From NCBI RefSeq assembly GCF_000313565.1, contig NZ_HE578926.1, positions 312,814 through 376,813 on the forward strand: 64,000 nt of DNA, given 5' to 3'. Shown here piece after piece: positions 1 through 64,000 of the stretch. The position numbers and the translations under genes were made by a program. This DNA is from Dielma fastidiosa (lineage in GTDB: Bacteria; Bacillota_I; Bacilli_A; Erysipelotrichales; Erysipelotrichaceae). The first letter of the stretch is position 1. Each line of letters starts with the position of its first letter. The notes below the pieces were generated by a model. That model did not search any database, had not been told where the DNA came from, and saw nothing but the letters and a program-made list of their open reading frames with translations.

Positions 1-49
1 GTTGTCAATCAGACTCTTTTTCTAGTTATTATACTGAAATTAGCGGCCC

Positions 50-550
50 TTAACGGTACCATGTGACTTTCTTTGGATCATAGCGATCCTGTGATTCCTT
101 TACTTCATCAGGATAACCGACGGCCACAGCCGCAATTGGGATATAACGCTCATCAATTGCATAATAGTCCCGGAAGTTTTTGATTCTTTCCGCCCTAGGA
201 CCAATCGCGCACCAGCATGTGCCAAGGTTTAGATGGACAGCTTCCAGCAGCATATTTTCAATTGCCGCCGCAGCATCAACATATAAATATTCATCTGGCT
301 GGGAAGCTTCACGATCCCCCATTACGATGATCGCGCAGGACGCGGTTTTCATCATTCCTGTATAGGGCTGAAGCTCAACCATTGAATTCAAAGCCTCACG
401 GTTCTTCACTACTAAAAATCGCCATGATTGTGTATTGCGGGCCGTCGGCGCGCTCATAGCCGCCCTCAGCAAATCTTCAATTTTCGCCTCTTCAACTTCC
501 TGATCCGTAAATTTTCTAATACTTCTGCGCTTAACAATTTCTTCCAGCAT
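50..550 (-). CDS. Nitroreductase family protein
   Basis: A 166-residue FMN-dependent nitroreductase-like oxidoreductase, expected to use NAD(P)H to reduce nitro or quinone compounds in the cytoplasm. The family signature RRSIRKF is near the N-terminus (flavin phosphate binding), followed by SAPTARNTQSWRF, and the GTCWCAIGP segment typical of the C-terminal half. The start at 550 is chosen because AAAGGAG lies 8 nt before it; an ATG 18 nt upstream would put that ribosome binding site inside the gene. It is the last of three minus-strand genes after the SdpI-like gene. The physiological substrate cannot be read from the sequence. Confidence 0.85.
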   Translation of the reverse strand: MLEEIVKRRSIRKFTDQEVEEAKIEDLLRAAMSAPTARNTQSWRFLVVKNREALNSMVELQPYTGMMKTASCAIIVMGDREASQPDEYLYVDAAAAIENMLLEAVHLNLGTCWCAIGPRAERIKNFRDYYAIDERYIPIAAVAVGYPDEVKESQDRYDPKKVTWYR

Positions 551-577
551 TGGGAACACTCCTTTCATTTTATATGC

Positions 578-814
578 TTAACAGCTGGCCATAAATCCCT
601 GCTCACCCTGGGCAGCGGCAGCCTCCGCTTCCTGAATGGACAGAAATACACGCTGATGCAGCTGATCGATATCGATCACAAACTGCCCTTCACAGCCGCC
701 GTAGCTGTCAATACTAAAGGTCTGCTTATTCCCAACACATTCCAGATCCATGATCCTGCCTGAGAATAATACACCATTTATCAAATAATAAACACGCTGA
801 CCATTTTCGATCAT
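578..814 (-). CDS. Small hypothetical protein after SdpI-like gene
   Basis: Unrecognised 78-residue protein (starts MIENGQRVYYLINGV, ends QGFMASC) with three cysteines. Start chosen because GAGGTG lies 6 nt before the ATG at 814. The same frame stays open upstream and encodes a short hydrophobic stretch (about 20 residues including MAFLLIFVYAY), so a start at 862, 17 nt after the upstream gene's stop and possibly translationally coupled, would make a membrane-anchored form. I cannot decide between the two. It lies between the SdpI-like gene and the nitroreductase on the same strand, so it is probably cotranscribed. Confidence 0.5.
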   Translation of the reverse strand: MIENGQRVYYLINGVLFSGRIMDLECVGNKQTFSIDSYGGCEGQFVIDIDQLHQRVFLSIQEAEAAAAQGEQGFMASC

Positions 815-878
815 TCGCTTCACCTCACTATAAGCATACACAAAGATCAATAGAAAAGCCATCAAAATGATGGCCGAA

Positions 879-1514
879 TTAAAAGCGCACTCTGCGAGCT
901 GCCCGCCATGAGCAAAATACACAAAGGGCATAGCATGATACAAAAGTCAAAATCACCGCTGGCAGCATTACTAGATCCGCAACCAGCAGCACTGCCTCAG
1001 CACAGATCAGCAAACCGCCTAATACAAACAATACACCGCTCCAACGCTGGGTAACCGACCATGCAGCCTCATTTTTTAAGCTCCAATGAGTACGCAGTCC
1101 ATTGCCTGAATTCAGCTTTGATTTATGGAACATAAACCCAACCACTATCATCAGCAAACCAAACAGCAGACAGAGATAACGCGGCAGACTGATCGGGGTT
1201 AAGCCCTGATTCACATAACCGATATAGGCAAGTACATAAAGCATTGTCAGATTAACCACGATCAATGGCAATAAGGAACAAAGCCACGCCTTGCTGGCAG
1301 CTTCTGTATATTTCACGATGGCTAAACCGATGCCGCCCAAAAGCAGAGAAACCGCAAAAAATATCAGCAGTTCAAAGACTGAACCCATCCGATCCACAGC
1401 ACCTAATAAATCAAAATGCATCGGTATCTGAGATGGAAATAATATAAATGCAAAGATAAAACCAATTAAAGGCAGTATCATTAATAAAATCAAAACATTT
1501 TTTCTAGTATTCAT
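879..1514 (-). CDS. SdpI family membrane protein (DUF1648 + SdpI domain)
   Basis: A 211-residue integral membrane protein. The N-terminal helix is followed by FPSQIPMHFDLLGAVDRMGS, the DUF1648 signature, and later by THWSLKNEAAWSVTQRWSG, typical of the SdpI/YhfL domain. About six hydrophobic segments are visible. In Bacillus subtilis SdpI gives immunity to the SdpC toxin and senses it; here no sdpC-like gene is nearby, so function is known only to family level. The start at 1514 has GGAGTTGATAGG just before it. The C-terminus is rich in arginine (RAARRVRF). Confidence 0.8.
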   Translation of the reverse strand: MNTRKNVLILLMILPLIGFIFAFILFPSQIPMHFDLLGAVDRMGSVFELLIFFAVSLLLGGIGLAIVKYTEAASKAWLCSLLPLIVVNLTMLYVLAYIGYVNQGLTPISLPRYLCLLFGLLMIVVGFMFHKSKLNSGNGLRTHWSLKNEAAWSVTQRWSGVLFVLGGLLICAEAVLLVADLVMLPAVILTFVSCYALCVFCSWRAARRVRF

Positions 1515-1662
1515 CCTATCAACTCCATATATCTAACATTATACTCAAATTCAAGGTAAAATGGCAGTATGATTTTCAAATTCATAATCTTTTGTAAATA
1601 TTAAGAAACAAATTTAAAAGAATGCTTTATAATAATGACAATCGCTGACAGGAGATGAAGAA

Positions 1663-2154
1663 ATGAAAAAAGTAAATATACGCACCGCACTACCTGAAGA
1701 TACACCGCTGATTTATGATTTTATTATGAAGCTTGCGCAATATGAGAAAAAAGAAAAGGAAGTAAAAGCAACCCCTGAACTGTTATATGAAAGTCTTTTT
1801 GTCCGCCGTCAGGCAGAAGTATTAATGGCATTTGATGATGAACAGCCAGTTGGCTTTGCCCTTTATTTCCATAACTTTTCCACCTTTTTAGGGAAAGCCA
1901 ACCTCTACCTTGAGGATTTATATGTTGACGAGACTTACCGTCATCAAGGCATCGGCTCACAATTATTCAAAAGACTTGCGGAAATTGCTGTTGAGCGCAA
2001 CTGTGAACGTTTGGATTGGTGGTGTCTTGACTGGAATGCTTCCGCTATTAAGTTTTATACGCAGAAGCTGCATGCTGAACCTATGCATGAATGGACAGTT
2101 TACCGGCTTTGTGATAAAGCCTTGATACAGCTTGCCAAGGAGCCGCTGCTTTGA
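1663..2154 (+). CDS. GNAT acetyltransferase, SSAT/thialysine N-acetyltransferase-like
   Basis: A 163-residue GCN5-related N-acetyltransferase. The acetyl-CoA binding motif is YRHQGIGSQLFKRL (about residues 92-105). The segment LDWWCLDWNASAIKFY and the preceding LYVDETYR resemble the spermidine/spermine or thialysine N-acetyltransferase branch. Small-molecule amine acetylation in the cytoplasm is the likely reaction; the substrate is inferred, not shown. AGGAG precedes the start by 9 nt. Its stop overlaps the TTG start of the phosphoesterase (TTGA), so the two are translationally coupled. Confidence 0.85.
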   Translation: MKKVNIRTALPEDTPLIYDFIMKLAQYEKKEKEVKATPELLYESLFVRRQAEVLMAFDDEQPVGFALYFHNFSTFLGKANLYLEDLYVDETYRHQGIGSQLFKRLAEIAVERNCERLDWWCLDWNASAIKFYTQKLHAEPMHEWTVYRLCDKALIQLAKEPLL

Positions 2155-2960
2155 AGAAAAAGCTGATGATCATCGGCATCATATTTTTGCTGATTGCTGC
2201 ATATGCTTTATTTATCGAGGGTAAAATGTTGAAAATCTATACTTATGAATTAAATAAAACAGAAAAGAATCAGCCTTCTTTTAAGGTGATCCAGCTTTCT
2301 GATATCCATTTAAGCGACAGCTTCACATTGGATGATTTAGCAAGGCTGACCGTCAAGGTCAATGAACAAAAGCCTGATCTTGTTGTCTTTACCGGTGATC
2401 TGGTTGATCATTTCGCAAGCTTTGATCAGTTAGATGAAATAGCGCCGATCCTAGCTGACATCAACGCGCCCTTGGGCCGTTATGCGATTTGGGGCAATCA
2501 TGATTATGGCGGCGGCGGTGTTCGTTACTATGAGCAGATTATGAATGATGCCGGTTTCACCCTGCTGCAAAACAGCGGTGAATTGATTTCCTTAAACGAT
2601 CAGCACACACTCTGGCTCGCCGGTCTTGATGACGGCTTATTGGGTGATCCTGATTTAAGCTTGATTCCCGCGGCTGATGCTGATTACAATATTCTGCTGC
2701 TGCATGAACCAGATCTTGCCGATACTGGCTCAACGAAGGGTTATCAGCTCTTATTAAGCGGCCATTCGCACGGCGGACAGATATCACTGCCCTTCTTTAT
2801 TCCTTTTACACCGCCATTGGCAAGACACTATAAGCGGGGCTTTTATGATATGAATGATCAAACAACCAAGCATTATGTCAATGCCGGCATCGGCACCACC
2901 AAGCTGCCGATCCGCTTTATGAATCCGCCGCAGATTGCTGTATTCACCATCTATCTTTAA
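2151..2960 (+). CDS. Membrane-anchored metallophosphoesterase (YkuE/LpxG-like)
   Basis: A 269-residue calcineurin-like phosphoesterase with an N-terminal signal anchor (residues about 4-21, LMIIGIIFLLIAAYALF). Metal-binding blocks are in the expected order: QLSDIHL, VFTGDLVD, WGNHDYG and LSGHSHGGQ. The active site should face outward, as in YkuE-type enzymes. Start is a TTG overlapping the previous stop by 4 nt. Substrate unknown; homologues act on phospholipid or cell-wall-linked phosphates. Confidence 0.85.
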   Translation: MKKKLMIIGIIFLLIAAYALFIEGKMLKIYTYELNKTEKNQPSFKVIQLSDIHLSDSFTLDDLARLTVKVNEQKPDLVVFTGDLVDHFASFDQLDEIAPILADINAPLGRYAIWGNHDYGGGGVRYYEQIMNDAGFTLLQNSGELISLNDQHTLWLAGLDDGLLGDPDLSLIPAADADYNILLLHEPDLADTGSTKGYQLLLSGHSHGGQISLPFFIPFTPPLARHYKRGFYDMNDQTTKHYVNAGIGTTKLPIRFMNPPQIAVFTIYL

Positions 2961-2967
2961 ATCAAAT

Positions 2968-3000
2968 AAGGACTGAACTGCATAAGACAGTCCTTTTTCT
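2968..3000 (+). terminator. Intrinsic terminator after phosphoesterase
   Basis: AAGGACTG and CAGTCCTT form an 8-bp stem around a 12-nt loop, followed by a T-rich run. It ends the acetyltransferase-phosphoesterase pair. Confidence 0.85.
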
Positions 3001-3018
3001 TATTTACAATGTTTAACA

Positions 3019-3047
3019 TTGACAATTATACACACCAGGAGTATATT
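3019..3047 (+). promoter_or_regulatory. Sigma-A promoter of marR-ABC operon
   Basis: TTGACA (3019-3024) and TATATT (3042-3047) with a 17-nt spacer, close to consensus. It lies just upstream of the MarR-type operator and the MarR gene. Confidence 0.75.
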
Positions 3048-3058
3048 TCTACATATGA

Positions 3059-3076
3059 TAGTTAGTAAGCTAACTA
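3059..3076 (+). promoter_or_regulatory. Palindromic operator, probable MarR site
   Basis: TAGTTAG-taag-CTAACTA, two perfect 7-nt arms around a 4-nt centre, starting about 12 nt after the -10 box and ending 16 nt before the MarR start codon. The position over the transcription start suits autorepression by the adjacent MarR protein. Binding is inferred. Confidence 0.65.
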
Positions 3077-3092
3077 ATTAAGGAGGGGTTGA

Positions 3093-3521
3093 ATGAAACT
3101 GCCTTTATATTTGACAGTGTTTAAAACACATAACGCATTGAAAAACTGTACCAGACCGAGAATGGCTGTCTATGGCCTGTCACCGGGTCAGCCTAAGATT
3201 CTGCGTTATTTATCAAAGCGGGATCATTGGATGCAGAAAGAACTGGCAAACGCCTGTGAAATCAGCGCCGCTACCGTCAGCAATCTTTTATCAAAGATGG
3301 AAGAAGCCGGATTGATTACCCGCAGTGAAGCTCAGGATGACCGACGGGCTGGCAGTATCAGTATTACCGATGCCGGCCGTAAGGCAATTGAAGCGTGGAA
3401 TGAGGAATGTTTTACAATTGAAGCACGCGGTCTTCAGGGATTCAGTGAGGAAGAAAAAGCGGCTTTTGCTGATTATTTAAGCCGTATGTATAAAAATTTG
3501 AGTGGTAAAGAAATAGAATAG
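3093..3521 (+). CDS. MarR family transcriptional regulator
   Basis: A 142-residue winged-helix regulator. The recognition region is ELANACEISAATVSNLLSKMEEAGLI, written here as ELANACEISA followed by ATVSNLLSKM, with the wing DDRRAGSISITDAG. AAGGAGGGG precedes the ATG. It is the first gene of an operon with two ABC exporter half-transporters (12 nt gap), the usual arrangement in which a MarR protein represses an exporter until it binds the drug or its signal. A palindrome in the leader is the probable operator. Confidence 0.9.
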   Translation: MKLPLYLTVFKTHNALKNCTRPRMAVYGLSPGQPKILRYLSKRDHWMQKELANACEISAATVSNLLSKMEEAGLITRSEAQDDRRAGSISITDAGRKAIEAWNEECFTIEARGLQGFSEEEKAAFADYLSRMYKNLSGKEIE

Positions 3522-3532
3522 GAGATCACAGT

Positions 3533-5260
3533 ATGCTTAAAAAATTTTTTGTTTATTTTAAAGATTATAAAAAGCATTTAATCTTTGCGGCTGTCTGTGT
3601 CATGCTTGAAACCTTGTTTGAATTGATTATTCCGCTGATTATGGCAGATATCATCGACATCGGGGTGGCAAATCAAGACACACAGCTGATTTTAATTAAA
3701 GGTGCGCAAATGATATTCTGCGCGCTGATATCGCTGGCGCTGGGCATGGCCTATGCGCGGTTTGCGGCGACGGCCGGGCAAGGGTTTGGCAGTGAGCTAA
3801 GAAAAGCTGAATATCAGAAGGTGCAAAGCTTTTCCTTTGCAAATACCGATCATTTTTCTACCTCATCCTTAGTTACCCGTCTGACCAGTGATGTCAACGT
3901 CTTGCAGACAGCCATCTCTTCCGGCATCCGGCCGATTGTCAGAGCACCGTTTATGCTGGTTACTGCCTTAGGCATGGCAATCATGATCAATAAAGATTTA
4001 GCTGTTGTCTTTATGGTTGCGCTGCCGGTATTGGGAACCATTCTTTTTCTTATCGTAAGGACATTAAGACCGCTTTATGGCAAAATGCAGAAAGCCGTTG
4101 ATTTAGTCAACCGTGTCATTCAGGAGAATCTGATTGCCATCCGGGTCGTTAAATCCTATGTGCGCGGTACTTATGAAAAAGAAAAATTCGAAGAGGTTAA
4201 TTTTAATCTGCAGACAACCTCCGAAAAAGCCTTCCATTTCGCGGTATTAAATATGCCGGCCTTTCAATTTGTCATGTATTCAACGATCGTTGCGATTCTA
4301 TGGTTCGGCGGTCAGATGATTTTTGTCGGCAATATGAAGGTGGGTGAATTAACCGGCTTCTTAAGCTATGTACTGCAGATTTTAAATTCACTGATGATGA
4401 TTTCCAATGTCTTTATGATGCTGACCCGTTCCATCGCTTCAGCGGCCCGTATCCAAGAGGTTTTTGAGGAAGTGCCAAGTATTCAAAGTGATGAAAGCAA
4501 ACCGCTGACAGTTAAAGACGGCAATATTGACTTTGAACATGTCTATTTCAAATATAAAGAAGCGGCTCAAGAATATGTGCTTTCAGATATTAATCTTTCC
4601 ATTAAAGCCGGACAGACCATCGGCATTATCGGCGGCACCGGGTCAGCAAAGACATCGCTGATTCAGCTGATACCCCGGCTATATGATGTTTCCAAGGGAG
4701 CTGTGTTAATTGATGGGGTGAATGTTAAAGAATATCCTATTAAACATCTGCGGGATGCCATCGGCGTTGTGCTTCAAAAGAATACGCTGTTCAGCGGTAC
4801 GATCCGTGATAATCTGAAATGGGGCAATGAATCTGCGGATGATGAAGAGTTAATGGCGGCATGCCGGATTGCCTGTGCCGATGAATTTATTGAGCGCATG
4901 CCAAAGGGATTGGATACTGATCTCGGGCAGGGCGGCGTCAATGTTTCCGGCGGTCAGAAACAGCGGCTTTGTATTGCCAGAGCCTTACTAAAGAAACCCA
5001 AGGTGCTGATCTTTGATGATTCCACAAGCGCCGTTGATACAGGTACCGAAGCCAAGATCCGCAACGCATTAAATCATGAGCTGAAGGATACAACGAAGAT
5101 CATCATCGCGCAGCGAATTTCCTCTGTCCTGCATGCTGATCAGATCATTATTCTTGAAGGCGGTTATGTCAATGCTGCCGGTACTCATGAAAAGCTTTTA
5201 AAAACAAATCCGATTTATCAGGAAATCTATTTATCACAAAAGGAAGGGGCTGAGTTATAA
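3533..5260 (+). CDS. ABC multidrug exporter half-transporter, degenerate-site subunit
   Basis: A 575-residue half-transporter: six-helix type IV transmembrane domain (about 1-310) then an ATPase domain. Walker A is GGTGSAKT (about 367), with Ala where the family usually has Gly; the signature is VSGGQKQR; Walker B reads IFDDSTSAVD, so the catalytic Glu is replaced by Asp. These are hallmarks of the non-catalytic partner in heterodimeric exporters such as BmrC/BmrD, EfrAB or TM287/288. The next gene overlaps by 1 nt (TAATG) and supplies the consensus half. Probable role: efflux of hydrophobic drugs, controlled by the adjacent MarR protein. Confidence 0.88.
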   Translation: MLKKFFVYFKDYKKHLIFAAVCVMLETLFELIIPLIMADIIDIGVANQDTQLILIKGAQMIFCALISLALGMAYARFAATAGQGFGSELRKAEYQKVQSFSFANTDHFSTSSLVTRLTSDVNVLQTAISSGIRPIVRAPFMLVTALGMAIMINKDLAVVFMVALPVLGTILFLIVRTLRPLYGKMQKAVDLVNRVIQENLIAIRVVKSYVRGTYEKEKFEEVNFNLQTTSEKAFHFAVLNMPAFQFVMYSTIVAILWFGGQMIFVGNMKVGELTGFLSYVLQILNSLMMISNVFMMLTRSIASAARIQEVFEEVPSIQSDESKPLTVKDGNIDFEHVYFKYKEAAQEYVLSDINLSIKAGQTIGIIGGTGSAKTSLIQLIPRLYDVSKGAVLIDGVNVKEYPIKHLRDAIGVVLQKNTLFSGTIRDNLKWGNESADDEELMAACRIACADEFIERMPKGLDTDLGQGGVNVSGGQKQRLCIARALLKKPKVLIFDDSTSAVDTGTEAKIRNALNHELKDTTKIIIAQRISSVLHADQIIILEGGYVNAAGTHEKLLKTNPIYQEIYLSQKEGAEL

Positions 5261-7119
5261 TGGCAAGACAAATGAATTATAAACGGCCTAAGGATTTAAA
5301 ACGTACAGTTACTAAATTAATGGCTTATCTCGGCAATCATAAATTCGCTATGTTTATTGTCGCCATCCTGGTCATCCTTTCTGCCGGGGTTAATCTGGCT
5401 GGTACCTACATGCTGAAACCAACGATCAATTCCTTTATTCTTACTAAAGATCTGATGGGTCTGATGAAGATGGTTGCTACGATGGGCGGCATCTATTTAG
5501 CCGGTGTTTTATGTACGCTTGGCTATACACAGCTGATGGTAAAAATGGCCCAGCAAATTATTAAAGAGATCCGCAGTGATCTGTTTGCGAAGACACAAAA
5601 TCTGCCGCTTCGTTATTTTGACGCCCGTACCCACGGTGAACTGATGAGCCGGTTTACAAATGATATCGATGTTGTCGCGGATGCGCTGAATAATTCATTT
5701 ACGGCGGTCATTAATAATTTTGTGATGATTACCGGTACTGTGATCATCATCGTTGTCTTAAACTGGCGTTTATCCATTGTCGTATTGATTGCAATGCTGC
5801 TGATGACCCTGTTTATTCAAACCAGCGGTAAAAAAAGTAAGCATTATTTCAATAAGCAGCAAAAATATATCGGCTCTCTGAATGGATTTATCGAAGAAAT
5901 GGTGGAGGGTCAAAAGGTTGTAAAGGTATTTAATCATGAGGAAAAGGATTTTGAGGAATTTGTCAGACGCAATGAGCTGCTGCGTGAATCAGCCACCGAG
6001 GCACTGACTTATTCAGGTATCATGGTACCTGTCGTTGTCAGCATGTCCTATCTGAATTATGCGATATCAGCGATGATCGGCGGCTTTTTCTCAATTGCCG
6101 GCTTAATGGATCTCGGATCATTGGCGGCATATCTTGTCTATGTCAGACAGACGGCGATGCCAATTAATCAGTTTACCCAACAGATCAATTTTATTCTGGC
6201 GGCAATGTCCGGCGCGGAAAGAATCTTTGAAATGATGGATGAAGCTGAAGAAATTGATCAGGGTATTGTAACACTCGTTCGGGTCTGCAAAGATGAAAAC
6301 GGTGTGATGCATGAATGTGATACTACTACCGGTCATTGGGCATGGCGGCATCCGCATTCTGACGGTTCGGCTGAACTTGTTGAATTGAAAGGTGATGTAC
6401 GCTTTAAAGATGTCGTATTCAGTTATGATACAGGCCATGAAATCCTCCATGGCATCAATCTGTACGCTAAACCGGGTCAAAAGATCGCCTTTGTCGGCGC
6501 TACCGGTGCCGGTAAAACGACAATTACAAATCTGATCAACCGCTTCTATGAAGTAGACAGCGGCAGTATTACCTACGACGGCATTGATGTCAAATTGATT
6601 AAAAAAGATGATTTGCGCCGCTCTTTAGGCATGGTGCTTCAGGATACCCATTTATTTACCGGTACAATTGCCGACAACATCCGTTACGGCAACCTTTATG
6701 CCAGCGATGAGGATGTCATTAAGGCTGCCAAACTGGCTAATGCCGATTCCTTTATCCGGCGTCTGCCTGACGGCTATCAAACAATGCTGCACAGCGACGG
6801 CGCGAATCTTTCACAAGGTCAGCGTCAGCTGCTAGCGATTGCGAGAGCCGCTATTGCCGACCCGCCGGTACTGATTCTTGATGAAGCTACCAGCTCCATC
6901 GATACAAGAACCGAAAAGCTGATTGAAAAAGGCATGGATTCCTTGATGGAAGGCCGCACCGTCTTTGTCATCGCCCACCGCTTATCAACCGTCCGTAACT
7001 CAAAAGCAATCATGGTTCTTGATCAAGGCCGTATTATTGAACGCGGCAGTCATGATGAACTGATTGCTCAGGAAGGCACTTACTATAAGCTGTACACCGG
7101 TCAGTTTGAATTATCATAA
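5260..7119 (+). CDS. ABC multidrug exporter half-transporter, consensus-site subunit
   Basis: A 619-residue half-transporter pairing with the preceding gene. Transmembrane domain about 25-330; a linker of about 40 residues rich in His and charged residues follows, as in other large subunits of this group. The ATPase domain has Walker A GATGAGKTT (about 413), signature LSQGQRQ and Walker B LILDEATSS with the catalytic Glu intact. GGAAGGGG precedes the start, which overlaps the previous stop by one base. Together they should form a heterodimeric exporter with one active and one degenerate ATP site. Confidence 0.9.
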   Translation: MARQMNYKRPKDLKRTVTKLMAYLGNHKFAMFIVAILVILSAGVNLAGTYMLKPTINSFILTKDLMGLMKMVATMGGIYLAGVLCTLGYTQLMVKMAQQIIKEIRSDLFAKTQNLPLRYFDARTHGELMSRFTNDIDVVADALNNSFTAVINNFVMITGTVIIIVVLNWRLSIVVLIAMLLMTLFIQTSGKKSKHYFNKQQKYIGSLNGFIEEMVEGQKVVKVFNHEEKDFEEFVRRNELLRESATEALTYSGIMVPVVVSMSYLNYAISAMIGGFFSIAGLMDLGSLAAYLVYVRQTAMPINQFTQQINFILAAMSGAERIFEMMDEAEEIDQGIVTLVRVCKDENGVMHECDTTTGHWAWRHPHSDGSAELVELKGDVRFKDVVFSYDTGHEILHGINLYAKPGQKIAFVGATGAGKTTITNLINRFYEVDSGSITYDGIDVKLIKKDDLRRSLGMVLQDTHLFTGTIADNIRYGNLYASDEDVIKAAKLANADSFIRRLPDGYQTMLHSDGANLSQGQRQLLAIARAAIADPPVLILDEATSSIDTRTEKLIEKGMDSLMEGRTVFVIAHRLSTVRNSKAIMVLDQGRIIERGSHDELIAQEGTYYKLYTGQFELS

Positions 7120-7235
7120 GCCATTTCCCCTTTCTCATGCTCCTAATGTTTATGAAATATTATCAAAAATAGACTAAAATATTTTCGTAAAATAAGGTAT
7201 AATAGATAAGTATAGAAATTTGAAGGGGGATACTC

Positions 7236-8012
7236 ATGCGCAGCTCCAAAGCCGAAATTGAAAAAAGACGTGAAAATATCATCACTTATCTGCTGGAAAA
7301 TGGTGAATCTAACATTGAAGACATTGCCAGCTATCTTTCTATTTCAACCTTAACGGTACGCAGAGATATCGAAGAATTCAAGGCGAATCAAATTATTGGT
7401 CAAAAAAACGGCAATCTGAAGCTGAATGATGATTTTAAGCTTAAATTAAAACAAAATAAATATTCGCGTGAACGCAAAGCCATTCAGAAAGAAGCGGCCA
7501 AGCATGTCGAAGAAAATGATGTATTGTTTATAAATACCAGCTATACAGCATTAGGTACCGTAAAATATATCAAGGATATACATTGTACCATCATTACGAA
7601 TAACACCAACATTGTCAACATTGAACGTGATAAGTCCATTGTAGCCCTGCTTACCGGCGGTGAAATCCGTGAACCTCGAAGCTCAATTGTCGGTGAAATT
7701 GCCTATAATACGATCTCACAGATCAAAGCTAATAAATGTATCATCGGTGTTGACGGTATCAGTCTTGAAAGCGGATTGAGCTCATCCATACTGCATGAAG
7801 CCAGCATCACCGAATTGATGCTTAAATGCTGTACCGGTGAATGCTTTGTCGTTGCCAGCAGCGAGCGGATCAATAAAACTGACCGTTTCTTCTGCGGCAG
7901 CTTAGATTTGGTGGATACAATCATCACTGATAATAAGGTTGATATGCTGGCTGTTTATGAATTCAGACGCCGCGGTATCGAGGTCATCATCGTTAACCCA
8001 GATAAAGCATAA
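7236..8012 (+). CDS. DeoR family transcriptional regulator
   Basis: A 258-residue DeoR/GlpR-type regulator: N-terminal helix-turn-helix (residues about 10-60; SISTLTVRRDIEEF is the recognition part) and a C-terminal sugar-phosphate sensing domain with LTGGEIREPRSSIVGE and IIGVDGIS. The -10 box TATAAT is at 7198-7203; the -35 is weak. It lies tail-to-tail with the ascorbate-type PTS genes, the likely regulon. The inducer is probably a phosphorylated sugar acid, by family analogy. Confidence 0.88.
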   Translation: MRSSKAEIEKRRENIITYLLENGESNIEDIASYLSISTLTVRRDIEEFKANQIIGQKNGNLKLNDDFKLKLKQNKYSRERKAIQKEAAKHVEENDVLFINTSYTALGTVKYIKDIHCTIITNNTNIVNIERDKSIVALLTGGEIREPRSSIVGEIAYNTISQIKANKCIIGVDGISLESGLSSSILHEASITELMLKCCTGECFVVASSERINKTDRFFCGSLDLVDTIITDNKVDMLAVYEFRRRGIEVIIVNPDKA

Positions 8013-8013
8013 T

Positions 8014-8038
8014 AAAACCTGCCAAACGGCAGGTTTTT
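8014..8038 (+). terminator. Intrinsic terminator after DeoR gene
   Basis: AAAACCTGCC-aaac-GGCAGGTTTTT starts two bases after the DeoR stop codon. Six G:C-rich pairs plus A:T pairs with a U run on the plus strand. Confidence 0.85.
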
Positions 8039-8081
8039 ATTTCATCGCTGTGCGAGCAAGTGCACAGTTGAAAGGGATGAA

Positions 8082-8363
8082 TTATAGAATTGACGCATTC
8101 TTTAGTTTCTCAGTAATTTCCGCTTCTGAGAGAACATTCTGCAGTCCGATAACCTGTGTCTTGCCGCCTTGATTAAATGATCCTTCAAAGGACAGCGGAC
8201 AGAGGATGATATCATAATTAGCCGCTGATGAAATAGCATCACCGACACTAGTATGATCAATTTGCGCCTCAACCTGATGCTTTTTAAAAATAGCTTCTAC
8301 CTTCATTTTAATCAGCATGCTTGAACCCATGCCATTGCCGCAGGCAACCATAACCTTTAACAT
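8082..8363 (-). CDS. PTS sugar transporter subunit IIB, ascorbate (SgaB/UlaB) type
   Basis: A 93-residue cytoplasmic phosphocarrier. The phosphocysteine is Cys8 in VACGNGMGSS, the lactose/ascorbate IIB pattern. It takes phosphate from a IIA protein and passes it to sugar bound by the IIC subunit, whose gene lies 3 nt upstream. No IIA domain is encoded in this cluster or elsewhere in the window, so IIA must come from outside. Substrate is inferred only as an ascorbate-like sugar acid or related compound. Confidence 0.85.
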   Translation of the reverse strand: MLKVMVACGNGMGSSMLIKMKVEAIFKKHQVEAQIDHTSVGDAISSAANYDIILCPLSFEGSFNQGGKTQVIGLQNVLSEAEITEKLKNASIL

Positions 8364-8366
8364 ATT

Positions 8367-9800
8367 TTAATTCTCCTTTATGTGATTGTAATAAACTGCT
8401 TTATGCTTACGATAGTAAAGCTGATTCAAGGCCAATAAAGCGATGATAGCGATCATTGCGCCGCCATATGGCCCAACAAAATGAATCACAACCATTAAAC
8501 CGGCGAAGAAGGTGTTGTTGTCGAAGAAAGCCGGCCAAGCGGAAAGTGAATAACCGCCGACACCTTTCACAAACATAATCATCACAAATGAAATCAGCAC
8601 TTGGAATAGTCCGTTCAGTATTGAACACAGGATAGCCGCGTTCTTACCGCCGCGTTTGTTGGCATAGATTGCGATGGTCGCGTTATCAAAAAACAACGGT
8701 ACGAAGCCCGGCACCAAAAACAGCGGTGATTTGAAAATCAACAGACCGGCAATCGCGATAATCTGACCGAAAAAGCCGAAAATGAAGCCAATTAACGGAA
8801 CATTAGGATGTGCATAATTGAATGCTACCGCGCAGTCAACAGCCGGCATAGAGCCTTTAATCAGCTTTTGTGAGATACCCTCAAAGGCTTTCATCAGTTC
8901 TGCCACAAACATTCTGACACCGGCTAACAAAATATACATATATACAGAAAAATAGATACATTTCGTAATAATATAGACGATGAATAAGGTTGTAGCGGTA
9001 AACGTAGAATCTATTTCGCGCATCGCCGGTTCCCCAATTACCAGCATCAGACCGCCAAAGAAAATAGTCATTAGAATCGCTGTTGATACAACATTATCCT
9101 TAAAGATTGATAAGAAGCCCGGCAATTGGATGTTTTCAACACTATCCTCAGGTTTGCCGAAGAAACCAGCAATTTTATCTGTGAACCAGATGCCCAGCAT
9201 CTCCTGATGACCGATTGCGAAGCCCGCTCCGCCAGTCAGATTCTGAGTCGCTTCAACGGTAATATTAGAACCGACCGCCGCCCAGACACCACACAGTGCG
9301 CCGAATAAAATGGTGAATCCCATATTGCGGGCAGCCGGGCATACTAAATAGACAAGCCACATCATCAATGTTGTATAGCCCTGCAGTGTATGACCGGTTA
9401 CATATAATGTACGGCAGCGCGTCCATTTATTAAGGATAACTAAAATGAAGTTGACAGCGATTGAAACGGCAAAAGCAAACATCGTCCAGACGACCGCCCC
9501 TTCAATGGAAAATAAACCCGTATCCCCATACATCTGTCCCATTAGGAAATACGTGTCGACAACCGCCGCTTCCATTTGAAACTTTGTACCCAAAGCATCA
9601 ATGATCGGCTTAAATGTACTGGTCAGACCGCCGGAACCGATGGTCAGGATAAAGAAACCGACAGCCGTTTTAATAAAACCGGCCAGCGCTTCATGAAACG
9701 GCTTCTTCATCGCAAGCAGACCGATAAATACCATGATGCCAATAAAGTATGCAGGCTGCGTAAGAATGTTGCTCGACAGCATTTGTAAGAATGTAAACAT
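8367..9800 (-). CDS. PTS transporter subunit IIC, ascorbate (SgaT/UlaA) type
   Basis: A 477-residue membrane permease with about eleven hydrophobic segments and the UlaA-type features GGAGFAIGHQEMLGIW and AVAFNYAHPNVPLIGF. It would carry a sugar across the membrane during phosphorylation by IIB. The gene starts after GGAGGT, has its own near-consensus promoter, and leads a two-gene operon with IIB. It diverges from a creatininase-like hydrolase and HAD phosphatase that may process the imported sugar phosphate. L-ascorbate itself is not established as the substrate. Confidence 0.88.
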   Translation of the reverse strand: MFTFLQMLSSNILTQPAYFIGIMVFIGLLAMKKPFHEALAGFIKTAVGFFILTIGSGGLTSTFKPIIDALGTKFQMEAAVVDTYFLMGQMYGDTGLFSIEGAVVWTMFAFAVSIAVNFILVILNKWTRCRTLYVTGHTLQGYTTLMMWLVYLVCPAARNMGFTILFGALCGVWAAVGSNITVEATQNLTGGAGFAIGHQEMLGIWFTDKIAGFFGKPEDSVENIQLPGFLSIFKDNVVSTAILMTIFFGGLMLVIGEPAMREIDSTFTATTLFIVYIITKCIYFSVYMYILLAGVRMFVAELMKAFEGISQKLIKGSMPAVDCAVAFNYAHPNVPLIGFIFGFFGQIIAIAGLLIFKSPLFLVPGFVPLFFDNATIAIYANKRGGKNAAILCSILNGLFQVLISFVMIMFVKGVGGYSLSAWPAFFDNNTFFAGLMVVIHFVGPYGGAMIAIIALLALNQLYYRKHKAVYYNHIKEN

Positions 9801-9842
9801 AGCTTCTACCTCCTTTTGTTTGAACTATTTGTTTATGGCTTC

Positions 9843-9871
9843 AGTATAGCGCTTACATCAGACATCGTCAA
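9843..9871 (-). promoter_or_regulatory. Promoter of PTS IIC-IIB operon
   Basis: On the minus strand TTGACG (9871-9866) and TATACT (9848-9843) with a 17-nt spacer, about 43 nt before the IIC start. A perfect palindrome lies just upstream. Confidence 0.7.
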
Positions 9872-9877
9872 TCATTT

Positions 9878-9895
9878 TATGATAATTTTATCATA
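9878..9895. promoter_or_regulatory. 18-bp palindrome in the divergent PTS/creatininase region
   Basis: TATGATAA-TT-TTATCATA, perfect 8-nt arms, seven bases upstream of the -35 of the PTS promoter. A probable operator, perhaps for the DeoR protein encoded next to the PTS genes. Further TTATCAT-like half sites follow in the same AT-rich intergenic region. The remainder of 9801-10061 shows no gene. Confidence 0.5.
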
Positions 9896-9994
9896 TAAAT
9901 TATGAATTAATCATAAAATTTCCAATATTTACCTCTTTTTATCATTTGATTCGCCATTTTATTATAATTTTAACTGTGTTTTATCTTAAACATA

Positions 9995-10024
9995 TTGAAA
10001 ATATTTCATGTATGTGCTTATAAT
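9995..10024 (+). promoter_or_regulatory. Promoter of creatininase-like gene
   Basis: TTGAAA (9995-10000) and TATAAT (10019-10024) with an 18-nt spacer, 37 nt before the start codon; divergent from the PTS promoter. Confidence 0.65.
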
Positions 10025-10061
10025 GAGACTAGTTAATCAACTATAAAGGAGGTTTATATTT

Positions 10062-10790
10062 ATGAAAGATGTTTATGCAGGCAATCTGACTTCGCCGGAA
10101 TTCGCAAGGGCAGTTAAGGAATGCAAAGCTGTCATTTTGCCTATTGGCTCATGTGAACAGCATGGTCATCATATGCCATTGGATACCGATAATCTAATTG
10201 GCAGCTATTTGGCTATGGAGACAGCCAAGCGCTGTCACTGTCTGGTGATGCCGGCCATCAATTACGGACAGGTATGGTCAGCCAGAAAATTTCCCGGCAC
10301 AATTGCCCTCAGCACTAATACATTAATCAGCATTATTAAGGAAGTTGTCATATCTCTGCAGTCTCATCATGTCAGAAACATTATCTTATTAGCTGGACAT
10401 AATGGTAATTCAAATGCGTTAAAAGAAGCCGCCCGTCAGCTGCTTGATGAATATCAATGGGAGAATGTGTGGTATCTTTGTGCTGAAATTGATTCATCCT
10501 TAATGAAACTCATGGAAACGCCAATTCCCTGCGGCTGTGTTCATGCCGGCGAGATGGAAACTTCAATGCTTTTAGCCATCCGCCCTGATTTAGTTCATAT
10601 GGAAAGGGCAACCGCTGAATTTCCTACGCTGCCTCAGGATGCGAAGTATCGGCCGGTTAGTTGGGAGCATTATATTGAAAGCGGCTCTTTTGGTGACGGC
10701 GGCAAGGCAACCGCTGAGAAAGGTAAGGCGTTGCTTGAATCGTCGATTCAAAGCGCTGTGCGGCTGATTAATGAAATCATTCCCGACTGA
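10062..10790 (+). CDS. Creatininase family amidohydrolase
   Basis: A 242-residue metal-dependent hydrolase. The family metal ligands are visible in GSCEQHGHHMPLDTD, LAGHNGN and HAGEMETS. Relatives include creatinine amidohydrolase, formamidopyrimidine deformylases (ArfB type) and 3-dehydro-scyllo-inosose hydrolase. Because it diverges from an ascorbate-type PTS and is followed by a HAD phosphatase, hydrolysis of a lactone-like or cyclic keto-sugar is more likely than creatinine breakdown; this is inference. AAGGAGG precedes the start. Confidence 0.82.
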   Translation: MKDVYAGNLTSPEFARAVKECKAVILPIGSCEQHGHHMPLDTDNLIGSYLAMETAKRCHCLVMPAINYGQVWSARKFPGTIALSTNTLISIIKEVVISLQSHHVRNIILLAGHNGNSNALKEAARQLLDEYQWENVWYLCAEIDSSLMKLMETPIPCGCVHAGEMETSMLLAIRPDLVHMERATAEFPTLPQDAKYRPVSWEHYIESGSFGDGGKATAEKGKALLESSIQSAVRLINEIIPD

Positions 10791-11529
10791 TCAAATCAAG
10801 CTGGCTGTTTTTGATATTGATGATACACTGCTTCCCCGCGGCCGCTTTGCACTTTCATCACCTACTAAAAAAGCGATTCATCAGCTTCATGAAAATGGCA
10901 TTATCACCATTCCAGCCACAGGCCGAGGCAGTTATAATACTCCTGCACAAATCATTGATGTGCTTAAACCGCCTTTTCTCATAACCATCAATGGTCATAT
11001 CATATTAAAACAAAATGAGATTATCAAATCGGCGCCCATAGACCGTCAGGTTATCAGTGAACTATACGCTTTCTGTTTCAGCCATCATCTATCACTGATA
11101 TATAAGACAAGGGATAGCTATCAGCATGTTTTAGATGCAAACATTGATAAGTCGGCCAAACTGGAGCGGACAGCCAAAGAAATCTATGGTTGTTTTCTTA
11201 TTCCACCGCCAAATTTTTCCATTTCCTTGCTTGCGAAGCAATTCCATTCATTAGTTTTTACTAAGGGAGGTGATGGATATGATGTCTATGGCTGTGACGC
11301 GGACAAATCGTTTGGCATCGAATTAGTTTTAAAGCAATTGAATCTCAATTGGGAAAATGTACTGTGCTTTGGCGACGCGGAAAATGATCTTACTATGATT
11401 CAAAAGGCCGGCTTGGGCGTTGCGATGGGAAATGCCTGCGGCAGCTTAAAGGCGGCTGCGGATGTGGTTTGCGGAAATGCTGAAGATGATGGAATTGCTG
11501 ATTTCCTGAATCAGCTGTTCAGCCATTAA
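10771..11529 (+). CDS. HAD superfamily hydrolase, Cof-type
   Basis: A 252-residue HAD-IIB phosphatase. Motif I is FDIDDTL (nucleophile Asp14 and Asp16), motif II lies at ATGRG, and motif IV is GDAENDLTMI. Such enzymes remove phosphate from sugar phosphates or similar small molecules. Its start overlaps the creatininase-like gene by 20 nt without a strong ribosome binding site, suggesting translational coupling and a shared pathway with that hydrolase and the divergent PTS. Confidence 0.85.
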   Translation: MKSFPTDQIKLAVFDIDDTLLPRGRFALSSPTKKAIHQLHENGIITIPATGRGSYNTPAQIIDVLKPPFLITINGHIILKQNEIIKSAPIDRQVISELYAFCFSHHLSLIYKTRDSYQHVLDANIDKSAKLERTAKEIYGCFLIPPPNFSISLLAKQFHSLVFTKGGDGYDVYGCDADKSFGIELVLKQLNLNWENVLCFGDAENDLTMIQKAGLGVAMGNACGSLKAAADVVCGNAEDDGIADFLNQLFSH

Positions 11530-11547
11530 ATTAAGAATATAGGATAG

Positions 11548-11571
11548 AAAAAAAATCGTGCTGCCACGATT
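11548..11571 (-). terminator. Intrinsic terminator, minus strand
   Basis: On the minus strand AATCGTG-GCAG-CACGATT followed by six T. It sits six bases after the stop of the small remnant ORF at 11578-11769, which supports a former gene on this strand. Confidence 0.75.
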
Positions 11572-11577
11572 CTCTCA

Positions 11578-11769
11578 TTAATTCTTATAAGCCACCGCCC
11601 GCTTAGGCCATGACGTATCCTTTAATAAAATATGGCAAACCCAATCATATCCGCTTTTTGCTAATTCAGCAAGGCTTTGGCCGCACTTACCCCAACCCCC
11701 GTTGGATAAAAACAGCTTTCTTAATGGCCGCTGACAATTCGCTGAAATATCCCTGTTGGCTTGATTCAA
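11578..11769 (-). pseudogene. Remnant of a repeat-protein gene
   Basis: The 372 bases between the two HAD genes hold no intact gene. A minus-strand frame ending at 11578 encodes LAELAKSGYDWVCHILLKD and then TSWPKRAVAYKN. This resembles the tandem pattern AVANxGYGLDxLxxDxxWxVRRAV found in Firmicutes repeat proteins. The frame continues upstream past an in-frame stop at 11791-11793 (preceded by PLAVDILSE), and there is no ribosome binding site at the ATG. A terminator follows directly. I read it as the decayed 3' end of a gene; a short functional protein is less likely. Confidence 0.4.
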
Positions 11770-11901
11770 GATTTTGATACATACAAGAAATCATTCACTA
11801 AGAATATCCACCGCCAAAGGTAGAATATTCACTTTCTGAAAAAGCGTCAGCATAATGCCGATTCTGCAAGCTTTATGTAAATGGGTCAGATAAAATAAAA
11901 C

Positions 11902-12705
11902 TTATGCCTGATTATTTTCTAACAGGTGCCAAATTGCCTTAGCTACACCGTTATGCGCCGCATCATCACTGATCCAGTCCGCATGACTTTTTACATATTC
12001 ACTCGCATTTCCCATCGCGATCCCGCAGCCTGCCAATTCAAGCATTTTCAAATCATTGGTAGAGTCACCGATCGCCGCTGCCTCATGCCATGTCAGATTA
12101 AATTTATCCAGCAATATCTCAATCGCCCTAGCCTTATCATTATCGGCACGAAACACATCAAAAACATGCTCCGCAATCTTATCACAGCGCAAATTAGGGG
12201 TGGCATTGACAAAATCAACTAATGCCTGTTCATCCTCAGCAACCACTACACCGTTATATGGCATATTATGCAGATGCCGCTTATGGGTTGGATCATCCTT
12301 AATGATTGTACAGCCTTCCTTCACATGGGTTCTGAAAAAGTCCTCGATTTTATCAAACCGATGATAACCATAAGAGAAATCATCAAAATGGAAACACAGA
12401 CCACACTCATGCGCCCGCGCATAATCCCAAATCATTTGAAAATCATGATGACTCATCGGATTTTCAAACAAAGCCTGACCCTTCCTATCTTCAATATAAC
12501 CGCCGTTTAAATTAATTCTGGCATCAAAATCAATTAAATCAGTAATCGCCTTTGTATGAATCGGCGGCCGTCCGGTACACAGTACACATTTTACTCCATG
12601 GCGCTGTAAATCAGCAATCGCGTCGATAGAGCTTTGAGCCACGATACCCTTACTTGTTTCAACTAATGTTCCATCTACATCAATAAATACAATTTTAATT
12701 TTCAT
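11902..12705 (-). CDS. HAD superfamily hydrolase, Cof-type
   Basis: A 267-residue HAD-IIB phosphatase with motif I FIDVDGTL, motif II CTGRPP and motif IV GDSTNDLKML. Start at 12705 (MKIKIVFIDVDG) is set by GAGGG six nt upstream; an ATG six bases earlier overlaps that site. Probable sugar-phosphate or flavin/pyridoxal-phosphate phosphatase; specificity cannot be read. It follows the GGDEF/EAL gene on the same strand but a terminator separates them. Confidence 0.85.
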   Translation of the reverse strand: MKIKIVFIDVDGTLVETSKGIVAQSSIDAIADLQRHGVKCVLCTGRPPIHTKAITDLIDFDARINLNGGYIEDRKGQALFENPMSHHDFQMIWDYARAHECGLCFHFDDFSYGYHRFDKIEDFFRTHVKEGCTIIKDDPTHKRHLHNMPYNGVVVAEDEQALVDFVNATPNLRCDKIAEHVFDVFRADNDKARAIEILLDKFNLTWHEAAAIGDSTNDLKMLELAGCGIAMGNASEYVKSHADWISDDAAHNGVAKAIWHLLENNQA

Positions 12706-12753
12706 CGTCATCCCTCATTCAAATTTAATCCTATTATAACACATCTCAGACAA

Positions 12754-12779
12754 GAAAAAACTGCCGCATTAACCGGCAG
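12754..12779 (-). terminator. Terminator overlapping the 3' end of the GGDEF/EAL gene
   Basis: On the minus strand CTGCCG-gttaatg-CGGCAG then six T. The stop codon of the GGDEF/EAL gene (12769-12771) lies in the loop, so the last codons form the 5' arm of the hairpin. Confidence 0.8.
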
Positions 12780-14970
12780 AATTCACTTTCATTGTTTGCT
12801 GGGACTGCTTTTTACGCATTTCCATTTCTTTTTCCTTAGTGACATTTTGAATCAAGCCGACAGCTTTTACCGACTTACCGTTCTCATCCTTAACAGCCGT
12901 CAGTGTAATATGATTCCAAACAATGCTGTCATCACCCATATGTGCCTGAATGGTGCAGCTTGCCTGATCCTTACCATCATAGATATCCTGATACATTTGA
13001 ATAAAATCATCCTCATACCCTTCACAAACCGACCCCTGTTCAATAAATCCTTCCGGCGCGTTTACCACACAGTCAGATAAACCAAAATCATCCTGTGTAT
13101 GCTTAGCATAATAAGCGGTACGAGTAGCGATATCTAATTCAAAAATCGTATCCCGGCCTGATTCCATCGTTAAATAGAACCGTTTTTCAGCAAGTTTCAA
13201 TTCTTCAATAGTTTCCATATAATCACTGACATCCGATACTGACGCATAGTAAATATCTTTATTATTAATCTCTGAAAGATAGAACAGACGGATTTTAACC
13301 CATAACACTCCTTTTGAAGAATACCGGCGTACAATAACCTCTGAACCTTTATCGCCATTCTCATTAGCCTTTAAAAGCGCAGCCATCATCAGCGGCCGGT
13401 CTTCCTCAAGAATCGGTAATTCATCATGCTTATAAAAATCCATCATATCATGTTCACACATTAAATTATAATATTGCTCATTTGCCTTCATGACGCGGAT
13501 ATCCTGTCCGTCAAAGGAATAGAGTACAACCTGTCCAAGTATATTATTCAGCAATGCCTCCGACATCATATCCTCATGAAAGAGATCCTTAAAATTAAGC
13601 TGCCAGTCTTCCAGTGTTTTCTGATTCAAGTGATCACGAACATCAATCTTGCTCTCATCCCTGATCAATTCCTCAAAAGCTGTCAGCTTCATTGGCCGGT
13701 AATAATAAAAGCCCTGAGCATAAACGCAGCCGATTCCCAGCAGGAAATCAACTTGTTCGCGGTTTTCAACACCCTCCGCAATCACCTTAAGATCAAGCCA
13801 TTTCGCCATATGTACCACAGATTCCACAATATCCTTGCTCTTGCGGTCATTGTTGTCAAGAAAACGCATATCCAGCTTCAGCACATTGATATTAATATCC
13901 TTTAAAATATTTAATGAAGAATAACCGCTGCCAAAATCATCCATAGAAACTGTAAAGCCTTCATTCATCAGCTGGCTGATTACCTGAATAATTTCATCGG
14001 TACGGCTGCTGTATGCACTTTCTGTCACTTCGATTTCCAGCCAAGCGGCATCAAGTTCATATTTATCAGCCAATGCTTTAATCATCGCAAAAACATCCAT
14101 GCTGAAAATATCACTCCGCGATACGTTAACCGAAAGCGGCAGCACTGATAACCCCTGCTGTTTGCGCTGATGCAGCCATCGGGCGGCCTGTTCCCACACA
14201 TAGGCATCTAATTTTTTAATAAACCCATTCCGTTCAAATAAAGGAATGAAAACCGTAGGCGGGATCAGTCCCTTTAATGGATGATTCCAGCGAACCAATA
14301 CTTCCCCGCCGACAATCAGTCCGGTTTTCATATTGCATTTTGGCTGAATATAAATCTCAAACTCATGATTAGCCAGTGAGGTTTCCACATTGTTCAGCAG
14401 ATCCTGCTCCTCGATCAAAAGATTACGCATACTGTCATTATACCAAGCTAAATGATGCACATAATTCCCTTTTACGGATTTGCCGGCCATCACTGAACGG
14501 TCACACATCAGACTTGCGCGGATACTGCGGTCAGTGATCTCATAAATGCCGATAGCCGGGATAATTTCCATATTTAGCGGATAATTCCGGCAGATGTTTA
14601 CAATTTTATCCGCTGCCTTTTCACCGCCGTTTTTTGATGGCAGAAAGACGGCAAAAACATCAGAACCAATGCGTGAGAAACAGCTGTTCTCACAAGCCAG
14701 CTCAGATTGCAGCTGATGGGCTAGATATTGCAGCAGCGCATCTCCCTGTTCAGTTCCATAAAAATCATTAATCAAGCGAAACCGTTCAATGTCTACGGTA
14801 ATGATCTGAAAGATTTCATTAGGCACTGCATCTAAAATCTGCTGAATGGTTTCATAAAAGACATGTTTATTACAGACACCGGTCAGTGAATCATAATCAC
14901 GATAAAACCGCAGCTGTTCTTCGAGCTGCTTAATCTGTATTTCTAATGATTCAATATTCTGACTTGTCAT
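12769..14970 (-). CDS. GGDEF/EAL/PAS protein, probable cyclic-di-GMP phosphodiesterase
   Basis: A 733-residue cytoplasmic protein. Order: short coiled coil (5-22), GGDEF domain (about 25-165), EAL domain (about 185-440), PAS-type sensor region (about 470-720). The GGDEF signature is GSDVF (102-106), so cyclase activity is probably lost. The EAL motif reads EVL (223-225) in GGEVLVRW; other catalytic blocks are present: EVTESAY, DDFGSGYSS and VIAEGVEN. Net activity is therefore likely phosphodiesterase, with the degenerate GGDEF perhaps binding GTP. No transmembrane segment is seen. GGAGAT precedes the start. Confidence 0.88.
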   Translation of the reverse strand: MTSQNIESLEIQIKQLEEQLRFYRDYDSLTGVCNKHVFYETIQQILDAVPNEIFQIITVDIERFRLINDFYGTEQGDALLQYLAHQLQSELACENSCFSRIGSDVFAVFLPSKNGGEKAADKIVNICRNYPLNMEIIPAIGIYEITDRSIRASLMCDRSVMAGKSVKGNYVHHLAWYNDSMRNLLIEEQDLLNNVETSLANHEFEIYIQPKCNMKTGLIVGGEVLVRWNHPLKGLIPPTVFIPLFERNGFIKKLDAYVWEQAARWLHQRKQQGLSVLPLSVNVSRSDIFSMDVFAMIKALADKYELDAAWLEIEVTESAYSSRTDEIIQVISQLMNEGFTVSMDDFGSGYSSLNILKDININVLKLDMRFLDNNDRKSKDIVESVVHMAKWLDLKVIAEGVENREQVDFLLGIGCVYAQGFYYYRPMKLTAFEELIRDESKIDVRDHLNQKTLEDWQLNFKDLFHEDMMSEALLNNILGQVVLYSFDGQDIRVMKANEQYYNLMCEHDMMDFYKHDELPILEEDRPLMMAALLKANENGDKGSEVIVRRYSSKGVLWVKIRLFYLSEINNKDIYYASVSDVSDYMETIEELKLAEKRFYLTMESGRDTIFELDIATRTAYYAKHTQDDFGLSDCVVNAPEGFIEQGSVCEGYEDDFIQMYQDIYDGKDQASCTIQAHMGDDSIVWNHITLTAVKDENGKSVKAVGLIQNVTKEKEMEMRKKQSQQTMKVNSAG

Positions 14971-15116
14971 AGCTATCTCCTTGTCAAATTCACGACACTA
15001 TCATTTTAACATTATCAATATAAATATGAACCTAAAATCGATGTCTAAAATGGTTTTTTGAGACACTTTTTTTGCCGTTTCAGATATTTGACCAAATTTA
15101 TGGATAAAAGCACCGC

Positions 15117-15145
15117 TTGTATTTTAATAAAAACCCTCCTATACT
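15117..15145 (+). promoter_or_regulatory. Promoter of alpha-amylase gene
   Basis: TTGTAT (15117-15122) and TATACT (15140-15145) with a 17-nt spacer, 23 nt before the chosen start codon. Confidence 0.55.
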
Positions 15146-15168
15146 AAAACCAGAGAGTGAGGAAGATC

Positions 15169-16632
15169 ATGACATACAAAAGAACGCTAATGCAGTATTT
15201 TGAATGGTATCTGCCTGCTGATCAAACGCTGTGGAAACGCGCGGCACATCAAGCGGAACAGCTAAAACATGATGGTATTACAACTTTATGGCTGCCGCCT
15301 GCTTATAAAGGCAGTGCCGGTGATAAGGATGTTGGTTATGGTATTTATGACTTATATGATTTAGGTGAATTTAATCAGAAAGGCAGCATTCCTACAAAAT
15401 ATGGCACAAAAGATGAATACATTGAAGCCATTAAGTGTTTGCATGATAATCAGATTGAAGTGATTGCGGATGTGGTAATGAATCATAAAATGGGTGCTGA
15501 TGAAACGGAGGAAGTAATGGCACATGAAGATGCCGGCAACAACCGTAATAGTGAAATCAGCGGCAGCCATATGATAACTGCCTGGACTAAATTTACCTTT
15601 CCTAACCGTCATGCAAAATATTCTGATTTCACATGGAATTGGAAGCATTTTGACGGCACTGATTGGGATCAGAAAACACAGCGCAGCAGTATTTATCAAT
15701 TTGAAGGGAAGGAATGGGACCGCAATGTTGATCAGGAGAATGGCAATTATGATTATTTGATGGGCTGTGATCTTGATTTCAGCTGTCCTGAGGTACGTGA
15801 GGAATTAAAAAAATGGGGCAGCTGGTTTTTGGCTTTTACCAAAATCGATGGCTTTCGTATGGATGCGTTAAAGCATATTGATGCCTATTATATTCCTGAG
15901 TTTTTAAATGTGATGCGCGGCCAATACCCTAACCTATATGCTATTGGTGAATACTGGAACAGTGATGTGAATGTTTTGCTTGACTACCTGCATAAGACTG
16001 GCAATGTCTGTCATTTATTTGATGTGCCTCTGCATTATCAGCTTGAAAGAGCCTCTAAATCAAATGGTAATTTTGATATGCGGACAATTTTTGACAACAC
16101 CCTGCTTAAACTTGATCCTTTGCATGCGATAACCTTTGTGGATAATCATGATACACAGCCGCATCAGTCACTGGAATCATGGGTTGACGGTTGGTTTAAG
16201 CCGATTGCCTATGCGCTGATACTTCTTCATCCGGATTCAACACCTTGTGTATTTTATGGTGATGTATATGGCATTCCCCATGATGATATTGCCCCAGTTG
16301 ATGAGTTGCAGCGGCTGCTGCTCATCAGAAAAGAGACTGCGACAGGGCTTTGGCATGAATACTTAGATGATCCAAATATCATTGGCTGGACGCAGGAAGG
16401 CGAATCTCAAGGCGGATATGCGATGCTGGCAAGTGACAGCGCTGGCGGTGAGAAGGTCATGTTTGCGGGACTAAACCACGCCGGTGAAGAATATCTTGAC
16501 GTCATGAATCATCGTGATGAAGTCATCGTCATTGATCAGGAGGGCAACGGACGCTTTCTTGTCGACGGTGGTTCTGTTTCCGTCTGGCTGCCGCGTTCTG
16601 CCTATGAAAAAATCATGATTGAAATTCAATAA
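15169..16632 (+). CDS. Cytoplasmic alpha-amylase (GH13)
   Basis: A 487-residue glycoside hydrolase of family 13 without signal peptide, like the cytoplasmic AmyA/GH13_5 group. Conserved regions: VIADVVMNHK, DGFRMDALKHID (nucleophile Asp), AIGEYW (acid/base Glu) and FVDNHDTQP (transition-state Asp). The N-terminus MQYFEWYLP is typical. Start at 15169 follows GAGTGAGG; an in-frame GTG four codons earlier would overlap that site. It should hydrolyse imported maltodextrins or stored glucan. The gene stands alone with its own promoter and terminator. Confidence 0.93.
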   Translation: MTYKRTLMQYFEWYLPADQTLWKRAAHQAEQLKHDGITTLWLPPAYKGSAGDKDVGYGIYDLYDLGEFNQKGSIPTKYGTKDEYIEAIKCLHDNQIEVIADVVMNHKMGADETEEVMAHEDAGNNRNSEISGSHMITAWTKFTFPNRHAKYSDFTWNWKHFDGTDWDQKTQRSSIYQFEGKEWDRNVDQENGNYDYLMGCDLDFSCPEVREELKKWGSWFLAFTKIDGFRMDALKHIDAYYIPEFLNVMRGQYPNLYAIGEYWNSDVNVLLDYLHKTGNVCHLFDVPLHYQLERASKSNGNFDMRTIFDNTLLKLDPLHAITFVDNHDTQPHQSLESWVDGWFKPIAYALILLHPDSTPCVFYGDVYGIPHDDIAPVDELQRLLLIRKETATGLWHEYLDDPNIIGWTQEGESQGGYAMLASDSAGGEKVMFAGLNHAGEEYLDVMNHRDEVIVIDQEGNGRFLVDGGSVSVWLPRSAYEKIMIEIQ

Positions 16633-16636
16633 ATTG

Positions 16637-16663
16637 AAAAGGGACAACGAATGTCCCTTTTGT
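16637..16663. terminator. Bidirectional terminator between amylase and DUF421 genes
   Basis: AAAAGGGACA-acgaa-TGTCCCTTTT, 10-bp stem with A and T runs on both sides, serving the two convergent genes. Confidence 0.8.
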
Positions 16664-16687
16664 TTATAAATATTTTATGGTATTGCT

Positions 16688-17380
16688 TTATGCCTGCTTG
16701 TATACGGTCAGTTTATGATTTTCATCCACAACAGCTAAAATAATTTGATCCAATTCTGCTTCATCAATGTTCTGTTTTCTTAATTCTCTGACCAACCATT
16801 TCTCATCAATATTCATCAGCTTAAGATTTGATTGGAGAATCACCCCATCCATGATAACTGACAGCACCTGAATGGGGTTTGCCGCTTTCAGCTGCAGATC
16901 ATCATTACGTGCTGGTCTTGCGAAGCCTTTTGGCTGTACAGAAAGTTTACCGGTTGGCTCAAGGTTGGCAGTATATACATCATTGATATTAAAATAACCG
17001 CTGGTTCTTAGATTACTGAGCAATTCAGAAACGGTCATTTTTGATTGCTGAAGTCCACTGATCTTAATGCTGCCTTTTTCAATCAAAGCTATTGGTTTAC
17101 CAGTTAAAACCGCATTTGCTATTAAATTAATCTGGGTGATTTTATTTAATAACAGATTGCCTGCAAAAAATAAAATAATGGCAAACAGTCCTGATGTTAA
17201 TGACAGATCAGTGTTTATACTGATTGTCGCCGCAATGGAACCAACGCTAATCCCTGTTACATAATCATAGAAACTCATCTGTGCGATTTGCTTTGGCCCA
17301 TTTAGCCGCGCCATGATCAGCATGACAAGAATTGTTGCGACTACACGAAGCAAAATTTCTGAAAAATTCATAAGGCTCAT
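16688..17380 (-). CDS. DUF421 membrane protein (YetF/YcaP family)
   Basis: A 230-residue protein with three N-terminal transmembrane segments (about 8-90) and a cytoplasmic C-terminal region. Family blocks seen: ARLNGPKQIAQMSFYDYVTG in the first loop and PIALIEKGSI. The function of the family is not established beyond a link to spore or membrane stress proteins in Bacillus. GGAG lies 5 nt before the first ATG; a second ATG three codons later is also possible. Confidence 0.85.
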   Translation of the reverse strand: MSLMNFSEILLRVVATILVMLIMARLNGPKQIAQMSFYDYVTGISVGSIAATISINTDLSLTSGLFAIILFFAGNLLLNKITQINLIANAVLTGKPIALIEKGSIKISGLQQSKMTVSELLSNLRTSGYFNINDVYTANLEPTGKLSVQPKGFARPARNDDLQLKAANPIQVLSVIMDGVILQSNLKLMNIDEKWLVRELRKQNIDEAELDQIILAVVDENHKLTVYKQA

Positions 17381-17532
17381 CCTTTCTCCTCTAGTATGCG
17401 CCTGAATTCATAATTTTAATGCTTTTTCTGCGATTTGTACTATGACTTTCTAAAAATTAAAAACATTAGAAATTTCTATGCCGAAGTAAATTCTCGTCTT
17501 GTTAGCTGAACCATCATTTTATTGTAATCAAA

Positions 17533-17561
17533 TTGACAAATACAACAATATGTCATATACT
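17533..17561 (+). promoter_or_regulatory. Consensus promoter of type III antitoxin RNA
   Basis: TTGACA (17533-17538) and TATACT (17556-17561) separated by exactly 17 nt. No protein start follows; instead there are two RNA repeats and a terminator, as in type III toxin-antitoxin loci. Confidence 0.75.
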
Positions 17562-17595
17562 AAAAACGTAGTAAAAAGTATTTCATCGCTATTTT

Positions 17596-17701
17596 GATGT
17601 GTACGAGTGACGGTTCTGACTCGTCGATAAAATAAAAATTGACCGAGCGATGTGTACGAGTGACGGTTCTGATTCGTCGATAAAATAAAAATTGACCGAG
17701 C
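17596..17701 (+). repeat. Two 53-nt tandem direct repeats
   Basis: Units 17596-17648 and 17649-17701 differ at one base (C/T). Each contains ACGAGT, a 10-nt loop, and ACTCGT (ATTCGT in unit two), then an A-rich tract and TTGACCGAGC. They form the repeat body of the putative antitoxin RNA. Confidence 0.95.
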
Positions 17702-17706
17702 GATGG

Positions 17707-17735
17707 ATAAGGGGTATGCGCCCCTTATTTTTATT
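17707..17735 (+). terminator. Terminator between antitoxin repeats and toxin gene
   Basis: ATAAGGGG-tatgcg-CCCCTTAT, 8-bp stem, followed by TTTTATT. In type III toxin-antitoxin operons a terminator in this position lets most transcripts stop after the antitoxin and a few continue into the toxin. Confidence 0.85.
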
Positions 17736-17755
17736 AAGGGAATATTTGAGGGGGA

Positions 17756-18219
17756 ATGACAATAAATTACATAAGTAATATCAAAAGGCTTACACATACA
17801 TTTTTTATTGATTACGATGAAATAAACTATCCTGAAATTATAATGTTGTACTAATTAAAGGACTAGGTGATTATTTTTTATGCGTACCATTCAGAACAAA
17901 TATTAGACATAAATATGCTTATCATTTTAAGAGAACGAATCGTTCAAAAGCTCATATATCAGGCTTGGATTATCAAAAAATGATTATTATTAATCAAGAC
18001 AGTTACATCGATTCTGTCAATAACATAATTATTGACAATGATGAATATATAGAATATATTACCAATTTAGATAAAATCAACCAAGAAGCATTACAATTTT
18101 TACAAGACTACATAGATTACAGGAAAATGATGTCAATAATTTCATTTCAAGAATTTGAACGTCGATATAAATTTTCCCCTTTGCAATATTTCGATTCAAT
18201 CATCATTAAACCATGTTAA
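17756..18219 (+). pseudogene. Frameshifted type III toxin (ToxN/TenpN-like endoribonuclease)
   Basis: The gene begins at ATG 17756 after GAGGGGG and reads MTINYISNIKRLTHTFFIDY, then DEINYPEI, before a stop at 17852-17854. The continuation lies in a different frame, open from 17836 to 18219: YNVVLIKGLGDYFLCVPFRT, NIRHKYAYHFKRTNRS, GLDYQKMIIIN, and FERRYKFSPLQYF near the C-terminus. Start, PxRTNIxHKY, GLDxxK and FSPLxYF blocks are what I recall of ToxN/AbiQ/TenpN-type toxins. A small deletion near 17838 would explain the shift and the loss of a few residues after PEI. The toxin should be inactive. Strongly AT-rich, unlike its neighbours. Confidence 0.65.
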
Positions 18220-18231
18220 TTTTAAACAATT

Positions 18232-18270
18232 AAGGACTATAACTTTGTTCAAACTGTTATAGTCCTTTCT
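18232..18270 (+). terminator. Terminator after toxin pseudogene
   Basis: AAGGACTATAAC, a 12-nt loop and GTTATAGTCCTT form a 12-bp stem followed by T-rich sequence. Confidence 0.85.
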
Positions 18271-18305
18271 ATTTCAAATTTATTCATAAAGGGAAGATTA
18301 AATTC

Positions 18306-18330
18306 AAAACATGACTTAAGCTGTCAAGTT
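18306..18330 (+). promoter_or_regulatory. Split motif upstream of WYL regulator
   Basis: AAAACATGAC-N9-CAAGTT, seven bases before the -10 TATAAT (18338-18343). The same 10+6 bases with the same spacing occur before the hydrolase gene (19282-19306), so this is a probable binding site of the WYL regulator acting on both promoters. Confidence 0.6.
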
Positions 18331-18387
18331 TATGCGGTATAATTATCAATACAGATTACTTTTATTAATCTAAGATTGGAGACAGCC

Positions 18388-19290
18388 ATGAAAGAAAACA
18401 GATATTTTCAGATGGTTTATTTATTATTAGAAAAGGGTACGATGACAGCACCGCAATTAGCGGCATATTTTGAGGTATCCGTAAGAACGATTTATAGAGA
18501 TATCGATATCCTAAGTGCTGCCGGTATTCCTATCTATGCCAGCCAAGGCAGGGGCGGCGGTATCTCAATTCAAGATAATTATGTGCTTAAAAAATCGATG
18601 CTCAGTCAAGAGGAACAGAAACACATTCTCATGGCTTTACAAAGTATGCAGGTGATTGAAGGAGAATCCGCAAAATCACTCTTATTGAAATTAAGCAGTG
18701 TATTCCAAAGGGAACATGTTGACTGGCTGGAAATTGATTTTTCAAGCTGGACCAAAAGCGGTGCCGTGAAAGTCCTCTTTCAGACGCTTCAAAACGCAAT
18801 CCTAAAAAGCCGCAGGGTCAAGTTTCTTTATTGCAATGGCAGGGGAGAAGTCAATGAGCGAACCATCGAACCGCTGAAACTGGTTTTTAAATCTTATGAT
18901 TGGTATGTGTATGGTTTCTGTACGCTACGCAATGACTTTCGTTTTTTTAAATTAACCAGAATCCGCAGGCTTACCCTGTGTGATGAAGTATATGATCGGC
19001 CAATTCCCGATCAGCTGTTTAAAGAATCCGAAAATTTCGCAATGGCTATGACCCCCGTAACACTTGTCTTTGACCCCTGCATGGCATTTAGAGTTTACGA
19101 TAAGTTTGATGATGAGGTCACCAAAATGCCTGACGGCCGTTTATTAGTAGAAACATATATGCCTGATAATAATTTGTTATACAGCTATATTCTGTCATGC
19201 GGAGATAGTGTGGAAGTGATCAAGCCGCAAAGCGTCCGCGAAAAAATAGCTGAAAGAGCTCGAAACATTGTGGAAAAATATAAAACATGA
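18388..19290 (+). CDS. YafY-type WYL-domain transcriptional regulator
   Basis: A 300-residue regulator with an N-terminal helix-turn-helix (MTAPQLAAYFEVSVRTIYRD, then IDIL) and a C-terminal WYL domain; the WYL-like block is SYDWYVYGFC, and the family C-terminal extension follows. Start at 18388 is fixed by GGAG six nt upstream; an in-frame TTG earlier overlaps it. Ligand unknown. A 16-base split motif in its promoter recurs before the next gene, suggesting autoregulation and control of the adjacent hydrolase. Confidence 0.85.
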   Translation: MKENRYFQMVYLLLEKGTMTAPQLAAYFEVSVRTIYRDIDILSAAGIPIYASQGRGGGISIQDNYVLKKSMLSQEEQKHILMALQSMQVIEGESAKSLLLKLSSVFQREHVDWLEIDFSSWTKSGAVKVLFQTLQNAILKSRRVKFLYCNGRGEVNERTIEPLKLVFKSYDWYVYGFCTLRNDFRFFKLTRIRRLTLCDEVYDRPIPDQLFKESENFAMAMTPVTLVFDPCMAFRVYDKFDDEVTKMPDGRLLVETYMPDNNLLYSYILSCGDSVEVIKPQSVREKIAERARNIVEKYKT

Positions 19291-19306
19291 CACGGGGTTA
19301 CAAGTT
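19282..19306 (+). promoter_or_regulatory. Split motif upstream of cysteine hydrolase
   Basis: AAAACATGAC-N9-CAAGTT, identical in sequence and spacing to the copy before the WYL regulator. It contains the regulator's own stop codon (TGA 19288-19290) and is followed by an AT-rich -10-like region near 19308-19318. Confidence 0.6.
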
Positions 19307-19385
19307 CAATATGATATTCTATGAATGTCATAACGGCAAGGACATAATTTGTCCAATTGCGAAATGACAGATCGGAGCCAATACT

Positions 19386-19871
19386 ATGGAAAAAGCTTTA
19401 GTCATCATTGACATTCAGAATGATATTACCAAGAATTACAAAGATATAATCGATAAAATCAATCAAGCAATTGATTGGGCAGCCGCCAAGGGTTTGCCTG
19501 TGATTTATATCCGCCATGAGAATTTATCAAGTAAAACAAGAACATTCAAGCCGGGTACTGCCGGTGCTGAGTTAGCTTCTGATTTGAAAATCGTATCAAA
19601 TAACATATTTACTAAAGATAAAGGGAATGCCTTAACAAGTGCAGAATTCAGTGCCTTTATCGAAAAGCACAACATTAATGAATTCTACATTACTGGTGCC
19701 GATGCTGTCGCCTGTGTCAAATCAACCTGTTACAATATGCGCAAAGCTGATTATAAGGTTAATGTATTAAAGGAATGCATCACCAGTTATGATAAACGTA
19801 AGCTTGATGAAATGCTGAATTATTATGAAAGCAAGGGATGCAGGCTGATGAGCTTAGAAGACTTAGACTAG
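19386..19871 (+). CDS. Isochorismatase-family cysteine hydrolase
   Basis: A 161-residue alpha/beta hydrolase. Catalytic triad candidates are Asp9 (VIIDIQND), Lys77 (IFTKDKGNA) and Cys110 (GADAVACVKST). The family includes nicotinamidases, N-carbamoyl amidases and isochorismatases; the substrate is not recognisable here. It is preceded by the WYL regulator and a copy of its putative binding motif, so it is probably that regulator's target. Confidence 0.88.
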   Translation: MEKALVIIDIQNDITKNYKDIIDKINQAIDWAAAKGLPVIYIRHENLSSKTRTFKPGTAGAELASDLKIVSNNIFTKDKGNALTSAEFSAFIEKHNINEFYITGADAVACVKSTCYNMRKADYKVNVLKECITSYDKRKLDEMLNYYESKGCRLMSLEDLD

Positions 19872-19873
19872 CA

Positions 19874-21229
19874 TTACGGACGCAGATGCTCGGCGGCAAT
19901 CTGCAGTTCCTGCATCGTGGCTTGCCAGTTAAATTCAATTTTAACGATCCGCTCTTTATAACAAATAATATATTCATTTAAAAAAGGCTGATCATTATGA
20001 TATAGCTGATAAACAGTATCTGCCTGCCAGAGCGAAGCGTCGGCTTCCTGCCAGTATGCGTTGTTGTTTAGGTGGATATGCCGCAGATTATTCAGACATG
20101 TTTCATAAAGCCAGTCTGCCTTGATATCAACAATTTCATAAGTGAGCTGCGGTTCATGCGAATAAATTTTAGGCAGCTGCTGAGCACAGCGTGAATAAGC
20201 CAGTACAAAGGATTCCTGATGATCATTGATATAGGTATAGTCATCGTTTTGAATCGGCAGCAGCTCTTCAACAGTTAACGGTAAGATATCATGTGTAATC
20301 AGCCATTCATGACGATTTCCCGCAGCATCAAACACCTCTCTTACTTCCTGATTATCAGCTTTGATAGCTAATTGATACTGATCGACAGCAGAGGAGAAAA
20401 GATGAATTGAAGCTATGAAAACGGCAATAAAAGCAAGGACTGTACAAGATAAATTTTCCAAACGCGCAGCGCTGTGCTTTTTTAGATGATACTGAACAAA
20501 CCGGCTGAAAAGATAACTTGCAAGCAAAGACACAATTACGGCAAGCATCATTAACAATGCCAGCCATGCTTGACTGAAAAGAGCCAGAAGCAGACAGCCA
20601 AGCAAAAAAAGCGCACGGTGCTTCGAATGCCTGACCTCACAGCAAGAACCGCCTTTTTTCACGGCCTTAACAGAACATTTATACCAAGTATCATAGCGAA
20701 TTATATCAATCAATAGATAGAGGAAAGCCAGCAAGTCCACGCCTAGAAGCAGCCAGTGTGATGGATCAGAAAACCTTACAAGCGGCTGATCAAACATTTG
20801 ACGGACATTGCTGATACATAATAAAAGACTGAGCACTAAGAGTATGCCCTCATTGAGTAAAACGCCCCTTTTCATTACATGGTGAATCTTATCCAGCTTA
20901 AGTGCTTCATCGGTTTCAATCGGTATAGCATCTGCTTGTGCCGTATAGAAGATCTGCATCGCAGCGTTACTAGCCGCCAGCTGCCAATCAGCACTTTCAC
21001 AATAATCAAGGAATATCTCCTGATTATCACTGGGATATGGATCAAAATCAGATGCCTCAGAAAAATAAGTCACGGCAAATTTTAGCTTCTGCGGTTCGAT
21101 TTTTTGATATGTCCACCACCCTGAGATATTGCATAAGCGCCACCCCTTTGATGCCATCTTCGTTAAATGACGCTCAATTCCAGTTGAATCATAAAAGTCA
21201 AAAAATGCCAGCTGTATTCTTTTCTTCAT
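19874..21229 (-). CDS. DUF2812 domain membrane protein
   Basis: A 451-residue protein. The N-terminal about 100 residues (MKKRIQLAFFDFYDSTGIER, then HLTKMASKGWRL and FAVTYFSEASDFDP) match the DUF2812 pattern. Transmembrane segments follow at about 125-145, 160-180, 210-250 and 265-285, then an extracytoplasmic C-terminal region rich in Tyr and His. DUF2812 genes typically sit after a PadR gene, as here (14 nt gap), and may be repressed with it. Its stop lies 2 nt from the convergent hydrolase stop. Biochemical role unknown. Confidence 0.8.
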   Translation of the reverse strand: MKKRIQLAFFDFYDSTGIERHLTKMASKGWRLCNISGWWTYQKIEPQKLKFAVTYFSEASDFDPYPSDNQEIFLDYCESADWQLAASNAAMQIFYTAQADAIPIETDEALKLDKIHHVMKRGVLLNEGILLVLSLLLCISNVRQMFDQPLVRFSDPSHWLLLGVDLLAFLYLLIDIIRYDTWYKCSVKAVKKGGSCCEVRHSKHRALFLLGCLLLALFSQAWLALLMMLAVIVSLLASYLFSRFVQYHLKKHSAARLENLSCTVLAFIAVFIASIHLFSSAVDQYQLAIKADNQEVREVFDAAGNRHEWLITHDILPLTVEELLPIQNDDYTYINDHQESFVLAYSRCAQQLPKIYSHEPQLTYEIVDIKADWLYETCLNNLRHIHLNNNAYWQEADASLWQADTVYQLYHNDQPFLNEYIICYKERIVKIEFNWQATMQELQIAAEHLRP

Positions 21230-21243
21230 TCTTACTCACCTCT

Positions 21244-21552
21244 TTATATTATTGGTTTTTGATAATCATGAATCAAACACTTCAATCGCTGAACTTCATC
21301 CGCTAATGCCTGCTGCCCCGCTTCCGTTATGATATAGCTTCTTTTGCGGCCTTCAACCTTCGTCTCAACAATTAAATCCGCAAGTACGAAGTTTTCAAGT
21401 AAATTATAAAGCGTACCTGGGCCAACCATCACCCTGCCATCGCTCAGCTGTTTTACTTTGGCCATAATATCCGTCCCGCAGCATTCTTCACGAAGACAAA
21501 GCAGGATATAAAACATCTGTTCCGTTAATGTCTGAAATCGTTCTCTGGCCAT
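21244..21552 (-). CDS. PadR family transcriptional regulator
   Basis: A 102-residue winged-helix regulator: TLTEQMFYILLCLREECCGT, then VGPGTLYNLLENFVLADLI (recognition helix) and GRKRSYIITEAGQQAL (wing). The start is at either 21552 or 21561; GGAGG lies 11 or 2 nt upstream, so I prefer 21552. It heads an operon with the DUF2812 gene. Two AATATCGATATT palindromes in its promoter suggest autoregulation, the usual behaviour of PadR-DUF2812 pairs. Confidence 0.88.
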   Translation of the reverse strand: MARERFQTLTEQMFYILLCLREECCGTDIMAKVKQLSDGRVMVGPGTLYNLLENFVLADLIVETKVEGRKRSYIITEAGQQALADEVQRLKCLIHDYQKPII

Positions 21553-21572
21553 TGTCAGCATTACCTCCATCC

Positions 21573-21584
21573 AATATCGATATT
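21573..21584. promoter_or_regulatory. PadR operator palindrome, proximal copy
   Basis: AATATCGATATT, a perfect 12-bp palindrome just upstream of the ribosome binding site of padR. An identical copy is 34 bp away in the promoter spacer. Confidence 0.6.
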
Positions 21585-21601
21585 CGTTATTTCCTAATTC
21601 A

Positions 21602-21630
21602 ATTGTAATATCGATATTCGATAATGTCAA
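21602..21630 (-). promoter_or_regulatory. Promoter of padR-DUF2812 operon with internal operator
   Basis: Minus strand TTGACA (21630-21625), 17-nt spacer and TACAAT (21607-21602). The palindrome AATATCGATATT (21607-21618) fills the spacer, so bound PadR would block polymerase. Confidence 0.7.
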
Positions 21631-21709
21631 TGAGATAAGATTATCATTTGGAATATTTGCTTTATAGAATGAAAATAAAAGCATGACATAAACTAAAACA
21701 GGTGATACA

Positions 21710-22333
21710 ATGCGTTTTTTCACAATTATACTCCTGTTTGTGCTTTTATTATTTATGTCTCCCGCCATCCATCACAGCCAAGAAATTACGACTGTTTTTT
21801 CAAGACAGACAAGTGATATCAAGCTGTATGGCTTGCCTGTGGAACTGAATACACCCAATGATATATCCGATATCATCGCCCAATATCAATATGATGCCTA
21901 TCCCTTGCCAGCGTCTTTCCTCCCTTATCTTGATGAAATCGTAATTATTGAACAAAAAGAAATCGACGAGGAATTCTCTGCGAATACAAGCGGTTATACA
22001 CGTACCTACTTCCTTGATGATCAATACACTGGTTCGACTATTTATTTATCAGATTCTTTATTTAGAGAAACAACACTGCTGCATGAAGCATTGCATGTCA
22101 TTGACGCCCGCTTTCAGTTTTCCGCGTCCGCTCAATTTCAAAAGCTATGTGAAGCTGAAATGGATAATGAGTATAATGCACGGATCATCACCTATTATGA
22201 TCCCCAATATCACTGCAGCGAATATTTTGTGGAAAGCTATATTAATTACCTGTATGATCCGGAAACGTTTCAGCAGCTGCAGCCGCATACTTATGATTTT
22301 ATCTATGAAGCAAATAATCAAATAAATTCATAA
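21710..22333 (+). CDS. Secreted zinc metalloprotease, Pro-Pro endopeptidase/ATLF-like
   Basis: A 207-residue exported protein: signal peptide (about 1-23, FFTIILLFVLLLFMSPA) without a lipobox. The zinc motif HEALH is at 125-129 (TTLLHEALHVIDARF). Downstream EYFVESYINYL (171-181) supplies the third Glu ligand, and QPHTYDFI (191-198) a Tyr; this order matches the anthrax lethal factor C-terminal fold and the PPEP/Zmp1 peptidases that cut between prolines in surface proteins. AGGTGA precedes the start. It is divergent from the padR operon. Substrate specificity is inferred. Confidence 0.72.
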   Translation: MRFFTIILLFVLLLFMSPAIHHSQEITTVFSRQTSDIKLYGLPVELNTPNDISDIIAQYQYDAYPLPASFLPYLDEIVIIEQKEIDEEFSANTSGYTRTYFLDDQYTGSTIYLSDSLFRETTLLHEALHVIDARFQFSASAQFQKLCEAEMDNEYNARIITYYDPQYHCSEYFVESYINYLYDPETFQQLQPHTYDFIYEANNQINS

Positions 22334-22350
22334 AAGCTTCTTTAGAGGAC

Positions 22351-22378
22351 TTGCAATTCTGAAAAAATAGAGTAGAAT
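22351..22378 (+). promoter_or_regulatory. Promoter of tRNA-Pro gene
   Basis: TTGCAA (22351-22356), 16-nt spacer and TAGAAT (22373-22378), 13 nt before the mature tRNA. Confidence 0.55.
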
Positions 22379-22391
22379 TATAAGAGGTCAT

Positions 22392-22468
22392 CGGGATGTA
22401 GCACAGCTTGGTAGTGCACTTGCTTCGGGAGTAAGGGGTCGCAGGTTCAAATCCTGTCATCCCGACCA
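22392..22468 (+). tRNA. tRNA-Pro (anticodon CGG)
   Basis: A 77-nt cloverleaf with perfect acceptor arms CGGGATG (22392-22398) and CATCCCG (22458-22464), then A and an encoded CCA. The anticodon stem CTTGC/GTAAG encloses TTCGGGA, giving anticodon CGG for codon CCG (proline). The T arm carries GGTTCAAATCC. A promoter and a terminator flank it as a single-gene unit. Confidence 0.95.
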
Positions 22469-22479
22469 TTTAAAAGAAT

Positions 22480-22510
22480 ACCTGTCAATTGCGGCAGGTT
22501 TTTTTATTTT
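22480..22510 (+). terminator. Terminator after tRNA-Pro
   Basis: ACCTGTC-aattgc-GGCAGGT, 7-bp stem with one G:U, followed by a long T run. Confidence 0.85.
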
Positions 22511-22544
22511 TTTGCCAATCCTTGATTCAATTGTGATGAATTAA

Positions 22545-22574
22545 TTGCTGATTTTCCTATTTCTATTGTATAAT
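22545..22574 (+). promoter_or_regulatory. Promoter of HD-GYP/GGDEF operon
   Basis: TTGCTG (22545-22550), 18-nt spacer and TATAAT (22569-22574), 41 nt before the start codon. Confidence 0.55.
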
Positions 22575-22614
22575 TAACAAAGATTGAGTTTATAAAAAAC
22601 TGGGAGGTTTTACC

Positions 22615-23892
22615 ATGCTGCCTTTTGTTTATCCAATGGATAATCATTCTGTGATTACCCTTTTTCAGCGTATGTTGAATCATGTCGATACCAGATTGGT
22701 AGATCATGGTTTCCGTGTTGCAGCACATGCCGATCACATGCTTCAGGAATTATATCCTGATTGCGATCCGCTTATTCGGCGTAATCTTATTTTAACTGCC
22801 TTGCTGCATGATATTGGTGCCAATAAAACCGATGAAATAGATAATTTATTAAAATTTGAAACAGACAGCAGCTGGCAGCATGCCATCTACGGCTATCTGT
22901 TTTTGCTGTATTTTTCACCGCTGAAAGACTATGCGGACGCGGTTCTGTATCACCACACCAATGCTTCTGAATTAGTGAATTTCAAACTTGATCCATTGCT
23001 TCGTGATATGGCGCAGATCATCAACATTGCCGACCGCGCTGATATTTATCTGAGTGAAGGTCACAGCTGGGAATCACTGCATCATGAATTACAGAATGCC
23101 AATCGCTTTGATCAGCGAATCGCTGATGCGCTGCTGAAACATCAAATCCAATACCCGATGTCTGAAGAACAGCTCTACACCCAAGAACTTCACGTCCTGC
23201 TTACCGGCATTCCCTTTACCCAATCCGAAGTTGATCAGTATGTGAAAATGGCCATATACTGCATGGATTTCCGCAGCCGTTATACGGTTACACATACGAT
23301 TACCACAACGACGATCAGCCGTGAAATAGCCGTGCGCATGGGCTTATCAGATGCCCTTGTTCAGAAAATCGTCTGCGGCGCTATGCTTCATGATCTTGGC
23401 AAAATCGGTATCCCAGTTGAAATTCTTGAATATGACGGCAAACTCAATGAGGCGCAGATGACCATCATGCGCTCACATGTAACCCTCACTGAGCATATCC
23501 TGCATGGACTGCTTGATGATGAAATTATCCAGATCAGCCTGCGTCATCATGAAAAATTAAATGGCTCCGGCTATCCTTTAGGTCTTAGTGAAAAGGATCT
23601 GACACTGCCGCAGCGAATCGTCGCGGTTGCTGATATCGTCAGTGCCTTAAGCGGACGGCGCAGCTATAAAAAAGCTTATGCCAAGGATACCACAATTGCC
23701 CTTTTGCTCTCTTACAGTCAGCAGCAGCTGATTGATGTACATGTCGTTGACTGTATGATTGAACATTATGACGATATTCTTGAAACCGCGCATCAGCATG
23801 CTCAGGAATTATTAAATATCTATCAAATGATTCAAGACGATAATTATGCCCTGCAGCTGCGTCTTGCATCAGAAAAGGAGGCAGTTTTATGA
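22615..23892 (+). CDS. Tandem HD / HD-GYP domain protein
   Basis: A 425-residue cytoplasmic protein with two HD-type phosphohydrolase domains. The first (about 30-190) keeps LLHDIGANK and VLYHHT but lacks a GYP motif. The second (about 220-400) is a proper HD-GYP: MLHDLGKIGIP near residue 258, then RHHEKLNGSGYP. HD-GYP domains hydrolyse cyclic-di-GMP to GMP. It overlaps the diguanylate cyclase gene by 4 nt (ATGA), so synthesis and breakdown enzymes are coexpressed. GGGAGG precedes the start. Confidence 0.88.
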   Translation: MLPFVYPMDNHSVITLFQRMLNHVDTRLVDHGFRVAAHADHMLQELYPDCDPLIRRNLILTALLHDIGANKTDEIDNLLKFETDSSWQHAIYGYLFLLYFSPLKDYADAVLYHHTNASELVNFKLDPLLRDMAQIINIADRADIYLSEGHSWESLHHELQNANRFDQRIADALLKHQIQYPMSEEQLYTQELHVLLTGIPFTQSEVDQYVKMAIYCMDFRSRYTVTHTITTTTISREIAVRMGLSDALVQKIVCGAMLHDLGKIGIPVEILEYDGKLNEAQMTIMRSHVTLTEHILHGLLDDEIIQISLRHHEKLNGSGYPLGLSEKDLTLPQRIVAVADIVSALSGRRSYKKAYAKDTTIALLLSYSQQQLIDVHVVDCMIEHYDDILETAHQHAQELLNIYQMIQDDNYALQLRLASEKEAVL

Positions 23893-24863
23893 ACCAAACA
23901 GCATTTCACCAATTAGCTATTGATTCCATGAAAAGACTCTGGCGCAGTTATTTAATCGATCATTCAGAAGCTGAATTCAGATTTCTGCTCCAACATATCG
24001 CTGATGATTTTATCATTATCGGAACTGGCAAGCATGAGATATTTAAGGGTGCTGACAACATGGCGGCGCTGCTTGCGAAAGATCAGCAGGAACAAGACGG
24101 CGCACAGTTTGAAATTATGGATGAATGGTATGAAGCACAGGCGCTAAGTGATGATTTATGCTTTGTTTACGGCGGCTTTTATGCCCGTGAAATCAGTCAT
24201 AGCAGAACGCAAGTCATAGCCGATATGGATACTCGCTTTACCGCTGTCTATCGTTATGAAAACGGTGAAGCAATCCTATGCAACCTGCATCATTCAGTTC
24301 CGAATATGGATCAGGCAATGGGTGAATTTTATCCAAAAACAATCACTCAAAAAGCAAACGATGCCATTGAGCGTTCAATGTTTCTTGAACAGCAGCTTAA
24401 GCTTGATTCTCTGACCGGTCTTTATAACCGCACAGCCTATGAAAAAAGTGTCAACAGCGTGCTGACAGCCCATGATCGTCATTGCGCGTTTCTCATGATT
24501 GATATTGATGACTTTAAATCAATCAACGATAATTACGGGCATCTTCAGGGTGATCTCTTCCTGCGCAGCTTTGCCGATCTGCTGAATAAAACCTTCTGCC
24601 ACAATGAACTAATCAGCCGTCTTGGCGGTGATGAATTCAGTGTATTTATCGCTGATTATTCATCCAAAGAAGATGTGGAAGCATTGATCGAGAGCCTGCT
24701 TGATGAATTAAAGAACACGATTGCGATGCCGTTTAGCTGCACTATCGGTATTGCTTACAATGATCAACAGATCAGCAGCTTTCAAAATATGTATAAAAAT
24801 GCTGACAAAGCGCTTTATTTCAGTAAAAGCTGTCAAAAAGGAAGCTATACCGTTTATAAATAA
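23889..24863 (+). CDS. Diguanylate cyclase with SnoaL/NTF2-like sensor domain
   Basis: A 324-residue protein. Residues about 5-130 look like a SnoaL/DUF4440 (NTF2-like) domain: FLLQHIADDFIIIGTGKHEI and AVYRYENGEAILCNLHHS. A GGDEF domain follows (about 165-324) with SLTGLYNR, MIDIDDFKSINDNYGHLQGD and an intact GGDEF near residue 247, so it should make cyclic-di-GMP. No RxxD inhibition site is seen just before GGDEF. The gene overlaps the HD-GYP gene, and GGAGG precedes its ATG. Confidence 0.88.
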   Translation: MNQTAFHQLAIDSMKRLWRSYLIDHSEAEFRFLLQHIADDFIIIGTGKHEIFKGADNMAALLAKDQQEQDGAQFEIMDEWYEAQALSDDLCFVYGGFYAREISHSRTQVIADMDTRFTAVYRYENGEAILCNLHHSVPNMDQAMGEFYPKTITQKANDAIERSMFLEQQLKLDSLTGLYNRTAYEKSVNSVLTAHDRHCAFLMIDIDDFKSINDNYGHLQGDLFLRSFADLLNKTFCHNELISRLGGDEFSVFIADYSSKEDVEALIESLLDELKNTIAMPFSCTIGIAYNDQQISSFQNMYKNADKALYFSKSCQKGSYTVYK

Positions 24864-24956
24864 ACAAATAAATTCTTCATTGTTGCCATAAGTTTCTATT
24901 CCTTAAAATATGTGATATAATAATAAAAAATTGGGGCACATTTCTGGAGGGAAACT

Positions 24957-25526
24957 ATGAATACGACTACATCAAAAAATTCATTTGGGGATTTGATTCG
25001 CAAAATGGGAATCAGTGAAGAAAAAGAGGAGCCGGTTAAATTGGAAAAACCGCAGCCTGTTTCACATAACGAACCTCCCAAGCCCGCTGAGCCAAACAAA
25101 ACCAGCAATTCATCGACAATTATCGGCAGCGATGTTGAAATCATCGGTAATATTAAGACGGGCGGCAGTATTGAGCTGCACGGTAATGTACAAGGTAATA
25201 TTGAAGCCGGCGGCTGCATTTTATTGAACGGCACGGTTACCGGCGATATTAAAGCCGAAAGCGTAACCTTTTCGGCAGCCGATCTTAAGGGCAATGCTTC
25301 AGTGCTTGAGAATATCATCGTTGATGAAGCAACAACTATCGTCGGTGATTTATCAGCCCGCTCATTAACACTGGACGGCCAGATGAATGGTAAAATCATC
25401 GCGGAAGATACTTGTCTGATTAAAGAACACGCTGTATTAAACGGCAATATTCAGACACGCCGCATTGGGGTATCGCAGGGTGCTGTCCTCAACGGTGAGA
25501 TTAAAACACTGGCTGAAAACAAATAA
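24957..25526 (+). CDS. Bactofilin (polymer-forming cytoskeletal protein)
   Basis: A 189-residue bactofilin. A disordered Pro/Glu/Lys-rich N-terminus (about 1-55) precedes a right-handed beta-helix (about 58-180) with six-residue repeats such as SDVEIIGNIKTGGSIELHG and VTGDIKAES. Bactofilins polymerise without nucleotides and act as scaffolds for wall synthesis or membrane assemblies. Single gene with AGGG ribosome binding site and its own terminator. Confidence 0.9.
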   Translation: MNTTTSKNSFGDLIRKMGISEEKEEPVKLEKPQPVSHNEPPKPAEPNKTSNSSTIIGSDVEIIGNIKTGGSIELHGNVQGNIEAGGCILLNGTVTGDIKAESVTFSAADLKGNASVLENIIVDEATTIVGDLSARSLTLDGQMNGKIIAEDTCLIKEHAVLNGNIQTRRIGVSQGAVLNGEIKTLAENK

Positions 25527-25528
25527 GA

Positions 25529-25577
25529 AAATAGACACTGGCGCATTGAATGATACAATGCATGCCGGTGTCTATTT
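25529..25577. terminator. Bidirectional terminator between bactofilin and YqeY genes
   Basis: AAATAGACAC...GTGTCTATTT with an inner stem (GCATTG/CAATGC) around a small loop; serves both convergent genes. Confidence 0.8.
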
Positions 25578-25580
25578 AAT

Positions 25581-26024
25581 TTATTTAAGCAGTTGGGCCA
25601 ATGCCTGATTGACCGCCTTGCCGTCAGTTTTGCCAGGATAGCGAGCCAGCGTTTCTTTAATCAATATGCCCTTGCTTTTATTGCTGCGTTCAAGCTGCTT
25701 TTCTTCAAGGATCTCAAGAATTGCCGCTCGTAATTCATCAGCGCTCATCTGCTTAGGCAGATAGGCCTCAAGAATTTCAATCTTGCGCTTAGTCTCCTCA
25801 ATCAAATCCATACGATCAGCAGGTGTCAGCGATAAAGCTTCTTTCGTCTGCTTTAACTCTTTCTGTACATAACTCATCGCCTCATCATCACTCAATTCCG
25901 CATGCCCCTCTTTTTCCTTTAAGGCAATCGCTGATATCAACAGTGAACATACACCATTCTTAACCGTATCCTTATTCTTTAATGCTTCCATTTTATCTTT
26001 TCTCAATGTATCAAGAAAACTCAT
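25581..26024 (-). CDS. yqeY: GatB/YqeY domain protein
   Basis: A 147-residue helical protein. It begins MSFLDTLRKDKMEALKNKD and ends with the C-terminal tail domain PGKTDGKAVNQALAQLLK seen also in GatB, where it contacts tRNA. YqeY itself is conserved in Firmicutes but its function is not settled. The start at 26024 follows AGAAGGG; a longer frame upstream has no ribosome binding site. Confidence 0.9.
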   Translation of the reverse strand: MSFLDTLRKDKMEALKNKDTVKNGVCSLLISAIALKEKEGHAELSDDEAMSYVQKELKQTKEALSLTPADRMDLIEETKRKIEILEAYLPKQMSADELRAAILEILEEKQLERSNKSKGILIKETLARYPGKTDGKAVNQALAQLLK

Positions 26025-26095
26025 TTTAACCCTTCTCTCTTTTTTATCATTATACCACTCAGCGTCAAAAAACAATCAATTTGATGCTTGAAAGC

Positions 26096-26125
26096 TGAAA
26101 AAACATTCAACCCCCGTTGAATGTT
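26096..26125 (-). terminator. Terminator after TPR regulator gene
   Basis: On the minus strand AACATTCAAC-gggg-GTTGAATGTT then six T, a perfect 10-bp stem. A second small hairpin (AAGTCA/TGACTT, 26138-26155) lies just before it. The rest of 26025-26260 shows no gene. Confidence 0.8.
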
Positions 26126-26260
26126 TTCGCATCAATGAAGTCACTCTCATGACTTTTTTCACATGTTTAGGATAGCACATTTTTTATCATCTGTGTTAAA
26201 ACTAGAAAATTTTGGTTTATAAATGACAATTAGCACATTTAACGGCTTTTTTTCTAATTT

Positions 26261-27529
26261 TTATTCCACAACCTGTCTGAATTTACGCAGCAAATGATAC
26301 TTACGGCGTGTCAGAACTGCCCTGTTTTCAGGAACACGCGCGCATTCCTCATCAAATAATGCGGTCATTTCATCTCTGAATATCTCATAAAATGGATCAT
26401 CAAGACCGCTTTTTTCCATATATGTACAAACTACCTGATTCAATTCATTGACTTGTTCATCAAATGTTTTCTCTTCACGGTGACAGAAATAATTGACCAT
26501 CGCCTGCAGCTTATGACTTTCGTCCTGCAAGCGGTCAAGATCCGGATTGGTTTTCAGCCGGCAATGATCGACCTGACGGGATATTCCCTGCAGCAGGATA
26601 TAGGTTTTATACTTATAGCGCGGCAGCTTGCCGACATATTCCAATACCTTTTTAGCCTCATCAAAATGCCCCTGATCAAACAGATAAATGCCGATGTTGT
26701 ATAAAGAGCTCATGCTTTGTTTATAAGGCAGCTGCTCATAATGTGTGTGTAAGAAGCATTTCAGCTGTTCATAATATTCAAGAATTGATTTTCCCTGGAT
26801 GTTATTGATCATCTGCAGCTTAAAGACAAAAAGACGCAGATATTGAGCAGCATTGCGGTTGGGATCAATTAATTTTTCCAGCTTGTCGATTTCCATGGCT
26901 GCGTCAAAATTACGGCGGTTAAAAATTAAGATATGAATATAATTCATACGGTTGCTGATGCAGGCAGAATGTTTAAAATCATAGACATCCATCAATTCTT
27001 CAAATAATTCAGGCCGGTCAAGATGAGCATTCCAGCGCATCCTGAAGATAAAATCCATCAGCATATCAATCAGCGGATCAGGAAATATCGATATGATTTG
27101 AAACAATTCTTCGGCATGATCGCGATCAGATATATCCTTATTCCAATAATCATTAATCATTTCCAACGCTTCAAGATACAGCGAACAGAACACACTGCTG
27201 CCCTGCGCTTTTAAATAACGGATACATTCATCCATCGTATTCTGACGATCCGGATCATAGCGGTCAGCTTTCAGTCTCAGTTCTCTGAACATGATTTCCA
27301 GTTCAGCCTCCTGCTGCTCATCATAAGTATATTCATATCCAAAGATGGCCAGCAGCCGTTCATAGATTTCATCATTCTTAACCGCTTCCCCTTTGCGGAT
27401 CTTATTGTAGGTACCTCGTGAACAGATACCTTCGATCATATTTTCAACTTTTATGTGATGCTTTAATTGCAGCCAGCGGATAATGCAGTTTAATCTTTCT
27501 TTATCCTTTTCAGAAATACCTAGTTGCAT
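26261..27529 (-). CDS. Putative HTH/TPR-like regulator
   Basis: A 422-residue mostly helical protein. Residues about 8-65 have a helix-turn-helix flavour (KHHIKVENMIEGICSRGTYN, then KIRKGEAVKNDEIYERLL). The rest consists of helix pairs that look like degenerate TPR repeats, including MSSLYNIGIYLFDQGHFDEA. The architecture resembles peptide-sensing RNPP/Rgg regulators, which is a fold-level guess. Single gene with a terminator, divergent from the M42 peptidase. No adjacent signal-peptide gene is visible. Confidence 0.55.
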   Translation of the reverse strand: MQLGISEKDKERLNCIIRWLQLKHHIKVENMIEGICSRGTYNKIRKGEAVKNDEIYERLLAIFGYEYTYDEQQEAELEIMFRELRLKADRYDPDRQNTMDECIRYLKAQGSSVFCSLYLEALEMINDYWNKDISDRDHAEELFQIISIFPDPLIDMLMDFIFRMRWNAHLDRPELFEELMDVYDFKHSACISNRMNYIHILIFNRRNFDAAMEIDKLEKLIDPNRNAAQYLRLFVFKLQMINNIQGKSILEYYEQLKCFLHTHYEQLPYKQSMSSLYNIGIYLFDQGHFDEAKKVLEYVGKLPRYKYKTYILLQGISRQVDHCRLKTNPDLDRLQDESHKLQAMVNYFCHREEKTFDEQVNELNQVVCTYMEKSGLDDPFYEIFRDEMTALFDEECARVPENRAVLTRRKYHLLRKFRQVVE

Positions 27530-27623
27530 CCTCGCCTCCCCATCCTTTCTTTTCTCCTTGATAATATTCTACCATGAATGGCGGATTGGTGTATAATAGT
27601 TTTGCAATTGAAAAGAGGATAAA

Positions 27624-28682
27624 ATGATGAATGATTCAATAAAACAGATATGCGCGCTTTCTGACGCTTTTGGCCCCAGCGGCTTTGAAGAAGATATCGC
27701 GGCTTTAGTAAAAAAGATGCTGGTTCAGGTAAAGGATGTTCATGAGGACAGTCTGCATAATGTAACCGCACAATCCATTAAAAATACCGGCAATCGTTTA
27801 AAGGTCATGCTGGATGCCCATCTTGATGAGGTAGGCTTTATTATTCAGGCAGTGAAACCTAACGGTACAATGCCGTTTCTGCCATTGGGCGGCTGGGTAG
27901 CGAATACAGCACCGGCTCACAAGGTAAAAGTCCGCAGCACAGATGGCGAGCTGATTGAGGGAATCATTGCCGCCAAACCGATTCATTTTATGAGTGAGAG
28001 TGAAAAGCATGCGGGGGCTGATCTGAGTAAGATGGTCATCGATGTCGGAGCGGTGAGTGATACCGATCTCAAGGAGAATTTTAAAATAGGAATGGCTGCC
28101 CCAGTGGTGCCTGATGTCACATGCAGTTATGATGAAAGACATGATTTAATTTTAGGGAAAGCACTGGACTGCCGCATTGGCGTTTCAGCGCTGATCGATA
28201 CGCTTAAGGAATTACAGCAGCCAGCCGCTGATGTCTGTGCCTCCTTCTCAGTGCAGGAAGAGGTCGGTGAGCGCGGCATTCAAGCCAACCTTGAACGGTT
28301 GAAACCAGATTTAGCAATTGTCTTTGAAGGCTGTCCGGCTGATGATACGTTTCAGGAACCCTATATGATTCAAACCGCTTTGAAAAAGGGCTGCATGCTG
28401 CGGCATTTTGACCGTTCAATGATAACCCATCCCGGTTTTCAGCGTTTTGCATTACAGCTTGCGGATGCCAAACAGATTCCCTGTCAGGAAAGTGTGCGCA
28501 GCGGCGGCGGTACAAACGGTGCTTTTATTCATGTCAAAGATATACCGACGATCGTCATCGGTATTCCGGTACGCTATATTCACTCCCATCACGGCTTTGC
28601 CAGTTATGCTGATTACCGCAGCGCGGTTGACTTAGCGAAAGCGATTCTGGAAAATATTCAAAGCGCCCCTTTTTGTGCATAA
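27624..28682 (+). CDS. M42 family metallo-aminopeptidase
   Basis: A 352-residue glutamyl-aminopeptidase/endoglucanase-type peptidase. Metal ligands appear in LDAHLDEVGFI, the KALDCRIGVSALID block (bridging Asp), VQEEVGERG (catalytic and ligand Glu) and HSHHGFAS. The family forms dodecameric shells that trim N-terminal residues from peptides in the cytoplasm. AGAGGA precedes the start. A second M42 gene lies at 32539; sequence divergence suggests different specificity. Confidence 0.9.
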   Translation: MMNDSIKQICALSDAFGPSGFEEDIAALVKKMLVQVKDVHEDSLHNVTAQSIKNTGNRLKVMLDAHLDEVGFIIQAVKPNGTMPFLPLGGWVANTAPAHKVKVRSTDGELIEGIIAAKPIHFMSESEKHAGADLSKMVIDVGAVSDTDLKENFKIGMAAPVVPDVTCSYDERHDLILGKALDCRIGVSALIDTLKELQQPAADVCASFSVQEEVGERGIQANLERLKPDLAIVFEGCPADDTFQEPYMIQTALKKGCMLRHFDRSMITHPGFQRFALQLADAKQIPCQESVRSGGGTNGAFIHVKDIPTIVIGIPVRYIHSHHGFASYADYRSAVDLAKAILENIQSAPFCA

Positions 28683-28778
28683 GTAAGTTAAAAAGAGTCA
28701 CTGCTCATCTTTTTTCAAGACATCAGCCAAAGAAAATGATAGAATAAAGAGTAATGATATGGAGCTTGGAGGATCGAT

Positions 28779-31700
28779 ATGGAATTGACGCTAGCGCAAA
28801 TAAAAGATTTTGCAATCAGCCCTGATATATATAATGAAGGTCTTAAATACTATGAAGATGGCCGGGTAGTATCTTTAGAGGTAGATGCTAACTTTGATCC
28901 TGCCATTATTTTAGTGAATGCGACCGTACAGGAAGATAAAACCTACTATGAAGTCAATCTGGCAATTACCAAGGATGATTATACGATTAAAGCCCATCAC
29001 TGCAACTGTCCGCTACATGGCACCTCCCATCCGGTATGCCGTCACGCGGTCGCTGTTTTACTGAAGCTCTACTTTAAAGAGCTGGCAAATCAAGAAGCTG
29101 ATAAGGCCAAGACGGTCTTAACTGACCCGCAGGTACTGGATTGTATTAAGGAATATGAACAAAGTATTGTGTATTCCACCTTGGCGATGAATAACGGCCG
29201 TAAGATTCAGATTATGCCAATCTTAGAATTATTGGATACAACACCGCTCACAGCGGCCGCACTCAGCTTTAAGCTCGGTTATAATAAGCTTTACATATTA
29301 AAAAATCCAACTCAGTTTCTTCATGATATGCAGCAGAATGTAGTCATACAATATGGCAATGAATGTGAGTTTATCCACAACAGTTACTCGCTCAATGATC
29401 AAGCTCAGAAGCTGCTGACCTTCATGGAAACGCTCGAATTTGATCATGTTTATTATGAAAACCGCAGCCTTGCCGCCAATCCGCGCCTGCTTTATATGAA
29501 GCCTAGCTCTGTAGACGCCTTCTTTGACCGTTTTATGAGTGAAGGCATCAATTATCATATTGAAGCTAACCGAATTATCAATGTCGTCTTCAAGGATGAA
29601 AATCCGCCGCTGCGCTTAAACGCGATGCGTTATGATGATACGACCTATGAATTTACCTTATCGCTGAAAGATTTTAAATTAATTGAAGGCAAACAGCATC
29701 TCTATTTGTTTCACGATTTAATTCTCTATCGCTTAGACAGTGAATATTCCACCCATCTGATGCCGCTGCTGAAGCTGTTCGCGTCGATTAAACGGGGCTT
29801 GTTGGTCGATGTCAGACACATGCCTTCCTTCTATAACAATGTCTTAACTTCGATTAATTCACTCATTGTTTTAAGCGGAGATGATATCAGTGAATTTGCG
29901 CCGCTGCCTTTGGCTGCCCGTTTATATTTGGATATGCCTAAGCATAACGTAGTCAGTGCCCGGCTTGTATTCAGCTATGGCAGTGAAGAATACAATGCCT
30001 TTATGCCTACGAAAATGAGTACCTACCGTAATTTCTCAGAGGAAATCGCGATTCAGATGATTGTCAGAAAATATATGACCCGCATTGATAATACAACCGG
30101 TATCTCTTATATTGAAAACAGTCAGGACGCCTTTTACGAATTTTTCTCTCAGGGCATCGAGGAATGTGAACACTGCTGTCAGATCTATGCGACCGATAAG
30201 ATCAAGCAAGTACAGATCCGCAGCAATGTCTCAATTTCCATGGGTGTTAAGATTGAAAATGATCTTTTAGAAATTCAGTTTGATACGAGTGATTTCCCGA
30301 TTGATGAATTACAGAATGTACTTCAGGCATATAGCTTAAACAAGAAATATTACCGTATGAAATCAGGCTCCTTCATCAACCTTGAGGATTCATCGCTGAG
30401 TGAGTTAAGCGAAGCGCTTAATGGTCTGAATGTTTCCAGCAAAGAATTGAATGAGGGACATATTGTCGTTGAAAAATACCGCTCGCTGTCTTTAGATGCC
30501 CGGCTGCGTAAGATGGAGCTTTTAAAGGTTGAGCGTGACGGCAATTTCAAAACCTTGGTGAAAGCGATTAAAAACGTATCCGACAGTGACTACAGTGTAC
30601 CGGCGGCTTTAAAGCCAATCCTTAGAAATTATCAGAAAGTCGGCTTCCGATGGCTTAAAACCATGGCCTCCTATGGCTTTGGCGGCATTCTGGCTGATGA
30701 TATGGGTATCGGTAAAACGATTCAGGTCATCACCTTATTTGAGGATGAACGGCTGCATCATCCTGAAAGTACCAGTTTGGTTATCTGTCCAAGTTCACTG
30801 ATCCTTAACTGGGAAAGTGAAATCAAAAAATTCGCGCCAAGTCTTCGCTCTTTGGTTATCAGCGGCACCGCAGAAGAACGCTCAAAGCTGATTGCGATGG
30901 CTGATGACTATGATGTGCTGATCACTTCTTATGATTATTTGAAACGGGATGTGGATCAGTATGAGGGCCGTCATTTCCAGTTCCAGATATTAGACGAAGC
31001 TCAGTATATTAAAAATACTTCCACAAAAAACGCGATAAGTGTGAAAAAGATCAGCAGCGCGAATAAATTTGCCTTGACTGGTACACCAATTGAAAATTCA
31101 CTGGCGGAGCTTTGGAGCATCTTTGATTTCTTGATGCCGGGTTATCTGTACAGCTATAACCATTTTAGGAAAAGCTTTGAGATTCCAATTGTCAGAGATC
31201 ATGATGATGTGATGCTGGAAAGCTTAAAACGCATGGTTGAACCTTTTATATTAAGAAGAATCAAGAAAGATGTATTAAAGGAATTGCCGGAAAAGGTTGA
31301 AAATACAATGGTTATCGATATGGATGAAGAAAGCCGTAAGCTCTATATCGCCAATGTAGCTTCTATCAAACAGGAATTAAGCAATGAATTTAATAAGAAC
31401 GGCTTTGAAAAGAGTAAGATTTTAATTCTGTCAATGCTGACTCGGCTGCGTCAGTTCTGCTGTGATCCACGGTTGATTTATGATCATTATACCGGTGAAT
31501 CATGCAAGCTGAATGCCTGTATGGAATTGATCCATCAGTGCTGTGAATCAAAGAAGAAGGTTTTAATCTTTTCACAATTCACAAGCTTATTGGCATTGAT
31601 TGAAACTGAATTAAAGAAAGAAAAGATATCGTATTATCTGCTTAAAGGATCAACTTCCAAAATTGATCGTCAAAATAGTGTCCATGCCTTTAATCAGGAT

Positions 31701-32006
31701 GATACACAGGTTTTCCTAATCTCATTAAAAGCCGGCGGCACCGGTTTGAATCTGACCAGTGCTGAGGTCGTAATTCACTTTGATCCATGGTGGAATGTCT
31801 CTGCCCAGAATCAGGCTACCGACCGCGCGTATCGAATTGGCCAGCATAAGAATGTACAAGTATTTAAGCTGATTATGAAGGATACGATTGAGGAAAAGAT
31901 TCAGACCTTACAGGATCTTAAGAAGGATTTATCAGATTCGATTATCAATGAGAATGATGGTTTAATTACAAGCATGAGCAAGAAAGAAATCATGGATTTA
32001 TTTTAG
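28779..32006 (+). CDS. SNF2-family helicase with SWIM zinc finger
   Basis: A 1075-residue DNA translocase. SWIM zinc finger at about 75-89 (CNC ... CRH); a long SNF2-associated region (about 100-600); SNF2 ATPase with LADDMGIGKT (about 641-650), DEAQYIKN and TGTPIENS; and the helicase C-terminal domain with SLKAGGTGLNLT and QATDRAYRIGQ. Such bacterial proteins bind DNA or RNA polymerase and remodel complexes; specific role unknown. Followed after 9 nt by pyrR, so probably cotranscribed with it. Confidence 0.92.
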   Translation: MELTLAQIKDFAISPDIYNEGLKYYEDGRVVSLEVDANFDPAIILVNATVQEDKTYYEVNLAITKDDYTIKAHHCNCPLHGTSHPVCRHAVAVLLKLYFKELANQEADKAKTVLTDPQVLDCIKEYEQSIVYSTLAMNNGRKIQIMPILELLDTTPLTAAALSFKLGYNKLYILKNPTQFLHDMQQNVVIQYGNECEFIHNSYSLNDQAQKLLTFMETLEFDHVYYENRSLAANPRLLYMKPSSVDAFFDRFMSEGINYHIEANRIINVVFKDENPPLRLNAMRYDDTTYEFTLSLKDFKLIEGKQHLYLFHDLILYRLDSEYSTHLMPLLKLFASIKRGLLVDVRHMPSFYNNVLTSINSLIVLSGDDISEFAPLPLAARLYLDMPKHNVVSARLVFSYGSEEYNAFMPTKMSTYRNFSEEIAIQMIVRKYMTRIDNTTGISYIENSQDAFYEFFSQGIEECEHCCQIYATDKIKQVQIRSNVSISMGVKIENDLLEIQFDTSDFPIDELQNVLQAYSLNKKYYRMKSGSFINLEDSSLSELSEALNGLNVSSKELNEGHIVVEKYRSLSLDARLRKMELLKVERDGNFKTLVKAIKNVSDSDYSVPAALKPILRNYQKVGFRWLKTMASYGFGGILADDMGIGKTIQVITLFEDERLHHPESTSLVICPSSLILNWESEIKKFAPSLRSLVISGTAEERSKLIAMADDYDVLITSYDYLKRDVDQYEGRHFQFQILDEAQYIKNTSTKNAISVKKISSANKFALTGTPIENSLAELWSIFDFLMPGYLYSYNHFRKSFEIPIVRDHDDVMLESLKRMVEPFILRRIKKDVLKELPEKVENTMVIDMDEESRKLYIANVASIKQELSNEFNKNGFEKSKILILSMLTRLRQFCCDPRLIYDHYTGESCKLNACMELIHQCCESKKKVLIFSQFTSLLALIETELKKEKISYYLLKGSTSKIDRQNSVHAFNQDDTQVFLISLKAGGTGLNLTSAEVVIHFDPWWNVSAQNQATDRAYRIGQHKNVQVFKLIMKDTIEEKIQTLQDLKKDLSDSIINENDGLITSMSKKEIMDLF

Positions 32007-32015
32007 AGGTGAACA

Positions 32016-32537
32016 ATGGAGAAAAAAATTATACTAGATGAAGATGCGATGCGGCGTTCTTTAACCCGTATGTCTCACGAAATTATTGAACGCAACAAGG
32101 GTGTGGATAACATCGTATTAGTGGGTATTAAAACCCGAGGTGAATTTCTGGCCCTAAGAATGGCGGCGCTGATTAAGAAGGTAGAAGGGGTTGAGGTTGA
32201 ATGTCATGCGATGAATATTCAGGCATGGCGTGATGATCTTGATGAGAAATACCCATTGCCGGAGATTGATTTTTCAGTAAAAGATAAGAAAGTGATTCTG
32301 GTTGATGACGTCTTGTTTAAGGGACGGACAGTCAGAGCGGCGCTTGAAGGTATCCTGCATTATGGACGGGCCAAAGAGGTTCAGCTGGCAGTGCTGGTTG
32401 ACCGCGGCCATCGTGAGCTGCCGATACGGGCTGATTATGTCGGTAAAAATATACCCAGCTCGATTCAGGAGACGATACGTGTAAAAATGAAAGAAAGTGA
32501 CGGCATGGATTGTGTCACAATTGAAAGAGGAGAATGA
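32016..32537 (+). CDS. pyrR: PyrR: pyrimidine operon attenuator / uracil phosphoribosyltransferase
   Basis: A 173-residue bifunctional protein. PRPP-binding motif [14 protein letters not shown], and [10 protein letters not shown] plus [16 protein letters not shown] typical of PyrR. In the presence of UMP it binds pyr mRNA leaders and promotes termination; it also makes UMP from uracil. No pyr biosynthetic gene or pyr attenuator is visible nearby: it sits between a SNF2 helicase and an M42 peptidase, unlike the classical pyr operon position. Confidence 0.92.
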
Positions 32538-32538
32538 A

Positions 32539-33561
32539 ATGGATAAAGAGTATATCAAAGCATTGGCTGAAAAGCTGTTCAGTATTGACTCCCCCAGCGG
32601 TTATACGGGCAATGCGATAGCCTTTTTAGAGCAGGAGGCCCAAAGTCTTGGTTATGCGGCCTTCCGCAATGAGAAAGGCAATCTGCATATCATGGTGAAT
32701 GGCTGTGATGAATCAAGAACGGTAGGTATCAGCGCGCATACCGATACATTGGGATTAATGGTGCGTTCAATCAATGCAGACGGCACACTGGCAATTACCG
32801 CTTTAGGCGGCCCCATCATGCCAACTCTGGATGGTGAATACTGCCGGATCATCACCCGTGATCAAAAGGTCTACACCGGTACGATTTTGTCTTCTTCACC
32901 GGCGGTTCATGTTTACGCGGATGCCAAAAGCAAGGCGCGTGACTGTGACAACATGCTGGTAAGAATCGATGAGGTTGTAAAGAATAAGGAAGATGTAAAG
33001 GCATTGGGCATCATGAATGGGGATATTATTGCCTATGATCCAAAAACGGTAATTACACCAAGCGGTTTTGTGAAAAGCCGGTTTCTTGATGATAAGATTT
33101 CTGTCGTATGTCTGTTTGGCGTATTAAAAATGATGCGTGAACAAAAGATTACGCCAAAGCATCGCTGTATCTTTATCATTACCACTTATGAAGAGGTAGG
33201 TCATGGCGCCAGCTCACTGCCTGAGCTTAATGAGCTGATTGCCTGTGATATGGGCTGTATCGGTCTTGATCTGGCATGCAGTGAATATGATGTATCGATT
33301 TGCGCAAAAGACAGCGGCGGACCTTATGATTATGCGATGACCAGCAAGCTGATTGAATTGGCAAAGCGTGAAAAGCTAAACTTTGCCGTGGATATTTATC
33401 CATACTATGGCAGTGACGTCGGTGCCGGCCTGCGCGGTGGCAATGATATTAAGGGTGCCTTGATTGGTCCGGGTGTCCACGCGTCTCATGGGATGGAGCG
33501 CACGCATATGCAGGCTCTTGACGCGACGATGAAATTGATCCTGGCTTATATTACAGAGTAA
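32539..33561 (+). CDS. M42 family metallopeptidase
   Basis: A 340-residue peptidase. Ligand blocks: GISAHTDTLGLMV, the KSRFLDDKISV block (bridging Asp), TTYEEVGHGAS and GVHASHGMER. Start at 32539 follows GAGGAGAA, two bases after the pyrR stop; the longer frame reading back into pyrR has no ribosome binding site. Peptide trimming in the cytoplasm is likely, together with the oligoendopeptidase downstream. Confidence 0.9.
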   Translation: MDKEYIKALAEKLFSIDSPSGYTGNAIAFLEQEAQSLGYAAFRNEKGNLHIMVNGCDESRTVGISAHTDTLGLMVRSINADGTLAITALGGPIMPTLDGEYCRIITRDQKVYTGTILSSSPAVHVYADAKSKARDCDNMLVRIDEVVKNKEDVKALGIMNGDIIAYDPKTVITPSGFVKSRFLDDKISVVCLFGVLKMMREQKITPKHRCIFIITTYEEVGHGASSLPELNELIACDMGCIGLDLACSEYDVSICAKDSGGPYDYAMTSKLIELAKREKLNFAVDIYPYYGSDVGAGLRGGNDIKGALIGPGVHASHGMERTHMQALDATMKLILAYITE

Positions 33562-33592
33562 TTGAAGCATACTAATGCAAGGAGGAAAAACG

Positions 33593-35350
33593 ATGAATAA
33601 AGAATGGAATCTTGATATCTTGTATAAGAGTTATGAAAGTGAAGAATTTCAGCATGATTTTAAAGCTCTGCCGGCTTTAATCGATGAATTGAGCGAATGT
33701 GCGAAGCATCTTGATGAGGGTGCGGTAAAGGATAAGCTAGTGGAAGTGCTGATGCTGAATGAAAAGCTGACATTGGCAGTAAGCCGGCTTGCCTATTACA
33801 TCAATCTGCGGCAGACGGTCAACACATCAGATGCCCAGACAGTTGCTTATGGTGCGCAGCTGAGTCAGATGATGGCGGCAACTGCTAAACCAACTACTGC
33901 CATCAATAAGTTTATTGCCGGGATTGAAAATCTTGATGAAGTGATTGAACAGGATGAATTATTAAAAACCTATCGTTTCATGCTTCATGAAATTAAACAG
34001 AATGCCAAGCATCTGCTGAGTGAAGAAGTAGAAGAAGTTCTTTCAATGATGGATCTGACCGGCGGTGAAGCATGGGGCAATCTTCAGGAATACATGACTT
34101 CTACCTTAGAAGTGGATTACAAGGGTGAAAAGGTTAACCTGAGCATGGTGCGCAATCTAGCCTATGATGAAAGTGCTGAGGTACGCAAGGCCGCTTATGA
34201 AGCAGAGCTGGCGGGTTATGAGAAAATCAAGGAGCCGGTGGCTTTCGCGCTGAATAATATTAAGAAACAGGTTAACACAGTAGCGGCGTTAAGAGGCTAT
34301 GAATCACCGCTGGCAATGACGCTGGAAGACAGCCGCATGCAGCGTTCAACCCTTGATGCGATGCTGAAGGCAATGGATAAGCATATGCCAAAATTCAGAG
34401 CTTATATGAAGCGCAAGGCAGAATTATTAGGACATGAGAACGGACTGCCATGGTATGATTTATTTGCACCGTTAGGTGAAAGTGATCGTAAATTCACAGT
34501 GGAAGAAGCCAGAGATTATTTAGTTAATCATTTCCGCGGCTTCGCTGATGACCTTGCCGATATGGTCGCGGAAGCCTTTGACAACGCATGGATTGATTTT
34601 TATCCGCATAAGGGTAAAGTCGGCGGTGCGTTCTGTGAAAACCTGCCGCAGTTTAAACAGAGCCGTGTACTCACTAATTTTGACGGCGCGTTAGGTGATG
34701 TCGTTACTTTGGCCCATGAGCTGGGACATGCTTATCACGGCTACAACATTCAAGACCACCGGCCGCTGAATGTAAACTATTCAATGCCGGTAGCTGAGAC
34801 GGCGTCTACCTTTAATGAAAATTTGATTATGAATTCTGTTATTGATGAAACTGAAGATAAAAAAGAAAAAATGGCGCTGATTGAAAAACAGCTTCAGGAT
34901 CTGAATCAGATCATCTGTGATATTTATTCCCGGTATCTGTTTGAAAGTGCTGTTTTTGAAAATGCGAAGGATCAATTCATGTTTGCTGACAGCTTATGTG
35001 AAATGATGATTGAAGCACAGAAGAAGGCATATGGTGATGGTCTTGATGAAAAGACATTGAATCCTTATATGTGGATCTGTAAATCTCATTATTATTCTTC
35101 AGGTTTAAGCTTCTATAATTTCCCATATGCGTTCGGCGGTCTGTTTGCCAGAGGCCTCTATGCGAAATATAAGAAGGAAGGTGCTGATTTTGTGCCTAAA
35201 TATCGTGAATTGCTGCATGCGACAACAATCAGCAGCGTTGAGGATGTAGCGGCGATCTGTGATATTGATTTGACCAAAGAGGAATTCTGGGAAGATGCCT
35301 TGGTATCCTGTGAAGAACTGATCGACCAGTTCCTTGAATTATCTAAATAA
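33593..35350 (+). CDS. pepF: Oligoendopeptidase F (M3B)
   Basis: A 585-residue zinc endopeptidase. The zinc motif is HELGH at about 375-379 (TLAHELGHAYHGY), with the distal Glu in PVAETASTFNENL. It degrades cytoplasmic oligopeptides of roughly 7-17 residues in characterised relatives. Start at 33593 follows AAGGAGG; an ATG 18 nt upstream contains that site. Last gene of the run after pyrR and the M42 peptidase. Confidence 0.93.
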   Translation: MNKEWNLDILYKSYESEEFQHDFKALPALIDELSECAKHLDEGAVKDKLVEVLMLNEKLTLAVSRLAYYINLRQTVNTSDAQTVAYGAQLSQMMAATAKPTTAINKFIAGIENLDEVIEQDELLKTYRFMLHEIKQNAKHLLSEEVEEVLSMMDLTGGEAWGNLQEYMTSTLEVDYKGEKVNLSMVRNLAYDESAEVRKAAYEAELAGYEKIKEPVAFALNNIKKQVNTVAALRGYESPLAMTLEDSRMQRSTLDAMLKAMDKHMPKFRAYMKRKAELLGHENGLPWYDLFAPLGESDRKFTVEEARDYLVNHFRGFADDLADMVAEAFDNAWIDFYPHKGKVGGAFCENLPQFKQSRVLTNFDGALGDVVTLAHELGHAYHGYNIQDHRPLNVNYSMPVAETASTFNENLIMNSVIDETEDKKEKMALIEKQLQDLNQIICDIYSRYLFESAVFENAKDQFMFADSLCEMMIEAQKKAYGDGLDEKTLNPYMWICKSHYYSSGLSFYNFPYAFGGLFARGLYAKYKKEGADFVPKYRELLHATTISSVEDVAAICDIDLTKEEFWEDALVSCEELIDQFLELSK

Positions 35351-35357
35351 AATAGTT

Positions 35358-35391
35358 AAAAGATCTCACTGATGAAAAGCGAGATCTTTTT
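35358..35391. terminator. Bidirectional terminator between pepF and AraC genes
   Basis: AAAAGATCTC and GAGATCTTTT form a 10-bp stem; A and T runs on both sides serve the convergent genes. Confidence 0.85.
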
Positions 35392-35393
35392 AA

Positions 35394-36290
35394 TTATTGA
35401 GACTGATACGGATACCAGAGCTCCATCGATGGAATCTGCGCAGTATGATAAATTTCAGGCGCGAAACAATCCATCACATAACCATGTTCAGACAGCCACC
35501 GAGTGCTGAATTTTACCGCTTTATTGAGCGAAGCCGTTACCAGCTCATCAAAGGTTTCCGCTTCAAAGCTGCAGATAATGTAGGCTCTTGGCGGCAGAGT
35601 GAAGCTCTCCCATTGGGTATTAGCGGCTTCACACTCGGCACCGGTAAAATAGGTAAAGCAGCCATCAGGGGTTTTGCTGTTCAGATAAGAAACGCCAATT
35701 TCACGGCCGTGATGAAGTACGGGCAGCTGATGTTTCAGCTGATGAAACTGCGTCCACAATTGACCGGGTATATCTACCCCGCAGGTTTCTCCCAACGGCA
35801 GCTGAGCGCTGATTGGAACAATACCGCTGATGCCTGTAAAATGAATCGGCTGTTCTAAAACAATGTGCTTCATTTCCAGCACCAAGCCCTCACTGACTAA
35901 CGGACTATTTTCTTCAATCTCTGTTTCATTCAGCAGCAAATCCGGCTTATCGAATTGATTCAGCATGATGGGCTTTTGACGATAGCTTGTCGGTGTCATG
36001 CCATAAGCCTCTTTAAATGAGCGGGTAAATACTTCCTGTGAACCAAAACCGCAGCTAACCGCGATATTCAGGATTGTATCATCACTCTCCTTCAGTATTT
36101 CACACGCCTTTGCCAAACGCCGCAGCTTAATATATTCCATGACCGGCTTTTTAACTAATTTTGTAAATAACCGCTGATAATAAAAAGGGGATAGGGCTGC
36201 CTTCGCGGCCAATTGTTTAATATCCTGTTTCGCATCCAGATTTTCTTCAATAAAATCCAGCGTGCATTGTATCGATTCCCATGCGTACAT
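35394..36290 (-). CDS. AraC family regulator with GyrI-like ligand domain
   Basis: A 298-residue regulator. Two helix-turn-helix motifs in the first 105 residues (DIKQLAAKAALSPFYYQRLF and SCGFGSQEVFTRSFKEAYG, then MTPTSYR). The C-terminal half (about 140-298) resembles the GyrI/BmrR small-molecule binding fold (FTGISGIVPISAQLPLG; LWYPYQ end). Such proteins sense drugs or amphipathic compounds. It diverges from the UvrA-like ATPase, which may be its target. AAAGGAGG precedes the start. Confidence 0.88.
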   Translation of the reverse strand: MYAWESIQCTLDFIEENLDAKQDIKQLAAKAALSPFYYQRLFTKLVKKPVMEYIKLRRLAKACEILKESDDTILNIAVSCGFGSQEVFTRSFKEAYGMTPTSYRQKPIMLNQFDKPDLLLNETEIEENSPLVSEGLVLEMKHIVLEQPIHFTGISGIVPISAQLPLGETCGVDIPGQLWTQFHQLKHQLPVLHHGREIGVSYLNSKTPDGCFTYFTGAECEAANTQWESFTLPPRAYIICSFEAETFDELVTASLNKAVKFSTRWLSEHGYVMDCFAPEIYHTAQIPSMELWYPYQSQ

Positions 36291-36434
36291 AGCTGTACCT
36301 CCTTTGATACTTATAGAATATCATAAATCTATACTAAAGCTTTGATTCTCTCTGCTGTTTCACCATGTCAGAATCGTTTGTGTTATACTATCATCAGATG
36401 CAGGATGAGTAAAAAAACACAAGGAGGATCATAT

Positions 36435-38873
36435 ATGTCAGCCATTATCATTAAAGGTGCGCGTACAGGAAATCTGAAGAATATTGATGCCACCATTCCT
36501 AAACAGCAGTTAGTTGTTTTAACAGGCGTATCCGGCTGCGGGAAGTCCACCTTGGCCATTGATACTTTATTTCAGGAATGTCAGCGGCGTTATCTTGAAG
36601 CGATGGGCATGCAGGGCATTCAAAAGCCTAAGCTGGACAGCTTATCGGGCGGTTCGCCGGCTATTTTGATTACTGCCGGTCATAGTGTGAATAATCCGCG
36701 TTCTTCATTAGGTACGATGAGTAATATTTATACTGATCTGCGGATGCTTTATGAAAAGCTGTCTGCCCGCCGCTGTCCAATCTGTCATGAGCTGTTTGAT
36801 CAATCGATGATTAAGGAAGAAACTGAAAAACAAGAGGATTCGTTTAAGGTTTACATTCATTGTCCGCATTGTCATGCAAGGATTGAAAAATTAACCCGGT
36901 CCCATTTTTCTTATAATACAAGAGAAGGTGCCTGTACGGCTTGTCAGGGACTTGGTCAGGAGCTGATGCTTAATGAGTCAAAGCTTATTGATGAGACATT
37001 AAGTTTAAAGGCAGGTGCGGTTGCTTATTGGGAAGCCCGCTACAAAGAGTATCAGATTGATTTATATGAAAAGGCTTTAAAGGTTTATGGCTTGCCTGCT
37101 GTTCATGATTTGCCGGTTAAAGACTTCTCAGAGGCTCAGAAATCGCTGCTGCTTGATGGAACTGATAACCCATGGATACGAATTGCCTATCCGCACATTA
37201 AAGCGCCTAAAACGGTTTCTGAAGGTCTGTTTGAAGGTGTGCGGCCCATCCTGTGGCGGCGGTTAAGTGAAAAAGGCAGTTTAAGCAAACAGCTGGCGCC
37301 TTATTTCATTGAGGGTGAATGCCGTGAATGCCATGGCGAACGGCTTAATATGCTCAGCCGTGAAGCAAGTATCATGCATACCCGGCTGCCAGAACTTGTG
37401 CAATATTCCTTAGAAGCGCTCTGGCAATGGATTGATTGCCTTGAAAAGCAGTGCAGTCAAGAACAGCTGGTATTGGTTGAAGTTTATCTGCTTGATTTAA
37501 AAACCAAGCTGCAGCGGCTGATTAATGCCGGTCTTTCCTATCTGACACTTGACCGGCAGACGATGACACTCTCCGGCGGTGAGCTGCAGCGAATCAGACT
37601 GGCCGCGGCTTTAGATTCTGAATTAAGCGGCGTCCTCTATATTCTCGATGAACCGACAACCGGTCTGCATGCCAAGGATACAGAAGGTATTATTCAATTG
37701 ATGAACAAGCTCAAGGCGATGGGTAATACGGTACTTGTCATCGAGCATGATCCTGATGTGATGAAGGCTGCTGATCAGATTATCGACATGGGTCCAGGGG
37801 CCGGCCGTTTTGGCGGTGAAATCGTCGCTCAGGGCAGTTTTGAAGAACTGCAGAAACAGGCTTCCTCCATCACGGGTCAGTATTTTAAAAAGCAGCGGAC
37901 CTGCCAAGGAAAAAACCGTCAGCCTCAGGGCTGGATTGAAATCATCAATGCAACGCGCAACAACTTGAAGCACCTCGATATTAAGCTGCCGATCAATGTG
38001 TTATGCGCAGTCACCGGGGTATCCGGATCAGGTAAATCAACGCTAATATTTGAGGTACTGGCAAAGCAGCAGGCGTGTGATGCAATCTTGAATCTTCAAC
38101 AATTTAAAAAGATTATCGCCATTGAGCAGACACCGCTGAACCGCATGAAACGCTCTAATGTAGCGACATATAGCACTCTTTTTACCGAAATCAGAAAGAT
38201 CTATGCCAAACAGGGATATGCGGCTGGTCTGACACCTCGGCATTTCTCATTTAATGCTCCCGGCGGCCGCTGTGAGCATTGTCAGGGATTGGGTACGGTC
38301 ACCAGCAATCTCTTATTTTTCAATGATATAGAAGTCACATGCCCGATCTGTCATGGCAGACAATTCAGTGATGATGTATTAAAAATAAAATTTAAGGGCT
38401 ACAATATTCATGAAATTCTGCATTTATCAATAATGGAAGCCGCGATAGTCTTCCAAGAATTTCCGAAGCTGATGAAAATATTAACACTGCTTATCGACAG
38501 CGGCTTAGGTTATCTTGAACTGGCGCAGTCTTGCACGACATTATCTGCCGGTGAAGCACAGCGGCTAAAGCTTGCCAATGAATTAAATCAGAGTCAGAAG
38601 CAGGGAAATCTTTATCTGATTGATGAACCAACGACGGGTCTGCATCCCCTCGACATTGATAATTTTCTGAAGCTGCTTCAGCGTCTGGTTGATCAGGGAA
38701 ACACGGTTATTGTGGTAGAACATAATCTTCAGCTGATCCGGCAAGCCGATTACATCATCGATCTGGGACCTTTGGGCGGCATTCATGGCGGTAAAGTCAT
38801 CGCTCAAGGAACACCTCTTGAAATCAGTGAAAATCCGGAATCAATCACCGGTCATTATCTAAAGGAGATATAA
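36435..38873 (+). CDS. UvrA-like ABC ATPase (UvrA2-type)
   Basis: An 812-residue UvrA paralogue, shorter than canonical UvrA (about 940). Two ABC modules: Walker A VSGCGKST near residue 30 and VSGSGKST near 525; signatures LSGGELQR and LSAGEAQR; zinc-finger cysteines in CPIC/CPHC, CxxC (CRECHGER) and CEHCQG/CPICHG. Lacks parts of the UvrB-binding region by length. Relatives are linked to drug tolerance or DNA damage. Start at 36435 follows AAGGAGG. Divergent from an AraC/GyrI-type drug sensor. Confidence 0.88.
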   Translation: MSAIIIKGARTGNLKNIDATIPKQQLVVLTGVSGCGKSTLAIDTLFQECQRRYLEAMGMQGIQKPKLDSLSGGSPAILITAGHSVNNPRSSLGTMSNIYTDLRMLYEKLSARRCPICHELFDQSMIKEETEKQEDSFKVYIHCPHCHARIEKLTRSHFSYNTREGACTACQGLGQELMLNESKLIDETLSLKAGAVAYWEARYKEYQIDLYEKALKVYGLPAVHDLPVKDFSEAQKSLLLDGTDNPWIRIAYPHIKAPKTVSEGLFEGVRPILWRRLSEKGSLSKQLAPYFIEGECRECHGERLNMLSREASIMHTRLPELVQYSLEALWQWIDCLEKQCSQEQLVLVEVYLLDLKTKLQRLINAGLSYLTLDRQTMTLSGGELQRIRLAAALDSELSGVLYILDEPTTGLHAKDTEGIIQLMNKLKAMGNTVLVIEHDPDVMKAADQIIDMGPGAGRFGGEIVAQGSFEELQKQASSITGQYFKKQRTCQGKNRQPQGWIEIINATRNNLKHLDIKLPINVLCAVTGVSGSGKSTLIFEVLAKQQACDAILNLQQFKKIIAIEQTPLNRMKRSNVATYSTLFTEIRKIYAKQGYAAGLTPRHFSFNAPGGRCEHCQGLGTVTSNLLFFNDIEVTCPICHGRQFSDDVLKIKFKGYNIHEILHLSIMEAAIVFQEFPKLMKILTLLIDSGLGYLELAQSCTTLSAGEAQRLKLANELNQSQKQGNLYLIDEPTTGLHPLDIDNFLKLLQRLVDQGNTVIVVEHNLQLIRQADYIIDLGPLGGIHGGKVIAQGTPLEISENPESITGHYLKEI

Positions 38874-38876
38874 ACT

Positions 38877-39134
38877 ATGAACTTTACAACTGAAAAGAAT
38901 CGCATTTATTATGAAGCAGACGGCAAACTGCTCGCGGAAATTACCTTTATCGACAGCGATGAAAACAGTATGACCATTAATCATACCTTTGTCGATGACA
39001 GTCTGCGCGGACAGGGCATCGCTTCCCAACTTGTACAAGCGGCAGTCAATGAAATAAAAAAACAGAAGAAGCATGTAAAAGCGTCCTGTTCCTATGCGGT
39101 GAACTGGCTTGCTAAACACCCTGACGCAGCTTAA
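38877..39134 (+). CDS. Small GNAT-like N-acetyltransferase (YjdJ/PF14542 type)
   Basis: An 85-residue minimal acetyltransferase-fold protein. The acetyl-CoA loop is LRGQGIASQLVQAAV and the following KASCSYAVNWLAKHP is typical of this short family. It lies 3 nt after the UvrA-like gene, with AAAGGAGAT before the start, so it is cotranscribed. Substrate unknown. Confidence 0.85.
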   Translation: MNFTTEKNRIYYEADGKLLAEITFIDSDENSMTINHTFVDDSLRGQGIASQLVQAAVNEIKKQKKHVKASCSYAVNWLAKHPDAA

Positions 39135-39153
39135 ATAAAACACATTTATAAGG

Positions 39154-39190
39154 AACCACTGACACTATTAAGAAGCGTCAGTGGTTTTGT
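39154..39190 (+). terminator. Terminator after small acetyltransferase
   Basis: AACCACTGAC and GTCAGTGGTT form a 10-bp stem around a 13-nt loop, followed by T-rich sequence. Confidence 0.8.
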
Positions 39191-39257
39191 TATTTTAATC
39201 AATCTGATTTTTATCTCAAGAAAAATCAGAATTTTCGTATTTTTTTTGAGATAAATG

Positions 39258-39296
39258 TCAAAAAAAGATGTACAAGTTAATATGTACATCTTTTTA
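39258..39296 (-). terminator. Terminator after ptsI
   Basis: AAAAGATGTACA and TGTACATCTTTT form a 12-bp stem with U runs in both directions; it lies 7 nt after the ptsI stop on the minus strand. A separate inverted repeat, TTATCTCAA/TTGAGATAA (39211-39254), lies beyond it. Confidence 0.8.
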
Positions 39297-39302
39297 ATAT
39301 GT

Positions 39303-41009
39303 TTATTTATTTAATGCAGCCTTTACCAGTTCAGTTACTTCTTCAGCTGTATCCAGAGTCAGCGCCTTAGCAGCCAGCTCTTCCATTTCTTTCTTGCTTA
39401 AAGAGTTAACGATCTTACGTGCAGGCAGGATTGATGTAGCACTCATTGAGAATTCATCTAAGCCTAAACCAAGCAGTACAGGCACTGCATATGGATCACC
39501 GGCCATTTCACCGCACATACCAGCCCAGCGGCCATTGCTGTGAGCACCATCAATTGTCAGTTTGATTAAACGTAACAGAGATGGATTCAGCGGCTGATAC
39601 AAGTAAGAAACTTTCTCACTCATACGGTCAGCAGCCATTGAGTATTGTACTAAGTCATTTGTTCCGATTGAGAAGAAATCAGCTTCCTTCGCAAAGTTAT
39701 CAGCCAAAATAGCCGAAGCCGGAATTTCAACCATCATACCTACTTCAATATTATCCGCAACTTTAACACCTTCCTTAATCAGATTTTCTTTTTCTTCAAG
39801 GAAGATTGCTTTAGCCTGACGGAATTCATTGATTGTCGCAATCATTGGGAACATGATGCAAAGCTTGCCATATACAGATGCTCTGATCAGCGCTCTTAAT
39901 TGAGTACGGAAAATATCAGTACGATCCAGACACAGACGAATCGCGCGATAACCCAAGAATGGATTCATTTCTTCAGGGAATGTAAAGTAAGGCAGCTTCT
40001 TATCACCGCCGATATCCAATGTACGAACAACAACCTTCTTGCCGTTCATTCCCTCTAATACTTCTTTATAAGCTTCAAATTGTTCATCTTCAGTTGGGAA
40101 ATGATCTGAATTCATGTATAAGAATTCAGTACGGTACAGACCTACGCCTTCACCGCCATTATTCAATACACCTTCAACATCCTTTGGTGTACCGATATTA
40201 CCTGCCAATTCAACCTCATGACCATCAACAGTCACTGATTTTGCAGTCTTTAATACTTTTAATGCTTCTCTTTCTTCAGCAAAATCTTTTGCTTTCTGTT
40301 CATATAAAGCAACAGTTTCAGCATCTGGATTCAGGAACACTTCACCAGCAACCGCATCCAAAATTACTAAATCACCATGATTAGCTGCTTCAAGCACACC
40401 GGCACAGCCAACAACGGCAGGAATTTCAAGGCTTCTTGCCATGATAGCGGAATGAGACGTTCTGCCGCCGATTGCAGTCGCAAAACCTTTAGCGTGTTCA
40501 TTCAGCTGAGCTGTATCAGAAGGTGTTAAATCATGTGCTACGATAACAGAATCTTCATCAACCGCAGACAGATCAGGAATGATCAAACCCAATAAATGAG
40601 CTGTTAAACGATGCGTAACATCCTTAATATCAGCCGCTCTTTCACGGAAATAATCATTATCCATCGCTTCAAACATCGCAATTGTATTCTTCGCAACTGT
40701 ATCTGCTGCGAATTCAGCATTTACCTTATCATTTTCAATCATCGCAACGATTTGTGACGCAAAATCAGGATCTGAAGCCATCATTAAATGGGCGTCAAAT
40801 ACTGCCAGCTCTTCTTCGGATAATTTTCCAGCAGCTCTTTCTTTGATTCCTTCGATATCTTTCTTAGTTGCCTCTAAAGCCTCATTAAACTTGGCAATTT
40901 CATTAGCAGCATCGATATTGTCAACCTTGACAATTTCAACCTTAGGCTGTTCAAGCTTATAAACTTTCGCAATAGCAACGCCAGCAGATGCAGCAATACC
41001 TTTTAACAT
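39303..41009 (-). CDS. ptsI: PTS enzyme I (phosphoenolpyruvate-protein phosphotransferase)
   Basis: A 568-residue general PTS enzyme that transfers phosphate from PEP to HPr. The active His186 is in [16 protein letters not shown]-binding blocks include [17 protein letters not shown] and IGTNDLVQY with the C-terminal Cys in [11 protein letters not shown]. It feeds all PTS permeases, including the IIB/IIC pair in this window. No ptsH is adjacent. GAGGAGG-like sequence precedes the start. Confidence 0.95.
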
Positions 41010-41115
41010 ACTTTTTTCGTCCTCCTCAAGATCTCTTCATGATAAGCACAACGTCTAAACGTCGTTCAGTTGACTATAAATAACCGTTCTTATCTAAACT
41101 TTATTTTATCATTAT

Positions 41116-41436
41116 TTAAGCGGTTACGCAACGCACAAATTCATCAATAGCTCTTGATCGGATACGGTAATAAGTGCTCTTTGTGAAATAATTCATATAC
41201 CATTTAGCCTGACGGCTGCTGAAATAATCATTACGCAGGATCAGCGCCTCATCATCAGGCAGGCTGGCAAGAATCACGTCAATCGTTTCGATATATTCAA
41301 AAGCCTCTGCCAGCTCACGATTATCACACTCCGAAACCATCAAATTATCTATATCATAATACTGGCGTTTCAGCTTCTTATAAATCATCGCCAATTGCTT
41401 CACAATAGCTTCATTGTCCTTCTGCATATCATTCAC
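41116..41436 (-). CDS. MG284/MPN403-like small protein
   Basis: A 106-residue protein with a C-terminal half resembling a sigma region 4/ArpU-type helix-turn-helix: LPDDEALILRNDYF, then STYYRIRSRAIDEFVRCV. It resembles the MG284/MPN403 family of Mollicutes and related Firmicutes, of unknown function. GGG lies about 9 nt before the first ATG; a second ATG three codons later is possible. It lies between kdpE and ptsI. Confidence 0.5.
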   Translation of the reverse strand: MNDMQKDNEAIVKQLAMIYKKLKRQYYDIDNLMVSECDNRELAEAFEYIETIDVILASLPDDEALILRNDYFSSRQAKWYMNYFTKSTYYRIRSRAIDEFVRCVTA

Positions 41437-41485
41437 CCATTCCCTTAGTTAATATATATGCAGAAAAGCATTAAATACCTAAAAA

Positions 41486-42196
41486 TCATTCATTTTTTTC
41501 ATCAATTCTAAGTAAACGATAACCAATCCCGACATGAGTTTGAATATATCGCGGATGAGACGGATCAGGTTCGATTTTTTTGCGCAGCCCAGCCATAAAA
41601 ACACGCAGTGAAGCCACATCATTATCCCATGCGCTGCCCCAGATTTCACGGGTGATAGTTGTATGTGTCAGTACCTTGCCGACATTCTTTGCCAGCAGAC
41701 ACAATAATTTATATTCAATAGGTGTGACATGCAGTTCCTGATCATTAAGATAAACACAGCCGCCCGCATAGTCAATTTTCAAGCCGCCATTAACGAAGAC
41801 GGACGCGGCGGCATTGCTGCTTTGCATATAATGAATACGGCGCAGCGCCACCCGTAAGCGAGCCAGCAGTTCTTCCACGGAAAAGGGTTTAGTCAGATAA
41901 TCGTCAGCCCCGGCATCCAGTGCCTCAATCTTATCCCGGTCTTCAACCCGGGCACTTATTACAATAATCGGCATCAGTGACCAGGAACGCAGCTTCTTTA
42001 TAATTTCAATACCATCAATATCCGGCAGTCCGAGATCAAGCAGGACAACATCAGGATTATGCGTAACCGCTTCGCTGATTGCTTCACTGCCAGTAGTGCT
42101 CACATGAAAATGATAACCTTGTGTTTCCAAGGTTGCCGCAATTAAATTACGGATGGCAGAGTCATCCTCAACCACAAGCAGAAAGGGTTTATTCAT
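41486..42196 (-). CDS. kdpE: KdpE response regulator
   Basis: A 236-residue OmpR-type regulator. Receiver with acidic pair Asp11-Asp12 and phospho-acceptor Asp54 (VVLLDLGLPD), then a winged-helix domain (TPIEYKLLCLLAKNVGKVLT; HVGIGYRLL). Activated by KdpD under potassium limitation or salt stress, it switches on kdpFABC. It overlaps kdpD by 8 nt. Matching boxes before kdpF and kdpD are its probable sites. Confidence 0.95.
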   Translation of the reverse strand: MNKPFLLVVEDDSAIRNLIAATLETQGYHFHVSTTGSEAISEAVTHNPDVVLLDLGLPDIDGIEIIKKLRSWSLMPIIVISARVEDRDKIEALDAGADDYLTKPFSVEELLARLRVALRRIHYMQSSNAAASVFVNGGLKIDYAGGCVYLNDQELHVTPIEYKLLCLLAKNVGKVLTHTTITREIWGSAWDNDVASLRVFMAGLRKKIEPDPSHPRYIQTHVGIGYRLLRIDEKNE

Positions 42197-44870
42197 GTAA
42201 ATCTACCTCCTCACTTGGCAGCAGAATCGTAAATATTGTACCATGCCCAACATTATCAGCTACCATAATGCTGCCGCCATGCGCCTGTACAATGGTACGG
42301 CATAAGGATAACCCAATCCCCATACCGCGCCGGCTGTCAGCAACCGATTTCTTAACCGTATAAAACATATCAAACAGCTGAGCTTTATCCTTATCTTGAA
42401 TTCCATTGCCATTATCCGCTACCTTAATTTCAATCATATCACCTTTTTTATTACTGCTTATAATGATTTCAGAACCTGAAGGCGTATATTTAATCGCGTT
42501 GTCGATCAGATTGATTAAAACCTGCATAATTAAATGACTGTCCATCTTGGCCAATAAAACTTCATCACTTTCAATTACCTTAAGCTGATGTTCAGAAGCA
42601 TGACGATTAATATGCTTCATGGCTTCCAAAATCACCTCATCAACAACTTCTGCCTGCATATTTAAATGCGCTGTACCATCTTCAATCCGAGTTACTGAAA
42701 GCAGATTCTCGGTCAGATTAATCAGCCACATTGAATCATCATAGATATCCATCAGCAGCTGATTTCGTTTGGCAGCCTCTAAGCGGTCGCAGTTATTCAT
42801 CAGCATACTGGCATTGCCGGAAATACTGGTCAGCGGTGTCCTGAAATCATGAGAAATGCTTCGCAGCAGATCAGCTCTTAATTTTTCATTGCGGGCCTTT
42901 ACAGCAGCCTCCTCACGCTTATAATTATACATATCCTTTTCCAAGGCAAGCGCGCATTCACTGAGAATTGATAATACAAGATTACTGGCAAACGTGTCCA
43001 GCGCCTCCTTTAAAGCCAATCCTACAACCCCCTGTACTTGGGAATCACTGCGGACAGCCAGATAAAGACATTGGGCGTTGCCTAATGTATTCGTTGTCTT
43101 ACCGGCACGTTTATTGTTTTCATAAACCCATTCCGCAACTGCCTTCTCATTATCCGAAACAATGTTGGCTGCCGGCATTGGTTCTAAAGCAAAGATACTT
43201 GGCTCCTTTAAGCCATGGCCATCGTCAGACGGATAAAAGATTACCGGCACTTCAAGCAGTTTTATCAGTTGATTTGAGGTACATGCGATAATATCCTCCG
43301 CACTCTTTGCATTCTGCAGCAGCTGACTGGTTTCCAGCAAAATCTTTGTCTGAAAAGCTGTATTCGCTGATTGCCGCGCCTGCTTACGAATACGGATTGC
43401 TAAATCACCGGTTATTACAGCTGCAATAAACATGATGATAAAGGTAACCGGATAACCAGAATCATAAGCTGCCAGTGTATAGCGCGGGATAGTAAAAAAG
43501 AAATTAAAAATAACAACACTTAAAATTGAAGACAAAGCGCTGATTAATTGATTAGCAGTAACCACCGAAGTTATTAATACACCTAAAATATAGATTGTAA
43601 TAATATTTGCTTCACTGAAACCCATCTCATAAAAAATAAAACTAATCAAGGTCGACAGCAGCAACGCGGCTGCCGCAAAGCCCAAATTCTTAATATTTAA
43701 TTCACAGCTGCCCGCATATGTCAGCTTACGCTTTAATACCGGCGTATCTTTATCCGGAATAATATAGATATCAAGATTGGGAGCATAAGCCGTCAGCTGT
43801 TCAGAGAACGGGCGGCGGATTAAACCAAATCTCGTACGTGTATTACTGCGGCCAAGAACAATCTTACTGACCTTATTATTGCGGGCAAATTCAGCGATTT
43901 GAAACGCTACATCATCACCAAAAGCCGTCTCAATATTTGCCCCCAGCTGACTTGCTAAGTGGATATTATCGCGCAAACGTTCCCGATTTTCCTTCGTCAT
44001 CGATGGAAATTCCGAGGTTTCCACAAATAAAGCCGTCAGCTTTCCTTTAAATGCTGATGCCATGCGCGAGCCTGTGCGGATGATCTTTGGATTTGATGGT
44101 GAGGGAGATAAACACACAAGGATATGCTCATCAGCATATCCTATACCTGCATGATTTACCTGTTCTGCCAGCTTATTTACTCGATCCGCCGCTCTGCGCA
44201 AAGCAATTTCACGCAGAGAAGTCAGATTGGCTGAATTAAAAAAGCCTGTAATAGCCTGATCTGCCTGCTGCTTGCGGTAAATCAATCCCTCATTAAGACG
44301 GCGTGTCAGTTCCTCCGGCTCAATATCCACAAGCTCTACCTGATCCGCCTGATCAAAAATCCGATCAGGAATCCGCTCATGAACAACAACACCGGTAATC
44401 GAAGCGATAATATCATTTAAGCTTTCAAGATGCTGAACATTAACGGTGGTAAATACATTAATTCCCGCCTTCAGCAATTCTTCAATATCCTGATAACGTT
44501 TTTCATGACGGCTGCCATGGGCATTGGTATGTGCCAATTCATCAACCAGCAAAACCTGCGGATGTCGTACTAAAGCCTGATCAAGATCAAATTCGTTTAA
44601 TTTTATATTATGATAATTAACTGTTTTAGTCGCTATCTTTTCCAAACCTTCACACAATGCCATGGTCTTTTCACGGGTATGCGGTTCAATATAACCAATC
44701 ACGACATCAATACCCTGTTTTTTCAGATCATGAGCCGCTGACAGCATCGCATAAGTTTTGCCAACCCCCGCCGCATAGCCAAAAAAGATTTTCAACCGGC
44801 CGCGGCTGTTGATCGATTCTTCATATTTAAGACGTTCTAACAGCTCATCTGGCGTTTCTTTTCTGATCAT
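42189..44870 (-). CDS. kdpD: KdpD sensor histidine kinase
   Basis: An 893-residue sensor. N-terminal KdpD domain with Walker A GYAAGVGKT (31-39), a USP-like domain (about 245-370), four transmembrane segments (about 395-495), a GAF-like domain, then HisKA with SISHDFRTPLTSI and HATPase with the NALIDNAIKYTPSG-like block and GMGIGLSLC. It senses potassium and ionic stress and phosphorylates KdpE. GAGGTGA precedes the start. Confidence 0.95.
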   Translation of the reverse strand: MIRKETPDELLERLKYEESINSRGRLKIFFGYAAGVGKTYAMLSAAHDLKKQGIDVVIGYIEPHTREKTMALCEGLEKIATKTVNYHNIKLNEFDLDQALVRHPQVLLVDELAHTNAHGSRHEKRYQDIEELLKAGINVFTTVNVQHLESLNDIIASITGVVVHERIPDRIFDQADQVELVDIEPEELTRRLNEGLIYRKQQADQAITGFFNSANLTSLREIALRRAADRVNKLAEQVNHAGIGYADEHILVCLSPSPSNPKIIRTGSRMASAFKGKLTALFVETSEFPSMTKENRERLRDNIHLASQLGANIETAFGDDVAFQIAEFARNNKVSKIVLGRSNTRTRFGLIRRPFSEQLTAYAPNLDIYIIPDKDTPVLKRKLTYAGSCELNIKNLGFAAAALLLSTLISFIFYEMGFSEANIITIYILGVLITSVVTANQLISALSSILSVVIFNFFFTIPRYTLAAYDSGYPVTFIIMFIAAVITGDLAIRIRKQARQSANTAFQTKILLETSQLLQNAKSAEDIIACTSNQLIKLLEVPVIFYPSDDGHGLKEPSIFALEPMPAANIVSDNEKAVAEWVYENNKRAGKTTNTLGNAQCLYLAVRSDSQVQGVVGLALKEALDTFASNLVLSILSECALALEKDMYNYKREEAAVKARNEKLRADLLRSISHDFRTPLTSISGNASMLMNNCDRLEAAKRNQLLMDIYDDSMWLINLTENLLSVTRIEDGTAHLNMQAEVVDEVILEAMKHINRHASEHQLKVIESDEVLLAKMDSHLIMQVLINLIDNAIKYTPSGSEIIISSNKKGDMIEIKVADNGNGIQDKDKAQLFDMFYTVKKSVADSRRGMGIGLSLCRTIVQAHGGSIMVADNVGHGTIFTILLPSEEVDLHE

Positions 44871-44937
44871 CAGCTCACCTCTATATGCTTCATATTATAT
44901 CATAAGTGAAATTAATAAATCATAAGGAATAAAGCCG

Positions 44938-44959
44938 CCGGTATTAAGATTGTATAAAG
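44938..44959 (-). promoter_or_regulatory. KdpE-like box upstream of kdpD
   Basis: The minus-strand sequence CTTTATACAATCTTAATACC, followed by GG, matches 17 of 22 bases of the box before kdpF, keeping an 11-bp direct-repeat spacing. Located in the 90-nt gap before kdpD, next to the stop of the preceding gene; a -10-like TATAAT follows at about 44894-44899. Suggests separate, self-amplified expression of kdpDE. Confidence 0.55.
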
Positions 44960-44960
44960 A

Positions 44961-45839
44961 TCAGCGATGAAGCGGCGGGGCTGGAAAGATAATTTTCAGC
45001 AGCAGCTGTTGAGCCGGTGACCCATGAACATAGTCATACAGTATTCGTTTACCATTTCTATCCTGCATGATAAAGCCATTATCATCATAAGTTATTTTTA
45101 TATTGGCTTGCTGAAGAGCAAAACGAAGTGATAGCTCCCATGTGAAGAAAGAATTAAGACAGCCCATTTCAAGCTTATTCATCAAGACACTAAACTCCAC
45201 TGCACTTACCCCATCTATTAACAGCAGCAGCCATAAATCGACCTGCTGCTTCAGCGTATAACTGAAACGATCCAGATCTAATTCATCAATGGGTCTAAGC
45301 GGCAGATAGCGAAAATACGTATTCTTATCTAAGTCAGGATAATGTGTAAAGCTTTGATTGGTAAACGCATTCCTTTTGATGAGCAGAAAATCATGACGAT
45401 AATCAATGCCCTGCAGGATATCACTCAGCATTTTTAACTGCTCCTGATCTGGACAGCTGATCCGCAGACATAAATCATATAGTTCACTGAAATCCTGTCC
45501 GGAAACATTCAGCTTTTGGACCTTTACTTTATCATTTCCTACTTCTAGTATGATTTGAGCTGTTTCGATACCATTGGCACAGCCATAGATAGAAATGGGA
45601 TATTTATGTGAAATATAAGCTATCGAATAGAGTAAATCATTCAGTAAAATCTCACATTGGAAATATGAATGACCATAATAAATCCAAAGATTATTCTCAT
45701 TTGTGTAAATTGTTGGATTCATCGATAATTCTGATGATATTGTCAGTAACAGGGCTATCAATTCCTCCTGTGCGCCATCAGTACAATCATAGGCAGGCAA
45801 GTCTATTTCAAATTCTAGGGCGATGTTTTTCTTGTGCAT
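44961..45839 (-). CDS. Hypothetical protein within the kdp operon
   Basis: An unrecognised 292-residue soluble protein between kdpC (3 nt gap) and kdpD (90 nt gap). No signal peptide; TTGGAGT precedes the start. It contains the leucine-rich helix KQQVDLWLLLLIDGVSAVEF and a C-terminal half with FALQQANIKITYDDNGF and LLKIIFPAPP. The strict position in the kdp operon implies a role in potassium homeostasis or Kdp regulation, but nothing in its sequence identifies a domain for me. Confidence 0.75.
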   Translation of the reverse strand: MHKKNIALEFEIDLPAYDCTDGAQEELIALLLTISSELSMNPTIYTNENNLWIYYGHSYFQCEILLNDLLYSIAYISHKYPISIYGCANGIETAQIILEVGNDKVKVQKLNVSGQDFSELYDLCLRISCPDQEQLKMLSDILQGIDYRHDFLLIKRNAFTNQSFTHYPDLDKNTYFRYLPLRPIDELDLDRFSYTLKQQVDLWLLLLIDGVSAVEFSVLMNKLEMGCLNSFFTWELSLRFALQQANIKITYDDNGFIMQDRNGKRILYDYVHGSPAQQLLLKIIFPAPPLHR

Positions 45840-45842
45840 AAT

Positions 45843-46451
45843 TTACTCCAATATTCCATCCAGCATTAAATTTACTTTCAATACGTTCACGCATCCTTCG
45901 CCAAAGAAGCCTAAGAATTTATCTTCGGTGCATGCCTCAATGATGGCGTCAATTTCCGTCAGTGTCATATTATTATTTTCAGCTAAGCGGGCGGCTTGAT
46001 ATTGAGCGGCTGCCACTGAAATATGCGGATCTAAGCCGCTTCCAGACATGGTAACTAAATCAACCGGAATCGGCTGATCTTTCATTTGCGGATGCGCGGC
46101 CTGAATTGCTTCAACTCGCTGAGCAATTAATGCCTCATATTCATCACTGGCTGGACTGATATTACCTGCCCATGCATACATCATCATTTCTCCTTCATCG
46201 TTTGTGAAGGTCGCTGCTTCAATATTCATGATTCTTCCCCACATATGTGCTTCATCCGTATATTGCTGGCCAAGCAGTTCACTGCCGTATACTTTGCCGT
46301 CAACCTCAATCATGCTGCCATTGGCCTGAATGGGAAACAAAAGCTGTGAAATTCCTGTGACTGCCAGTGTATAAATCACACCGCAGATCAATGTAAAAAT
46401 TAATACTAAGCCAGCCGCTTTACCTAGCTGGGCTTTAATTGTTTGTATCAT
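45843..46451 (-). CDS. kdpC: KdpC, potassium-transporting ATPase subunit C
   Basis: A 202-residue periplasmic-facing subunit with one N-terminal transmembrane helix (about 13-38). Family blocks: GSELLGQQYTD, MSGSGLDPHISVAAAQYQ and the C-terminal VNVLKVNLML. It stabilises the KdpA-KdpB complex and raises K+ affinity. AAAGGGG precedes the start. Confidence 0.95.
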   Translation of the reverse strand: MIQTIKAQLGKAAGLVLIFTLICGVIYTLAVTGISQLLFPIQANGSMIEVDGKVYGSELLGQQYTDEAHMWGRIMNIEAATFTNDEGEMMMYAWAGNISPASDEYEALIAQRVEAIQAAHPQMKDQPIPVDLVTMSGSGLDPHISVAAAQYQAARLAENNNMTLTEIDAIIEACTEDKFLGFFGEGCVNVLKVNLMLDGILE

Positions 46452-46465
46452 AAGCTTACCCCTTT

Positions 46466-48532
46466 CTAAACAAGATGGAAAAATACCAGAAGCATATCAA
46501 TCAGTTTAACGAAAATAAACGGTGTAATAATGCCGCCAAGACCATAAATCAACAGATTCCTGCTTAACAGACTGCCGGCTGAGACCTCACGGTAACGTAC
46601 TCCCTTTAATGCCAAGGGAATTAATGCCACAATAATCAGCGCGTTATAGATAATTGCTGATAAGACAGCACTTTGTGAATTATGCAGATGCATGATATTT
46701 AATGCCGAAAGTTCTGGATAGATGGTAAGAAACATTGCCGGAATAATCGCAAAGTATTTAGCGACATCATTAGCGATGCTGAAAGTTGTCAGACTGCCGC
46801 GGGTCATCAGCAGCTGCTTGCCGATTCGCACTATATCAATCAATTTTGTCGGTGAAGAGTCTAAATCAACCATGTTGCCAGCTTCTTTAGCCGCCTGTGT
46901 GCCAGAATTCATAGCCACTGCAACATCAGCCTGTGCCAGAGCCGGCGCGTCATTGGTACCATCTCCAGTCATTGCTACCAGATGACCCTGACGCTGAAAA
47001 TCACGAATCATAGCAAGTTTACCTTCCGGTGTTGCTTCAGCAAGAAAATCATCAACGCCTGCTTCAGCCGCAATCGCAGCGGCAGTTAAAGGATTATCAC
47101 CGGTAATCATAATCGTTTTTATACCCATTTTCCGCAAATCAGCAAACTTTTCCGAAACACCATGCTTGATGATATCCTTTAAATAAATGACACCTAAGAC
47201 TTGATATTTTTTAGAAACAACCAGCGGTGTACCGCCCATATTCGCTATGCGGGTTACAATCTCATCACATTCCTTTGGATAGATGCCGCCATTTTCTTGA
47301 ACATATGCCTTAATGGTTTCAGCCGCCCCCTTGCGAATTTCTTCGCCTTTAATATCTACACCGCTCATTCTTGTTTTAGCGGTAAACGGAATAAAGGTCA
47401 TGCCTTGATCGCTGAGACTGCGACCACGCAGATTAAATTGTTCCTTAGCAAGAACCACGATGCTTCTTCCCTCCGGCGTTTCATCAGCCAGTGAGGAAAG
47501 CTGTGCCGCATCAGCTAAATCATCAGCGGATACACCCTGCAAAGGGATGAATTCACTTGCCTGGCGATTGCCAAATGTTATCGTTCCGGTTTTATCCAGC
47601 ATCAGAATATCGACATCGCCTGCCGCTTCAATAGCACGGCCGCTCATTGCCAATACATTAGCCTGATTCAGCCTGCTCATACCGGCAATACCGATGGCAG
47701 AAAGCAGGGCACCTATCGTTGTTGGCGCTAAGCAGACAAGCAGTGCCACCAATGTCGTTACGGATGTCGGATTAACAATACCTGCCAGTTTCGCCGAGAA
47801 ATTGGCATACATATACAAAGACAGAGTAACTAAAATGAAGATGATTGAAAGCGCGATTAAAAAGATCTGCAAAGCAATTTCATTCGGTGTTTTTTTACGT
47901 GACGCTCCCTCTACCATTGCAATCATCTTATCAAGAAAGCTTTCACCGGCCTCATTGCTTACTTCTACGATCAGCCAATCTGATATTACAGTAGTTCCGC
48001 CGGTAACAGCACTGCGGTCACCGCCGGCTTCTCTAATTACTGGTGCTGATTCACCAGTAATAGCTGATTCATCAACAGAAGCTGCACCCTCTATAACTTC
48101 ACCGTCAGCAGGAACCTGTTCGCCTGCCTTGACGATGTATAAATCTTTCTTTTTCAATGCTGTTGACGCGACATCACAAATCATATCACGCTGATCTAAA
48201 GAAGGGATCTTATGGGCAATTACATCTTTTTTAGCTGCCCGAAGCGCATCTGCCTGTGCCTTTCCCCTTCCCTGAGCAATTGCTTCCGCAAAGTTGGCAA
48301 ACAATACGGTGAACCAGAGAATAATAGCGATTGCTAATGTATAACCACCTGAACTATCTTTTATATCAAAGATTGCTAAAATGGAAAGAAGCGTAGTCAA
48401 AATTGCTGATACATAGACTAAAAGCATGACTGGATTTTTGACTTGAATTCTGGGATCTAATTTTATAAAAGAATCCTTTATGGCACGCAGTACCATTTTG
48501 CGATCCGCAAAAACTGTTTGTTTATGACTCAT
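46466..48532 (-). CDS. kdpB: KdpB, P-type ATPase subunit
   Basis: A 688-residue P-type ATPase. Phosphorylated Asp313 in [12 protein letters not shown]; actuator TGES ([10 protein letters not shown]); nucleotide-binding and hinge motifs [15 protein letters not shown]. It powers K+ import through KdpA. Start at 48532 is chosen because GGAGGG lies six nt upstream; the ATG two codons earlier abuts that site. Confidence 0.96.
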
Positions 48533-48543
48533 ATTCATCCCTC

Positions 48544-50352
48544 CTAAACAATCATCTGAAAATACTCAGCGATAGGTCCCAAAGCCAGCGCTGGGAAGAA
48601 GCTTAACGCGCCAACCAGCAATACGACAAAGACCAGCAAGAATACAAACAGCGGGCTGCATGTTGATAATGTACCAGCCGTAACCGCAATCTTCTTTTTC
48701 TTAGCCAGGCTGCCGGCAATCGCCAAAATACTGATGATTGGTAAAAATCTTGCAAACAGCATGACTAATCCTAAAGAAACATTAAGGAATACGGTATTGG
48801 CCGCAAAGCCAGCAAAGGCTGAACCGTTATTGCCGCCGGCTGAAGAATATGCATACAGCAATTCAGAGAAGCCATGAGCACCGCCGTTTGTTAAACTATC
48901 CATGATTGAAGGTAAACCAGCTGCGATGCCGCTGCCAACCAGAATACTAATCGGTGTTGCCAGACAAGCCAGCACCGCCCATTTCATTTCGTAGGGTTCT
49001 ATCTTCTTCCCCAGATATTCAGGTGTACGGCCAACCATTAAACCTGCGATAAACACGGCCAGAATTGCAAATGCCAGCATGCCGTACAACCCACAGCCGA
49101 CACCGCCGAATATAACTTCGCCCAGCTGCATCTGAAGCATCGTCATCATACCGCCCAAAGGCGTATAGCTGTCATGCATCGAGTTGACAGAACCATTAGA
49201 AGCCGCCGTTGTGAAAGCTGCCCACGTTGATGAACCAGCAATACCAAACCGCGATTCTTTACCTTCCATATTACCGCCTGCCTGATTAATGCTGCTGATA
49301 TCCACAATACCGTTCTGTGCAAGCTGCGGCGTAGCAGCTTGTTCATTTACCGCAATAACAGCCCATGCCACTAACAGCATACTCAGCATAGCAATAAATA
49401 TCGCTCGTCCCTGCCGCTTATCCTTAATGCTTTGACCAAAGGAGAAGCACAGTGCCGCGGGAATCAGCAAAATAGCAATTACCTCAGCTAAATTGCTTAA
49501 ATAAGTTGGGTTTTCAAGGGGATGCGCAGAATTAGTTCCCATATAACCGCCGCCATTTGTACCTAGCTGTTTAATTGCAATCTGACTAGCTGCCGGACCC
49601 ATTGGAACAAATTGCTCAGTAACTATTTGAGCATCAACTTTCTGACCCTTAGCAAATACCTCACCGTTTACAATTTCAATATCCGTCAGAATTGTTCCAT
49701 CTTCGCTGACAGCAACAGGTTCAACCAACGATACAGCCGCCCCCGGCTTTAAGTTTTGAATTACTCCCTGTGATACTAGCAGTAACGAAAGCACAAGACT
49801 CAGCGGCATTAAAATATAGAGAATACTCCGTGTCAGATCAATCCAGAAATTACCTAACGAATTCGCGTTCGTCTTTAAGAAACCACGAATCAGCGCATAT
49901 AGTACCGCAAGTCCAGTACCGGCTGACACAAAGTTTTGAACGGTCAGTCCCAATGCCTGTGACAGATAACTCAACTGTGACTCACCGCTGTATGCCTGCC
50001 AGTTTGTGTTGGTTACAAAGCTGGCCGCCGTATTAAACGACAGGTCCCACGGCAAACCTGAAAATCCTTCTGGATTGCCAAGCAATACACCCTGAAGCAT
50101 CAGTAATAGAAACAATAATACAAAACCAAATAGAGAGAAGAGTATGACACTGATCAAGTATTGTTTCCAATCCATTGTCTGTGTTTCATCAATTCTTAAA
50201 AGCTTATAAATTAATCTCTCGCATGGCTTTAGAAATCTTGAAAGAAATACATGTTCGCCATCCATAACACGGCTGATGTATCCGCCTAATGGCACAGCTA
50301 ATACTAGCAAAATAAGTAAATATGGCAGATATTGCATTAACATCTCAATCAT
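48544..50352 (-). CDS. kdpA: KdpA, potassium channel-like subunit
   Basis: A 602-residue membrane protein with about ten helices. Selectivity-filter-like segments include [43 protein letters not shown] and [13 protein letters not shown]. It binds and conducts K+ in the KdpFABC pump. Start at 50352 follows GAGGGG, overlapping the kdpF stop by 8 nt. Confidence 0.95.
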
Positions 50353-50437
50353 TGTTATCACCCCTCATCAATAAAACAATATAGTAAATAAGCATGAGCA
50401 GGGCACATAGCCCAATCCCTAGTATGATTAAATTCAT
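50345..50437 (-). CDS. kdpF: KdpF small membrane subunit
   Basis: A 30-residue single-helix protein: MNLIILGIGLCALLMLIYYI, then [15 protein letters not shown] lies 9 nt before the ATG. It matches KdpF in size, hydrophobicity and position just before kdpA, which it overlaps by 8 nt. KdpF stabilises the Kdp complex in the membrane. Confidence 0.9.
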   Translation of the reverse strand: MNLIILGIGLCALLMLIYYIVLLMRGDNND

Positions 50438-50503
50438 CTTTATTTCCTCCTGCATGAATACAATAACATTTAAAGAATTAGGATGGTGTTAGGGTTAAAA
50501 GCA

Positions 50504-50525
50504 CCGGCATTAAGATTTCGTTAAG
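50504..50525 (-). promoter_or_regulatory. KdpE-like box upstream of kdpF
   Basis: Minus-strand CTTAACGAAATCTTAATGCC, followed by GG: two CTTAA half sites 11 bp apart, the spacing expected for an OmpR-type dimer. A 17/22 match lies before kdpD. It is about 67 nt before the kdpF start, immediately after a terminator T run. Confidence 0.6.
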
Positions 50526-50554
50526 AAAAAAAGTCATTGGCAGCAGCCAATAAC
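50526..50554 (-). terminator. Terminator just upstream of kdp promoter region
   Basis: Minus strand GTTATTGGC-tgct-GCCAATGAC with one wobble, followed by seven T. It insulates the kdp promoter from transcription entering from the opp operon. Confidence 0.75.
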
Positions 50555-50629
50555 TTAGTTATTTTTATATATAATTTAAAGAAAATATGCATATTTACCG
50601 ATTTTATCAAGTTATTACTTTTAGGCAAG

Positions 50630-50658
50630 AAAAAAAGCCACTGACAATAGCCAGTGAC
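50630..50658 (-). terminator. Terminator after opp operon
   Basis: Minus strand GTCACTG, 8-nt loop, CAGTGGC and a T run, eight bases after the stop of the small membrane protein. With the next hairpin it forms a double terminator. Confidence 0.75.
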
Positions 50659-50665
50659 TCATCAA

Positions 50666-50863
50666 CTATCTAAGAAATAACAGCCAGACAATGAAATAGA
50701 TACCGCCAAGAATAACAAGGATAACGGGGACAAACGTAACGAAAGCAGCAATAAACATTGCAATACCATCATGCTTATCAAATTCCACATCTTTAAACTT
50801 GTCTTTTAATTCTTCATCCCTATCCCCAAGCTGTTTTTTATATTCCTTAAAATTTTTACTCAT
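50666..50863 (-). CDS. Small membrane protein at the end of the opp operon
   Basis: A 65-residue protein: a highly charged N-terminal half (FKEYKKQLGDRDEELKDKFK) and two closely spaced hydrophobic stretches (FIAAFVTFVPVILVILGG, then IYFIVWLLFL). The start overlaps the oppF stop by one base (TAATG), so it is cotranscribed with the importer. No family recognised; a transporter accessory role is inference from position. Confidence 0.75.
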   Translation of the reverse strand: MSKNFKEYKKQLGDRDEELKDKFKDVEFDKHDGIAMFIAAFVTFVPVILVILGGIYFIVWLLFLR

Positions 50864-52266
50864 TATTCATTATTATCCAGAAGATGACAAGCTACCCAAT
50901 GTTCTGGTTCAACTTCACGCCATCTTGGGCACTCAGCCTTACAGATATCCATTGCATGCTTACATCTTGTATGGAATTTACAGCCCGTCGGAGGGTTGAC
51001 AGGACTTGGAATATCCCCTTCAAGTATAGCCAGTTCCTTGCTGTCTGGTTCCGTAGTAGGAATTGCTTCCAGCAAAGCGATTGTATATGGGTGCTTAGGA
51101 TTTTTGAAAATGCGTTCTGATGGCGCGCTTTCAACCATATTACCCAGATACATTACACCGATACGATCAGAAATGTATTTAACAACACTTAAATCGTGGG
51201 AAATAAATAAATAAGTCAAATCTTCTTTTTCTTTTAAGTCTTGCAGCAGATTAATTACCTGTGACTGAATCGAAACGTCAAGCGCTGATACAGCCTCATC
51301 ACAGACAATGAACTTAGGATTCAAAGCAAGCGCACGGGCAATACCGATACGCTGTCTCTGACCGCCTGAGAACTGGTGAGGATAGCGGTGAATAAAATAT
51401 TTATCCAAACCACATTTTTCCATGATGTCAATAATGTAATCTTCAAGTTCCTGAGAACCTTTTTTAAATTTCTTATGAGCAACCAATGCTTCAGAAATAA
51501 TTTGTCCTACCGTCATACGAGGATTCAATGATGAATATGGATCTTGGAAAATAATCTGCAGATCCTGACGGAGTACACGGCCTTCTTCACGGGTAAGCAT
51601 ACCAAGGTCAATGCCCTGATCCCATAATGATTCAGCTTTATCAAAGCCCTCATGAGACTTGCATGCTTCCTTCAGCTTATCCAGCTTAGCACGGCAGTCA
51701 GCCTGCTTCTTTTCAGCAGCTTCATAAGCAGTGCGGCTGGCTGTATTATTCACATCCAATGTCTCTGCGAGCTTAGCAACTTCACAGCCGGCATGATATT
51801 CTTCCAGCAATGCGTCACCTGCTGCTTTTAAATCAGAGGCATAGAACAAACCGCCGGTTAAACGGGCAATTTGATGGAACAAACGATCCGCATCATCCGC
51901 TGGGAAGTTATTTACTGAATTTGTATCAGTCTTAGCCTTCTCCACAGCCTTCTTGTACTTACCAATCTCTTTATCAAGATTTTTAAGCACTCTTTCCACA
52001 TACTGCGGCTGATATTCATATATTGTACGGCCATAATAAACCGTATTTCCTTGTGTCTGCGGATAAAGCTGAAGGATGACACGGCCAAGCGTTGATTTAC
52101 CGCAGCCTGACTCACCAACTAAACCATAGGTTTCACCCTTATTGATATGAATTGAAATACCATCATTAGCCTTTACATACAGCTGTTCCTTTTGAAACCA
52201 AGAAGACTTTTTAACGGGAAAATATTGTTTAAGATTAGTTACTTCAATTAGTTTTTCTTTAGCCAT
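50863..52266 (-). CDS. oppF: OppF oligopeptide ABC transporter ATPase with large insertion
   Basis: A 467-residue ATPase, well above the usual 310-330. Walker A GESGCGKST at 51-59; then an insertion at about 82-228 of helical, charged sequence (PQYVERVLKNLDKEIGKYKK; FHQIARLTGG; KKQADCRAKLDKLKEA); then the Q-loop IIFQDPYSSLNP at about 238-249. Signature FSGGQRQR, Walker B FIVCDEAVSAL and the C-terminal cysteine block GCKFHTRCKHAMDIC follow. So all catalytic parts are present despite the insertion. It overlaps oppD by one base. Confidence 0.92.
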   Translation of the reverse strand: MAKEKLIEVTNLKQYFPVKKSSWFQKEQLYVKANDGISIHINKGETYGLVGESGCGKSTLGRVILQLYPQTQGNTVYYGRTIYEYQPQYVERVLKNLDKEIGKYKKAVEKAKTDTNSVNNFPADDADRLFHQIARLTGGLFYASDLKAAGDALLEEYHAGCEVAKLAETLDVNNTASRTAYEAAEKKQADCRAKLDKLKEACKSHEGFDKAESLWDQGIDLGMLTREEGRVLRQDLQIIFQDPYSSLNPRMTVGQIISEALVAHKKFKKGSQELEDYIIDIMEKCGLDKYFIHRYPHQFSGGQRQRIGIARALALNPKFIVCDEAVSALDVSIQSQVINLLQDLKEKEDLTYLFISHDLSVVKYISDRIGVMYLGNMVESAPSERIFKNPKHPYTIALLEAIPTTEPDSKELAILEGDIPSPVNPPTGCKFHTRCKHAMDICKAECPRWREVEPEHWVACHLLDNNE

Positions 52267-53249
52267 TATTTTTCCCCCCTCTTTACCGGATAGAAGCAGC
52301 GAATGCTGTGATTTTCTCCTACCTTTACCAATTCAGGTTCTTCCTTACGGCATTTGTCACACGCATACTTACAGCGCGGTGCAAATTTACAGCCTTCAGG
52401 CAGTGCCAATGGATGCGGAACGGAGCCTGGAATTGCATCCAGACGCTCTGTACGTTCAGAGTTAAGACGAGGAATTGAAGTCAGCAGTCCCTCAGTATAA
52501 GGATGCAGATATTCAGAACCACGGAAAATATTTTCAACCGGTGCAGACTCAACAACCTGTCCGCAATACATAACCGCAACATCATCAGCCATCTGGTTGA
52601 TAACACCTAAATCATGAGTAATGAACATGATTGATGTACCCAGCTCATGCTTCAGATCATTCATCAAACGCAGAATCTGTGCCTGAATCGTAACATCCAG
52701 CGCCGTTGTCGGTTCATCGGCAATCAGCAGCTTTGGCCGGCAGGCAAGTGCCATTGCGATCATTACACGCTGACGCATACCACCAGATAATTGGAATGGA
52801 TAGCTTTTGTTTACCTGTACTGGATTTGCAATTTTAACCTGCTGAAGCATTTCAATACTGCGCTTCTCAGCTTCTTTTTTGCTGAGCTTCTGATGCAGCA
52901 TCAAAACCTCACTGATCTGACGGTTTACCGTAAAAATCGGATTTAATGAAGTCATTGGTTCCTGGAAAATGATTGAAATATCATTTCCGCGGATATGACT
53001 CATCTGCTGTGCATTCAGATCAGAAATCTTCTTGCCGTCAAAATAAATTTCACCAGAATAAATCTTCTGATTTTGTTCAAATAACTTCAAAATACTCATG
53101 GCAGTCTGACTCTTACCAGAACCTGACTCACCAACTACACCTAATGTACGTCCTTCTTCGATGGTTAATGAAACACCATTAACGGCCTTGATCAATCCGC
53201 GCTTGGTATCAAAATACGTATGTAGATCTTTAATTTCTAATAAACTCAT
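52266..53249 (-). CDS. oppD: OppD oligopeptide ABC transporter ATPase
   Basis: A 327-residue ATPase of usual size. Walker A GESGSGKSQT, Q-loop IIFQEPMTSLNP, signature LSGGMRQR, Walker B LLIADEPTTALD, and the C-terminal GCKFAPRCKYACDKC motif, which in relatives can bind an iron-sulfur cluster. It partners OppF to energise peptide uptake through OppB/OppC. Confidence 0.95.
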   Translation of the reverse strand: MSLLEIKDLHTYFDTKRGLIKAVNGVSLTIEEGRTLGVVGESGSGKSQTAMSILKLFEQNQKIYSGEIYFDGKKISDLNAQQMSHIRGNDISIIFQEPMTSLNPIFTVNRQISEVLMLHQKLSKKEAEKRSIEMLQQVKIANPVQVNKSYPFQLSGGMRQRVMIAMALACRPKLLIADEPTTALDVTIQAQILRLMNDLKHELGTSIMFITHDLGVINQMADDVAVMYCGQVVESAPVENIFRGSEYLHPYTEGLLTSIPRLNSERTERLDAIPGSVPHPLALPEGCKFAPRCKYACDKCRKEEPELVKVGENHSIRCFYPVKRGEK

Positions 53250-53258
53250 GATTTACAC

Positions 53259-55109
53259 CTACTTTTCATTAGCCTTTGGATCAAGGGCAGCACGCAAGCC
53301 ATCACCTATCAGGTTGATAGAGAAAGCAGCGATAAAGATACAAAGAGCCGGTAAGATCCACTGCCACCAGTAGAGCTCGATAACCGTCATCTTCTGTGCA
53401 TTCGTCAGCATATTACCCCAAGAAGGCATAGGCGGCTGAACACCGAATCCCAAGAAGGACAATGCAGATTCAGTCAGCATATTAGAAGCATAGCTCAATG
53501 TAATATTAACAATACAAATATTTAAAACGTTTGGCAGGATGTGACGTACCATGATGCCGGCTTCTTTAATACCAAGAGCACGGGCAGCCAGTACGAAATC
53601 TTTTTCACGTTCAATCAGGATCTGACCACGAATCAAACGTGCCAGGCCCGGCCATGAAATACATCCAAGAATAAACATAATCAAATACATTTTCTGATCA
53701 CTGGTCATATCCGTAGATAAGAATGCAGATAATGTGATAACCAATGGCATAAATGGAATTGAAGAAATAATTTCTGTCAGACGCATCATCAGGTTATCAA
53801 CCCAGCCGCCTTTAAAACCAGAAACCATGCCGACGATGATACCGATAACACCCTGAATCAAGCAGGCGATGAAACCTACGATTAAGGTTACCTTACCGCC
53901 GTGGATTAAACGCGTCAGCAAGTCACGGCCCTGTTCATCGGTACCTAACGTATAACCGTCATTACCCCATGTCGCTACTTTGCCATTTTCCTGCAACGCA
54001 TATACCTGGAAGTAATCGCCATAGATCGCTGTCGCTTTTAAATTTGACGGAACATTCTGTTCACCCAAATCGTTTGTACCCCAAGTATAAACCGTACCGC
54101 TTTCGCCGAGTGCGTAGAAGCTGTTCTTACCGCTTTGAATTTCTACAATCTTTTCATCAATTTCAGGCATTTCCAGACAATGCTTATCACGGGAACCCCA
54201 AACATGCAGTTTACCCTGATCATCTAATACCAGACCATTACGGAATGAAATAGCGATTTGCGTTGCCTTTACTGAACCATCTTTTAATTCTTCCGGCACT
54301 GCGGAGAAGTCATTACCCGCAACACCTAATGTACCTACTGTACCATCATCAAGAAGCAGCAGCATGTTATAGCTTGAACCCTTCATATCGACAATACGGC
54401 CTTGGTACTCTTCCGGGATGATATCCAATTTACTGGATAAGACACTGCCCCAGATATACAAATTTCCCTTTTTGGTCAAGACAGCAGAATATTGTTCACC
54501 AGCAAAAATATCCTGAATCTTTTCCATTTCAAATAAACCCTTCATTTCAACAGGCACTTCGCCCTGATTGAAGTTGTTGTAACCCCAGGCATAAAGCTTT
54601 CCAGTATCTGACAGTGCCAGTACATGCTTATCACCAATCGAAATTTTCTCAATTTTACGTGATTTTACATCATCAGGGATATTCAGGCTTCCTTCCTGAT
54701 CAATACCCCATCCGTATAAATTACCTTCGTTAGACAAACCAATTGAGAAAGTGATACCGGAACGAATATCCTTAACCCCTTCCTTGACAAGCTGATCACT
54801 TACGCTCAAATAACCCTTACCAGGCTGAACGTTCTTAATGACCGCCTCAGTATTTAAAGCATCCATCGGGAACATAATTGATCCGATGAAAGAGAAACAC
54901 AGGATTGCAACAAATCCAATCAATCCAATACGTGCTAATTTATCATTAATAAAATTCTTCCAAACAACTTTAGTTGGCGAAGTAATCGCTTCTTCCTCCA
55001 ACACGCTTAACCCATTCATGCTTTTTCTTGCTTTAGGTGAGAATAAACCAGCAAACATTGACGTGAAAGAGCTCAGCATTCTTGAAAATATATTTTTCTT
55101 TTTATCCAT
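53259..55109 (-). CDS. oppC: OppC permease with seven-bladed RCC1 propeller insertion
   Basis: A 616-residue protein, about twice normal OppC. TM1 at about 59-80. Residues about 112-384 hold seven RCC1-like repeats, each ending in a WG-type motif: YGWG (132), YAWG (173), YIWG (218), GTLG (259), HVWG (302), YTWG (341) and ATWG (379). The canonical OppC sequence resumes with LGTDEQGRDLLTRL (388) and the permease helices, with the EAA loop (ARALGIKEAGIMVRHILPN). The propeller lies in the first extracytoplasmic loop, where the peptide-binding lipoprotein docks. No RCC1-OppC role is known to me; receptor or peptide capture is inference. Confidence 0.9.
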   Translation of the reverse strand: MDKKKNIFSRMLSSFTSMFAGLFSPKARKSMNGLSVLEEEAITSPTKVVWKNFINDKLARIGLIGFVAILCFSFIGSIMFPMDALNTEAVIKNVQPGKGYLSVSDQLVKEGVKDIRSGITFSIGLSNEGNLYGWGIDQEGSLNIPDDVKSRKIEKISIGDKHVLALSDTGKLYAWGYNNFNQGEVPVEMKGLFEMEKIQDIFAGEQYSAVLTKKGNLYIWGSVLSSKLDIIPEEYQGRIVDMKGSSYNMLLLLDDGTVGTLGVAGNDFSAVPEELKDGSVKATQIAISFRNGLVLDDQGKLHVWGSRDKHCLEMPEIDEKIVEIQSGKNSFYALGESGTVYTWGTNDLGEQNVPSNLKATAIYGDYFQVYALQENGKVATWGNDGYTLGTDEQGRDLLTRLIHGGKVTLIVGFIACLIQGVIGIIVGMVSGFKGGWVDNLMMRLTEIISSIPFMPLVITLSAFLSTDMTSDQKMYLIMFILGCISWPGLARLIRGQILIEREKDFVLAARALGIKEAGIMVRHILPNVLNICIVNITLSYASNMLTESALSFLGFGVQPPMPSWGNMLTNAQKMTVIELYWWQWILPALCIFIAAFSINLIGDGLRAALDPKANEK

Positions 55110-55121
55110 ATTTTGCTCTCC

Positions 55122-56078
55122 TTAATCAAGTTTGATACGTGGGTCTACAAGCGCGTAAGCTAAGTCGCAGACAAAATTCGACACTAAATAAATAATTGCA
55201 TAGAACATATTCAAAGCGATAACCGTCATTGAATCACGACGATTCAGCGCCGTTACAAGGACACGGCCAAGACCATTCCATGAGAAGATCTGTTCCGCTA
55301 CCATTGAACCTGAGAATAATGTACCTATTTGAGCGATAACTACCGTAATGATAGGAATCAAGGCATTACGAAAAGCATGCGAATAGATGACTACCTTTTC
55401 GCTCAAACCTTTCGAACGCGCTGTACGAATATAATCCTGACTCAAAGCGTCAAGCATAGCGTTGCGCACATAACGAATCGTTCCGGCCAAACTCATGATT
55501 GTTAAGGTTGCGACCGGCAATACTAAATAACGTGCCCAAGCACCTAAATCGCCAAGATCGGTTGGCATACCATTTGACGGCACCCATTTTAATTTAAATG
55601 CGAAAATTGAAATTAAACATAAACCAATAAAGAATGACGGCATACTCATACCGATCAATGAGAATACCTGCCAAAATTGATCGACAAATTTCCCTCGTTT
55701 AATCGCTGACCAAATTCCGGCAAAAATAGAGATTGTCAGTGAAAATAACAAAACAAAACCATTTAAAATAATTGTATTCTTCAATGGCTCAGCTAAAACA
55801 TCTTTAACTGGCTTGTTATATGTAGTAGAGTAACCAAGTTCACCTTGAGCGATATTCCTCACCCAGTTAACATATTGCACAGGCACTGGTTTGTCCAGCC
55901 CCAAATTTTCTTCAATCGCAGCATATACGAGTTCGTATTGATCAGGACGCGTATTTGTTGGAATCATCATCGCAACTGGATCACCAGGCATTAATTTGTT
56001 CAATCCGAACAATACAATGGATATCGCAAATATTACTGGAATCAGCGAGAAAATTCTCTTGATTGAGTACTTTATCAT
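55122..56078 (-). CDS. oppB: OppB oligopeptide ABC transporter permease
   Basis: A 318-residue permease with six helices; TM1 in IKRIFSLIPVIFAISIVLFG, followed by LMPGDPVAMMIP, and the EAA loop IRTARSKGLSEKVVIYSHAFRN (split here as IRTARSKGLSEK and VVIYSHAFRN). Start at 56078 follows AAAGGAGG; a longer frame upstream contains that site. It has the normal length, unlike the OppC next to it. Confidence 0.94.
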   Translation of the reverse strand: MIKYSIKRIFSLIPVIFAISIVLFGLNKLMPGDPVAMMIPTNTRPDQYELVYAAIEENLGLDKPVPVQYVNWVRNIAQGELGYSTTYNKPVKDVLAEPLKNTIILNGFVLLFSLTISIFAGIWSAIKRGKFVDQFWQVFSLIGMSMPSFFIGLCLISIFAFKLKWVPSNGMPTDLGDLGAWARYLVLPVATLTIMSLAGTIRYVRNAMLDALSQDYIRTARSKGLSEKVVIYSHAFRNALIPIITVVIAQIGTLFSGSMVAEQIFSWNGLGRVLVTALNRRDSMTVIALNMFYAIIYLVSNFVCDLAYALVDPRIKLD

Positions 56079-56171
56079 GTTGCTCCTCCTTTCAAGCAAT
56101 AACAGCAACAAAGAAGATAGTAAATTTCTCTACTATCTTCTCTGCATAAACTTAACTTTTATTTTTTAAGA

Positions 56172-58007
56172 CTATTTCCAGCTCATGTCACAAATAATTT
56201 GTGCCCAAGAAGCAAATGGAGTAGTATTAAAGCCATTCAGATCAGCATCAGCAAAATCATAGTATTGGTTTGCATAAATTGGAACCATCGGCATAATATC
56301 GTTCCACTTAACCTGATATTCAACCCAGATATCCGCAAACGTTTCAGTATCTTCAGAAGGCGTATGTCTTAAACGTTGAATGATTTCATCAAGTTCAGGA
56401 TCACATGTATTAGTAGCATTTGATGGTGTTCCAGCAAAATCGCATGCATATGAAGAATAGTAAGGGTCTGGTGCATCATCGAAGTTTGAAGCCATGTTGA
56501 AAGTATTATACTTTCTTTCACCCTCTGGTTTAGTTGCGCCATAATAGTAAGCATCTAACAGACCAGCGAAGTCAGTTCTTTCGATATTGAAATGGATACC
56601 AACCTTAGGTGCATTTTGTTTCAGCTGCAGTTCGATTGTATCAGTTACTGGGTTATCATTAGTACCTAAGTGAGTGATTACTAATTCTTCACCAGCAGCG
56701 TTATGACGGTAATAACCTTCACCAGCTTTAGTTACATCAAACGGAGTAACACCGTCTGCTTCAAATTTATAAGAAGAATTGTCTAATTCAGCATTTGCTT
56801 TATCGATTGAGAAAGCGTAGTTGATCAGCTTAGAATCCAATTCAGCTTTCTTAACTTGATAAGTCCAGTATGCAGTAGCATAGTCAGAGTTAACAGTTGT
56901 ACCGTAACCGCCAAGGATATTGTTGATCAAATCATCTTTATCCAGAATGTAGGCGATAGCGTGACGTACTTCTTTTTCTTTAGTAGCGCCGAAGTCTGTG
57001 TGCATAGGAACGTTACCAAAACCGTTACGAGCATAAGTAGATTCCTGAACATTTTCAGCAGCTTTTGCTTTTTCGATCTTGTCGCCTTCTACAACACCTT
57101 GAACGATGTCTACTTCACCATTAACCAGCATATCAACATCTAATGTAGCATTAACTGTCTTTACGATGATTGTTTCGATAGATGGAGTTTTCTTATCCCA
57201 TGTACCTGCAAAGTTATCATTTTTAACAAGTTTAACTTGTTTGTTTTCAAATGAGATAAAGCTGTAAGGTCCGCAGCTTACTGTTGGAGCGAAACGATAG
57301 TCGCTGCCAAATTTGTTAACTGCTTCAGCCAGATCACCCACTAATTTAGAACCTTCATCAGTTGATTCAATGGTAGCATCTGGTGCTAATGTGTGCATTG
57401 GATATGGATATACACGCATGAAGCTCAGTTCCCAGAAATAAGGTAAACGATCTTTAGATACGGTTACTGAGAAAGTTTGATCATCAACTTTTTTAACACC
57501 GCCTAAAACATCTGTTTCACCAGTGTGATAAGCTTCATAATCAACGAAGTTTTCACCTAATGTTTCAGATGCACCTGCAGCTACTAATTGTGGAGAACCA
57601 CCAACTAAATAAGCAAATACATAATCATCAGCGGTTACTGGTTCGCCGTCATTCCATTTTAACCCATCATTTAAAGTCCATGTATAAACTGTGTTGCCAT
57701 CAGCATCTTCAGATTTAACAAGTTCTTTAATAACTGTTTCATCAACGATCCATTCGCCTTCAGATGTGAAAGCAACCGGTGAATATCCATGAATTAAATC
57801 ACGAACGTTCTTGTCATATGAACTGTTTCCAAAACCTGCAGATTGGTGGAAATCACCGTTCATATCAAATGTTGCGACTACTAATTCTTTACCTGCATTT
57901 GCAGAGCCACCGTTATTGGCATCACCATTGCCATTACCGCTGCCGTTATTGCTGCATCCAGCTAAAGCCATTAGCGCAACCATACAAACTGCTACTAACT
58001 TTTTCAT
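56172..58007 (-). CDS. oppA: OppA oligopeptide-binding lipoprotein
   Basis: A 611-residue extracellular solute-binding protein. Lipoprotein signal with lipobox LAGC (MKKLVAVCMVALMALAGCSN), then a Gly/Asn-rich linker. Family 5 binding-protein features include LNDGLKWNDGEPVTADDYVF and VKKVDDQTFSVTVSKDR. It captures peptides for the OppBC channel. Start at 58007 follows AGGAGGG. It has its own near-consensus promoter, so it can be expressed separately from the upstream radical SAM genes. Confidence 0.94.
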   Translation of the reverse strand: MKKLVAVCMVALMALAGCSNNGSGNGNGDANNGGSANAGKELVVATFDMNGDFHQSAGFGNSSYDKNVRDLIHGYSPVAFTSEGEWIVDETVIKELVKSEDADGNTVYTWTLNDGLKWNDGEPVTADDYVFAYLVGGSPQLVAAGASETLGENFVDYEAYHTGETDVLGGVKKVDDQTFSVTVSKDRLPYFWELSFMRVYPYPMHTLAPDATIESTDEGSKLVGDLAEAVNKFGSDYRFAPTVSCGPYSFISFENKQVKLVKNDNFAGTWDKKTPSIETIIVKTVNATLDVDMLVNGEVDIVQGVVEGDKIEKAKAAENVQESTYARNGFGNVPMHTDFGATKEKEVRHAIAYILDKDDLINNILGGYGTTVNSDYATAYWTYQVKKAELDSKLINYAFSIDKANAELDNSSYKFEADGVTPFDVTKAGEGYYRHNAAGEELVITHLGTNDNPVTDTIELQLKQNAPKVGIHFNIERTDFAGLLDAYYYGATKPEGERKYNTFNMASNFDDAPDPYYSSYACDFAGTPSNATNTCDPELDEIIQRLRHTPSEDTETFADIWVEYQVKWNDIMPMVPIYANQYYDFADADLNGFNTTPFASWAQIICDMSWK

Positions 58008-58048
58008 TAAAGAATTCCCTCCTATCAACTTATATTGATAATGTAATC

Positions 58049-58077
58049 ATTATACATAACAACCCTTGATTTTACAA
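58049..58077 (-). promoter_or_regulatory. Promoter of opp operon
   Basis: Minus strand TTGTAA (58077-58072), 17-nt spacer, TATAAT (58054-58049), 41 nt before oppA. The rest of 58078-58243 is AT-rich without a gene or a clear terminator, so read-through from the radical SAM genes into opp is possible. Confidence 0.65.
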
Positions 58078-58243
58078 GCCTTATTCACATTTTTGTGACT
58101 TGTATAACATTATTTTCCTGTATTTCCATAATGTTTATCGCCTATTTTCACACGTTTTTACAATATTTGTTTTAATTTTCATAATTTTTCATGCTGCATT
58201 ACAATCTTTTTTTGACCGCTAATTAAAATTTGTAAAATCAACT

Positions 58244-59743
58244 TTATTCCTGCAGTCTTTCATAATCCCCATTGTCAATTAGATACTTAATAACTTCGAG
58301 CATTTCTTCCTTATTACAGGTTACTTTATCTATTGACCCATTTTTAGTATAGTTTTCAAACTTACATTTTCCCTTGCATATAATGTCAAAAGGACAGCCA
58401 TTACAAATTTTCTTTGTTTGTTCCTTAACTAAATTAACTTTATTATATACATCTGAATCCTTTAAGTTTGCAATTACAAATTCATTAGTCCCCATTGCCT
58501 CATTGCAGTGATAAATGTCTCCATTATTATTGATGACAATATTATCATAGTAATTACAAAAATCTGTTTGCATAAAGTTTGAAACATATACATCAAAAGA
58601 ATTACGTATTCGCCTTAAGAATTGATCAGCAATAGTTATCTTAAAGCTATATTCTTTTAGCTTTAACAGCGACTGCAATAAATCTATTAGTCTTATTTGC
58701 TTAAATTCACTGTTATCCTTGCAGCTTACTAAATGTAATTCCAGTTTAAAAAATTTAGTATAATTTTTTAATTTATTTTCTATTTCCTCACACAATTCTG
58801 ATAGATATGCAATATTATCATAATCTAAATTAACTCTGAGTTTTACATAAAACTCATTTTCAACCAACATCTTGACATTATTTATAATTAATTCGAAGCT
58901 GCCATTTCTAAATATTCTACGCTTATCATGGATTTTTTTAGGTCCATCTAACGTAATAGTAAAACAAGATATTTGATGTCTGTATTTGCTAAGTAATGAG
59001 AAATAATTATCGATTCCTAAGCCATTCGTTATAAATTCATACTCAACATTGTTTAAATGCAGTTTTAAGAAATCTTCAATAAATGCATAATTTTCTTCTA
59101 ACAATGGTTCTCCTCCATAGAAAACCAAAGTAATGAAATTTTGCTCACTTAATTTTTTTATATATTCAATAGTTTGATGTTTAATATCATTCGGCATAAT
59201 GTCAAACGTTTTATTATGTTCAAAGCAATAGATGCAATTCATATTACATCTAAATGAATTTATTAAATAAACACGTTTATTATATGTATTAACATTAATA
59301 TCCTTAACATTACTTTCTTGCATAGGTGTAATAATATCTCGTATTCTTAATTCAAATAAATCATTTTTATTCAATCTTGAGACACAACCATTCAGCAAAA
59401 TATTATATATTGAGGAAGTAAGTTGATAAATTTCACCTTGGGACAAATTTACAATATACTTATAGCCTTTATATTCCATCAAATAGCTATAATCATTTAA
59501 CTCATATTTTAAAAAGTGCCGTTCTGATATCAAATTCTTTTCTAGCAACAATTTCATTATAACATCATATTCGTTACTTATATGATATACTTCATTGTCT
59601 AAAAGTTTGCGTGATAACTCAATCATTTTACCAGTGAATTCATACAAATTGTTTTGCAGCTTTAAATATATTTTTTCCTCAGACAATCTATAAAATTTAA
59701 TACTATCATTTTCTGTATATGTTCTGCCAGCATATTCAATCAT
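58244..59743 (-). CDS. Radical SAM/SPASM peptide maturase 2
   Basis: A 499-residue enzyme. Long N-terminal region (about 1-155), probably a peptide-recognition domain. Radical SAM core with [4Fe-4S] cysteines CNMNCIYC (166, 170, 173) and YGGEP (209-213). C-terminal SPASM region with Cys 396, 413, 447, 450, 456, 460 and 476, expected to hold auxiliary clusters. Such enzymes crosslink or alter residues of small ribosomal peptides using S-adenosylmethionine. AGAAGG precedes the start, 12 nt after the first maturase. The gene is very AT-rich compared with opp. The exact modification cannot be deduced. Confidence 0.9.
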   Translation of the reverse strand: MIEYAGRTYTENDSIKFYRLSEEKIYLKLQNNLYEFTGKMIELSRKLLDNEVYHISNEYDVIMKLLLEKNLISERHFLKYELNDYSYLMEYKGYKYIVNLSQGEIYQLTSSIYNILLNGCVSRLNKNDLFELRIRDIITPMQESNVKDINVNTYNKRVYLINSFRCNMNCIYCFEHNKTFDIMPNDIKHQTIEYIKKLSEQNFITLVFYGGEPLLEENYAFIEDFLKLHLNNVEYEFITNGLGIDNYFSLLSKYRHQISCFTITLDGPKKIHDKRRIFRNGSFELIINNVKMLVENEFYVKLRVNLDYDNIAYLSELCEEIENKLKNYTKFFKLELHLVSCKDNSEFKQIRLIDLLQSLLKLKEYSFKITIADQFLRRIRNSFDVYVSNFMQTDFCNYYDNIVINNNGDIYHCNEAMGTNEFVIANLKDSDVYNKVNLVKEQTKKICNGCPFDIICKGKCKFENYTKNGSIDKVTCNKEEMLEVIKYLIDNGDYERLQE

Positions 59744-59755
59744 AATCGTACCTTC

Positions 59756-60976
59756 TTACAATTGAATATTATGCTCTAGCATTAAATATTTAGGATAGAA
59801 TTTTTCATAATATTCTTTACAGCATAACTTTCTACAAGGGCCTTCACCTAAACACAAAGGAAAAAATTTGCATTTATCATCAATATTGCAGGACATTTTT
59901 ATATTAACTTTATTCTTGATTATTTTCCCATTTTCAATACAGCCAATCGCTTGATCATATATAAATCCTATACATGGGTACAAGTTTAAATTTTCATCAA
60001 CACATAATGTTGAATCATTATAGGCAGCACACAATCCATATTCATGTAGATGAGATGTTTCAAAACCATTCTGCTTAGCAAACAACTCTAATTTATATAT
60101 GCATTCTTCAGCATCAATACTTACATCTCTACACTCCTTACATTTATTATCCATGATTGGGCAAAATGATATAAATTTTAAGACATTATTCAATCCATCA
60201 TTTTTAAGTTTAGACATGAAATTAATTACTTTTTCATAATCTTCTATGGTCACATTCACTCTCAATATAAATTTGTCAGAATATAAGAACGCATATTTCA
60301 ACAATGAATTATATATGTCATCAAATGTACCATTACCGTTTTTATAAGGTCTATTATAATTATGATTTTCTTTTGTTGCGTCTATTGTAATTTGTACATT
60401 ATCTACTTTTTTCAATATTTCATCTGCACCATCCATCAATGTACCATTCGATATTAAAGTTAAGCGCATTTTCAGATTTTCGTTTTTAATATCTCTTAAA
60501 TCATTTATGACATTTAAAACCATTGGCTTGTTAAGCATCGGTTCACCGCCATATAATACTACGTCAACATTTCTTGTTTCATCATTAATGATGTCATTGA
60601 CGATTGCTTCTTTTATTTTCTGCCAATTTTCTTCATTTAAAAATTTATTATTATCTATATTTTTACAAGCGTTTTCAATGCAATACCAACAATTCAAATT
60701 ACAAGCTGACGTAAACGAGATAACTATATTTACATTTTTATGAGAATGAATTGCATTATTCAATTCGCATTCTAGTTGATGTCTTTCATATTCATAACTC
60801 TCAGTTATAATCTTTTTATTTTTGAATAAATTTAATGTATCGACATCTAATTCATCAAAATTTTCATTTTTTAATATTTCATATATTGAAGATGGTATTT
60901 GTAATAAGCATTGTGAAAATGAATTAAACAACAACTGGTTATCAGCATAAAATATATTATAATTAGATGATTTCAT
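59756..60976 (-). CDS. Radical SAM/SPASM peptide maturase 1
   Basis: A 406-residue enzyme. N-terminal region (about 1-80) with PqqD/RRE flavour, radical SAM cysteines CNLNCWYC (92, 96, 99), YGGEP (142-146), and a C-terminal SPASM region with CxAAYN...CVDENLNLYPC and CNIDDKCKFFPLCLGEGPCR, then KLCC. Start at 60976: GGAGGA lies 4 nt upstream; an ATG four codons earlier contains this site. It lies 71 nt after the small peptide gene, separated by a hairpin, and is followed by a second maturase. It probably modifies the peptide. Confidence 0.9.
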   Translation of the reverse strand: MKSSNYNIFYADNQLLFNSFSQCLLQIPSSIYEILKNENFDELDVDTLNLFKNKKIITESYEYERHQLECELNNAIHSHKNVNIVISFTSACNLNCWYCIENACKNIDNNKFLNEENWQKIKEAIVNDIINDETRNVDVVLYGGEPMLNKPMVLNVINDLRDIKNENLKMRLTLISNGTLMDGADEILKKVDNVQITIDATKENHNYNRPYKNGNGTFDDIYNSLLKYAFLYSDKFILRVNVTIEDYEKVINFMSKLKNDGLNNVLKFISFCPIMDNKCKECRDVSIDAEECIYKLELFAKQNGFETSHLHEYGLCAAYNDSTLCVDENLNLYPCIGFIYDQAIGCIENGKIIKNKVNIKMSCNIDDKCKFFPLCLGEGPCRKLCCKEYYEKFYPKYLMLEHNIQL

Positions 60977-61006
60977 ATAATCCTCCATTTCAAATTTTTA
61001 TTACAA

Positions 61007-61049
61007 AATTATTATAGGCGTTGAATTTAATTCAGCGCCTATAATAATT
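61007..61049 (-). terminator. Hairpin between precursor and maturase genes (partial terminator)
   Basis: AATTATTATAGGCG (61007-61020) pairs perfectly with CGCCTATAATAATT (61036-61049), and the inner bases extend the stem to a very small loop. The right arm overlaps the precursor stop codon. On the minus strand the stem ends in AATTTTG, a weak U tract, so it may stop part of the transcripts or protect the precursor mRNA, giving more peptide than enzyme. Confidence 0.7.
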
Positions 61050-61143
61050 ATTTACAAACGTACTCATTATGAATTTGGCAACCCATAGATGCTTCTATAG
61101 CTGCAAACCCCTCAGCTAAAACTACTACTTTCTTTTCTTCCAT
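61048..61143 (-). CDS. Putative RiPP precursor peptide (31 aa)
   Basis: A 31-codon gene with GAAAGGAGAA before its ATG. The peptide begins MEEKKVVVLAEGF, continues AAIEASM and ends GCQIHNEYVCK. Charged start, hydrophobic middle, and a C-terminal segment bracketed by two cysteines (residues 22 and 30) look like leader plus core of a modified peptide. It has its own promoter, and two radical SAM/SPASM enzymes follow on the same strand. No family is recognised; no dedicated protease or exporter is adjacent. A sactipeptide/ranthipeptide-type or other crosslink to the cysteines, Tyr or His is plausible but unproven. Confidence 0.75.
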   Translation of the reverse strand: MEEKKVVVLAEGFAAIEASMGCQIHNEYVCK

Positions 61144-61170
61144 AAAATTGTTCTCCTTTCTTACACAAAT

Positions 61171-61200
61171 ATTGTAAGCCCTTACTTATGCTTATTTCAA
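61171..61200 (-). promoter_or_regulatory. Promoter of precursor peptide gene
   Basis: Minus strand TTGAAA (61200-61195), 18-nt spacer, TACAAT (61176-61171); transcription would start about 20 nt before the peptide gene. Confidence 0.65.
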
Positions 61201-61231
61201 CCCTTTTTTTAAATTATTTTTACCTAAAAAC

Positions 61232-61256
61232 AGAGCTAATTAACGCTAATTACTCT
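61232..61256. promoter_or_regulatory. Double TAATTA box upstream of the RiPP promoter
   Basis: AGAG-C-TAATTA-ACGC-TAATTA-CTCT: two TAATTA elements one helical turn apart within an inverted repeat, about 32 bp upstream of the -35. Possible regulator site. Otherwise 61201-61432 is AT-rich with no gene seen. Confidence 0.35.
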
Positions 61257-61432
61257 ATTGAAAAAAGCATAATTTCAGCACTATTTTTTCTACATTTTCA
61301 CCCTTGATTATTTGAATTTTCCATATATTGCATAATAAACCTCTTACTGACACTAACTGCAGCGCATATATCATTTTATTGATCAAGGATCAATTGTTTG
61401 TTTTATTATCATCTAACGTTAATTTTTGATTT

Positions 61433-61469
61433 AAAAAAGAACACTTTCAGCATTTTGCTGTCCGTGTTC
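61433..61469 (-). terminator. Terminator after Ntn hydrolase gene
   Basis: Minus strand GAACAC-gga-CAGCA-aaa-TGCTG-aaa-GTGTTC then six T. It separates the hydrolase from the RiPP genes. Confidence 0.85.
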
Positions 61470-61475
61470 CCTTCC

Positions 61476-62540
61476 TTATTTGTTCAAATTGTACGTATAC
61501 GGAGTATCATATTTCATCCCGATACTGATTGTAGCACTCAATTCACTCTGATTATAAATGATTGACCACTGTGTTCCTGTCATTTCATTGTCATCATTAA
61601 GATGCAGCGGCTGAGAAACAGCTTTAAGCAGATTCATGCCTTCAGCCTCACTCAAAATACCTTTATTCTCTGTCAGTGTCTTCTCCAAAGTTGCATAGCG
61701 ATCCTGCCCCTTGCCAAAGTCATAATCACCAGGTGTCAGCAGAAAGTTTGTGGCCGCCTGCCAATTGCCGTCCATTTCAACAACACTTATTTCATTATCA
61801 ACATATTCCACGACAACTGATTTACCATTGGCGTCAGCAATTTGGAAATGATAGCTGCTGTTTGCGGATGAATGCATGTCATATTGTTTTAACAAAGCAA
61901 CTGCTTCATCAACCGTGGCTGCCTTATCCAATACCATTCGCACCGCTGTCGTCGTAGTGATGTCAATTTTATCAGTTTGCTGATTTGTTGCCTCTGTTGG
62001 TATCAGCAATACACCGATGGCCAAGCCCTTTTCATTAATGCCATCAAGAGGTGCATAAGGAGCCGCCAACGTAATAATGCTTGACAATAAGCCATCCGGC
62101 AATTTTTCTTCATTATAGCCTAAAAAGCCTAAATTAACCGTTGAGAAAGAAGCATAGCCATTATCTGGCTGGGTTTTCACAAATAAAGCCGGTGAATATG
62201 TTAAATCAAAATTTCTGCCAAATATTTTCGCGCCATCCGGTGTGGCCGCGTTAAAGGTTGAGCAGCCAAGATTAGGAATGCTGAATTCTACTGGTATTCC
62301 CTTTAAAAGCTTTGTGGATACAAATTGAATCAGTTCAGCATCCGTACTGGCGCCGGTGGCCAGAAAATCATCAAAACCATAATCGCCTTTATATTCCATT
62401 GTATATAACGCGTAATCATCTACTTTTTTCATTGACTGAAGCGTTGCCAGTTCATTATGGAACATGGCATAGAAACCGCCCACTAGGACAACTGCTACAC
62501 ACGCGATACCAATGAGTAATCGTTTTACTATTTTGTTCAT
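61476..62540 (-). CDS. Membrane-anchored Ntn hydrolase, linear amide C-N hydrolase (choloylglycine hydrolase/C45-like)
   Basis: A 354-residue protein with an N-terminal signal anchor (about 7-27) and an extracytoplasmic Ntn-type domain. Candidate nucleophile Cys93 in NLGCSTFNA, followed by IFGRNFDL, and the N-terminal-half pattern typical of bile salt hydrolase/penicillin V acylase and acyl-CoA:6-APA acyltransferase-like proteins. In classic members the Cys becomes N-terminal after removal of preceding residues; here about 92 residues precede it, as in C45-type proenzymes. Substrate (N-acyl amide, bile acid conjugate or peptide) unknown. Promoter, operator-like repeats and terminator make it a single-gene unit. 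Confidence 0.75.
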   Translation of the reverse strand: MNKIVKRLLIGIACVAVVLVGGFYAMFHNELATLQSMKKVDDYALYTMEYKGDYGFDDFLATGASTDAELIQFVSTKLLKGIPVEFSIPNLGCSTFNAATPDGAKIFGRNFDLTYSPALFVKTQPDNGYASFSTVNLGFLGYNEEKLPDGLLSSIITLAAPYAPLDGINEKGLAIGVLLIPTEATNQQTDKIDITTTTAVRMVLDKAATVDEAVALLKQYDMHSSANSSYHFQIADANGKSVVVEYVDNEISVVEMDGNWQAATNFLLTPGDYDFGKGQDRYATLEKTLTENKGILSEAEGMNLLKAVSQPLHLNDDNEMTGTQWSIIYNQSELSATISIGMKYDTPYTYNLNK

Positions 62541-62585
62541 AAGCCCTCCTATAAATGACCATTAAATAAAATTAGTCATGTTTAG

Positions 62586-62614
62586 AGTTTACTACTTTCG
62601 TGTGCTTCTGTCAA
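62586..62614 (-). promoter_or_regulatory. Promoter of Ntn hydrolase gene
   Basis: Minus strand TTGACA (62614-62609), 17-nt spacer, TAAACT (62591-62586), about 45 nt before the start codon. Confidence 0.7.
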
Positions 62615-62621
62615 CAAAATA

Positions 62622-62646
62622 TTGACTATATAAATATATTAGTCAA
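62622..62646. promoter_or_regulatory. Inverted repeat upstream of Ntn hydrolase promoter
   Basis: TTGACTA, 11-nt AT-rich centre, TAGTCAA. A second inverted pair, ATGAC/GTCAT (62555-62559 and 62575-62579), lies over the transcription start. The paired GACTA/TAGTC arms look like sites for a TetR-type dimer not encoded in this window. Confidence 0.5.
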
Positions 62647-62677
62647 AAAAAGAATCCCTTCATAAGGAAAGGATTCT
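62645..62677 (-). terminator. Terminator after flavoprotein gene
   Basis: Minus strand AGAATCC, 13-nt loop, GGATTCT, six T. Confidence 0.85.
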
Positions 62678-62688
62678 GTGTTTAATCA

Positions 62689-64000
62689 TTAATTGGCATT
62701 TGCGGCACTTTGTCCGGCAATATGTCCAAAAGTATAAATATCTGCGATTGCATTACCGCCTAAACGATTTCCCGCATGGATACCGCCGGTCACTTCACCA
62801 GCCGCATATAAACCAGGAATAACCTCGCCTGACTGATTATAAACATGACACAAAGTATCGATAACCAAACCGCCCATTGTGTGATGCAATGATGGTTTCA
62901 TAGCACGGGCAACATAAACATCATCACCGCTGGTTTCAATTTTTGTAGTAAATACCGTCTTGCCAAAATCAGCATCAAGACCTGCGTCTGCATAGCCGTT
63001 ATATTTTTCAACCTCAGCTGTTAAAACAGCAGGGTCCATATTGATCAGTTTTGCCAGTTCTTCAATGCTTGATGCTTCATAGCAGTCTTCATCCTGCCAT
63101 AATGCTACATTAGACTTTAAACCAATTTCATAGAAGAGTCCCTGTTCACCGCCATTAGCAAAAGCAGCCTTGGAAATAACATCACGTTCCGCATATTCAT
63201 CGACAAAACGTTTACCTTCCGGTGTCACATACATTACATTGGTGCCATTACCTAAAGCAAGACGGCCATTTGACGCAAAGCCAATCGGCATCAGCTGGGT
63301 AAATTCCATGCCGGTTACATCAGCATCAGCAGCCTTTTGAGCCATGATAATTCCTTCTCCTACGGTTGAGGATACATTGGTTGAACCAATTGATGCATAC
63401 AGATCATCACCCCAATAATTATCATACTTCATTACCATTTCGGTATTTCCGGCAAAACCGCCAGTCGCAAGTATAACACCATTATTAGCATGCAAAATCA
63501 CTTCAGTTCCATCATTTTTCACAGCATGCACACCGACAATTCTGCCATTTTCCACATATAATTCATCGGCAGTGGTCTGATAGATAATCTCGCCGCCATT
63601 CTTTTCTACATAAGCCGCCGGTTTATCAAAGAAATCTACCTGCTTTGATGTCTTTGGTGTCTGTGATCTCAGCCATAATGAACCAATTGGCTCGGATAAT
63701 GTATTATTGAATTCAGAACCGGCAGTTTCTTTCAGCCAAGAAATTGTCGCGTCACTATTCGTAACAAGCGTATTCAATAAATCATAGCTGCCATAAATCG
63801 TATTGCCGTCAAGATCTTCTCTCAAACCGCCTAGATAACTCTGAATCAAGTGGAATTCTACGGAATCAAATAATGTAGAAGTATCACCGCTTAAATAATC
63901 GTTAATCTGCTGCTTCAATGTGCTGTAAGTATTTTTAAATTCACCGACAAACAGATTCTCATCATATTCAAGATATGTTCTCAGTGTAGAAAGCCGTCCT
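62689..64000 (-). CDS. Flavocytochrome c / fumarate reductase-type flavoprotein (partial, 5' end outside window)
   Basis: The frame is open to the window edge, so the gene start lies beyond 64000; about 436 residues are seen. It includes the FAD domain block GVILATGGFAGN, the substrate/active region DADVTGMEFTQLMPIG, HHTMGGLVID, and the C-terminal FAD motif YAAGEVTGGIHAGNRLGGNA. These belong to the fumarate/urocanate/methacrylate reductase group of extracytoplasmic or soluble flavoproteins that use small electron acceptors in anaerobic respiration. The acceptor cannot be read. An in-frame TTG at 63918 is not a real start: coding sequence continues upstream of it. Confidence 0.9.
   Translation of the reverse strand, partial: GRLSTLRTYLEYDENLFVGEFKNTYSTLKQQINDYLSGDTSTLFDSVEFHLIQSYLGGLREDLDGNTIYGSYDLLNTLVTNSDATISWLKETAGSEFNNTLSEPIGSLWLRSQTPKTSKQVDFFDKPAAYVEKNGGEIIYQTTADELYVENGRIVGVHAVKNDGTEVILHANNGVILATGGFAGNTEMVMKYDNYWGDDLYASIGSTNVSSTVGEGIIMAQKAADADVTGMEFTQLMPIGFASNGRLALGNGTNVMYVTPEGKRFVDEYAERDVISKAAFANGGEQGLFYEIGLKSNVALWQDEDCYEASSIEELAKLINMDPAVLTAEVEKYNGYADAGLDADFGKTVFTTKIETSGDDVYVARAMKPSLHHTMGGLVIDTLCHVYNQSGEVIPGLYAAGEVTGGIHAGNRLGGNAIADIYTFGHIAGQSAANAN

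Follow-up and report, generated by a model that had tools for sequence, protein, structure and literature searches.

How two different radical SAM enzymes come to stand behind a single peptide of 31 residues, and whether both act on it, is the question raised by a short stretch of the Dielma fastidiosa genome, analysed here within a window of 64,000 nucleotides. The three ORFs named in a preliminary description of this DNA were confirmed at their positions, all on the minus strand: a precursor peptide gene (31 aa, 61048–61143), a radical SAM/SPASM enzyme of 410 codons that appears to be the cognate-type maturase (R410, 59756–60988; domain and family matches, tree and AF2 model) and, downstream of it after a gap of 12 bases, a second radical SAM/SPASM enzyme of 499 codons (R499, 58244–59743; domain and family matches, SPASM cysteines and AF2 model). 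The CxxxCxxC motifs previously described as intact are so in both enzymes (CNLNCWYC in R410, CNMNCIYC in R499), which also carry the GGEP motif and SPASM cysteines expected of radical SAM/SPASM maturases. The locus has the gene content of a RiPP system, with a precursor composed of leader and core beside modifying enzymes, and this earlier assignment is well supported by homologous loci.

The peptide (MEEKKVVVLAEGFAAIEASMGCQIHNEYVCK) consists of a leader (MEEKKVVVLAEG...) that includes the strand VVVLAEG and a core around C22QIHNEYVC30K, its cysteines being Cys22 and Cys30. It had been credited with a clear ribosome binding site and promoter. The former is evident (AAAGGAG); for the latter there is a candidate (TTGAAA-18-TACAAT, 10/12 consensus match), but promoter-like matches are not significantly commoner in the real sequence (37) than in shuffles (30.5 ± 5.9). 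The window contains 72 small ORFs with a ribosome binding site, so that the peptide ORF alone is not beyond chance, and the peptide matched no family model and, in a search against plasmids, no plasmid sequence. The number of such ORFs and the want of a family match would both be expected if the 31-codon ORF were fortuitous and the two enzymes modified a protein encoded elsewhere. Three features do exceed chance: the leader motif, the position of the gene and the hairpin after its stop codon. The motif [VI][VIL]x[EKDHR]G occurs in one of the 72 small ORFs, namely the reported peptide, and motif, position, spacing to the first Cys and hairpin all agree with what is seen in relatives, which makes a chance ORF highly improbable.

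Short peptides bearing this motif and at least two Cys within 450 bases upstream of the enzyme gene precede 14 of 80 R410-like genes (drawn from a profile scan of named genomes, among the matches listed), compared with one of 2738 control stretches (Fisher 1e-21), a p-value that is partly circular, and more a description than a blind test, because the pattern was settled after the relatives had been viewed. An earlier form of the pattern, refined once the relatives were seen, had given weak enrichment (7/35 versus 13/639). The motif was fitted without the window peptide, although the likeness of this peptide had drawn attention to it. The peptides of the relatives carry VLEEG, VLDEG, VLAEG, VISEG and similar strings near the start, followed by CC or CxxC. 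The distance from peptide start to enzyme is 155 bases here and 74–286 in the relatives, and that from the motif glycine to the first Cys is 10 here, 10 in Alkaliphilus and 6–13 among the relatives. Among the matches listed, geopeptide-type systems of this sort occur in Geobacter and its relatives, Omnitrophota, Auribacterota, Spirochaetales, archaea and Bacillota. In Methanosaeta sp. PtaU1.Bin112 (L101:4660–14009), seven tandem geopeptide-type SPASM genes (429–469 aa) lie behind one motif peptide (MKMDVLDEGTKKSGKIKSSSSCSSCDERG...) and cluster in the tree as an old tandem expansion.

Independently of the motif, a hairpin directly after the peptide stop is common to the relatives (z −1.9 to −6.7 among those of R410). 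In Dielma it is a 26-bp inverted repeat right behind the peptide (61002–61054, minus strand) followed by UUUUG, a probable attenuator with a fold z of −5.66 that no shuffle equalled, and in G032, a genome of the same family, a 13-bp stem and T run lie between a VVDDG peptide (MCEFIEIVVDDGEMDYACTIRTQRA) and its enzyme. Leader motif and hairpin together offer a simple rule for finding further precursors missed by curated models. Transcription of the peptide probably begins separately from that of the gene before it, which encodes a C45/choloylglycine-hydrolase-type hydrolase whose N-terminal segment resembles a membrane anchor (61476–62540, minus strand): a terminator hairpin (61430–61478, minus strand; GGAACAC...GTGTTCTTTTTT; fold of 61340–61478, z −2.8) closes this upstream gene, and the peptide operon is thus probably its own transcription unit.

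The entire operon and its flanking non-coding DNA form a low-GC island (58030–61450), immediately downstream of the hydrolase gene, with a GC content of ~26% in composition profiles compared with ~40–42% across most of the window. Third-position GC is likewise low (0.22–0.25 for the three operon genes versus 0.27–0.50 for the window's other genes), and on these two grounds the three-gene operon was most likely acquired horizontally from another bacterium. A repeat search for the terminal repeats of an inserted element returned just the hairpin and chance-like repeats. Island, upstream terminator and hairpin had all gone unremarked in the preliminary description. No orthologous locus with all three genes was found in the genomes searched, and close copies of R410 were absent from 84,980 genomes and viral contigs in a single-protein scan, from 395 genomes of the class and from 297 of the Alkaliphilus order; 146 taxonomic relatives contained no close copy of either R410 or R499.

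The island holds nothing beyond the peptide, R410 and R499. As noted before, no protease or exporter gene lies within it, nor any lanthipeptide synthase or C39-peptidase ABC exporter; a single C39 match elsewhere in the genome is borderline (22.4 versus 22 bits). The downstream neighbours of the island, on the same strand, are oligopeptide-transporter genes at native GC. Also in the window is an OppC-like permease of 616 aa (53259–55109, minus strand) in which, on reading by eye, RCC1-like repeats (LYAWGYNNFNQ..., LYIWGS...) follow the first membrane segment, an unusual feature in a transporter permease. As the island has neither exporter nor immunity gene, its product could be taken for a small redox cofactor or signal, derived like PQQ or mycofactocin from a short precursor, and not for a secreted peptide; the lengths of PqqA and MftA are near that of the Dielma precursor. 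We regard this as very unlikely, as the island lacks PqqD-, MftB-, peptidase- or dehydrogenase-type partners, the core is Cys-based, and in Alkaliphilus, G030, G559 and G032 the related locus adjoins ABC transporters.

R410 matches the Pfam Radical_SAM family, and its SPASM cysteines show an atypical Cx5Cx5Cx5C arrangement (C367, C373, C379 and C385) where Cx2Cx5Cx3C is usual. Its true start is probably the fifth codon (60976), because GGAGG falls within the first four codons and the relatives begin MKxSxYN. In the tree, R410 groups with the Alkaliphilus enzyme (L100) with a local support of 95, and its AF2 model (pLDDT 90) has the CteB structures 5why/5wgg as the nearest solved fold. R499 combines a Pfam Radical_SAM match and a score to the SPASM domain model with canonical Cx2Cx5Cx3C cysteines (C447, C450, C456 and C460), and the nearest solved fold to its model is again CteB, followed for both enzymes by the weaker structural matches anSME, TigE, ChlB and SuiB. 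Its first 79 residues form an N-terminal extension without a match and with low AF2 model confidence. Residues 80–150 do match the leader-binding domain; a tandem copy of that domain in residues 1–82 was considered and rejected (profile score of 0.8 bits, with up to 8.9 in shuffles).

Most motif-bearing relatives have one SPASM gene, and membership of this family therefore does not explain R499. In the tree R499 sits on a long branch, without specific kin among the second enzymes of other two-enzyme loci. A close kinship with those enzymes was looked for and not seen. Its strongest relative by score, in G006, has no geopeptide-type peptide in view, but in G032 a relative of R499 (33% identity over residues 153–478) starts 119 bases after the start of the VVDDG peptide. 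On sequence grounds, then, each enzyme seems to have a relative serving a geopeptide-type leader, that of Alkaliphilus for R410 and that of G032 for R499. The preliminary description had made the tie between peptide and enzymes depend on homologous loci not keeping the enzymes without a peptide of this kind; many distant SPASM relatives do stand beside other peptides or none that is visible, but such a peptide is present beside the closest relatives of both enzymes. The single-enzyme state of most motif-bearing relatives and the isolated branch of R499 could also mean that R410 matures the peptide and R499 is a passenger of the operon acting on another substrate. This we consider unlikely: no other leader-motif peptide exists in the window, the island is made up of these three genes only, and the G032 relative of R499 serves the same leader type.

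Both enzymes most likely act on the peptide, forming Cys cross-links. The reading that we favour, by a modest degree of confidence, is that of a horizontally acquired, self-contained geopeptide-type RiPP operon with an extra maturase, in which R410 and R499 would modify the peptide successively to give a small bicyclic peptide. Transcription would run from the peptide's own start, beyond the terminator of the upstream gene, and the hairpin behind the peptide would cause more peptide than enzyme to be made. At their N-terminus the SPASM enzymes have a small strand-plus-helix domain on which the leader strand VVVLAEG may dock, since the leader is conserved and related enzymes have RRE-like N-termini. 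With a 5′-deoxyadenosyl radical and the help of its auxiliary clusters, R410 would then link the sulfur of C22 or C30 to a residue nearby, and a second modification of this 10-residue core, in the simplest case the second Cys link, would fall to R499; we infer here the use of the peptide by both enzymes, the thioether chemistry and the order of the steps. Proteolysis and export would rely on host proteins encoded outside the island.

The best family matches of both enzymes are largely to Cys cross-linking systems (TIGR04280, CefB, PapB and Clo7bot), and their nearness to CteB and PapB suggests a Cys-to-carbon link of the sactipeptide or ranthipeptide type. The enzyme relatives are just 25–33% identical, so the reaction type is not readable from them. 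PapB accepts Cys-Xn-Asp with n = 0–6 (PMC9413430), and C22-x4-E27 is a possible candidate cross-link site in the Dielma core. A more specific proposal, which we put forward tentatively, is that two SPASM enzymes of separate lineages, each with relatives that stand as maturases beside a geopeptide-like precursor of their own, are joined on one 31-residue precursor and make two different radical modifications on the 10-residue Cys-x7-Cys core, yielding a bicyclic product of an undescribed kind.

The two successive modifications proposed in the preliminary description are plausible, but two adjacent SPASM genes need not imply them. In thuricin CD, TrnC and TrnD are ineffective singly and form a tight complex in which only the radical SAM activity of TrnC is strictly essential (PMC12093266). 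Following this precedent, R410 and R499 might depend on each other in a complex, one partner carrying out the radical chemistry while the other chiefly keeps hold of the leader, so that the peptide would receive one type of modification and not two in succession; the 12-base spacing of the two genes would suit such an arrangement, and the 79-residue extension of R499 could bind a partner. Yet no radical SAM cysteine is missing from either enzyme, many of the SPASM ones are kept as well, and the Alkaliphilus and G032 relatives have the peptide without the other enzyme adjoining, so each lineage can work alone. An obligate complex is a weaker contender, rather improbable though the most serious of the alternatives to successive modification by R410 and R499. 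The locus is a naturally occurring test case, and a very small one, of how two radical SAM enzymes share a short core, whether in turn or as a complex.

Among the known systems closest to the locus is the geopeptide system of Geobacter and relatives (TIGR04229/TIGR04280), in which a precursor of 27–40 aa with a VLxEG-type leader and a Cys core is followed by a hairpin and then a SPASM maturase. The Dielma peptide likewise has a VLxEG-type leader followed by a Cys core beside a SPASM gene. The earlier view that it belongs to no known precursor family therefore needs amending, as the VVVLAEG leader and the Cys core assign it to the geopeptide-type precursors, though it gave no match to TIGR04229 itself (cut-off 30 bits) at E values up to 10. 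TIGR04280 is among the top two family matches of both enzymes, but R410 (121 bits) and R499 (111 bits) fall far under its curated cut-off of 400 bits, which marks them as remote relatives without formal geopeptide membership. By comparison, the L109 peptide matches TIGR04229 above the cut-off (40.5 bits), as do the L153 and L159 enzymes for TIGR04280 (638 and 622 bits). By its sequence features, the locus appears to work like a geopeptide system yet is not classifiable as a member by curated tests. In the literature searched, no paper named geopeptides, TIGR04280 or TIGR04229.

The nearest relative of R410 among the matches listed, that of Alkaliphilus transvaalensis, also has a hairpin between peptide and enzyme, and its precursor (MKKELFMVLEEGHIEFSESNFCVFCNPVQITH) carries the motif and the first Cys at the same residues as the Dielma peptide (Cys22); it differs in having one SPASM enzyme, 28% identical to R410, followed by ABC transporter genes, and a CxxC core. 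What the Bacillota loci with two SPASM genes (G126, G101, G559 and Enterococcus casseliflavus L113) have in common with Dielma is a short peptide whose start is of the V-I-x-x-[G/A/V] type; no specific relationship links their enzymes to R410 or R499, and the Dielma pairing seems to have been assembled separately. Some of them contain extra genes. In G101, a genome of the same order (L186:6507–10966), the peptide (MKVIRNVSSEVASKKLEQAASEKFVANEMASSCLCRCSDG) is accompanied by a SPASM enzyme, two methyltransferase-looking proteins and a second SPASM enzyme; in G559 (L218:754–4669), two similar precursors (MKVIRSGIELSSKEEIVECPNFISGFCCKTVLCK and MKIIRNGIELDTVEKIIECPNYLGGFCCKTVLCK) lie between two related SPASM genes, with an ABC transporter after them; and in E. 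casseliflavus NBRC 100478 (L113:6804–11269), the peptide (MKVISEASKEQIITMCGSNQHSHHPPII...) is found with an ABC transporter and two adjacent SPASM genes. Thuricin CD resembles the Dielma operon in having two non-identical SPASM enzymes, but these act as one complex and there are two precursors (TrnA and TrnB) where Dielma has one. CteB, the SCIFF maturase with the nearest solved fold to both enzymes, and PapB, a ranthipeptide maturase whose family model scores 76–92 bits on R410 and R499, each work as one enzyme, on many-Cys SCIFF precursors or on PapA with its six Cx3D/E motifs. A second SPASM enzyme sets Dielma apart from the geopeptide system, whose cores are mostly CC where the Dielma core is C-x7-C. 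The locus represents a class of modified peptides that is known but uncharacterised, in a two-enzyme form not seen before.
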